DNA of 33,554 nucleotides, from contig JAPKYC010000169.1 in assembly GCA_026394505.1 (NCBI GenBank), positions 1-33,554 of the forward strand, in the 5' to 3' direction. Below the pieces are notes generated by a model. That model searched no databases and was not told the origin of the DNA. It saw only the letters and a program-made list of their open reading frames with translations. Below, piece by piece: positions 1-33,554 of the stretch. This stretch comes from Methanothrix sp. Its GTDB lineage: Archaea; Halobacteriota; Methanosarcinia; Methanotrichales; Methanotrichaceae. A program made the position numbers and the translations under genes. The stretch's first letter is position 1; each line of letters starts with the position of its first letter.

Positions 1-179
1 TAAGACCTACTACTACAAGAATCCAGTTGTAGGCGAACAAAAGAAGCTCATTACAGTAGCAGTCCACTTCAAGAACGCCTTCCGCGGCGCGGACTCCAAT
101 CTGGCATCCATCGATGGCATCTGGCAGATCTCTGACGCACCAACTGAGGTCAAGGCCGATACACAGTACGGCAAGATGA
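1..179 (+). repeat. Direct repeat copy A inside S-layer gene
   Basis: Bases 1-179 equal bases 934-1112 with one difference (130 C, 1063 T). The next codon differs at 180/1113 and the copies then diverge. The copies code for the same stretch of successive S-layer domains. Confidence 0.95.
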
Positions 180-2611
180 CCATCAGGTCTGTAGATGAAT
201 CCAATGGCGTCATCACCATGGACAACAAGGACAACTCCATAATCCTCAGAAGGAACAAAGACACAGTCCTCATGGCCGATATCAAGATTAAAACAGCCGA
301 TAACGATACACTTAGGTTCTATCCTTATAAGTTGATAACCAACCCAGGAGATTACCAGATAAGGGGCGCAATTGCAGGTACTGTCAACGGTGTAAACAAC
401 CTTGATCCAACAGACAATTCCTTTTACTGGAACCCGCAGACGTTCGCTGGTTTCTACTATGATCTAAAGGAGGATCTGGGCACTGAGACCCTCAAGATGG
501 TCTTAACTGATGGCAATAGGCTCACGGGTGACAAGGTGGGTGAGGCCCCCTACGGCATTACATATACAACCACTGCCCAGAACAAGGCCTTTGAGCGCGA
601 TATCTGGGGAAGCTACATGGTAATAGGTTTCCAGGGAGAGAAATACTTCGCTGGATATAATCGTGGCGCAGACGAAGCATCTGACCTGTTCTACAAGAAG
701 TCCACCGACGAGAACTCGCTCTCCAGCGAGCAGCTTGAGAAGGTCCTGATGGATAGCAAGGATGAGATGACCATCACATCCGGCACACCCTTGAAGCTAG
801 GAGAGGGCTATGAGCTGGCTATTAAATATATTGAAGTTAACAATAATTATGTCCGGCTGGAGCTCTCTAAAGATGGAAATGTTGTAGATAGCAAGGTCAT
901 ATCTCCCTCCAAGGATGGCGCAACCGAGATCGATAAGACCTACTACTACAAGAATCCAGTTGTAGGCGAACAAAAGAAGCTCATTACAGTAGCAGTCCAC
1001 TTCAAGAACGCCTTCCGCGGCGCGGACTCCAATCTGGCATCCATCGATGGCATCTGGCAGATTTCTGACGCACCAACTGAGGTCAAGGCCGATACACAGT
1101 ACGGCAAGATGATCATCAGGTCTGTAGATGGCACCAACGGCGTCATCTCCATGGATAACAAGGATAATACAGTAACCCTCAACAAGAACAAGGACACGGA
1201 GATCATGCCCGGCGTCAGCATCAAGACCGCTGATAGCTACACATTCAGGTCTTATATCTACAAGCCTGTAACCATTGGGGTTGCACCCGTAGACGTGAAG
1301 GTTGTTGCACCCGTCAAAGTTGTGATTGCGGTAGCTATAGAGGAGAATAAGTCACCAAATATATTGAGTTTTGAAGAAATGGAAAATGGATTTGAAGATA
1401 ATTCCATTGATCTAACTGCGACTGCCCATGATCCAGAAAATGATCCGATCAAGTTTCGGTTCATTCTCGACAATGGTTTAAAAGCAAGCAGATGGGCTAA
1501 AGAGAATTATTATAGTATTATCTTGACAGATATTCATTTAGGTAAACATAGCGCAAGAGTTGAAGTTACTGACAATATTAGCAAAGGAATTGCTTTTTCT
1601 AATTTAAGCCTCAATATTTATAGACCGGGCCCTAACTATAATGCGCTCATTTTAGTTCTTTTAATTTGGTTTTTAATATTCACTATATTAAGAAATAAAG
1701 AAAAATTAAGAAATATTAATAAATCGAAAAATATAGTCTATATTATTACTTCGATTGTATGCATTATATTGAGCATTTTAATACAATTATCTTATCTTGA
1801 AAATAACTTAAGAATTATACTAATCATAGCAATTTTTGCATCATTGCCATTTCTATTTAGAGCGCATCGAATAATAGAAAATATATTGGCAATAATAATC
1901 ACTTGGATAATTGAACATCAGATAGCAGCATATGCAATTCCTCCTTTCTTAACACATGTAATATTCGTTTCTGATTTATTATATAGTGGAATTATTAATA
2001 ATATAGAAAAGATTGGAGTATTTATTCTATCTTTATTTATTAGTATTATATTATCATTAATGTTTGAACGAATATATTGTGCCGCCTGCAAAAAAATAGG
2101 ATTTATTTGGGAAAATAAGAAAATCATACTAATAATACTATTGATATTTTCTACAATTATTGCAGTTAATATAGAAAAAGAAATTATAAGAATTCATTCA
2201 GAAAAACCTATTACGGTCAATTCTTACAATACAAACGGAGAGGATGCGAGGGTTACATTAGACTGGGATGCAAACGCTGATATCGACCTTTACGTGCGAG
2301 ATCCTAACGGCGATATAGTCCGTTACAATAATACCCATGTGCCCTCTGGAGGTACGCTGGATAGAGACAACATGTGTTCCAATCTTACGAGCGGCTCCCC
2401 AGAGATAATTTATTGGCCGCAGGGAAAAGCTCCAAAAGGTGCCTATAAAGTCTATGTAAATTACTACGGGAATTGTGGCGAGTCCGAATACTACGGGGGG
2501 CCAGTTTACTGGAGGGTAACTACAATGGTTTCAGGTAGAGATTTGAATTTCTCTGGTACATTGAATGCAGTGAATGAAACACAGGAGGTCACCGCATTCC
2601 GCATTGAATGA
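2..2611 (+). CDS. S-layer duplication-domain protein fused to polytopic membrane region and DUF2135-like domain (5' partial)
   Basis: The reading frame is open from base 2, so the gene begins left of the window; 869 residues are visible. Up to about base 1265 it matches the Methanosarcinales S-layer duplication domain: the end of one copy, then a full second copy (FAGFYYDLKEDLGTETLK; closing motif MDNKDNTVTLNKNKDT). A linker (about 1270-1340) leads to a cadherin/Ig-like segment (DPENDPIKFRF, about 1345-1625). Next come six or seven hydrophobic helices (about 1636-2175), very A+T-rich and unlike the flanks. The C-terminus (about 2245-2605; DIDLYVRDPNGDIVRYNN) resembles DUF2135/YfaP. S-layer proteins normally end in one anchor helix, so this architecture is odd and may record a fusion. 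The surface role is known for the domain; the role of the membrane part is unknown. Confidence 0.85.
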   Translation, partial: KTYYYKNPVVGEQKKLITVAVHFKNAFRGADSNLASIDGIWQISDAPTEVKADTQYGKMTIRSVDESNGVITMDNKDNSIILRRNKDTVLMADIKIKTADNDTLRFYPYKLITNPGDYQIRGAIAGTVNGVNNLDPTDNSFYWNPQTFAGFYYDLKEDLGTETLKMVLTDGNRLTGDKVGEAPYGITYTTTAQNKAFERDIWGSYMVIGFQGEKYFAGYNRGADEASDLFYKKSTDENSLSSEQLEKVLMDSKDEMTITSGTPLKLGEGYELAIKYIEVNNNYVRLELSKDGNVVDSKVISPSKDGATEIDKTYYYKNPVVGEQKKLITVAVHFKNAFRGADSNLASIDGIWQISDAPTEVKADTQYGKMIIRSVDGTNGVISMDNKDNTVTLNKNKDTEIMPGVSIKTADSYTFRSYIYKPVTIGVAPVDVKVVAPVKVVIAVAIEENKSPNILSFEEMENGFEDNSIDLTATAHDPENDPIKFRFILDNGLKASRWAKENYYSIILTDIHLGKHSARVEVTDNISKGIAFSNLSLNIYRPGPNYNALILVLLIWFLIFTILRNKEKLRNINKSKNIVYIITSIVCIILSILIQLSYLENNLRIILIIAIFASLPFLFRAHRIIENILAIIITWIIEHQIAAYAIPPFLTHVIFVSDLLYSGIINNIEKIGVFILSLFISIILSLMFERIYCAACKKIGFIWENKKIILIILLIFSTIIAVNIEKEIIRIHSEKPITVNSYNTNGEDARVTLDWDANADIDLYVRDPNGDIVRYNNTHVPSGGTLDRDNMCSNLTSGSPEIIYWPQGKAPKGAYKVYVNYYGNCGESEYYGGPVYWRVTTMVSGRDLNFSGTLNAVNETQEVTAFRIE
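934..1112 (+). repeat. Direct repeat copy B inside S-layer gene
   Basis: This is the second copy of the 179-base repeat at 1-179, offset by 933 bases. Such identity between tandem domains, with divergence just outside, points to gene conversion or unequal crossing-over rather than old duplication. Confidence 0.95.
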
Positions 2612-2664
2612 AGAATGACTAAAGTATTTCTAAAATTTAAACAGCGCACCCCGCTGCAAGCTGC

Positions 2665-2685
2665 GGTTATTCAATGAAAATAACC
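2665..2685 (+). terminator. Possible hairpin downstream of S-layer gene
   Basis: GGTTATT and AATAACC form a perfect 7-bp stem around a 7-base loop, 54 bases after the S-layer stop codon. There is no long T-run behind it, so it is only a weak terminator candidate. Confidence 0.25.
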
Positions 2686-2896
2686 TTACGCGCAGAGAAA
2701 CGACACGAAAGGCCCTCTCTAAAATGCTAGAGCGGCTTTGCCCCCACCACCCTCGGGTTCTAGGGCACGGTAGAAAGCCAAGACACTCGCCTCCTGGACA
2801 TCCTGGAGCCTCGGATTCCATTAATTATATAAAAATTGGTGGCTCTCTGAGACACTGCATGCAGTATGGAGTATCTTCTAAAAAAGTAAATTTCAC

Positions 2897-3014
2897 GTCT
2901 CTGCGAACTCTGCGGCTCTGCGGTTAATATTCGTAGCTGAATAATTAAACCCTGAAAGTTACGGTAATAAACCGCAGAGGCGCAGAGCGCACGGAGGACG
3001 AACGAACGGAGACG
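2897..3014. repeat. CTCTGTG-type intergenic inverted element, copy 1 (two arms)
   Basis: The left arm at 2908-2925 (CTCTGCGGCTCTGCGGTT) pairs with the right arm at 2970-2987 (17 of 18 positions). The right arm continues into the shared tail GGAGGACGAACGAACGGAG (2993-3011). The loop between the arms resembles bases 5910-5940 in reverse complement. Related copies lie at 4703-4807, 5877-5941, 12527-12588 and 14372-14506. The rest of the gene-free stretch 2612-3018 holds nothing else I recognise. Confidence 0.8.
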
Positions 3015-3018
3015 ACTA

Positions 3019-3162
3019 TTACAAGTACCTACTCCCGTAATACTCCCGCCGCTTCCTCTCTGCCTCCCAGAAGTTGCCAAGGGCCTGCCGGGCCTCTGGG
3101 GAGAGCTCCACCTCCGGCCACCTGTCCAGAGCCTCCAGGTTCTTCAGCCTGATCGGCCCGTA
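3019..3162 (-). pseudogene. C-terminal gene remnant, unknown family
   Basis: On the minus strand a 47-codon open stretch ends in a good stop codon (TAA, 3021-3019) and is rich in charged residues and Trp/Tyr (LEALDRWPEVELSPEA, then EAERKRREYYGSRYL). Two in-frame stops lie just upstream (3165-3163 and six bases beyond), and no start codon is available. The composition looks like the tail of a real protein, not random antisense. I do not recognise the family. It abuts the inverted element at 2897-3014, which may have been involved in the truncation. Confidence 0.4.
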
Positions 3163-3233
3163 TCACTCTCAGTGCAGAAGAGTTGCCGTGAGCAGGGCCA
3201 GAAGATTGTCCTCAATTGCAAAAAATTGCCCTT

Positions 3234-3239
3234 AAAAAA
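3234..3239 (-). terminator. Oligo-T terminator of tRNA-Ser
   Basis: Reading the minus strand, six T residues begin four bases after the tRNA discriminator base, as expected for archaeal oligo-T termination. Confidence 0.6.
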
Positions 3240-3242
3240 TCA

Positions 3243-3355
3243 CGCTGAGGGTGAGATTTGAACTCACGAGGTGCGATGCACCACTGGTTACCTTGTTTCA
3301 GGCCAAATGCCCAAAACCTCAAGACCAGCGCCGTAGGCCGCTTGGCTACCTCAGC
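3243..3355 (-). tRNA. tRNA-Ser(UGA) with a 28-base intron
   Basis: The minus strand folds as a class II tRNA. The acceptor stem GCTGAGG (3355-3349) pairs with CCTCAGC; the D arm has GCC/GGC; the anticodon stem is CTGGT/ACCAG; the loop is CTTGAG+A with anticodon TGA. The long variable arm is GGTGC-ATC-GCACC and the T arm is GTGAG-TTCAAAT-CTCAC. The discriminator base is G, typical of tRNA-Ser. CCA is not encoded. The mature length is 85 after removing the intron at 3290-3317, which sits at the canonical 37/38 site. A T6 tract follows. It is transcribed divergently from the deaminase gene at 3446. Confidence 0.95.
3290..3317 (-). other. tRNA intron with bulge-helix-bulge splice site
   Basis: In the precursor, CTTG (positions 32-35) pairs perfectly with CAAG near the intron's 3' end to form the 4-bp central helix. 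The 3-base bulges AGG and GTA flank it and are each cut after the second base. The inner helix is TTTTGGGC with GCCTGAAA around a 5-base loop. This is the substrate of the archaeal splicing endonuclease. Confidence 0.9.
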
Positions 3356-3415
3356 CCGCCTCTCATCTTTGAATCAGTAGATCTTAAGCCTGACGATCCC
3401 CTTCGGCCCGATAAT

Positions 3416-3424
3416 CTTTTTATC
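3416..3424 (+). promoter_or_regulatory. TATA box of the deaminase gene
   Basis: CTTTTTATC ends 21 bases before the ATG at 3446. No Shine-Dalgarno sequence lies before that ATG, so the transcript is probably leaderless. Confidence 0.5.
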
Positions 3425-3445
3425 TCTCGCCGCTATTTTTCTCTG

Positions 3446-4684
3446 ATGCTGATAAAAAACGTCTCCATTCTCCACTCCGGACATCTGCTGCCTGACCGGG
3501 ACATTCTCATCCAAGAGGGCAAGATCGCGAAGATCGACCGCGACCTCAAGGATGAGAGCGATGACGAGCCGATCGACGGGCACGGAAAGCTGGCCATCCC
3601 CGGCCTCATCAACTGCCACACCCACCTGGCCATGGCACTTCTGAGAGGCTATGCTGACGACATGGAGCTGATGCCCTGGCTGCAGGAGAAGATCTGGCCC
3701 CTGGAGGCCAGGATCACCGAGGAGGATGTTCGCTGGGGGGTGAAGCTGGGCTGCCTGGAGCTGATTCGCTTCGGCATCACCTGCTGTAACGACATGTACT
3801 ACTTCCCGGATACCGCTGCCCAGGCCAGCAAAGAGATGGGGCTGCGTGCCTTCGTCTCTGGAGTGGTCTTCGACATGAAGCCCGAGCTTCTGGGGCAGGT
3901 GGAGCCCTTCATTCGCCGCTGGAAAGGCGACGAGCTGATCACTCCTGCCATCGGCCCCCATGCCGCCTACACCTGCTCTGAGGAGACGCTGCTTCGGGCC
4001 AAGGAGATAGCCGACCGGCATGATGCCATGATTCACATCCACCTCTCCGAGACGCGCGAGGAGGTGGACGGCTTTTTGCTCTCCAAAGGCAAGAGCCCTG
4101 TGGAGTATCTGGACTCCCTGGGAATGCTAAACGAGCGCCTGGCAGCCGTGCATTGCGTCTGGCTCTCTTTGGAGGACTGCTACCTCTTGGCGGAAAGGAA
4201 GGCCAATGTGGTGGACTGCACCGTAAGCAACCTCAAGCTGACCTCGGGCATCGCCCCGCTGAACACTTTGATGGAGGCGGATGTAAATGTCTGCCTGGGC
4301 ACAGACGGCGCTTCCAGCAACAACAACCTCAATCTCTTTGAGGAGATGAAAGTAACCGCCATTGTGCAAAAGAACGCCTACCACACTCCTGCCGCCTTCT
4401 CGGCAGAGCAGGTCTGGCGCCTGGCCACAGAGAACGCCTGGCGGGCCTTCCGCCTCAATTTGGGCCTGCATGCTGGTGCTCTGGCCGATCTGGCCCTCAT
4501 CGACCTGCAAAAGCCCTGGTTCTGCCCCCAGTCCAACATCATCTCCCATCTGGTCTACAGCATGACGGGAGGCGTGGACACAACCATCGTCAACGGAAAG
4601 GTGCTCATGCGCGAGGGAGTCATACCGGGCGAGGCAGAGATCCTGGAGAAGGCTCAGGAGCGCTTCCTGCGCCTGACTTCTTAG
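3446..4684 (+). CDS. dadD: Amidohydrolase: 5'-deoxyadenosine / S-adenosylhomocysteine / methylthioadenosine deaminase
   Basis: This 412-residue protein is a metal-dependent deaminase of the MTA/SAH/5'-deoxyadenosine deaminase group (compare archaeal DadD). It recycles SAM by-products by converting the adenine moiety to hypoxanthine. Visible active-site elements are HTH (residues 58-60), the HAAYTCSEE segment, a metal-binding His in IHIHLSETREE, His in AVHCVW and Asp in CLGTDGASSNNN. Length and order are normal. The frame is open further upstream but that would run through the tRNA-Ser gene; the ATG at 3446 lies 22 bases after a TATA box and matches the family N-terminus (MLIKNVSIL). A T7 tract follows the stop. 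Exact substrate preference cannot be told from sequence. Confidence 0.88.
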   Translation: MLIKNVSILHSGHLLPDRDILIQEGKIAKIDRDLKDESDDEPIDGHGKLAIPGLINCHTHLAMALLRGYADDMELMPWLQEKIWPLEARITEEDVRWGVKLGCLELIRFGITCCNDMYYFPDTAAQASKEMGLRAFVSGVVFDMKPELLGQVEPFIRRWKGDELITPAIGPHAAYTCSEETLLRAKEIADRHDAMIHIHLSETREEVDGFLLSKGKSPVEYLDSLGMLNERLAAVHCVWLSLEDCYLLAERKANVVDCTVSNLKLTSGIAPLNTLMEADVNVCLGTDGASSNNNLNLFEEMKVTAIVQKNAYHTPAAFSAEQVWRLATENAWRAFRLNLGLHAGALADLALIDLQKPWFCPQSNIISHLVYSMTGGVDTTIVNGKVLMREGVIPGEAEILEKAQERFLRLTS

Positions 4685-4685
4685 A

Positions 4686-4692
4686 TTTTTTT
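4686..4692 (+). terminator. Oligo-T terminator after the deaminase gene
   Basis: Seven T residues begin two bases after the stop codon, typical of archaeal factor-independent termination. Confidence 0.5.
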
Positions 4693-4702
4693 CGCTAACA
4701 AT

Positions 4703-4807
4703 AAAACCACAGAGTCACAGAGCGCACAGAGGACGAACGGACGGAGAACTGCGATTATTCCGAAAGCAATGTTTGCGCGTCTCTGTGAACTCTGCGCCTC
4801 TGTGGTG
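4703..4807. repeat. CTCTGTG-type intergenic inverted element, copy 2 (two arms)
   Basis: The first arm (about 4705-4746) reads AACCACAGAGTCACAGAG and runs into GAGGACGAACGGACGGAG. The second arm (about 4778-4807) reads CTCTGTGAACTCTGCGCC then TCTGTGGTG. The arms are inverted relative to each other, with about 30 bases between them. The element lies between two genes that converge on it. Confidence 0.85.
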
Positions 4808-4871
4808 AACGTTGTCGAGTTGCTAAACCCTCACCTTGCCATTCGGTTGGCCTCTTTTGTCCCATAATCAC

Positions 4872-5822
4872 TCAGCTCTTGATTATGCGTAGCCTCCTCC
4901 GCCCGCTCATGAATCTTCTCAGACCCCAAAGGCCGCCCGCCAGAAGCAGCAGAATCAGCCCTGCCGCCCCCAGATACAGCCACAAAGAGGGAGGGGCCTC
5001 GCCCACGTAAATCAGCACGGCGAGCTCCTGGTTCCTTTTCTCTTTGTCCTGCCCGTCCCGGTAGGATATCAAGCAGGGTAGGGCATAGTAGCCTGATGTG
5101 GCATTTTCATCAGTGAATACCGACAGGCTCAGTGGAGCCTTCTCGCCCGGGGCAAGGTCGGCCTGCTCCTGGCCATTTTCGACCATGAGAAATGGGGGGC
5201 CGGGGCGGGCCTGCATCTGAAGGTCCAGGGCTGGCTCGTCGCCCCGGTTGACTAAGAAAAGCTGCAGGCTCGACTCCGCGCCGGGAAGCGTCTCGCCCTC
5301 TAATTCCTCCAGCTCTATCTTCGGTCCCAGCACCACTTTCGCCTGCAAGGGCAACTCTATTGAGGCTTTCTCATAAGTAAAAACAAAATTGGGTGCTCTC
5401 TCTCCACCTGAGGCCGTCACCTGGGATAACCGGGAATAGTTGAGGCATAGCTGCAGAGGATAAATGCCCAGCGCCGCGCCCTTTGCCAGGGCCATGAACT
5501 GCACAGTTGTATTCTCCCCAGCGGCCAGAAGGCCTGCATTCTGCCGCCCTGAGATGATTTTAATCCTATCATCATAGCTCGATAGCTCGGCTACTATGCT
5601 GCGGGCATTTTCTTTATTAAACCCTGGCTCATCCGGCACTTGCAGAGGCGAAGCATTGTTTTGCAGCACAACAAAAATGCTGGAGGGCCTGCCTACCTCC
5701 AGATTACCATAGATCGATGAGATCTGCAGATGAGGGCCTTCTGCCGGGCTATCGGCTGCCCCGACGGAAAAACCGGCAGGCAGCAAAAGAAGTAGAAGCA
5801 AAAGGATTGATACTTTCATCAA
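4872..5822 (-). CDS. Secreted, membrane-anchored surface protein (COG1361/CARDB-like)
   Basis: The 316-residue protein has an N-terminal signal peptide (LLLLLLLLPAGFSVGAA, residues about 6-22) and a C-terminal transmembrane helix (about residues 281-304) followed by an Arg-rich cytoplasmic tail (RRFMSGRRRLR). The exported part consists of beta-rich repeats with phrases such as FVVLQNN, LAAGENTTVQF, LFLVNRGDEPALD and LAPGEKAPLSLSV, typical of CARDB/COG1361-type archaeal surface proteins. It contains N-glycosylation sequons (NNAS, NYS, NAT). The gene stands alone, flanked on both sides by copies of the intergenic inverted element. A structural or adhesive envelope role is inferred; no enzymatic motif is visible. 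Confidence 0.75.
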   Translation of the reverse strand: MMKVSILLLLLLLLPAGFSVGAADSPAEGPHLQISSIYGNLEVGRPSSIFVVLQNNASPLQVPDEPGFNKENARSIVAELSSYDDRIKIISGRQNAGLLAAGENTTVQFMALAKGAALGIYPLQLCLNYSRLSQVTASGGERAPNFVFTYEKASIELPLQAKVVLGPKIELEELEGETLPGAESSLQLFLVNRGDEPALDLQMQARPGPPFLMVENGQEQADLAPGEKAPLSLSVFTDENATSGYYALPCLISYRDGQDKEKRNQELAVLIYVGEAPPSLWLYLGAAGLILLLLAGGLWGLRRFMSGRRRLRIIKS

Positions 5823-5876
5823 TCCCAGTAGAGCAACTGTACCTTTTTATCTCTGCTGCCTGAAGTCTCAATGCTT

Positions 5877-5941
5877 CGTTCGTCCTCTGTGCGCTCTGCG
5901 CCTCTGTGGTTATATTCCGTAACCCTGGGTTTAATTATCGG
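5877..5941. repeat. CTCTGTG-type intergenic element, copy 3 (single arm plus loop)
   Basis: A single arm (CGTCCTCTGTGCGCTCTGCG, then CCTCTGTGG) is followed by the conserved loop sequence TATATTCCGTAACCCTGGG and TTTAATTATC. That loop resembles the reverse complement of the loop in copy 1, showing that more than the arms is shared. The second arm is missing here. Confidence 0.8.
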
Positions 5942-5953
5942 AGAGAGCCGTTT

Positions 5954-6751
5954 TTATTCTGCAGAGGTAATTTCCAGAGCCTCCCTGGCAGAAAGGCCTT
6001 TGTGCACCACCCCGCAGATGCGGCGGGTGATGAGAGCAGGATTTTCATGCTGGAAGACGTTTCTGCCGATGGCCACTCCCCGCGCTCCTGCCGATATTGC
6101 TCCCTCGACCATTGTAAGCAGGTCCAGCTCCGACTCCACTCTCGGCCCGCCGGCAATGACCACGGGAATGGGGCAGCACTCCACCACCCGGGCAAAGCTG
6201 TCCGGGTCTCCGGTGTAGTTGGTCTTGACAATATCCGCGCCCAATTCCGCTCCCACCCGGGCGGCGTGGGCGATGTACTCCTCCGAGTATTCGTCCTTGA
6301 TCTTCTTTCCCCGCGGATACATCATGGCCAGGAGCGGCATGCCCCACTCCTGACAGTTCCTGGAGACCTCGCCTAAAGTAGAGAGCATGTGACTCTCGTC
6401 CTCTGCACCTACATTGATATGAATGCTCACGCCGTCTGCTCCGATCTTGAGAGCCTCCTCTACCGTCGCCACCAGAACTTTGTTGTTGGGATCTGGGCCC
6501 AGAGCCGTGGAAGCGGAGAGATGGATGATCAGGCCCAGGTCCCGGCCGTAGCCGCGATGGCCGAATACGGCGGCACCCTTGTGCACTATGGCGGCGTTTG
6601 CCCCGCCGGAGGCCACGGCATCGGCGATGGCTTTGACGCTTTTTATCCCTTTGATGGGACCGACGGTCACCCCGTGGTCCATGGGGATTATGACAGCATT
6701 TCCTGTTTTGCGATTGAATATCCTCTCCATGCGAATCGATGTTCCTCTCAA
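5954..6751 (-). CDS. aroA': 2-amino-3,7-dideoxy-D-threo-hept-6-ulosonate synthase
   Basis: The 265-residue protein is a class I aldolase of the archaeal ADH synthase family (compare MJ0400), the first step of the archaeal route to 3-dehydroquinate and aromatic amino acids. Motifs are [16 protein letters not shown] near the N-terminus, the Schiff-base lysine in [11 protein letters not shown], and the phosphate-binding end VVIAGGPR and [13 protein letters not shown]. The minus-strand frame is open far upstream but only residues from about 6751 on resemble the family. I chose TTG at 6751 because AAGGAG lies nine bases before it; ATG at 6730 (258 residues) is the alternative. A related fructose-bisphosphate aldolase is possible but the motifs fit ADH synthase better. 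Confidence 0.88.
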
Positions 6752-6818
6752 ATCGGCCCTCTCCTTTTTGTATATGAAATTCGTTCTGACATCTGTTTTT
6801 GATTCTAATGTATTATTT

Positions 6819-6834
6819 AGTACATCATAGTACT
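6819..6834. promoter_or_regulatory. Inverted repeat upstream of ADH synthase
   Basis: AGTAC-ATCATA-GTACT is a perfect inverted repeat in the divergent intergenic region between the ADH synthase start (6751) and the rhodanese-like gene (6936). It could be an operator; no binding factor can be named. Confidence 0.35.
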
Positions 6835-6863
6835 TTTTAATACTACAATGAACAAATCGTGTG

Positions 6864-6872
6864 TATTTATAG
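6864..6872 (+). promoter_or_regulatory. TATA box of the rhodanese-like gene
   Basis: TATTTATAG lies about 64 bases before the ATG at 6936, leaving a leader of roughly 40 bases that contains the ribosome binding site GGGAGTGA (6919-6926). Confidence 0.4.
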
Positions 6873-6935
6873 TTTCCCTTCCTCAGTAAGCCTGAAATAG
6901 TGGCAGGATGCCCTATCGTGGGAGTGAATTCAATT

Positions 6936-7955
6936 ATGGGTGGCGGTTTATCCCGATTTATTCGGCGGCGAGAGGCGAGCGCAGCAGCATTGATAATCTG
7001 CCTGCTGGCAGCATTTTTCCTGAGCTTCCTGACAATCTCGGCAATGGCCGGCACGGAGACCGGCGAGTTCTGTCCTACCTGTGTGGACTGGACTAACGTG
7101 GAAGGCTGGCTGGCCAAAGAAGAGGCCTATGAAAGGGCCCAACAAAGTAGCCAGCAGGCTGGCCAGCTAAACGGACAGGCAAGCAATCCCGCAGTCACTG
7201 CCAAGGTCGCTCCTCCGCAAAAGGGTTATGCAATGCCCGAACTTTTCACTAGCCCCGCATCTATAAAGAGCGATCAGGTTATTCTGGATGTGAGGTCCAT
7301 GCCGGATTACCTCTCCGGGCATATTCCTGGATCAAGAAGCCTGTACTGGAAAGATCTGCAAAGGAACGGCATTCTTGATCAGGCTCAAGCTAAAGGGGCC
7401 TTTGGCCGCGCCGGAGTGAACGAAAGCGACCGGCTCCTCGTCTACGGAGATTCTGGTGAGGGTGCTGCTTTCGTCTTCTGGGCTCTTTGTTGTTTGGGGC
7501 ATAAGAATGTCAGCCTGCTTGACGGGGGCACAGATGCGATCCACGATGCAGGAGTTGACCTCATCACAAATGCACCGTCTCCCATGCCTTCCAACTACAC
7601 CGTTCATATCGTGCCATGGCTCCTGGTGACGCCTGACAACCTGGGGAGCATGCTTGCACTATCTGATGTTCGGATTGTGGATGCGCGGGACTTTTCTGAA
7701 TACGGCAGGAATAGAATCAATAAATCTCTCTGTCTCTCTCCAGATAAAATCTATGAGGACTTCAGGATCAAAGATGCCGGCACTCTGGTAGATCTGTTTG
7801 GCCGGCGCCTGGAGAAGTCTGGGACGGCCATCGTCTACGGCACACCGCAGGCCTACTCGCTCTTCTACAGCCTTAGAATCATGGGCTACAATGCCAGCCT
7901 GCTGGAAGGAGACTGGTGGAAAGAGACGAAATGGGCAGTGTGCAATGTAAGATAA
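6936..7955 (+). CDS. Exported two-domain rhodanese-like protein without catalytic cysteines
   Basis: The 339-residue protein has an Arg-rich N-terminus and a hydrophobic export segment ([20 protein letters not shown]), then two rhodanese-fold domains. Domain 1 carries [19 protein letters not shown] and domain 2 [17 protein letters not shown], the usual first motifs. In both active-site loops the cysteine is absent: [10 protein letters not shown] in domain 1 and [10 protein letters not shown] in domain 2. Sulfur transfer by the classic persulfide mechanism is therefore unlikely; a binding or structural role outside the cell is inferred. A cysteine pair (FCPTC) lies just after the export segment. 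I chose ATG 6936 because GGGAGTGA precedes it by nine bases; GTG codons at 6900, 6918 and 6924 are alternatives. Confidence 0.75.
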
Positions 7956-7966
7956 GCCCATTCATC

Positions 7967-8932
7967 TTAAATATCCATCAGCAGCGCTTTCACCGCTGCT
8001 AGAATGGCCTTGGCGGAGCCTTCCTGAGGCATCCAGCCCAGCTTTTTGATCTTCTCGATGGAGAGCAGCATGACTTTGACATCGCCTTTCCAGCCCCGGC
8101 CATCCACGCCGCCCGTGTAGCGGTGCTGGACATCGGATAGGCCCATCTGCCGGGCCACGATATTTGCGATCTCTGTCACATCCACAGAGTCCTCGGAGCC
8201 GATGTTGAAGACGTTGATCTGCTCGTCCGAGCTATGCACAGAGTAGAGCATAGCCCGCACGCAGTCTCTGACCTCCAGGTAGGACTTCTTCTGCTTGCCT
8301 GAGCCCAAAATCTCCAGCTCTCTGGGATTTTCTCGCAGCTTTCTTATAAAGTCCACCAGCACGCCGTGCGTGCCCCGCTCTCCCACGATATTGGCAAAGC
8401 GAAAGATCCAGGACTGCATCTCGAAGGTGTGGCAGTAGGAGGAGATGAGCGCCTCGCAGGCCAGCTTGGAGGCGCCATAAAGGGATATGGGCAGGAGCGG
8501 TCCGTAGTCCTCGGGAGTGGGCACCTCTGTCGCTTCGCCGTAAATGGTGGAGGTAGAGGTGAAGGCGATCTTTTTAACGCCGAACTTTCTCATGGCCTCC
8601 AAAAGGTTATAGGTGGCCAGCACATTTTGCTCCAGGTGCACGCGGGTGTTTTCTGCGCCCAGTTTCACATCCGGATTGGCGGCCAGGTGAAAGACCATAT
8701 CCACTCCATCCAAGGCCTTTTCCAGAGCACCGGGGAGAAGCAGGTCCGCTTCCATGAGATGGAAATTTGGATTATTCTGGTGCGGGGCGAGAAACTCTCT
8801 CTTTCCCGAGCTGAAGTTGTCCAGGACTGTAACGTCATTGTCTGGCAGCAGTCTTTCCACCAGATGGCTGCCGATGAAACCTGCGCCCCCTGTAACGAGG
8901 ATCGATCTGTCTTTTGGCATTTCTCTTGGCAT
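7967..8932 (-). CDS. NAD-dependent nucleotide-sugar epimerase (UDP-glucose 4-epimerase type)
   Basis: The 321-residue protein is an extended short-chain dehydrogenase/reductase. It has the N-terminal NAD-binding motif VTGGAGFIGSHLVE, the acidic residue ending strand 2 (VTVLDNFSSG), MVFHLAANPDV, and the catalytic Tyr-Lys pair in YGASK after the serine-rich STSTIYGE strand. Length and motif order match GalE/WbpP-like archaeal epimerases. It would interconvert UDP-sugars used for S-layer glycans or other envelope sugars; the exact sugar cannot be assigned. It converges with the rhodanese-like gene (11 bases between stops) and is divergent from tupA. Confidence 0.85.
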   Translation of the reverse strand: MPREMPKDRSILVTGGAGFIGSHLVERLLPDNDVTVLDNFSSGKREFLAPHQNNPNFHLMEADLLLPGALEKALDGVDMVFHLAANPDVKLGAENTRVHLEQNVLATYNLLEAMRKFGVKKIAFTSTSTIYGEATEVPTPEDYGPLLPISLYGASKLACEALISSYCHTFEMQSWIFRFANIVGERGTHGVLVDFIRKLRENPRELEILGSGKQKKSYLEVRDCVRAMLYSVHSSDEQINVFNIGSEDSVDVTEIANIVARQMGLSDVQHRYTGGVDGRGWKGDVKVMLLSIEKIKKLGWMPQEGSAKAILAAVKALLMDI

Positions 8933-9020
8933 CAGCTTTCGTTTTTTAGAAGGCAGGTAAGATATAGCTTCCCGTTCTCCTGCCCAGAAAGGTCCAGGAT
9001 CTTGATCTGCAATTCAATTT

Positions 9021-9046
9021 GCTAACATAATCTTTTTATGGTAAGC
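9021..9046. promoter_or_regulatory. tup promoter: TATA box inside an imperfect inverted repeat
   Basis: The TATA-like TCTTTTTATG (9031-9040) lies between imperfectly inverted arms GCTAACATAA (9021-9030) and TTATGGTAAGC (9036-9046). A repressor bound here would block TBP. This is not the bacterial ModE box as I know it, and the regulator is unknown. Confidence 0.35.
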
Positions 9047-9072
9047 GATTATGCTTTAGGGCAGGGATTGAA

Positions 9073-9993
9073 ATGGCAAGAAATTTTCTGAAAATGGCCC
9101 TTGTGCTGATGGCGCTATCCGTTTTATGCAGCGCCGCCGGGGCGACAGAGGGAGAGAGGCTGAAGCTGGCTACTACTACCAGCCTGCAAGATACCGGCCT
9201 ATTGGATGTGATCAAAGACAAGTTCGATGAGAAGTACAATGTATCATTGGACGTCGTCTCCGGCGGAACCGGCATCGCCATTCAGTATGGCGAGCGGGGC
9301 GACGTGGATGTCCTCATCGTCCATGACAAGGAGAGGGAGCTGAAATTCATCAAGGACGGGCAGGGCCTGGAGAGAAGGTGCATTGCCTACAACTACTTCT
9401 ACCTGGTCGGACCCAAGGACGATCCGGCAGGCGTCAAGGGTATGAATGCCTCCCAGGCTCTGGCCGGCATCATGGAGAAAGGCAAAATCGATCCGGCTAA
9501 GGTGATGTTCATCTCTCGGGGCGACAACTCCGGCACACATGCCCGCGAGAAGCTGCTCTGGAAGAAGGCTGGCTACAACTACTCTGCCGTCAACTCTTCC
9601 GGGCCCTGGTATATCGAGGCCGGACAGGGCATGGGCGCAACCTTAAACATTGCCAATGAAAAGCAGGCCTACACCCTCTCCGATATGTCCACCTTTATGG
9701 CTTATCAGGGCAATCTGACGCTGGTCCCCTTGATTGAAGGCGGAAGCGAGCTGCTCAATGTTTATGTGGCCATGGCTGTGAGCCCCAAGAAGCATCCGAA
9801 CGTGAACTGTGAGCTGGCCAATGAGTTCATTAACTATCTGGTCTCGGATGAGGGTCAGGATCTGATAGCAAGCTATGGCACAGAGAAATTCGGCCAGCCA
9901 CTCTTCTCGCCAGCCCGAGGAAACTGCGAGCTGATCGGCTGCTCCGTTGCTGAGTGCGCCGCGCCCAGCAGTGCTTCTTGCGCGGCAGCTTAA
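9073..9993 (+). CDS. tupA: Tungstate/molybdate-type ABC transporter, substrate-binding protein
   Basis: The 306-residue protein has a signal peptide (residues about 1-25, MALSVLCSAAGA) and the TupA-type binding motif LATTTSLQDTGLLD at the mature N-terminus, followed by VVSGGTGIAIQYGERGDVDV and ISRGDNSGTHAREKLLW, which line the oxyanion site in this family. It captures tungstate or molybdate outside the cell for TupB/TupC. The C-terminus carries an unusual cysteine-rich tail with five Cys in the last 30 residues. ATG 9073 is preceded by AGGG. It heads the operon tupA-tupB-tupC; the tfx regulator downstream supports the metal-oxyanion assignment. Sequence cannot decide between W and Mo. Confidence 0.9.
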   Translation: MARNFLKMALVLMALSVLCSAAGATEGERLKLATTTSLQDTGLLDVIKDKFDEKYNVSLDVVSGGTGIAIQYGERGDVDVLIVHDKERELKFIKDGQGLERRCIAYNYFYLVGPKDDPAGVKGMNASQALAGIMEKGKIDPAKVMFISRGDNSGTHAREKLLWKKAGYNYSAVNSSGPWYIEAGQGMGATLNIANEKQAYTLSDMSTFMAYQGNLTLVPLIEGGSELLNVYVAMAVSPKKHPNVNCELANEFINYLVSDEGQDLIASYGTEKFGQPLFSPARGNCELIGCSVAECAAPSSASCAAA

Positions 9994-10051
9994 GTTGAGT
10001 CTCAGTTGATCTCATGTGAAGCTTAGGGCAAGGCAAGATAGGTGAAAAAAG

Positions 10052-10738
10052 TTGGAAGAGATATACAGCGGCCTCTTGCGGGCCCTTGAGCTGATTGCAG
10101 CGAGAGACCCCCAGGTGGTCGAGATCACCTTCCGGTCCTTTTTTATCTCGCTCTCTTCCGCCTTTTTAGCAGGCATCATCTGCATACCCCTGGGAGGCAT
10201 CATCGAGCTTCACCAGTTTTGGGGCAAAAGAGCGCTGATAAATCTAATTCAGACCTTCTACAGCCTGCCTACGGTGACCGTGGGCCTGCTGGTCTTTTTG
10301 CTCATCTCCCGCTCCGGGCCCCTGGGAGATTTAAACCTGCTCTTCAGCCCGGCCGGCATGATCTTCGGCCAGGCCGTTCTTGTCAGCCCCATTATGATTG
10401 GGCTGACCATTACCGCTCTGGCGGGGGTTAGCTCTCCGATCAGGGACACGGCCAGGTCTCTGGGCGCAACGGATATGCAGATAATAATAACCGTAATAAA
10501 AGAGGCTCGCGTGGCGGTCATGGCTGCCGTGCTCCTGGGATTTGGCCGGGCGCTCTCCGAGGTGGGTGTGGCCATGATGATCGGCGGGAACATCCGGGGC
10601 TACACGCGCGTTCTCACCACGGCCATAGCTTTGGAGACCTCCATGGGCAACCTGGAGCTGTCTATGGCTCTGGGAATTATTCTCATATCCATCTCGCTGG
10701 CCATCAACCTCTTGCTCAATAGATTCCAGGGGAGATGA
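10052..10738 (+). CDS. tupB: Tungstate/molybdate-type ABC transporter, permease
   Basis: This 228-residue polytopic membrane protein is a TupB-type permease with the family's conserved loop near the cytoplasmic coupling helix (RDTARSLGATDMQI) and several hydrophobic helices (for example LINLIQTFYSLPTVTVGLLV). It forms the channel through which the oxyanion bound by TupA passes. It starts with TTG at 10052: AGGTGA (10040-10045) lies exactly six bases before it, and no ATG fits. It follows tupA by 58 bases, and tupC starts two bases after its stop. Confidence 0.9.
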   Translation: MEEIYSGLLRALELIAARDPQVVEITFRSFFISLSSAFLAGIICIPLGGIIELHQFWGKRALINLIQTFYSLPTVTVGLLVFLLISRSGPLGDLNLLFSPAGMIFGQAVLVSPIMIGLTITALAGVSSPIRDTARSLGATDMQIIITVIKEARVAVMAAVLLGFGRALSEVGVAMMIGGNIRGYTRVLTTAIALETSMGNLELSMALGIILISISLAINLLLNRFQGR

Positions 10739-10740
10739 GA

Positions 10741-11430
10741 ATGGCGCTCTTAGAGATAAGCTCTCTGGGAAAAAGCATCGGCAAAGCGGAGATTCTCCAG
10801 GGAATCAACCTGAAGGCGGAGCGGGGCGAGATCCTGGGGCTGATCGGACCCACCGGTTCGGGAAAGACGACACTACTGCGCCTCGTCAATTTGCTCGACG
10901 AGCCGTCGTCAGGGAGCATCCTCTTCGACGGTAGAGAGGTTTCCGGAAGGCCGGAGAGGGAGTTGCTTGCCGCGCGGCGCAGAATGGCCATGGTATTTCA
11001 AAAGCCGGTCATGTTCAAGGCCAGCGTGGAGGAGAATGTCTCCTATGGCCTGAGGATGCGGGGAAGAGTTGATGCCATGGGGGGGAGAGAAAGGATAAAA
11101 GAAGCCCTGGCGGCAGTCGGGCTCTCGGGCTATGAGAGCCGCGATGCCAATACCCTATCAGGAGGGGAGACGCAGAGAATTGCCCTGGCCAGAGCTCTGA
11201 TCCTGCAGCCGGATCTTCTCCTGCTGGACGAGCCGACCGCCAATCTGGACCCCGGGAGCGCCGCCTCCATCGACAGCCTCTTGCGGAACCTGGCCGGGAG
11301 CAGGACGGCCGTGATCTTAGCCACGCACAACATGCAGCAGTGCCGCAAGCTGGCGAGAAGAGTAGCCGTGCTGCAGGAGGGCAGGCTGGTGGCCATGGGC
11401 AAAAGCGAGGAGATAACTTTGCCCTGGTGA
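10741..11430 (+). CDS. tupC: Tungstate/molybdate-type ABC transporter, ATPase
   Basis: The 229-residue ATPase has a Walker A motif (GPTGSGKTT), Q-loop (MVFQKPVMF), ABC signature (LSGGETQRIALARAL), Walker B and D-loop (LLLLDEPTANLD) and H-loop His (ATHN), all intact. It drives uptake through TupB. An ATG at 10735 overlaps the tupB stop, but GGGGAG directly abuts that codon; the ATG at 10741 stands six bases from the same ribosome binding site, so I prefer it. Confidence 0.9.
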   Translation: MALLEISSLGKSIGKAEILQGINLKAERGEILGLIGPTGSGKTTLLRLVNLLDEPSSGSILFDGREVSGRPERELLAARRRMAMVFQKPVMFKASVEENVSYGLRMRGRVDAMGGRERIKEALAAVGLSGYESRDANTLSGGETQRIALARALILQPDLLLLDEPTANLDPGSAASIDSLLRNLAGSRTAVILATHNMQQCRKLARRVAVLQEGRLVAMGKSEEITLPW

Positions 11431-11445
11431 TTGAGTGGAAGGATG

Positions 11446-11453
11446 CTTTTATC
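11446..11453 (+). promoter_or_regulatory. TATA box of tfx
   Basis: CTTTTATC lies 31 bases before the tfx ATG. No ribosome binding site precedes that ATG, so tfx probably has its own promoter and a nearly leaderless transcript. Confidence 0.4.
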
Positions 11454-11484
11454 ATCTCATAAAATCACTAAACTTTGCGACTGA

Positions 11485-11904
11485 ATGATGCCTGAAACAT
11501 TTCTCACGGAAAGGCAGATCGAGGTGCTACAGATGCGCCTGGCCGGCCGGTCCCAGCAGGAGGTAGCAGACAGCTTGGGCACCACTCGCTCCAATATCAG
11601 CATCCTGGAAAAGCGAGCCCATCAGAACATCGCCCGAGCAAAGCGCACGCTGCAGCAGTGGATGATGCTGCGCGCACCCATTTCTTTGCAGGCCAGGGCG
11701 GGAACGGATGTCTTTGAGATGCCCAAGATGATCTTTGCCGCAGCGGATGAAAAACAGATGCGCCTTCCCATCACCTCTCTGGATATTGTGGTGCAGCTGC
11801 GCCGAAAAGCCCCACGGCTCTTCAAGAAGAGATCGCTGGAAAAGGACGTCAGGATCTTTGTGACGGAAGAGGGGGAGGTGCTGGTGGAAGGGCAGGGGGA
11901 GTGA
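11485..11904 (+). CDS. tfx: Tfx-family DNA-binding transcriptional regulator
   Basis: The 139-residue protein begins with a basic helix-turn-helix (FLTERQIEVLQMRLAGRS, QQEVADSLGTTRSNISIL) followed by a C-terminal domain, matching the Tfx family. In Methanothermobacter, Tfx binds the promoter of the fmd operon, which encodes molybdenum formylmethanofuran dehydrogenase. It lies 54 bases after tupC, so a role in metal-responsive control of the transporter or of formylmethanofuran dehydrogenase is a reasonable inference. ATG at 11488 is an equally possible start. Confidence 0.8.
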   Translation: MMPETFLTERQIEVLQMRLAGRSQQEVADSLGTTRSNISILEKRAHQNIARAKRTLQQWMMLRAPISLQARAGTDVFEMPKMIFAAADEKQMRLPITSLDIVVQLRRKAPRLFKKRSLEKDVRIFVTEEGEVLVEGQGE

Positions 11905-11989
11905 TGTGCGAGGTTTATGACTGGCCGGCCCCGGAAGAATGGAGTTTTACGTTTGCTATTAATATTAACTGATAATTAAAAATTGTGGA

Positions 11990-12523
11990 CTAAACCAAGA
12001 CTTTTGCGCTTGTGGCCGCTGCCCGTGGGCCCAGCCTGGGCTGATGGTAAAAGCCAAGGTATGGGTCAAAGCCGACGGCCAGAACTGTGACAAAGAGTTC
12101 CTTGGCCAGTATGCCGTAAAGGTAGGAGAGAACGGTGTTCACCGGATCTTTGGGCGGCCTTTTATTCCTGTTCTGGAATGAGAATCCACAAGTGCCCTTG
12201 AGCAGGCATCCAAAATAGCTGAAGTAGATCTCGGCTGCTGCGCCTTTCAATCCCAGCAAAGGCTGCATGCGCATAGCATCCTCTGCTTTTTCTGCAAGAC
12301 GCTCTAAAGATTCATGGCCGGAGTGGTGATCTCCACTCCTCCGTAAAGGCAGACCTGGGAGACCTCCCTGATCCGAACTTCGCTGACCTTGTCGGGCAGG
12401 CAGATGCCCGCCAGGGAGCAACGGTCGCAGCGCGCGCTGCTGCGCAAGGGCGGGGGATTCTCGCCCCGCTCTACCGTGCTGCGTAGTTCAGCCAGCAGCG
12501 CCTTTGCTCTGCTTCCTGAATAG
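11990..12523 (-). pseudogene. Degraded cas4-cas1 fusion gene (CRISPR adaptation remnant)
   Basis: Two frames on the minus strand together resemble a Cas4-Cas1 fusion. In the first (12523 to 12304), the Cas4 C-terminal cysteine cluster (RCDRCSLAGICLPD) runs directly into the Cas1 N-terminus (VCLYGGVEITT) and stops at TAG 12304. In the second (about 12311 to 11990) is the Cas1 C-terminal half: LLGLKGAAAEIYF, NRNKRPPKDPVNTVLSYLYG and VGFDPYLGFYHQPRLG. The middle of Cas1 is deleted, the Cas4 front is cut off at the inverted element (12527-12588), and the end goes out of register after HQPRLG. The usual Cas1 catalytic Glu (LLGxEG) is Lys, and the C-terminal Asp region is lost. No other cas gene or array lies nearby, so this is a dead adaptation module. 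Confidence 0.85.
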
Positions 12524-12526
12524 TAG

Positions 12527-12588
12527 TAGTTCTCCGTTCGTTCGTCCTCTGTGTGCTCTGTGACTCTGTGGTTAAATTCCGAGGTCAT
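12527..12588. repeat. CTCTGTG-type intergenic element, copy 4 (single arm)
   Basis: One arm, CGTTCGTTCGTCCTCTGTG and CTCTGTGACTCTGTGG followed by TTAAATTCCG, sits between the truncated 5' end of the cas4-cas1 remnant and the pyrD promoter. Confidence 0.8.
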
Positions 12589-12616
12589 TTACATCATCAT
12601 AATTCTCATTAATAAG

Positions 12617-12625
12617 CCTTTTATC
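12617..12625 (+). promoter_or_regulatory. TATA box of pyrDK
   Basis: CCTTTTATC ends 23 bases before the pyrD ATG, which has no ribosome binding site; a leaderless transcript is likely. Confidence 0.5.
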
Positions 12626-12648
12626 TTGTCCGAAAGATCTCCTTTCTC

Positions 12649-13551
12649 ATGCCATCCCTTTTCATCCATGCCGGAGGCCTGCACCTTAATAATCCGGTCC
12701 TTCTGGCGGCAGGCATCCTGGGCACCACAGGTGCCTCTCTCTGTCGTGCCGCCAGGGCAGGCGCAGGGGGCGTGGTCACCAAATCCGTAGGCTCCGTGCC
12801 GCGGGAGGGCCACCCCGGTCCCAACGTTGTGCATGTAGAGTGCGGCCTTCTCAATGCCATGGGCCTGCCCAATCCTTCCTACAAAGACTTTCAGGACGAG
12901 ATCGATACAGCCCGCGCCGGCGGGGTGCCCGTCATCGCCAGCATCTTCGGCTCTTTTGCGGCAGAGTTTGCCCAGATCGCCCGCAGCCTGAAGGCCGACG
13001 CCTTCGAGCTGAACCTCTCCTGTCCCCATGCCGAGAAGTATGGCAGCGAGCTCGGTCGCTATCCCGATCTGGTGGAATCCGTCACCGGAGCAGTGAAGGC
13101 TGCCGCCAACGTGCCCGTCTGGGTCAAGCTGACTCCCAACACGGCCGACATCCTGGAGCTGGGCCTGGCTGCGCAACGGGGCGGAGCCGACGCCATAGTG
13201 GCCATAAACACCCTCAAGGCCATGGCCATTGATATCGAGACCGGTTACCCGATATTGGGCAACCGTTTTGGCGGCCTGTCCGGTCCGGCCATCAAACCAG
13301 TGGCCGTGCGCTGCGTCTACGAGCTGGCCGGCCGCCTGGAGATTCCGGTGATAGGCGTAGGCGGAGTCTCCTCCTGGGAGGATGCCGTGGAGATGATCAT
13401 GGCCGGAGCCTCGGCCGTGCAGGTGGGAACAGCTCTTCTCAGGGGCTACGGCATCTTCGAGGAGATCACAACCGGCCTGTCCCGCTATCTGGAGAGAAAA
13501 TCGTTGACACTTGAAGAGTTGTGCGGCCTGGCGAGAAGGAGACGCTCATGA
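12649..13551 (+). CDS. pyrD: Dihydroorotate dehydrogenase 1B, catalytic subunit
   Basis: The 300-residue TIM-barrel flavoprotein oxidises dihydroorotate to orotate in pyrimidine synthesis. It has the N-terminal PVLLAAGILGTTG strand, ELNLSCPH with the catalytic Cys typical of class 1B enzymes, VWVKLTPN, the GLSGPAIKPVAV loop and the FMN-phosphate site IGVGGVSSWEDA ... AVQVGTALLRG. Class 1B enzymes pass electrons to PyrK, which is encoded next with a 4-base stop/start overlap, so the two should form the PyrDK heterotetramer. Confidence 0.93.
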   Translation: MPSLFIHAGGLHLNNPVLLAAGILGTTGASLCRAARAGAGGVVTKSVGSVPREGHPGPNVVHVECGLLNAMGLPNPSYKDFQDEIDTARAGGVPVIASIFGSFAAEFAQIARSLKADAFELNLSCPHAEKYGSELGRYPDLVESVTGAVKAAANVPVWVKLTPNTADILELGLAAQRGGADAIVAINTLKAMAIDIETGYPILGNRFGGLSGPAIKPVAVRCVYELAGRLEIPVIGVGGVSSWEDAVEMIMAGASAVQVGTALLRGYGIFEEITTGLSRYLERKSLTLEELCGLARRRRS

Positions 13552-14318
13552 GACCCATAAACTGCATCATAGAAGAAGTGCGCTCGGAGGCCCCCCTGAT
13601 CAGGACCTTCTGGCTGGATAGAAACCTCGACCCGGCACCAGGGCAGTACGTCATGGTCTGGATCAGAGGCGTGGATGAGATTCCCATGAGCTTCTCGGGC
13701 CCTGATACCATAACGGTGCAGTCGGTAGGCGAGGCTTCAGCCGCGCTCTTTAGCTTGGGCAGAGGGAGCAGCGTGGGGCTACGCGGCCCTCTGGGCAATG
13801 GCTTTATCCTGCGAGGCAAGAGAATTCTGCTCATGGGCGGGGGCGTGGGCGCAGCTCCGCTCGCTTTTTTGGGCGAGCAGGCCAAAGGGGCAGGGATGAG
13901 GGTCGCCTCCCTGCTCGGCTTTCGCAGCAAAGAGGACCTCATCTTCCGGGATCGATTTGAGGCTCTGGGAGATACTATTATCACCACCGATGATGGCTCC
14001 CTGGGCATACCCGGCCGCGCTGCCGCCGGGCTAAAAGAGCTGGACTTATTCGATTACGATCAGATCTACCTTTGCGGCCCGGAGATGATGATGTGGGATA
14101 TAATTTCCAGAACACGGGAGCATGCCAAAAAGACCCAGGCCTGCATCAACCGCTACTTCAAGTGCGCGGCAGGCATCTGCGGCTCCTGCTGCCTGGATCC
14201 GGAGGGGGTGCGCGTCTGTGTGGAAGGGCCGGTGCTCATGGCCGACCGATTGGCGGAGAGCGAGTTTGGGCGATACCGGCGCGGCCCAACCGGTGGCAAA
14301 GGGCCTTGCCGAGGATGA
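13548..14318 (+). CDS. pyrK: Dihydroorotate dehydrogenase electron-transfer subunit
   Basis: The 256-residue FAD/[2Fe-2S] protein carries electrons from PyrD to the cellular acceptor. It has a ferredoxin-reductase FAD domain (APGQYVMVWIRG, PMSFSG), a nucleotide-binding strand (ILLMGGGVGAAPLAFL) and the C-terminal iron-sulfur cysteines in the order FKCAAGICGSCC then a fourth Cys in VRVCVEGP. The start at ATG 13548 overlaps the pyrD stop (ATGA) and has AGAAGGAG six bases before it; the frame extends upstream to 13521 but inside pyrD. Confidence 0.92.
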   Translation: MRPINCIIEEVRSEAPLIRTFWLDRNLDPAPGQYVMVWIRGVDEIPMSFSGPDTITVQSVGEASAALFSLGRGSSVGLRGPLGNGFILRGKRILLMGGGVGAAPLAFLGEQAKGAGMRVASLLGFRSKEDLIFRDRFEALGDTIITTDDGSLGIPGRAAAGLKELDLFDYDQIYLCGPEMMMWDIISRTREHAKKTQACINRYFKCAAGICGSCCLDPEGVRVCVEGPVLMADRLAESEFGRYRRGPTGGKGPCRG

Positions 14319-14371
14319 AAGGGGAAATGGGAAAAAAGGTTCCTCGCTGTATCGAGTGGGTAATAGAATAA

Positions 14372-14506
14372 TAGAGTCCTCTGTGAGTCCTCCCTCGCGC
14401 TCTGTGTCTGCGGTGGTTGTAGTCCGTAAACCATTGGTTATAACCAGTGGCTAACGACGTTTTCAACCACAGAGCTCACAGAGCACGCACAGAGCGACGA
14501 ACTAAC
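14372..14506. repeat. CTCTGTG-type intergenic inverted element, copy 5 (two arms)
   Basis: The left arm (about 14374-14420; CTCTGTGAG, CTCTGTGTCTGCGGTGG) and the inverted right arm (about 14462-14506; AACCACAGAGCTCACAGAG, CACGCACAGAGCGACGAAC) enclose a loop. The loop holds the near-perfect palindrome CCATTGGTTATAACCAGTGG (14432-14451). The element lies between pyrK and the hydrolase gene. Confidence 0.85.
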
Positions 14507-14536
14507 AACTCGAGAGCCAAAAGGAAGGAGAAAAGG

Positions 14537-15259
14537 TTGGAAATGATAGTCAGATTCTTGCATGATGGCATAGTTCGGGGAGGATCGTATAGCATTGAGA
14601 ATGGCATAATCTCCGGGGGAGAGGTGCATAGATTGGAGGATGTATTCCTTCTGCCTCCCTGCCAGCCTACGAAGATCGTCTGCGTGGGCCTGAATTACGT
14701 AAAGCATGCCCAGGAGCTGAAGATGTCCCTTCCCGATGAGCCCATTCTCTTCTTAAAGCCACCTTCCTCCATCCTGGACCCGGATGGGCATATCATCTAT
14801 CCTGCTTCCAGCCGGCAGGTGGACTACGAAGGCGAGCTGGCGGTGGTTATTGGAAAACGCTGCAAAAATATCCTGGCAGAAGAGGCGGAGAAGTACATAC
14901 TGGGCTATACCTGCTTCAACGACGTGACGGCCCGCGATCTGCAGCGCAAAGATGGTCAGTGGACGCGCGCCAAGAGCTTCGACACCTTTGCCCCCTTCGG
15001 CCCCTGGATCGCCAAAATCGATCCATCTGACGTGGATATTCAGACTCGCGTCAACGGAAAGGTGGTGCAGAAATCGAACACCTCAGATCTGATTTTCGAT
15101 GTGCCGAAATTGGTACAGTTCATAAGCGGCGTCATGACTCTTGAGCCGGGTGATGTGATTGCCACGGGCACGCCCCCAGGAGTGGGGCAGATGCAAAAGG
15201 GAGATGCTGTGGAAGTGGAGATCGAGGGAATTGGGGTTCTGAGGAATTTTGTGGTGTAG
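14537..15259 (+). CDS. Fumarylacetoacetate hydrolase family protein
   Basis: The 240-residue protein belongs to the FAH superfamily, metal-dependent enzymes that hydrolyse, decarboxylate or tautomerise acylpyruvate-like substrates. Visible elements are KIVCVGLNYVKHAQE, the metal-binding acidic residues of [28 protein letters not shown], the FGPWI strand, and [17 protein letters not shown] near the end. Start choice: GGAG at 14527-14530 lies six bases before TTG 14537 and twelve before ATG 14543; the six-base spacing seen at other genes here favours TTG. An acylphosphatase-domain gene follows after 45 bases. The true substrate is unknown. A decayed second copy lies at 15905-16276. Confidence 0.85.
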   Translation: MEMIVRFLHDGIVRGGSYSIENGIISGGEVHRLEDVFLLPPCQPTKIVCVGLNYVKHAQELKMSLPDEPILFLKPPSSILDPDGHIIYPASSRQVDYEGELAVVIGKRCKNILAEEAEKYILGYTCFNDVTARDLQRKDGQWTRAKSFDTFAPFGPWIAKIDPSDVDIQTRVNGKVVQKSNTSDLIFDVPKLVQFISGVMTLEPGDVIATGTPPGVGQMQKGDAVEVEIEGIGVLRNFVV

Positions 15260-15310
15260 CTAGATTGAGGAAACAGCCAAATAGATTGACGATAGATACC
15301 AAAGATGACT

Positions 15311-15838
15311 ATGAAGCTGAAAGTTAAGATTACCGGTCCCAAAGTGCATGATGTAGGCTACAGATACTTTCTGATGAGCATTGGCATGTCCAATAGAATC
15401 AAGATGTTTGAAGCCTATAATACAGAAAGCAGCGAAGGTGATGAGGTCTTGGTCTATGTCGATGGTAACGATGAAGCGGTTAAAGCCTTTCGTGTCCTAG
15501 TTGAAACCAAGCGTCCTGACCGATCTGAGGTATCAAATATCGTCTTTGATGACTTTGAGGGAGATATCATGAAGATCGGAGAATATGCCCAATTCTGCTC
15601 TATAGTCCAATTGAATAAAGCTATCCCGGTACTCCTCGATATGAGAGACGACCTCAAAGAGATGACGGGTGATCTGAAAGAGTTGAAGGGTGATATGAAA
15701 GCAGTGCGGAAGAATACGGACACAATTCCCCGGGTACTGGAAGAAATCAAAGGCATGAGGGAAGACATTCAACCAGGATATGCCAGGCAAATGCAGACCG
15801 ATGTCCGAGCGATAAAAGAACGTCTAGGGATGCACTGA
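15311..15838 (+). CDS. Acylphosphatase-domain protein with coiled-coil tail, copy 1
   Basis: The 175-residue protein has an N-terminal acylphosphatase-like fold (about residues 1-95): VKITGPKVHDVGYRYFL carries the Arg that binds acyl-phosphate in the family, and Asn in FEAYNTES fits the catalytic Asn. The rest (about 100-175) is charged and heptad-like (LLDMRDDLKEMTGDLKELKG), a likely coiled coil, ending in GYARQMQTDVRAIKERLG. Ordinary acylphosphatases are about 90 residues and lack this tail. ATG 15311 is favoured because the same ATG-AAG start is kept in all three local copies; ATG 15305 is the alternative. Function unknown; an interaction role through the coiled coil is inferred. Confidence 0.75.
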   Translation: MKLKVKITGPKVHDVGYRYFLMSIGMSNRIKMFEAYNTESSEGDEVLVYVDGNDEAVKAFRVLVETKRPDRSEVSNIVFDDFEGDIMKIGEYAQFCSIVQLNKAIPVLLDMRDDLKEMTGDLKELKGDMKAVRKNTDTIPRVLEEIKGMREDIQPGYARQMQTDVRAIKERLGMH

Positions 15839-15904
15839 GTTTGCCACTAATCCAGAAAGAGGCCAGGGTTAATAGTTGGTGGCAATTCTGGAAGAAGGGG
15901 AACA

Positions 15905-16276
15905 TACAGCGCTAGATAATGGCATAATCTCCAGGAGATGAAGATGCCCCTTCCCGATGAGCCCATTCTCTTCTTGAGCTTCAACGATGTGACGGCCCGC
16001 GATCTGCAGCGTAAAGATGGTCAGTGGACGCGCGCCAAGAGCTTCGACACCTTTGCCCCCTTCGGCCCCTGGATCGCCAGGATCGATCCTTCAGACGCGG
16101 ATATCCAGACCAGCGTCAACAGAAAGGTGATGCAGTTCATAAGCGGCGTCATGACTCTTGAGCCGGGTGATGTGATTGCCACGGGCACGCCCCCGTGAGT
16201 GGGGCCGCTGCAAAAAGGAGATGCGGTGGAAGTGGAGATCGAGGGAATTGGGGTTCTGAGGAACTTTGTGGTGTAG
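15905..16276 (+). pseudogene. Decayed second copy of the FAH-family gene
   Basis: This stretch is a close copy of the gene at 14537-15259 with at least three deletions. One joins CTCC(A)GGAG to TGAAGATG. Another removes about 175 bases, joining EPILFL directly to [14 protein letters not shown] third removes 48 bases in frame between RKV and MQFISGV. A base change turns GGA (Gly) into TGA at 16196-16198, just after IATGTPP; the remainder (GDAVEVEIEGIGVLRNFVV) is still readable behind the stop. The metal-binding EGE segment is lost, so no active enzyme can be made. Confidence 0.88.
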
Positions 16277-16328
16277 CAAGATTGAGGAAACAACCAAATA
16301 GTCCTACAGACACATATCATGGAAAAGC

Positions 16329-16877
16329 ATGAAGCTGAAAGTCAAGATTACCGGTCCCAAAGTGCATGATGTAGGCTACAGATACTTTCTGATGAGCAAC
16401 GCCATAGACTTGGGTCTCAAAGGCTTCCACGCTCGCAATAGGACGGGCGAGAAGGGGCCGGAGGTAACAGCCCTGGTCGAAGGCGATGAAGAAACAATTG
16501 CAGATTTTAAGAAGCTGGTAGAGACCCAAAAACCCGACCATTCCCAAGTATCGAGCATTGTCTTTGAGGACTATGAGGGCGATATTATGAGGACTAGTGA
16601 GTATGCCCATGTTTGCACAACTATACAGCTAAACAAGGCAATCCCGCTACTCCTGGATATGAGGAATGATCTGAAAGAGATGAAGGGCGATATCAAAGGC
16701 GTGAGGAAGAATACCGATATCATCCCTCAAATCGGGGAAGACATCAAGGCCGTGAAAGCGAATACGAGTGAGGTCACGGAAGAGATCAAAGGCATGAGGG
16801 AAGACATTCAACCAGGATATGCCAGGCAAATGCAGGCCGATGTCAGAGCGATAAAAGAACGCTTGGGCATGCAGTGA
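16329..16877 (+). CDS. Acylphosphatase-domain protein with coiled-coil tail, copy 2
   Basis: The 182-residue paralogue of the protein at 15311 has the same N-terminal motif (VKITGPKVHDVGYRYFLM), the family Asn in HARNRTGEKG, and a longer charged tail (LLDMRNDLKEMKGDIKGV, then IIPQIGEDIKAVKANTSEV) ending in the same GYARQMQADVRAIKERLG. The first 18 codons and the last 30 are nearly identical to copy 1 while the middle has diverged, which suggests selection or conversion at both ends. It follows the decayed hydrolase copy, so its expression no longer depends on an intact upstream gene. Confidence 0.75.
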   Translation: MKLKVKITGPKVHDVGYRYFLMSNAIDLGLKGFHARNRTGEKGPEVTALVEGDEETIADFKKLVETQKPDHSQVSSIVFEDYEGDIMRTSEYAHVCTTIQLNKAIPLLLDMRNDLKEMKGDIKGVRKNTDIIPQIGEDIKAVKANTSEVTEEIKGMREDIQPGYARQMQADVRAIKERLGMQ

Positions 16878-16941
16878 GCTTGCCGCTAATCCAGAAAGAG
16901 GCCAGGGCTAAGAGTTGGTGCTGATTCTAGGGGTGAGTAGC

Positions 16942-17310
16942 ATGAACGATTTTTTCCCATTATTTTCAACACTATCAGGTGCTATTGTAGGCGGTTTGAT
17001 CGGTTTCTTCAGTGCATGGCGCGCAGGTGTCAGAAGACAAAATTATGAACTGAAAAAAGAAGCATATTATGCTTTTCTTAAGCTAGATCGCGCACATCTA
17101 CCATCAGCACCAAGTCTATTGGAGAAGGAATATTTCTTTGCCAAAAGTAGCATTGAACTTTGGGGAAGTAAGAAAGTTAAGGAAATAGTTGAAGAAATGG
17201 GGCAGAACGGGTTGTGGAAAAATTCCAGCTATTTTTCAAGACGCATCAAGGAGGATTTTTTGCCCGCAATAAAGGAGGATCTTTCAAAACCATGGTGGAT
17301 TTTTTGGTGA
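16942..17310 (+). CDS. Small membrane protein, unknown function
   Basis: The 122-residue protein has one N-terminal transmembrane helix (TLSGAIVGGLIGFFSAW, about residues 10-27) followed by a basic, mostly helical cytoplasmic part (RRQNYELKKEAYYAFLKLDR) and ends in WWIFW. I do not recognise a family. ATG 16942 is preceded by GGGGTGAG (16930-16937), part of which belongs to the duplicated flank of the previous gene. The base composition is more A+T-rich than its neighbours, which fits insertion between the second and third acylphosphatase copies. Confidence 0.55.
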   Translation: MNDFFPLFSTLSGAIVGGLIGFFSAWRAGVRRQNYELKKEAYYAFLKLDRAHLPSAPSLLEKEYFFAKSSIELWGSKKVKEIVEEMGQNGLWKNSSYFSRRIKEDFLPAIKEDLSKPWWIFW

Positions 17311-17484
17311 TAAGCTTAAGACCGCTAAATGCTATTTTTATAACTAATCCAATATGATAATAATAAATCCTTTACATAAGATGTATGTGATCGACCTCTG
17401 CCCTCTCCTGTCCGGGATGAGATCCATGGATTGAAGAGGTCTTGGAAACTACCAAATAGCTTGCCGATACATAGCAAGGGTGAG

Positions 17485-17805
17485 ATGAAGCAACAAGTCG
17501 AGATTACCGGTCCCAAAGTGCATGATGTGGGCTATCGCATATTCCTGATGGAGGCGGCAATGAATTGTGGGGTGCACAGAATGTCTGCCTACTGGCGGAA
17601 GGAAGACAGCTCGCAAGCAGTCATCTGCCTGGTTGAGGAAGATGAGGCAAGAATCACCGCCTTCAAGAAGTTCATAAAGAGCCATAAGCCGGAGCATGCT
17701 GAGGTATCGGGTATTACTTGGGAAGATTACGATGGCGATGTGATGCATATCAGCGAATTTGCGCAGATATGCACTTGCATGATCCTTCAAAAGCTATTTG
17801 TGTAG
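17485..17805 (+). CDS. Acylphosphatase-domain protein, copy 3 (no coiled-coil tail)
   Basis: The 106-residue paralogue keeps VEITGPKVHDVGYRIFLM, including the phosphate-binding Arg, but has Trp where copies 1 and 2 have the catalytic Asn (SAYWRKED versus EAYNTES). The frame stops right after FAQICTCMILQKLFV, exactly where the coiled-coil tail starts in the others. The upstream stretch (ACCAAATAG, 17450-17458) resembles the leader of the other copies. It is either a divergent single-domain protein or an eroding copy; acylphosphatase activity is doubtful. Confidence 0.65.
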   Translation: MKQQVEITGPKVHDVGYRIFLMEAAMNCGVHRMSAYWRKEDSSQAVICLVEEDEARITAFKKFIKSHKPEHAEVSGITWEDYDGDVMHISEFAQICTCMILQKLFV

Positions 17806-18023
17806 ACGATTTCTTTGAAGAACTCGCGTTCGAAGAACTGATAACAACGCATACATGCAAGGTATGTGTTTAGCTTGGACAGAATCACACCAGTATGTCC
17901 ACGATTCCTACTCTGGTCAGAATTTGCTTTCATTATCTCAAAATCGATAGTGTCCGTTGTTTATCACCTCAAGTAAATCCGAGTGTAACCCTGTTATAGT
18001 TATGGTAGCGTGCCAGTTTTGCT

Positions 18024-18974
18024 TTATTTTTTCCTCAACACGTGGCACGCTCCTCCGCCCTGCTTCTCAAAATAGTCCTGATGATAATCTTCCGCTGCAT
18101 AAAAAGTCAAGGCGGGGACGATCTGGGTCGTGGCTTTATTTATATAGACCCCGGAGCGGTCGAAATCCTCTTTCGATCTTTCTGCCGCCTTCCGCTGCAT
18201 CTCGTTATGGTAGAAGATGGCAGAGCGATACTGGGTGCCCACATCCGGACCCTGGCGATTTTGTGTGGTGGGGTCGTGCATTCTCCAGAAAAGAGAGAGC
18301 AGCTCTTCGTAGGACACAACACTGGGATCAAATTTTACCTGCACCGCCTCGGCATGGCCGGTGATGTCGGTGCAAACCTGGCAGTAGGTGGGATCGGAAG
18401 AAGTTCCGCCCGTGTAGCCCACCATCGTTTCCATCACGCCCTTGACCTTTTGGAAAAGAGATTCAACGCCCCAGAAACAGCCGGCGGCAAAGGTGGCCGT
18501 CTGGAGATCTGAATCAGCCTTTTCCGGGCCCTTAGATATTTCAAATAGCAACACATATTCGCCATAGCCCTCTTTTTCCAGATCCTCCGCAGGAATAAAG
18601 CGCAAAGATGCGGAATTGATACAGTAGCGCTGTCCCGTAGGATGCGGTCCGTCGTCGAATACATGACCCAGGTGCGAATCGGCACTCTTGCTCTTCACCT
18701 CCACCCGGTGCATGCCGTAGCTGCTATCAACCTTGTTGACAACGTTTTCATCTTTCAAGGGCCTGGTGAAGCTGGGCCAGCCGGTTCCCGAGTCGAATTT
18801 ATCCTGCGAGCTGAACAGCGGTTCGCCGGATAGTACATCCACATAGATGCCGGCCTTTTTATTGTTCCAAAATTCGTTCTGGAAAGGCGGCTCCGTACCA
18901 CATTGCTGGGTCACATGGAACTGGAGGGGGGTTAGTTTCTTTTTTATATTGCCTTCTGAATTATCAGTGGTCAT
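18024..18974 (-). CDS. msrAB: Fused methionine sulfoxide reductase MsrB-MsrA
   Basis: The 316-residue protein carries MsrB first (about residues 10-138: [29 protein letters not shown], catalytic Cys118 in [12 protein letters not shown]) and MsrA second (about 149-316: [11 protein letters not shown] with Cys156, [25 protein letters not shown]). It repairs both epimers of methionine sulfoxide. The paired CxxC zinc site of many MsrB is missing. I chose ATG 18974 because AGAGGTGC lies six bases before it; the frame extends nine codons further but overlaps the upstream gene. It follows the truncated SOUL gene closely and is probably co-transcribed with it, an oxidative-stress pairing. Confidence 0.92.
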
Positions 18975-18997
18975 TTTTGCGCACCTCTTTCTTTTTA

Positions 18998-19231
18998 TCA
19001 ACGCATGACAAAGGCCATGCGCCCCTCCTCGGTCACAACCGGCGCCGTCATCCCGATGCGCTCTTCTCGGCTGTTATCTCCAAAGATGTAGCCTGCTAAA
19101 GTCCCAAAGGCCCCGTTCTCGCTTCCTTTAGCTGTTGCCGCCCAAATCTGCGGCCGGTACTCTCTGATCTCGACATTGTTCTCCAGGCTCTCCAGAACTG
19201 TATAATCAGGCTCTTCAATTTTTGTGAACAT
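18998..19231 (-). CDS. SOUL/HBP heme-binding family protein, C-terminally truncated
   Basis: The 77 residues match the N-terminal part of SOUL heme-binding proteins: [32 protein letters not shown] and [10 protein letters not shown], ending RMAFVMR. Full-length family members are about 170-200 residues and continue after the FVM motif; here TGA-TAA follows one Arg codon. The start ATG is preceded by GGAG (gap 5). The msrAB ribosome binding site begins only a few bases after the stop, so a deletion probably joined the two genes. A short functional product cannot be excluded. Confidence 0.65.
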
Positions 19232-20025
19232 TGATGCTCCATCCAGGAATGATCGATCTCTGCAAATTCTGCAATCCCAGCCCAGGGTTCTGGGCCTTGC
19301 TCGGTTGAATTTTTCTTTACGATTAAAGTGAATTATTCCGCGATATTGGGATAAATTCTTTTGGGCCGTTGGGCCTTGTTCTCCATTTTCAACGACATGA
19401 AACAGTCCATAAGGGATGGGATTGATTGGGGTATTATAAACGGCCTGATTATAGCGGTCAAATTTCTGATTTTAGGGATAATCAGAATATCCACCCTGGA
19501 GGTGCCAGGAAGCTGAAGGCTAGGTCATGGCGATCTCACTGGTAATCTCCCAGGCTATGCCAGCCAGGACAATACCTATACATTTTTGAGTCACAGTATC
19601 CGTATTCATTGCATGGTTCAGACCAGCATTTGTCTTTGCAGGAATACTGCCAAGATAAAACCTCTTGTAGTGGCCGGGGCGAAATTGATTGCATGCCTCT
19701 TTGCTCTCAGATAATCTTGGCTGCCTGGGGGCAGGGAGGCCGGTTAGGCCTGGTGTCAGGGGGCGCTTGCATCCGGAATGGGCAGCTTTCCGGGCGATGG
19801 TTTTTGGAAAACGATAGCGTTTTGCTATTATTATTAGCTGAAAATTATAACCGAGCCACCACGGGCCACCACAGATCTTCACTATCATCTTTTGCAATTT
19901 CCCTGGCGACGCTTTCTGCCCAGCCTTTTCCCCTGCCCATCCTCCAGGGCAAACCCCCCAGAAAAAACCATATGCAAAAAACTATAAAGTGTAAGAACGA
20001 ATACCAGTATTAAGGTGAATCAAGA
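19232..20025. other. Gene-poor region of about 790 bases
   Basis: Apart from the possible small ORF at 19397-19516 I see no convincing gene. Longer frames (19520-19897 minus, 19609-20013 plus) overlap each other and lack protein-like composition. An A+T-rich phrase at 19816-19847 (TTTTGCTATTATTATTAG) resembles one at 11950-11977. AGGTGA at 20013-20018 is the ribosome binding site of the next gene. Confidence 0.5.
19397..19516 (+). CDS. Possible 39-residue hydrophobic small protein
   Basis: ATG 19397 to TGA 19514-19516 encodes a protein with a charged start (MKQSIRDGIDWG), one hydrophobic stretch (LIIAVKFLILGIIRI) and a short tail. It looks like the first helix of a membrane protein that ends early. 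No ribosome binding site is visible. It could be a small membrane protein, a remnant, or chance. Confidence 0.25.
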   Translation: MKQSIRDGIDWGIINGLIIAVKFLILGIIRISTLEVPGS

Positions 20026-20349
20026 ATGAAAGAAGAAGTTTTCTTTGGCGAAGGCATGGCCAGGACCAAGACTGAATATCCCGACCTCTACAAAGCCATT
20101 GTCGGACTGAACGAGGCCATCTACACTGGCAAAGCCCTGGACTACAAGGCCCAGAAGCTGATTGCCATCGGCATCAATGCCGCCACCTCCGACGACCGGG
20201 CCACCAAGAAGCAGATGATGAGCGGCATGTTGGAGCTGGGCATCACCAAGGACGAGATTGTGGATGTCCTGAGAGTGGTTCTGCTGACTTCAGGAATGCC
20301 TCCCTTCACCAAGGGCATGAAGATATTGTATGAAATACTGGAGAAATAG
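20026..20349 (+). CDS. Carboxymuconolactone decarboxylase (CMD/AhpD) family protein without CxxC
   Basis: The 107-residue all-helical protein matches the CMD fold: YPDLYKAIVGLNEAIY, the central helix LDYKAQKLIAIGINAATS, and the C-terminal TKDEIVDVLRVVLLTSGMP. AhpD-type members use CxxC and a His at the start of the central hairpin; here that place reads AATSDDRATKK, so the peroxidase-reductase chemistry is absent. AGGTGA lies seven bases before the ATG. It converges with uvrC, with two bases between the genes. Function unknown; possibly a scaffold or a redox-inactive relative. Confidence 0.75.
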   Translation: MKEEVFFGEGMARTKTEYPDLYKAIVGLNEAIYTGKALDYKAQKLIAIGINAATSDDRATKKQMMSGMLELGITKDEIVDVLRVVLLTSGMPPFTKGMKILYEILEK

Positions 20350-20351
20350 AA

Positions 20352-21902
20352 TCAATCCGATATCGCCTTCTTTCGGAGCAATCGGTTGTAGGCTATGGCA
20401 AATCTGTGCGCCTCGTCTCTGATCTCCTGCACATAGAGCGATGCCTTTTCATTCCTCTTGATCGGCAGCGGCCCTTCCAGTCCCGGCACGTAGATCTCCT
20501 CCTCGTCCTTGGCCAGAGAGATGATGGGAATCTTCAGCCGGAGCTGGCGTAGCTCTGCCAGCGCAAAGGATAGCTGCCCCTTGCCTCCGTCGATGACGAT
20601 GAGGTCGGGAAGCTCCAGGCTCTCCTCCTTGAGGCGAGAGTAGCGGCGGCGGACTATCTCGGCGATGGAGGCGAAATCATCCACTCCCTGCACGCTCTTG
20701 ATTTTGAAGCGCCGGTAGTTGCTCTTGTCCGGCCTGCCCCCTCGAAACTGCACCATGGAGCCGACGGAAAAGGTGCCGGCCAGATGGGAGATGTCGAAGC
20801 ACTCAATGACCTCCGGCTTGCGGGGCAGGTGCAAAGCCTCCTGCAGGGCCTGCATCTTCATTCGGTCGCCGAAAAAGCCGATCTCCACATTCTTTTTGGC
20901 CAGCTCCAAGAGCTCCTTTTTTTCACCCTGCTTGGGGACGTTGACGCGCACCTTTTTGCCCTTCACGTGAGTGAGAAAATCCACCATGGACTGCTCCAGC
21001 GGCTCTTCCACTATCAGCTCCTCAGGCGGCTCCTGCTCCGAGTAGTACTGCACCAGGAACTCCTCCAGGAAGTTCTCGCTCTGGGCAAAGACATAGTCCT
21101 CTTTTCCCTCCAGAGTGCCCCGGTAGACCTTGAAGAGCATGAGAAAGACGCTGGAGCCGTCCACCTGATAGCTGAGAACGTCCTGATCGTACTTGCGGCT
21201 CTTCTCCACCTGCTGCCTCTCCTGCAGGTGCCGCAGAGCTGCGATCTCATCGCGCAGTTCCATCGCCCTCTCAAACTCCTGCCGGGCGGAGAGCTGTGTC
21301 ATCTCCCTTTGCAGAGATTCGACCAGCTCTCCCGTCTTGCCCCCCAGGGCCGAGGCCGCCCTCAACACCTTTGCCTGGTAGTCGGCCTCTCCGATCTTGC
21401 CCAGACAGGGGCCGGTGCAGTGGTCCAGGTGGTAGCGCAGGCAGGCGCGCTTGGGCAGCCTTTTACAGGTGCGTAGGCCAAAGGTCTTCCTAAGGAGCTG
21501 ATAGACGAATGTCCTCTCCCGGGCGGAGGTGAAGGGGCCGAAGAACGAGCCTTTGCCAGAGGCCTTGCGGGAGATTCTGATGCGAGGGAACTTTTCATCT
21601 GTAAGCTCTATGCAGGCATAACGAGAAGAGTCTTTCAGCTTGATGTTGTAGCGGGGCAGGTGCTTTTTGATAAGTGTGTTTTCCAGGAGCAGCGCTTCGA
21701 CCTCGGTATTGGTGACGATATAGTCCACTGCCTTTGCTGCAAAGACGAGAGCCTGTGTCCTGGGGCCGTGATCTTGCTTCTGGAAATAATTGGCGACCCG
21801 CTTCTTGAGATCTCGGGCTTTGCCTACGTAGATCACCTTACCCTGGCCGTCTCTGAAGAGGTAGCAGCCGGGATTGTGGGGGAGAGAGTCGAGAGAGATC
21901 AT
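20352..21902 (-). CDS. uvrC: UvrABC excinuclease subunit C
   Basis: The 516-residue protein is the dual nuclease of bacterial-type nucleotide excision repair. It has the GIY-YIG domain at the start (PGCYLFRD, KVIYVGKARDLKKRV), the four-Cys cluster around residues 150-175 (CKRLPKRAC ... CTGPC), the UVR motif (EFERAMELRDEIAALRHLQ) and the RNase H-like domain (ECFDISHLAGTFSVGSMV, DLIVIDGGKGQLSFA). It ends right after the RFAIAYNRLLRKK helix, so the C-terminal helix-hairpin-helix pair of most UvrC proteins (about 600 residues) is missing. I chose ATG 21902 because it matches the family start; upstream codons lie in the gap after the AIPR gene. No Shine-Dalgarno sequence is seen. Confidence 0.93.
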   Translation of the reverse strand: MISLDSLPHNPGCYLFRDGQGKVIYVGKARDLKKRVANYFQKQDHGPRTQALVFAAKAVDYIVTNTEVEALLLENTLIKKHLPRYNIKLKDSSRYACIELTDEKFPRIRISRKASGKGSFFGPFTSARERTFVYQLLRKTFGLRTCKRLPKRACLRYHLDHCTGPCLGKIGEADYQAKVLRAASALGGKTGELVESLQREMTQLSARQEFERAMELRDEIAALRHLQERQQVEKSRKYDQDVLSYQVDGSSVFLMLFKVYRGTLEGKEDYVFAQSENFLEEFLVQYYSEQEPPEELIVEEPLEQSMVDFLTHVKGKKVRVNVPKQGEKKELLELAKKNVEIGFFGDRMKMQALQEALHLPRKPEVIECFDISHLAGTFSVGSMVQFRGGRPDKSNYRRFKIKSVQGVDDFASIAEIVRRRYSRLKEESLELPDLIVIDGGKGQLSFALAELRQLRLKIPIISLAKDEEEIYVPGLEGPLPIKRNEKASLYVQEIRDEAHRFAIAYNRLLRKKAISD

Positions 21903-21966
21903 GTTTTTAAAGCCTAAATGATTGAAGTTGATTGCTAGAAATGCAAATGGATTTCCACTACATCCT

Positions 21967-23685
21967 TCACGATTCTTTAGGAGCAGATTCGGTGTGTAAT
22001 TCGCGATCGATTTCAGCGTCAAGATTTCCGGATTTTAAGGCACTTTCAAGGTCCGAGGAAAATTTCTTGTCACCATTAATAATTTTCTCCAATATAGAAA
22101 ATGATGTTTTTATATTATCATTAATACTTGTAGGATGATTTTCCAGAATGTCAACCTGGGACCTGAGATCATGGGACTTGGAGTCCCAATTATCGCTTCC
22201 TCTCCACAAGAAAGATGCAATTCTTGCGATGTGAAACGCACCTTTTTTTGCTAAAGTGCGCTTTAGGTTATTTGAATCATTAGATAAGTTAGATATTTTT
22301 AACCAATTTTCTGTGACATTATATAATAGATAAGATATAATAAATGGTTCGATAACTCCACTTCCTCCAAATATTTGCGTATAATAATTACTCCATATTT
22401 TATATTTACGGGCTCTAGCATCTGATGGTTTTCTCATAACAACTGATAAGTAACTCTGTGCAAGAGACTCGTTAGCTATTATTTTATCCGCATATATATC
22501 CTCAAAATTGTCATACTGTCTTAACTTTCGTTCGTAAAAATAGCCATAATGACAAAGGGCTCGTTCCATATCTACCTGTATTGGATCGTTCGCTCTTAGA
22601 TCTCGACTTGAAATTTCATTTTGATTGTTTGTGGTCATCACGATTTTGCTTACTAGATCGGAATCAGTTGTCTGGTAAATCCTAAGAAGTATTTTTACAT
22701 CTGGAGCGATTATTCCACGCTTTGCTGCTAAAGCTAAAGCAGTTGCGGTCTGACACCCATTGACAATCTGCATATTTTCAATTTTTACTATAGGATTATC
22801 TGGATCCGTTACAGGATCAATCCTATCACAAACAATTGTAATTCCATTATTGAGGAACCAAAACAAATAACTGCTATCTGCTTGCTGACAAGTTCTTAAA
22901 ATATCTGCATTAACTCTTCCTCGTGTTCCCAAGAAACGGCGAATATTTAAATCAAAAATAGATCCTGTAGAATCACTATTGACTATTCTTGCAATTTCTT
23001 GTGCTGTTGTTGTGCAAACAACACCTCTCAGACCACTCATTGCGTGATAATATTTGATCAAGCTTGGATTATTTGCATCATAATTTATTCGTATATCTGC
23101 ATTTATTTTGCGATCATTTTTTTCAATGGCATTCATTCTTCCAACAAGTTCTTCAGCCCCCCAAATTTGTAGTTGAAATTCTGCAAAAGTATTATTGTTA
23201 TATTGATCATTTATAGTTTTTATCTCTTGTTTAAACTCTTTTGATAAGGAAGCTGAAATACCCATTGTGACATACGCAACAATTATCTTTAGATTAGATG
23301 GTCCCAGCTCTCTTTGCATAGTGCGATATTCCAAAATACGATCCTTGAATTTCAAATTACTCAAGTGGTTAATGTCTGATTGTGGCTTATTAAATATCCA
23401 TTCAAGGCCGTTTCTCATGAGAATTAAGGTGTTAGAAGAAAATGAATCGGAATTTTTAAATTGAAATATATATACCGTTGCATCATCTTCATCTTCTTCG
23501 ATGGTAATGCAATCGATTTGCTTTTCTTCACTACCATCGATTAGGTCATCCTCATCAAAGGAATGCATGCTCTTCCCGACAATCAGAGAATGAGAGAATC
23601 TGATAAACGCCAAATTATCAGATAATTTTAGATCTTGAGCCGTTTTTTCTATTCTCTGTTGGATGAGTCGTTGATGCAGATTCAT
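21967..23685 (-). CDS. AIPR (abortive phage infection) family protein
   Basis: The 572-residue protein matches the AIPR family: an N-terminal restriction-endonuclease-like region (KQIDCITIEED, VYIFQFKNSDS), then the AIPR core with NIRRFLGTRGRVNADIL, FWFLNNGITIVCDRI and MQIVNGCQTATALALA. The family is linked to abortive-infection defence against phage in bacteria; the mechanism in archaea is not established. The gene is clearly more A+T-rich than uvrC behind it, which suggests transfer. GAGG lies a few bases before the ATG. It stands upstream of uvrC (64-base gap) and next to a restriction-modification system. Confidence 0.85.
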   Translation of the reverse strand: MNLHQRLIQQRIEKTAQDLKLSDNLAFIRFSHSLIVGKSMHSFDEDDLIDGSEEKQIDCITIEEDEDDATVYIFQFKNSDSFSSNTLILMRNGLEWIFNKPQSDINHLSNLKFKDRILEYRTMQRELGPSNLKIIVAYVTMGISASLSKEFKQEIKTINDQYNNNTFAEFQLQIWGAEELVGRMNAIEKNDRKINADIRINYDANNPSLIKYYHAMSGLRGVVCTTTAQEIARIVNSDSTGSIFDLNIRRFLGTRGRVNADILRTCQQADSSYLFWFLNNGITIVCDRIDPVTDPDNPIVKIENMQIVNGCQTATALALAAKRGIIAPDVKILLRIYQTTDSDLVSKIVMTTNNQNEISSRDLRANDPIQVDMERALCHYGYFYERKLRQYDNFEDIYADKIIANESLAQSYLSVVMRKPSDARARKYKIWSNYYTQIFGGSGVIEPFIISYLLYNVTENWLKISNLSNDSNNLKRTLAKKGAFHIARIASFLWRGSDNWDSKSHDLRSQVDILENHPTSINDNIKTSFSILEKIINGDKKFSSDLESALKSGNLDAEIDRELHTESAPKES

Positions 23686-23835
23686 AATTCCTCAAGCCAG
23701 ACTATCCTCACACCGCTTAAGAGCTTTGCCCTACAAGATAAGGATTGCTGTTAAATTTAAATGGGATGACATTAGCAGAACCATCTCATTCTGTTCGCAT
23801 TGCTCAATTGACTTCAACGCTACTAACAGCAAAAC

Positions 23836-23849
23836 TTAAACGTTTAAAC
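23836..23849. promoter_or_regulatory. Palindrome overlapping the promoter of the small RHH-like gene
   Basis: TTAAACGTTTAA (23836-23847) is a perfect palindrome overlapping TTTAAAC, the best TATA candidate, about 18 bases before the ATG at 23866. A repressor bound here would shut the gene off. It shares the AACGTT core with the larger palindrome before the methyltransferase gene. Confidence 0.45.
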
Positions 23850-23865
23850 ACAATATCATACTCGT

Positions 23866-24000
23866 ATGAAAAGGATCAATGTTATGGTCTCAGATGAGGC
23901 CAAAGCAAAGCTGGTGGCATACCAGAAGCACCTCCGCCTGACTACCCAGGATGAGTCTCTGGATAAGATCCTAACTCAGCTTGAAGTCCCTAAAGAGTAA
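23866..24000 (+). CDS. Small ribbon-helix-helix-like DNA-binding protein (44 residues)
   Basis: ATG 23866 to TAA 23998-24000 encodes 44 residues with the ribbon-helix-helix pattern: a short strand (KRINVMVS), helix A (DEAKAKLVAYQKHL) and helix B (DESLDKILTQLEV). Such proteins are dimeric repressors, often autoregulated antitoxins or plasmid/R-M regulators. No toxin gene is next to it; the neighbour, convergent with a gap of eight bases, is the restriction endonuclease. A palindrome overlaps its promoter. A controller role for the adjacent restriction-modification genes is inference. Confidence 0.6.
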   Translation: MKRINVMVSDEAKAKLVAYQKHLRLTTQDESLDKILTQLEVPKE

Positions 24001-24008
24001 GCCTTTGC

Positions 24009-24857
24009 CTATTGAGAGGCTATTATTTCTCGGATGGCTTCCTTTAAGTCCGGCAAGGTGCTCATGGTATAAATCATCTCAATATTCCCGTGCTGATGGT
24101 GTTCGACGATCTTCTTCAGGTCGCTGAGACGTCGATACCAACCTATGCCGTCGGTTACGAAGAAGTAGTGGGCGTCTTCATCCTTAACTCTCAGAACCTT
24201 GAGGATATCTCCAAGTACATCGGTGAGCTTGCTGCCCGTAGCTTCATAACCCTTAGCCTCGATGATGATATGTGGTACTTCGCGGGAGGGGACCGAAAAG
24301 TCCGCTTTTGCCTGCCCCCCTGATCTGCTGATGAAGTTACCGCCACGATCAAAGGTTATGCCTATCTCATCCTTAAGCTCATTCAATATGCTCTCAACAG
24401 CATCCTCTAAGGTCGCTCCGCGCCTTTGCGCGGTCATGGCCCGCCCCCTCATATGACCATACCTATCCCATAAAACATCCTGCAAGGTCCATCTATGAGA
24501 TCTATGTGTGTTGATGGCATCAGCCAAACCAAGTTCTACAAGCGCCTCTGCGATCTTTTCCGGGTCATTTTTGCATTTGCTGCGGATGCTTGTGAAATCA
24601 CCCTTTATATTTCTTGCACCCATCTCGTTGGCGAATATATCTTGAGACATGTCCAGAAAGAGGCGAAAAACGTCCAATGCATACGGATCTTCAACAAGGA
24701 TTGTTTTGATAAGATTCTGATCGAGAGCCAAATCATCGATCCTTTCAACCACACGTGTGATGGATTCCAGCACTTTACGGCCGTCATCATCCAACCACTT
24801 TGCAGGAATACGTTTAAGCTGTCCAAGAAGTTCCTCAAATGTCACTTGCCCAGTCAT
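24009..24857 (-). CDS. Type II restriction endonuclease (PD-(D/E)xK)
   Basis: The 282-residue protein carries a nuclease core in its C-terminal half: helix GATLEDAVESIL (Glu151), then Asp186 in AKADFSVPSREVP and Glu200-Ala-Lys202 in IIIEAKGYEATGSKL, the D...ExK arrangement that binds catalytic metal. Dispersed charged helices before it may read DNA. It begins four bases after the methyltransferase stop, an operon order expected for a type II restriction-modification pair. The recognition sequence cannot be deduced. A restriction role is inferred from the fold signature plus partner; I cannot name the subfamily. Confidence 0.8.
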   Translation of the reverse strand: MTGQVTFEELLGQLKRIPAKWLDDDGRKVLESITRVVERIDDLALDQNLIKTILVEDPYALDVFRLFLDMSQDIFANEMGARNIKGDFTSIRSKCKNDPEKIAEALVELGLADAINTHRSHRWTLQDVLWDRYGHMRGRAMTAQRRGATLEDAVESILNELKDEIGITFDRGGNFISRSGGQAKADFSVPSREVPHIIIEAKGYEATGSKLTDVLGDILKVLRVKDEDAHYFFVTDGIGWYRRLSDLKKIVEHHQHGNIEMIYTMSTLPDLKEAIREIIASQ

Positions 24858-24860
24858 GGA

Positions 24861-25706
24861 TTACTCCATTGACTCGCGAACTCTGTACTCAGCTAAAGAG
24901 ATATCGATCAGAGCCTCCCTCTCTATAAGCAACGACTGACCAATATTCAAGCGTCGCTTGATAACTGGTATAAGGTCCTCATTAATTTCATATCCTATGC
25001 TGTTTCTTTCCAGGTTTATCGCTGCCTTGATAGTAGTCCCCGATCCTGCAAACGGATCTAAGATAGTGTCGCCTGCAAAAGAGTACATGCGGATGAGCCT
25101 GCGTGGTACCTCTTCTGGGAAAACGGCATCATGTCCCTTGAACCATTCCGTTTCAGACTCTATTCGCCAGATCTTCTGGACATACTGTTTCCAGGTTTCC
25201 TTATCTATCTCGCTGGCTTTTTTGATTTCTGGATCCAGCTTGTTGCGCTTTCCTGGCTTTTTCAAGATAAATATGTACTCAAAGTACACATTATTGTAGA
25301 TAGATGCAGGATACGGGTAGGAGCCAAGCAGCGGCCCTCCAAAACATCGGTTGAACCCTTTATCCCAGATGAATGTGTCAAAAAGCCGGAACCCAATGTC
25401 CTGACAAAGCATGAGAAGATCAGCAGAAATCGGAACCCGATATAAGCCATTCTCCTCTTCATAGAAGTATTTGCTTCGGATATCGGCAACATTTAAGCAG
25501 AATCTTCCGTCAGGGATTAGCACACGCCAGATCTCTTTAAAGACATCTTGAATCATAGATCGATATGCTGCATAATCAAACTTTTGCCCCTTTTTCATCA
25601 GCGTGGTCACATAAGGCGGACTAGTTATAACGCAGCTTACGGATTGATCTGGAATTTCTTTCATCTGCCTGGAGTTGCCAATATAGATCCTATGCGTAGT
25701 TTTCAT
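24861..25706 (-). CDS. DNA methyltransferase, N4-cytosine type (class beta), of the type II R-M system
   Basis: The 281-residue protein has catalytic motif IV TSPPY (residues 28-32) before the SAM-binding motif I DPFAGSGTT (217-225), the class beta order. S-P-P-Y is typical of N4-cytosine methyltransferases, though N6-adenine cannot be ruled out. Between them lies the target-recognition region (WDKGFNRCFGGPLLGSYPYP, about 114-133). It methylates host DNA to block the nuclease encoded immediately downstream. A TATA-like CATATAAG and an 18-base perfect palindrome precede the gene. Confidence 0.88.
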   Translation of the reverse strand: MKTTHRIYIGNSRQMKEIPDQSVSCVITSPPYVTTLMKKGQKFDYAAYRSMIQDVFKEIWRVLIPDGRFCLNVADIRSKYFYEEENGLYRVPISADLLMLCQDIGFRLFDTFIWDKGFNRCFGGPLLGSYPYPASIYNNVYFEYIFILKKPGKRNKLDPEIKKASEIDKETWKQYVQKIWRIESETEWFKGHDAVFPEEVPRRLIRMYSFAGDTILDPFAGSGTTIKAAINLERNSIGYEINEDLIPVIKRRLNIGQSLLIEREALIDISLAEYRVRESME

Positions 25707-25742
25707 CCATTCATCCCACGGTTCAAGCCCGTCAGTTCTAGT

Positions 25743-25751
25743 GCATATAAG
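25743..25751 (-). promoter_or_regulatory. TATA box of the methyltransferase gene
   Basis: On the minus strand ACTTATATG lies about 37 bases before the ATG at 25706, fitting a transcription start about ten bases before the gene. Confidence 0.4.
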
Positions 25752-25777
25752 TTATCAACTTAGTGGCTCATATCTTA

Positions 25778-25795
25778 TTTAACGTTAACGTTAAA
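25778..25795. promoter_or_regulatory. 18-base perfect palindrome upstream of the R-M genes
   Basis: TTTAACGTTAACGTTAAA reads the same on both strands and contains two AACGTT cores. It lies about 26 bases upstream of the TATA box, where an archaeal activator or controller protein could bind. It resembles the operator-like palindrome before the 44-residue RHH-like gene. Confidence 0.6.
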
Positions 25796-25964
25796 ATAGT
25801 TTCCTGTTTGCGGCATTGCGAGCTTTCGCGCGAATTTCACGAGATTCACCTTAAAATTTAATTAATTCTATAAAATTTAACTGATGAATCAATCATGGAA
25901 AAATTCCGTATCTGCACCGCAATCGGCATTTCGCCAATGGTGCAGATCCGGTCATTCTTATCTC

Positions 25965-27146
25965 TCAATTGATCGCAAGATCTCCTTCCCCACCTCCATT
26001 ATTACTGTTATCGACGCCGCCTCCCAGTCCCATGCAGTTGCATCTGCCGTCAGCCCATTGACAGCCGGATTGCTGGCACTCTGCTACCGGATTTGGTGCA
26101 GGATTGAAAGGCTCGGGCGTTGGCTCTGGTGTGGGATTGGGAACGGGGCCAGGCATGGGCTCGGGTTCCGGCATGAAGCAGTTGCACTGGCCATCGACCC
26201 ATGCGCAGTTAGCGCTTTGCTCGCACTTCTCCTTTTCCGGGTCATCTAAACCACGGCAGTAGCAATGGCCATTGACCCAATCGCAGAGTGGATTAGCCTC
26301 GCACTTTTCTTGTTCCGGGTCAGGCTTGGGCATGAAGCAGTTGCACTGGCCATTGACCCAGGCGCAGTTAGCGCTCTGCTCGCACTTCTCTTTTTCAGTA
26401 AGTGGAGGCATGGTGCAGAGACACTGATTATTCACCCAGTGGCAATAGGGTTTCTTCTCGCACTGCTCTTTAGGACTTGGGGTTGGCGGATTGGGTTTGA
26501 TATAATTGCCTACCGCATAGACATCGATGATGACGGCATTGCTGTACGCGCTGTTGGTAGCAAACAGGCTGCGGTGCCTGCCGGGAGTATCGGCATAGTA
26601 CCAGATGTAATAATAGCCGGGCTGCACCAATCCCAGGTTATATCCCAGGACATATCCGCTGGGATATATCTCGTACATGGTAACGGGAGACGCCTGCGGC
26701 ACGTAGATCAGCTCTCTCGTCCATCCGCCCCAGGGTAGTGTGGCATAGAAAGTCCAGCTCACGGCTCTCTCTATCCACAGGCCCGGATTATTGCGGGGGA
26801 AGGTGGCGGAAAAGTCGTTCCAGGCCAGGTAATCACCGTTGTAGTACATGTACCTGGGCGGACTCTTAAGAACTGCAGAAGGCATGAGCTTCTTCAGATC
26901 CGTAATAGGAGGGGCCTGCTCGGTGTAGGCGGCAATCTCCGTTCCCGTATCTTCTGAAGTCGCCAGCGGCGCGCCGGTATCAACAAAGGCGCCTTCCAGA
27001 TTATTTGCCGGGACCAGGGCGCTAAATTCGGATATAGTCAGATTCGTTGCATCAGAATTTCCGGATTGGTCCAATCCTCCCAAAGATATGCTGCAAAGGA
27101 GGAGAGTGGCTATAGCAATCCGAAATAATAGATGGTCGGCTTTCAT
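25965..27146 (-). CDS. Secreted protein with five Cys/Trp-rich repeats
   Basis: The 393-residue protein has a signal peptide (IAIATLLLCSISLGG, about residues 10-24), an aromatic-rich beta domain (about 90-210; YMYYNGDYLAWNDFSATF, PGYYYIWYYADTPGRHRS) and, from residue 227 to 372, five copies of a motif C-x5-C-x-W-x4-C-x-C (for example CEQSANCAWVNGQCNC; the last copy has x4). The repeats are separated by Pro/Glu-rich linkers, and the end is Gly/Asn-rich. Four Cys per repeat suggest two disulfides or a metal site in each unit. I know no characterised family for this arrangement; an envelope or sheath role is inferred from export. It has no ATP- or DNA-related motifs and may be unrelated to its defence-gene neighbours. 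Confidence 0.7.
   Translation of the reverse strand: MKADHLLFRIAIATLLLCSISLGGLDQSGNSDATNLTISEFSALVPANNLEGAFVDTGAPLATSEDTGTEIAAYTEQAPPITDLKKLMPSAVLKSPPRYMYYNGDYLAWNDFSATFPRNNPGLWIERAVSWTFYATLPWGGWTRELIYVPQASPVTMYEIYPSGYVLGYNLGLVQPGYYYIWYYADTPGRHRSLFATNSAYSNAVIIDVYAVGNYIKPNPPTPSPKEQCEKKPYCHWVNNQCLCTMPPLTEKEKCEQSANCAWVNGQCNCFMPKPDPEQEKCEANPLCDWVNGHCYCRGLDDPEKEKCEQSANCAWVDGQCNCFMPEPEPMPGPVPNPTPEPTPEPFNPAPNPVAECQQSGCQWADGRCNCMGLGGGVDNSNNGGGEGDLAIN
26170..26231. repeat. DNA repeat encoding Cys/Trp unit 4
   Basis: These 62 bases match 26329-26390 with three differences, so units 2 and 4 of the protein derive from recent duplication or conversion. Confidence 0.9.
26329..26390. repeat. DNA repeat encoding Cys/Trp unit 2
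   Basis: Partner of the repeat at 26170-26231, offset by 159 bases, which is two repeat units. Confidence 0.9.
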
Positions 27147-27434
27147 GTTTCCTCACAATAATATTGCTTTATTCTGGGCCCGAACAATTGACGGCTAAAT
27201 GGGCCAAAACGGCGTTACTTTTCATCACCAATCGATAATCGCTATTCATTACGTATAAATTTTTGGTACTGTTTGACTGCGATTCGCCGAGATAATTATC
27301 GAAAAGAAATAGGTCAAAAAGACGCGCTATCCTGGCCGTGCTTTTTATTGGAAAATGATCATATCCTAAGCCGGATCGAATTTCTTAGGGCATCGCGACA
27401 GACGCCGTGACAATAATGCCACCAATTGTTCGCC

Positions 27435-29135
27435 TCAGGCCAGGAGGAAGTGCAAAGAAGTTCCTACTAAAAGCGCCGCCACTAGCCTCAATGCCACGGA
27501 TTTCAGGGTTCCCGAAACGCCCAGCTCCCTCAGCATCACCATGAAGGTGGCCACACATGGGAAATACATGGCCAGCACCACAGAGGCGACCACCAGCTGC
27601 GCCCCCGTCATATCCAGAGGCGCAAACATGCCGATCCCCACATCTTTTCTCAAAAAACCGATGATCAATGCCGTAGCGGCATCACTGGGCAGCCCTAAAA
27701 GTCCGGACACGACCGGCCGCAATGCCTCGCCGATGAGATGCATTAAGCCGGAGAGATAAAATAAGTTCATCACTATCATGCCCAAAGCAATGTAAGGCAC
27801 GGCCTCTTTCAAAAATTCGCGAATGCGAATGAAGGTCTTTTTGAGCAGTGAGCCTAAGTTTGGCATGCGGTAGGGGGGGATCTCTAAAAAGATCTCGGGA
27901 GACTCTCCGCCGATAAACCTGTGCAGCAGGAAACCTGTGACTGCGAACGTGATGAAGAGGGACAGGTAGACGGCAAGAATGTATCTCAGGCCAAAGGGCG
28001 CCAGCATGCCGAAGATCATGGCCGATTGCGAGGCGCAGGGGATGGCCATGGTCATGAGCGTGGCCGCCAGATACCTCTGCTTGGGCGACTCCAGGATGCG
28101 CACGGAGAGGACGGCCGGCACGCTGCAGCCCATGCAAAGGACGCAGGGCAGGATGGCCGCCCCATGTAGACCAATCCTGTGCATGAATGCGTCCAAGATT
28201 ATGCTCAGCCGGGGAAGATAGCCGATGTCCTCCAGGACGCCCAGCACCAGGTAAAATGGAATCAGGAAGGGCAGGACCACCCCTAACGGAATATAGAGGC
28301 CGGTGGTGAGAATGCCGAAGGACTTGAGCAGCTCAGGAGACGTTCCGATCAGGATCTCACGCAGCAATGGCGAGCTGATGTGGCTTTCTACAACGCCGCT
28401 GATTAGCTGAGAGTAGGCAATGAATATAGGGTCGGTGATTCTAACTTGCAGCAGCTCTCCCGCTTCAATCACCAGGCTGAAGGATAAATAGAGCACCAGC
28501 ATGGCGATGGGAATTCCCGTCAGCGGCTTGATGGAGATATCCTCCAGTTGGTCGAAGAGGGAGGGGTGGCGGTGCATGACCTTCTGCGTCCTGGCCGCAA
28601 TCTCGCCGATGCGAGCCCAGCGCTGGTCCGGGGAGGCAAAGTGCATGATGGGGGGCGTCTTCGCCTTGGCCAGGGCCCCCACCAGGTCGCGGATGCCCTG
28701 GCCGCTCACGGCCACCGTGGGAACTACGGGGACGCCCAATTCCTTTTCCAGGGCTGTCACATCGATCTCGATGCCCTTTCTGGTTGCGGCATCCCAGAGG
28801 TTGAGGGCCACCACGGTTGGCACACCCCTCTCCAGAATCTGCAGGGTTAGGTTGAGGTTTCTCTCCAGATTGGTGGCATCGATGACGTTCACCACCACAT
28901 CCGCGCCCTTCAAGAAGATCTTGCGGCTGACCTCCTCCACCCGGGTGGTTGGATCGAGGGAGTAGACGCCGGGAGCATCCACTAGGGTGGCCATCTGCAC
29001 GCCCAATTTCATGCGCCCTTCCGTGTACTCCACAGTGGTGCCGGGGTAATTGGCGGAGATGACCTCGATCCCGGTGAGGCGGGAGAAGATGACGCTCTTG
29101 CCCACGTTGGGGTTGCCCATGAGGAGGATCTTCAA
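27435..29135 (-). CDS. feoB: Ferrous iron transport protein FeoB
   Basis: The 566-residue protein joins an N-terminal G domain (GNPNVGKS, YPGTT, VDAPG, NLWD) to a polytopic membrane domain with the two Gate-type segments (LPCVLCMGCSVPAVLSV and the CVATFMVMLREL region). It imports Fe2+ under anoxic conditions. Start: the frame opens further upstream, but TTG 29135 begins MKILLMGNPNVGKS, the family N-terminus, with GGAG nine bases before it; TTG 29150 is the alternative. No feoA gene is adjacent. A promoter-like TATATA lies in the short gap after the TIR gene, so feoB is probably transcribed separately. Confidence 0.93.
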   Translation of the reverse strand: MKILLMGNPNVGKSVIFSRLTGIEVISANYPGTTVEYTEGRMKLGVQMATLVDAPGVYSLDPTTRVEEVSRKIFLKGADVVVNVIDATNLERNLNLTLQILERGVPTVVALNLWDAATRKGIEIDVTALEKELGVPVVPTVAVSGQGIRDLVGALAKAKTPPIMHFASPDQRWARIGEIAARTQKVMHRHPSLFDQLEDISIKPLTGIPIAMLVLYLSFSLVIEAGELLQVRITDPIFIAYSQLISGVVESHISSPLLREILIGTSPELLKSFGILTTGLYIPLGVVLPFLIPFYLVLGVLEDIGYLPRLSIILDAFMHRIGLHGAAILPCVLCMGCSVPAVLSVRILESPKQRYLAATLMTMAIPCASQSAMIFGMLAPFGLRYILAVYLSLFITFAVTGFLLHRFIGGESPEIFLEIPPYRMPNLGSLLKKTFIRIREFLKEAVPYIALGMIVMNLFYLSGLMHLIGEALRPVVSGLLGLPSDAATALIIGFLRKDVGIGMFAPLDMTGAQLVVASVVLAMYFPCVATFMVMLRELGVSGTLKSVALRLVAALLVGTSLHFLLA

Positions 29136-29180
29136 GATCGGAGGCTCCAAAGTTCTGGTTTCATTGCCCGAGATAAGTGT

Positions 29181-29191
29181 GTATATATTTT
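29181..29191 (-). promoter_or_regulatory. TATA box of feoB
   Basis: On the minus strand AAAATATATAC lies about 46 bases before the preferred TTG start, in the gap between the TIR gene stop and feoB. Confidence 0.5.
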
Positions 29192-29210
29192 GGCACACAC
29201 AAAGGAGGCG

Positions 29211-31136
29211 TCAGAATTTTTGAGAATCCAATGCATCCAGGTTAGCCTTCGCTTTTTTTGTGAGCGGGTGGTCGTCCCCCAGGAATTTCTGCAATATTCT
29301 GATTGATCGCTCGTAGCATCTTTTTGCGCCCGCCAGATCACCCAGATCTTGCAGCACTGCGCCCAGGTTGTTGACATCTCTGGCCACGCTGGGGTGCTCC
29401 TGCCCAAAGGCCTTCTCGTCGATGGCGAGAGCCCTCTCGAAGCAGCTCTTGGCTTCATCGAAATCTGCGAAATGACGCTGATAGCTGCCAGCATTATTCA
29501 GAATCTCTGCAATAATCTCCGATGCTACGCCATGCACCTCAGCGTATCCGGCGCAGGCCAGAGCATGAAGCAACAAAGGCGCGCACTCTTCCCAGCTTTT
29601 CTGGCTATTTTCATCAAATTGGAATGCACCATTCAGCATATCCAGGGAAGCTGCTGACCACTTCTTTAGCTCATCCTTTGCCAGCCAACTTCGCACCACC
29701 ACCTGCACAAGTTGGTGCATGGAAAAGTTATCTCCAACTCCCGTGATCAGCGAGTAGCGCCTCAGCTCCGCCATGGCAGAATCAAGCTCCAGCTCGTCCG
29801 CTGCTGCCGAGGCTAAGGGCTCTGGAAAATGCTCTGCACCTGCGGCGATCATTGATCGTGGAATATCATCGGGTGCAAGAAACGAGCAAAGGACGAGGAG
29901 ATCAGCGCCTGCCGGAGACTTCGTTCTCACAGCCTGAAAAGAGATGTTCCAGGTTGTGGCAACGGTATCAAGATAATCAGTCGGCTTGCCGCGTTTGAGA
30001 ATCTCCGCTCTGTTTTTGCGAAATCGTGCCAGATAATCTGATAGTTTTATTCCGCTCTCTTTGATGTAAGCTCCTGCCTGCTCCAATGCCAAGGGCAGTC
30101 TTCCGGTCTCCGTGGCCAGGGCTTGTGCTGAGGAGTGATCATCCTGATTGGTTCGCCTGCGAATGAAGTCAACTGCTTCGGTAGGCTCGAAAACATCAAC
30201 CGGCAGCAAGCTGGCTAAGCTTCCCCAATTGGGATTGCGAGAGGTGATGAGCACATGGCCGCCGCCTCCCTGGGGCAGAAACCTATTCAGGGCATCCGGA
30301 TCCTGGGCATTATCAAAGATCAGCAGCCATTTCCGATTCTGCCCCAGCCAGCCCTTCACAGCATTCACAACCTGGTCTGGAGAATCCATTTTGGGCAGAC
30401 CCAGGGCTGCTGCCAGGCCGGCATAATCCATGGTTATGCTTGCAGGCTCTTCAGCGCGCACCCACCAGATCAGATCATAATCAGCCTGGTAGCGGTAAGC
30501 GAACTCCCGGGCCAGTGTTGTCTTGCCCTTCCCACCTAAGCCGGTGAGAGCCTGTAGCCATGAAGCAGTCTGACCGGAATTCAGAACGGCGTGAAGATCA
30601 TTCAGCATTTGCTCGCGGCCTGTGAAGTTGGGGTTGCGCAGGTGCGGCACATTCCAGATGGGCGGAAGAGCACCGGGAAAGCGCGGCCCTTGCATCTCTG
30701 CGTGGGTGCTGGGAAAGCCGGGCTGAGAGCTGGGCTTCAGACGCTTGCCCCCAGCGACTGCCAGTATTTTTTTTCTTGCCGCATCTTCATCAAGGCCCAC
30801 CAGATCGAGGTAATTGATTGCAGCCAAAAGGCCGTCTGGCTGGCAATCCTGGACTCGTATTAATAATAATTTTCTCTTCTCGCCAGTTGGATCTCTAACA
30901 AGGGCGGCCGCGAACTCCTGTTGAGCGAACATCGATGCCAGAAAATTGGGGGACAAAACTCCAATGGTCCGCTCAGCGGCTTTGGCTGCCTCATGCATCT
31001 CCAGCACGAAATTACAGCCGGGCAGGAAATCCCAGCACTGGATTACTACAGAGTGGCCTGCCTCCTCAAGCTGCCATGCGATCCATTCCGCCCACTGGCG
31101 ATCAGCTTTGTTGTAGCTGATGAAAAAATCTTTCAT
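29211..31136 (-). CDS. TIR-NB-ARC-TPR (NLR-like STAND) protein
   Basis: The 641-residue protein has three parts. A TIR domain (residues about 1-130) starts KDFFISYNKADRQWAEWIA and carries Glu74 in LSPNFLASMFAQQEF, the position of the NADase glutamate. An NB-ARC STAND ATPase (about 165-480) has the P-loop GLGGKGKTT (199-207), Walker B WLLIFDNAQD (Asp275), TSR sensor (298-300), GRLPLAL and an MHD-like FSMHQLV. A short tetratricopeptide tail (about 550-641) has DFDEAKSCFERALAIDEKA and DLAGAKRCYERSIRILQK. This is the layout of plant NLRs and of prokaryotic TIR-STAND antiphage proteins: a sensor activates an NAD-destroying TIR. All key residues look intact. Role in defence is inferred from family and neighbours. 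Confidence 0.9.
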   Translation of the reverse strand: MKDFFISYNKADRQWAEWIAWQLEEAGHSVVIQCWDFLPGCNFVLEMHEAAKAAERTIGVLSPNFLASMFAQQEFAAALVRDPTGEKRKLLLIRVQDCQPDGLLAAINYLDLVGLDEDAARKKILAVAGGKRLKPSSQPGFPSTHAEMQGPRFPGALPPIWNVPHLRNPNFTGREQMLNDLHAVLNSGQTASWLQALTGLGGKGKTTLAREFAYRYQADYDLIWWVRAEEPASITMDYAGLAAALGLPKMDSPDQVVNAVKGWLGQNRKWLLIFDNAQDPDALNRFLPQGGGGHVLITSRNPNWGSLASLLPVDVFEPTEAVDFIRRRTNQDDHSSAQALATETGRLPLALEQAGAYIKESGIKLSDYLARFRKNRAEILKRGKPTDYLDTVATTWNISFQAVRTKSPAGADLLVLCSFLAPDDIPRSMIAAGAEHFPEPLASAAADELELDSAMAELRRYSLITGVGDNFSMHQLVQVVVRSWLAKDELKKWSAASLDMLNGAFQFDENSQKSWEECAPLLLHALACAGYAEVHGVASEIIAEILNNAGSYQRHFADFDEAKSCFERALAIDEKAFGQEHPSVARDVNNLGAVLQDLGDLAGAKRCYERSIRILQKFLGDDHPLTKKAKANLDALDSQKF

Positions 31137-31161
31137 CTGGTCTCTGCAAGCAACTCTTGAA

Positions 31162-31170
31162 GATAAAACA
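31162..31170 (-). promoter_or_regulatory. TATA box of the TIR-NB-ARC gene
   Basis: On the minus strand TGTTTTATC lies about 26 bases before the ATG at 31136. With no ribosome binding site visible, the transcript is probably leaderless. Confidence 0.4.
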
Positions 31171-31452
31171 TTTGTGCAAGGTTGTCCTCGCTAATTGATA
31201 AACAATCATATTAGTATTATTACTATAATTAGAATGAACCAGGCCAAATAATTGCTATATTTCATATTGATCAAGCCACTTGAGACACAAAGTTCAAATA
31301 GTATTGCTGCAAATCATTGTTAAAAAAATTATTAAGAAATAAAGAATGGCAAGAGATCCGGATCTTCTTCAACCGTCTGAGGGGATGGATGCAGCTTTCC
31401 CGAATCCGACTTGAATCAATCGACTTGAATGAAGGGGGAGGATAAAACGTCA
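31171..31452. other. A+T-rich intergenic region
   Basis: This stretch separates the divergent TIR-NB-ARC gene and the small membrane protein gene. It is A+T-rich with oligo-A/T runs (31319-31345) and a GACTTGAAT repeat (31409-31417, 31424-31432 approximately). I see no gene or RNA in it. GGGGGAGGA (31434-31442) serves the next gene. Confidence 0.5.
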
Positions 31453-31908
31453 ATGTTGATACCTATCGGCATAGTCATGCTAAGCGGCGCTGTAGGCGGA
31501 ATTGTCAATGCACTGGTGAGCGACAACGGTTTTGTCAGGCCCAGCGAGGAGACGGCGGGCGATGTCACCATAATCCGCCCCGGCTTTGCCGGCAACGCGC
31601 TTCTGGGGGCAGTGGCCGCCTTCATCTCCTGGGGCCTTTACGGAGCCTTCAGCAGTGTGGCTGTCTGGGGTGCATCCTCCGGAATGGGAACGGAGGAGAT
31701 AACCGTCTCCATCTCATCCATTGCCGGAGCCGTCATGGTGGGAATTGGTGGAGCCCGTTGGCTAACCAACGAGGTGGACAAGAAGCTGCTCCGTACAGCA
31801 GCGGCCACGGCTGCCGCCTCCAAGGCGTCCTTTGACGATTCCCAGAAGATCGCCACGGCCACCCCGGCTCAGGCCTTCAATATCGCCAAGAAGATGTACA
31901 AAGAGTGA
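31453..31908 (+). CDS. Small integral membrane protein, unknown function
   Basis: The 151-residue protein has about three hydrophobic helices (MLIPIGIVMLSGAVGGIVNA; NALLGAVAAFISWGLYGAF; SSIAGAVMVGIGGARWL) and an Ala-rich C-terminal helix with charged residues (KKLLRTAAATAAASKASF). I do not recognise the family; the glycine-rich helices resemble small channel or holin-like proteins only in general character. ATG 31453 follows GGAGG by eleven bases; ATG 31429 lies before that site and is less likely. It precedes the rlmJ-like gene by 16 bases and may be co-transcribed with it. Confidence 0.65.
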   Translation: MLIPIGIVMLSGAVGGIVNALVSDNGFVRPSEETAGDVTIIRPGFAGNALLGAVAAFISWGLYGAFSSVAVWGASSGMGTEEITVSISSIAGAVMVGIGGARWLTNEVDKKLLRTAAATAAASKASFDDSQKIATATPAQAFNIAKKMYKE

Positions 31909-31924
31909 GAGACTATTGGCATGA

Positions 31925-32779
31925 ATGGGCCACTATGATCACAGAGTGCATGCGGGCAATGCTGGGGACGTCTGGAAGCATTTCCTACTGCTGGAGACGG
32001 CAGATTGCCTCCTCGACCCCGACGGCAGCCTGGTCTATGCAGAAAGCCATGTGGGACGCCCCCATTATGCCCTGAGAGCGCCCGGTGATTGGGAGGGCGG
32101 AATAGGCAAGATCTGGCCGCTTCCTCCTTCCCTCAGAAATTTTTGCTATTTTGATATCCTGGCTGATTTGAATCTCGAAAGCCCGTCTTTCGTCCCCTGT
32201 TCAGAACCGGTTTCGAAGCTGGTTTCTGGACCGGTTTCGGAATCGATTTCAGGACCTTCACTCTATCCTGGATCCACCCGCCTCATCTATGAACTGGCAA
32301 AGAAGAAGAGGGCAAATTTAGAGGCCGATGTTTGGGACAATGATTCGAATGTCGCAAGCTCTTGGGAGGGCTTCTCCCAAGCGGCAAAGTCCGCCGGATC
32401 TTTTCCGCCGGCTAAAATCATCTTTCACCAGGGAGACGGCTTTGCCGGAGTGCGATCCCAGCTTCGCAGATCTCCGCCAGGCCTCCTTTTCATCGATCCT
32501 CCTTACATTGATCCTGAAGATGTACGGCTCGCGGAGAAGCTGCTGCAAATAGCCGGAGAACGGGGATGGATTGTGCTCTGGTGGTATATGATGGACACGA
32601 AGACCGCGCCGAATGGCTTGCAGACATTCGAGCTGCAATTTGCCGAGGCGGGGCTTGAGGGCGGAAGATGGAAGGGTGCGATCGTGGCTTTGGCCGGCGA
32701 AGATCGCGAGCGATTTGACCATCTCATTAGCCACATGCAGCGACAAATAGAGAAATTTATCAGATTACTTAAGCGTTAA
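31925..32779 (+). CDS. rlmJ: 23S rRNA (adenine-N6)-methyltransferase, RlmJ family
   Basis: The 284-residue protein matches the RlmJ family, which methylates A2030 of 23S rRNA in E. coli. It has the N-terminal YDHRVHAGNAGDVWKHFLLL and the catalytic IDPPYIDPEDV (residues 190-200), plus the family phrase GRWKGAIVAL. The order (SAM region first, DPPY late) fits. A Ser/Pro-rich stretch of about 22 residues (90-112: EPVSKLVSGPVSESISGPS) lies before the usual PGS(T/P) segment and looks like an internally repeated insertion. Whether it modifies the same base in archaea is unknown. Confidence 0.82.
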   Translation: MGHYDHRVHAGNAGDVWKHFLLLETADCLLDPDGSLVYAESHVGRPHYALRAPGDWEGGIGKIWPLPPSLRNFCYFDILADLNLESPSFVPCSEPVSKLVSGPVSESISGPSLYPGSTRLIYELAKKKRANLEADVWDNDSNVASSWEGFSQAAKSAGSFPPAKIIFHQGDGFAGVRSQLRRSPPGLLFIDPPYIDPEDVRLAEKLLQIAGERGWIVLWWYMMDTKTAPNGLQTFELQFAEAGLEGGRWKGAIVALAGEDRERFDHLISHMQRQIEKFIRLLKR

Positions 32780-32823
32780 GTTTATCCGCTTTCTTGAGGA
32801 TTTATTCGCATAAGGGGTCTCAC

Positions 32824-33554
32824 TTGCGCAAAGTCTACCGGCTCGCTCTCTCATTGCTTCTTGTTATGCTGATTTACAGCCTCGCCTTCATGGCGCTGAT
32901 GAGATCTGAGGGCCAGCACCAGAATGTCAACCTTGCCACGGCCGTCTACTGGGTGGTGGTGACCATGACCACGCTGGGCTACGGTGATATCGTCTTTAGA
33001 AGCGGATTAGGGTATCTTTTTACTATCTTGGTCTCACTCTCCGGAATTGCCATTCTCTGGTCAGTGGTGGTTCCATTGGGCATAACTCCCAACCTGGAGC
33101 GCATGATCCGGGCCGCTCCCTCTTCCGCCCCGGAGAAGATGAACGACCATATAATTATTTCCGGATACAATCCCATTGTGGAGACTTTGGCTGAGAGATT
33201 TTCTCTGCTGAAGATACCCTTTTTGATCATAGAGCGCTCAGAGAGCGCAGCCAGAAGAATCTATAAGAATTATCCCGTGCTCTGGGGAGATCCTTCCCAG
33301 GCAGAGGTGCAACGAAGAGCGAGCATCAGCTCCGCCCGGCTCTTCATAGCCAACGAAAATGATGAACTGAATGCCGAGGTCATTTTAACATTGCGGGAGA
33401 TCTCGGATATCGAGATCATAGCTCTGGTAGACGATCTGACCAGATCCAGGTTCCTGAAGTATGCGGGAGCCTCCCGCATCATTTCGCCTAAAACCTTGCT
33501 CGGAACCTTCATCGCCCAGATCACCTCTCTGCCCATGAAAAATGTATTTCCGGG
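32824..33554 (+). CDS. Potassium channel with RCK (TrkA-N) domain (3' partial)
   Basis: The frame runs to the window edge; 243 residues are visible. A first transmembrane helix (LALSLLLVMLIYSLAFMAL) is followed by the pore helix and the K+ selectivity filter TTLGYGD (residues 49-55), a second helix (YLFTILVSLSGIAILW), then a cytosolic Rossmann-like RCK domain from about residue 97 (DHIIISGYNPIVETLAERF ... FLIIERS ... VLWGDPSQ). The nucleotide-binding glycine motif is altered (SGYNPIVE instead of GxGxxG). The layout is that of MthK-like ligand-gated channels. The start is TTG 32824, six bases after AAGGGG; no in-frame ATG fits before the first helix. Confidence 0.88.
   Translation, partial: MRKVYRLALSLLLVMLIYSLAFMALMRSEGQHQNVNLATAVYWVVVTMTTLGYGDIVFRSGLGYLFTILVSLSGIAILWSVVVPLGITPNLERMIRAAPSSAPEKMNDHIIISGYNPIVETLAERFSLLKIPFLIIERSESAARRIYKNYPVLWGDPSQAEVQRRASISSARLFIANENDELNAEVILTLREISDIEIIALVDDLTRSRFLKYAGASRIISPKTLLGTFIAQITSLPMKNVFP

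Follow-up and report, generated by a model that had tools for sequence, protein, structure and literature searches.

A candidate NLR-like immune receptor gene of the TIR-NB-ARC-TPR type in Methanothrix and its archaeal relatives

The window analyzed here (33,554 nucleotides) makes up an entire contig of a Methanothrix genome (2.3 Mb, 78% complete). It carries a gene that is best read as encoding an NLR-like (STAND/AP-ATPase) protein, with NB-ARC motifs, a winged helix-like DUF7779 and a few repeats behind an N-terminal TIR domain. We consider it probable that this gene is a single-protein intracellular alarm, in which a viral trigger would switch the protein to a multimer, the TIR domains would cleave NAD+ and the infected cell would be stopped. 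TIR-AP-ATPase-TPR proteins are predicted effectors of prokaryotic conflict systems (Kaur et al. 2020, PMC7159879), and the TIR-NB-ARC-TPR architecture is known in bacteria, mostly through genome annotation, with few archaeal conflict-system cases reported (PMC7159879).

Results

Domain architecture

The open reading frame (29211-31136, minus strand, as are all features of the gene below) begins with ATG and runs for 641 codons (641 aa) with no internal stop. Pfam places in it, in this order, TIR_2, NB-ARC, DUF7779 and TPR. The TIR domain, a candidate NADase effector (aa 4-124; 30765-31127; TIR_2 E = 8.6e-31), was also recovered in a whole-genome TIR_2 search, and the profile of its alignment (A3) matches Toll, MyD88 and AbTIR structures. 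The same genome holds a second, small TIR_2 protein (C142:12736-13071, L260) in an open frame of 194 aa. The codon for the putative catalytic residue, Glu74, lies at 30915-30917, and the residue is near-invariant both among 23 TIR sequences and when 11 full-length relatives are aligned to the window protein. The NB-ARC ATPase switch (aa 174-378; 30003-30617; Pfam 1.6e-6) has a Walker A motif, or P-loop, GLGGKGKT (aa 199-206; 30519-30542) and a Walker B motif, WLLIFD (aa 270-275; 30312-30329), each read from translation and alignment. These are followed by DUF7779 (aa 405-489; 29670-29924; Pfam 2.6e-10), with an MHD-like motif, MHQLVQ (aa 473-478; 29703-29720), and by a tail of about two TPRs of the kinesin-light-chain type (aa 543-636; 29229-29510), recognized by Pfam TPR_12 (7.2e-16) and TPR_10 and by phmmer to the KLC1 TPR.

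E74, G199, K205, T206, D275 (in WLLIFDNAQD), R300, P348 and H474 (in MHQLVQ) are all present on the translation, and G199, G201, G202, G204, K205, D275, R300, P348 and H474 are invariant against the 11 relatives, H474 being invariant in the family. Besides Walker A, Walker B and the MHD-like motif, the NB-ARC part has the sensor Arg and a GLPL-like motif. The residues singled out by the first-pass annotation (TIR Glu74, the P-loop, Asp275, the MHD-like motif and short TPRs) were thus found as it had given them, and the disrupted P-loop or TIR domain that it had allowed for did not appear, both being intact in the alignment. The window protein departs from its relatives at two near-invariant positions, W75 (F here) and R475 (Q here).

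An AlphaFold2 model of the protein (pLDDT 80.5, pTM 0.62, with lower confidence in the linker and in the TIR domain, 51-73 per block) was matched by Foldseek to ADP-bound Apaf-1 (1z6t; TMq 0.56, prob 1.00). Further matches were RPP1 and ROQ1, two TIR-NLRs of plants, PH0952 (6mfv), a STAND-TPR protein of an archaeon, and Avs3/Avs5, with a TMq that was modest for all but Apaf-1, as is expected of a multi-domain chain. The DUF7779 segment lies inside the Foldseek-aligned NLR/Apaf-1 core region and is probably a winged helix. The first-pass annotation had seen in the gene the architecture of plant NLRs; this is borne out for TIR plus NB-ARC plus winged helix, which RPP1 and ROQ1 share, but not for the sensor, which is an LRR in the plant proteins (TNLs) and TPR here, with no LRR detected by Pfam.

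The locus and its turnover

The backbone of the locus consists of an rlmJ-like gene, a small conserved membrane protein and feoB. The membrane protein gene (31429-31908, plus strand), which is present in 19 of the 26 genomes of the genus, is the divergent neighbor of the TIR gene, and feoB (27435-29149, minus strand) is directly downstream. The start of feoB is placed by homology at about 29149 (TTG), not 29198, as the homology of relatives ends at 29134-29151. The archaeal host and the two unrelated neighbors, feoB and the small membrane protein, are real, as had been proposed. The gap between membrane protein and feoB is about 0.3-0.5 kb in G001, G007, G014 and G018; the TIR gene occupies this place in the window, another open reading frame in G013, and about 3.5 kb of other sequence in G024. 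Homology of the window to relatives halts at the feoB start and, for most of them, returns at about 31196-31289 on the far side. Co-orientation with feoB makes a link to iron regulation possible. A conserved operon with feoB as a family trait was rejected, since the feoB gene of G015 is found at another place, next to an MscL-like gene, and that of other species directly faces the membrane protein.

A named LacPavin Methanothrix record, by which the host is placed in this genus, has the locus order of the window, with backbone proteins 79-87% identical. In G015, a LacPavin Methanothrix genome, a decayed allele of the window gene (L018:5956-7835) stands beside the membrane protein with only codons 400-634 left; a clean 1.26-kb deletion took the start, the TIR domain and most of NB-ARC, and a TnpB-bearing element is found at the 3' end. 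Across the 228 codons that the two alleles share, dS is 0.127 (95% 0.07-0.19), well below that of five neighbors (membrane protein, rlmJ, feoB, secreted protein and uvrC; 0.36-0.49, with a lowest lower bound of 0.23), and the gene was therefore either transferred between the lineages after their split or replaced by recombination. One copy, that of G015, decayed afterward, a turnover of the kind known for defense genes, although the decay also fits a gene that is losing its use. The window gene might itself be a decaying remnant without function here, and the substitutions W75F and R475Q, together with the fate of the G015 allele, would agree with this. However, the window frame is full-length and stop-free, it keeps all catalytic and nucleotide-binding residues, and dN/dS over the part shared with G015 is ~0.35; we regard this as the least probable of the explanations considered.

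A second insertion (21967-25706) carries a DpnII-like restriction enzyme, an N4/N6 DNA methyltransferase and an AIPR/AbiU-like gene, and splits uvrC from the secreted-protein gene, which adjoin in G013 and G015. The restriction-modification pair and the AIPR/AbiU-like gene lie 3.5-9 kb from the TIR gene; the first-pass annotation had mentioned neither these nor the decayed sister allele, the repeat arrays and the swapped effectors of the family. Strong homologs of the inserted genes are nearly absent from the genus Methanothrix, and GC3 of the AIPR gene is 0.27 compared to 0.76 for feoB. The neighboring gene at 25965-27146 encodes a probable secreted protein of repeated cysteine units (CEQSANCAWVNGQCNC type), which had no Pfam match; in the DNA these units correspond to a degenerate tandem repeat of 78 bp (26170-26390).

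Distribution and relatives

The chassis that the window protein shares with its relatives (NB-ARC-DUF7779-TPR) was matched in 11 of the 26 Methanothrix genomes, while the full TIR form occurs in the window genome only, a sister species having the decayed copy at the corresponding locus. This sporadic spread indicates that the gene is not a housekeeping gene; the housekeeping distribution that the first-pass annotation had named as telling against its reading was not seen. At E <= 1e-30, chassis matches were obtained in 45 of 238 genomes of the class, and in a phylum-wide draw in 16 of 393. The nearest full-length TIR relatives belong to other archaea of the same class (53-54% identity), and those of bacteria (KSB1, Chloroflexi, Desulfarculus, Chlorobia) are 40-50% identical; a bacterial origin, taken from the nearest match of a contig search, is superseded by these nearer archaeal relatives. 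Homologs were found in 131 bacterial plasmid records, the best being 42% identical (Prosthecochloris). A phage-borne origin was rejected, as none of 50,697 phage records matched, and a weak PHROG match to a transposition ATPase spans the P-loop region only.

Effectors on a shared chassis

The N-termini carried by this chassis include TIR, SEFIR (L227, L228), purine-nucleoside-phosphorylase-like (PNP; L067 and the more distant L076), metallophosphatase (L229), HD-CE (L230, L231) and one or more membrane helices (~15 loci). A more distant metallophosphatase-NB-ARC-TPR gene (L079:1-2700, minus strand, contig C194) is the second NLR-like gene of the window's own genome. Seven further loci (L235-L238, L186, L220 and L224) share a charged, conserved and mostly helical-looking N-terminal domain of ~94 aa, of which the one member tested had no Pfam family above cut-off; it is possibly an effector or adaptor. 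Two TIR-NB-ARC genes from same-family genomes have WD40-like repeats, not TPR (L239:1860-5558, minus strand, with 13 WD40 stretches; L240:4150-6729, plus strand), with an internal identity of 89-91%.

On an IQ-TREE tree of NB-ARC plus DUF7779 (79 rows), the TIR label changes 9 times, compared to a mean of 26 when labels were shuffled, and at least 5 of the changes are forced by starred (well-supported) branches; all effectors together require 18 changes. The TIR proteins L210/L212, for example, nest among membrane-helix proteins, with moderate support for the set (85/96), and the deepest parts of the tree, which has several long branches, are unsure. Such a phylogeny had been suggested as a check on the annotation; it mapped the repeated TIR changes but yielded no donor lineage for the window gene, since the window NB-ARC has no settled place on the tree. 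The swapping of effectors on one chassis is typical of immune receptors.

The TPR sensor

The number of TPRs on the chassis ranges from 2 to at least 8 units of 42 aa, and the DNA of these units forms 126-bp tandem repeats that are up to 100% identical; L230, for instance, has seven copies with 93% matches. We applied the measure used for fungal NLRs (identity of 85% or more across 100 aa or more; PMC4986451), and it was passed by L203 (100%), L230 and L238 (96%), L217 (93%), L218 and L231 (87%), and L237 and L247 (86%), which come from several archaeal families. Among 1,584 open reading frames with a length of 200 aa or more in the retrieved loci, a control drawn from neighborhoods chosen for this NLR family and not genome-wide, those that passed were almost all family members or antisense shadows. 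Actinobacterial FxSxx-type relatives reach an internal repeat identity of only ~41%.

The window protein fails this measure of high internal conservation; it has ~2 diverged TPRs and no array, and its best 42-aa shift gave 36%. Assembly collapse is a less likely source of the short tail, as the two TPRs are diverged and the separately assembled G015 allele has the same tail. Short tails are also found in the relatives L210, L211 and L244, the first two being full-length TIR proteins. Since tail length is a variable state on one chassis, it is uninformative on ligand size, and the earlier suggestion that a short tail points to a small ligand is not supported. A separate sensor partner is possible for so short a tail.

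Tentatively, and with less than even confidence, we place the window gene as a TIR-armed member with a contracted array in a receptor family of methanogens and related archaea whose sensor may be a coding minisatellite, its 126-bp units duplicated, deleted and homogenized, and whose effectors would be swapped and genes exchanged between species, a counterpart of the hypervariable fungal NLRs. This family-level picture is built on draft assemblies and between-species comparisons; if it is true, TPR repeat number and surface in archaeal NLR receptors would shift fast. The HET-type NLRs of fungi likewise combine repeats more than 85% identical over at least 100 aa with diverse N-terminal effectors (PMC4986451), as the archaeal relatives do, whereas the tail of the window protein has just its two diverged TPRs.

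Discussion

The nearest named family to the window protein is NF040586, FxSxx_TPR (392.1 bits versus a cut-off of 300), which resembles it in domain order, with the best-scoring stretch in the NB-ARC and winged-helix part. Actinobacterial members of this family include TIR-AP-ATPase-TPR effectors tied to peptide-processing and VMAP ternary systems (PMC7159879). Unlike the genes of such systems, the window gene stands alone and has a short TPR tail, and on the NB-ARC tree the protein is outside the well-supported actinobacterial branch. Genes for the FxSxx peptide, the radical SAM protein FxsB and VMAP ternary components were absent from the neighboring genes scanned, and FxsB over cut-off was not found in the genome at its 78% completeness (best 58.8 versus 370 bits). 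Membership in an FxSxx system was therefore rejected for want of the partner gene; the window gene is related to that system rather than an established working part of it. Methanothrix is a filamentous organism. The few archaeal cases of the related conflict systems come from multicellular or clumping archaea (PMC7159879). The biology of the genus is consistent with this pattern.

The relationship also raises the alternative that the window protein is a developmental or stress regulator, sensing metabolites or cell state and not viruses. STAND-TPR regulators such as MalT and AfsR exist (PMC6468293, PMC10936776), and the score of the window protein exceeds the cut-off of NCBIfam FxSxx_TPR, members of which accompany a peptide-processing system (PMC7159879). 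The archaeal PH0952 (6MFV; Foldseek rank 6) and MalT have the same order of a NOD with winged helix and then a TPR sensor (PMC6468293). However, the effectors of MalT and, putatively, PH0952 bind DNA, whereas the window protein has no DNA-binding effector but a TIR domain; the gene is sporadic and transferred, the effectors of its family are toxin-like enzymes and membrane helices, and FxsB over cut-off is absent from the genome. We consider such a regulatory role very improbable.

For the proposed alarm, the switch cycle would follow that of MalT, PH0952 and Apaf-1. At rest the protein would be a closed monomer with ADP in NB-ARC, held back by its winged-helix/arm and TPR parts, as in the autoinhibition of the STAND-TPR proteins MalT and PH0952 (PMC6468293). 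Some molecule of the invader, a viral protein being the likeliest, would bind the TPR tail and open the protein, ADP would be replaced by ATP, and a multimer would form. The multimer would gather the N-terminal TIR domains, NAD+ would be cleaved and the infected cell would be stopped. Clustering of TIR domains activates NAD cleavage in SpbK, and TIR NADases take part in abortive antiphage defense (PMC12847820); for the window protein we infer NADase activity, a viral trigger and cell death or dormancy by analogy. A viral trigger is favored by the turnover of the gene, the nearby defense genes and the toxin-like choice of effectors.

Alternatively, the receptor could be the same while its TIR domain makes a signaling nucleotide, such as a cyclic ADP-ribose isomer, that activates an effector whose gene lies in another part of the genome, as in Thoeris. 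Signal-making TIRs are known in bacteria (PMC12847820), and the type of product is not readable from a TIR sequence. Yet the neighboring genes scanned included no Thoeris-type effector gene, and the nearest relatives are self-contained single genes with alternative effectors at the same position, contrary to Thoeris-like signaling. Since no second effector gene adjoins, depletion of NAD by the TIR domain itself is likelier than a signal to a partner, and we think the latter unlikely.

Taken together, the intact domains and motifs, the match to the NLR-core fold, the sporadic spread, transfer, effector swaps, plasmid relatives and nearby foreign defense genes argue for a role in defense. Against it count the two changed near-invariant residues, a distance to tested homologs too great for their function to be carried over, and a PADLOC scan in which none of the families (Thoeris, Avs and others) matched. 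The first-pass annotation had called the gene a TIR-STAND antiphage protein, which remains a reasonable reading, although no antiphage system catalogued by PADLOC corresponds to it. Antiphage STAND proteins such as Avs3/Avs5 and bNACHT are, like the proposed alarm, single-protein sensors with N-terminal effectors, and Avs3 and Avs5 gave weak fold matches, but they belong to other NTPase clades and have other sensors.

The architecture of the window gene itself is known, and the repeat-built sensor found across its family is the more interesting part. As read from sequence comparison, the family shows an NLR receptor that swaps its effector, lengthens or shortens its sensor as repeats are duplicated, and passes from species to species. 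Some relatives belong to genomes of the same class that are complete or nearly so, and repeat-number variation and function could thus be tested in laboratory methanogens. In this gene and its relatives, an archaeal NLR family bears three marks of eukaryotic immune receptors, namely swapped effectors, repeat-built sensors and a sporadic, mobile distribution.
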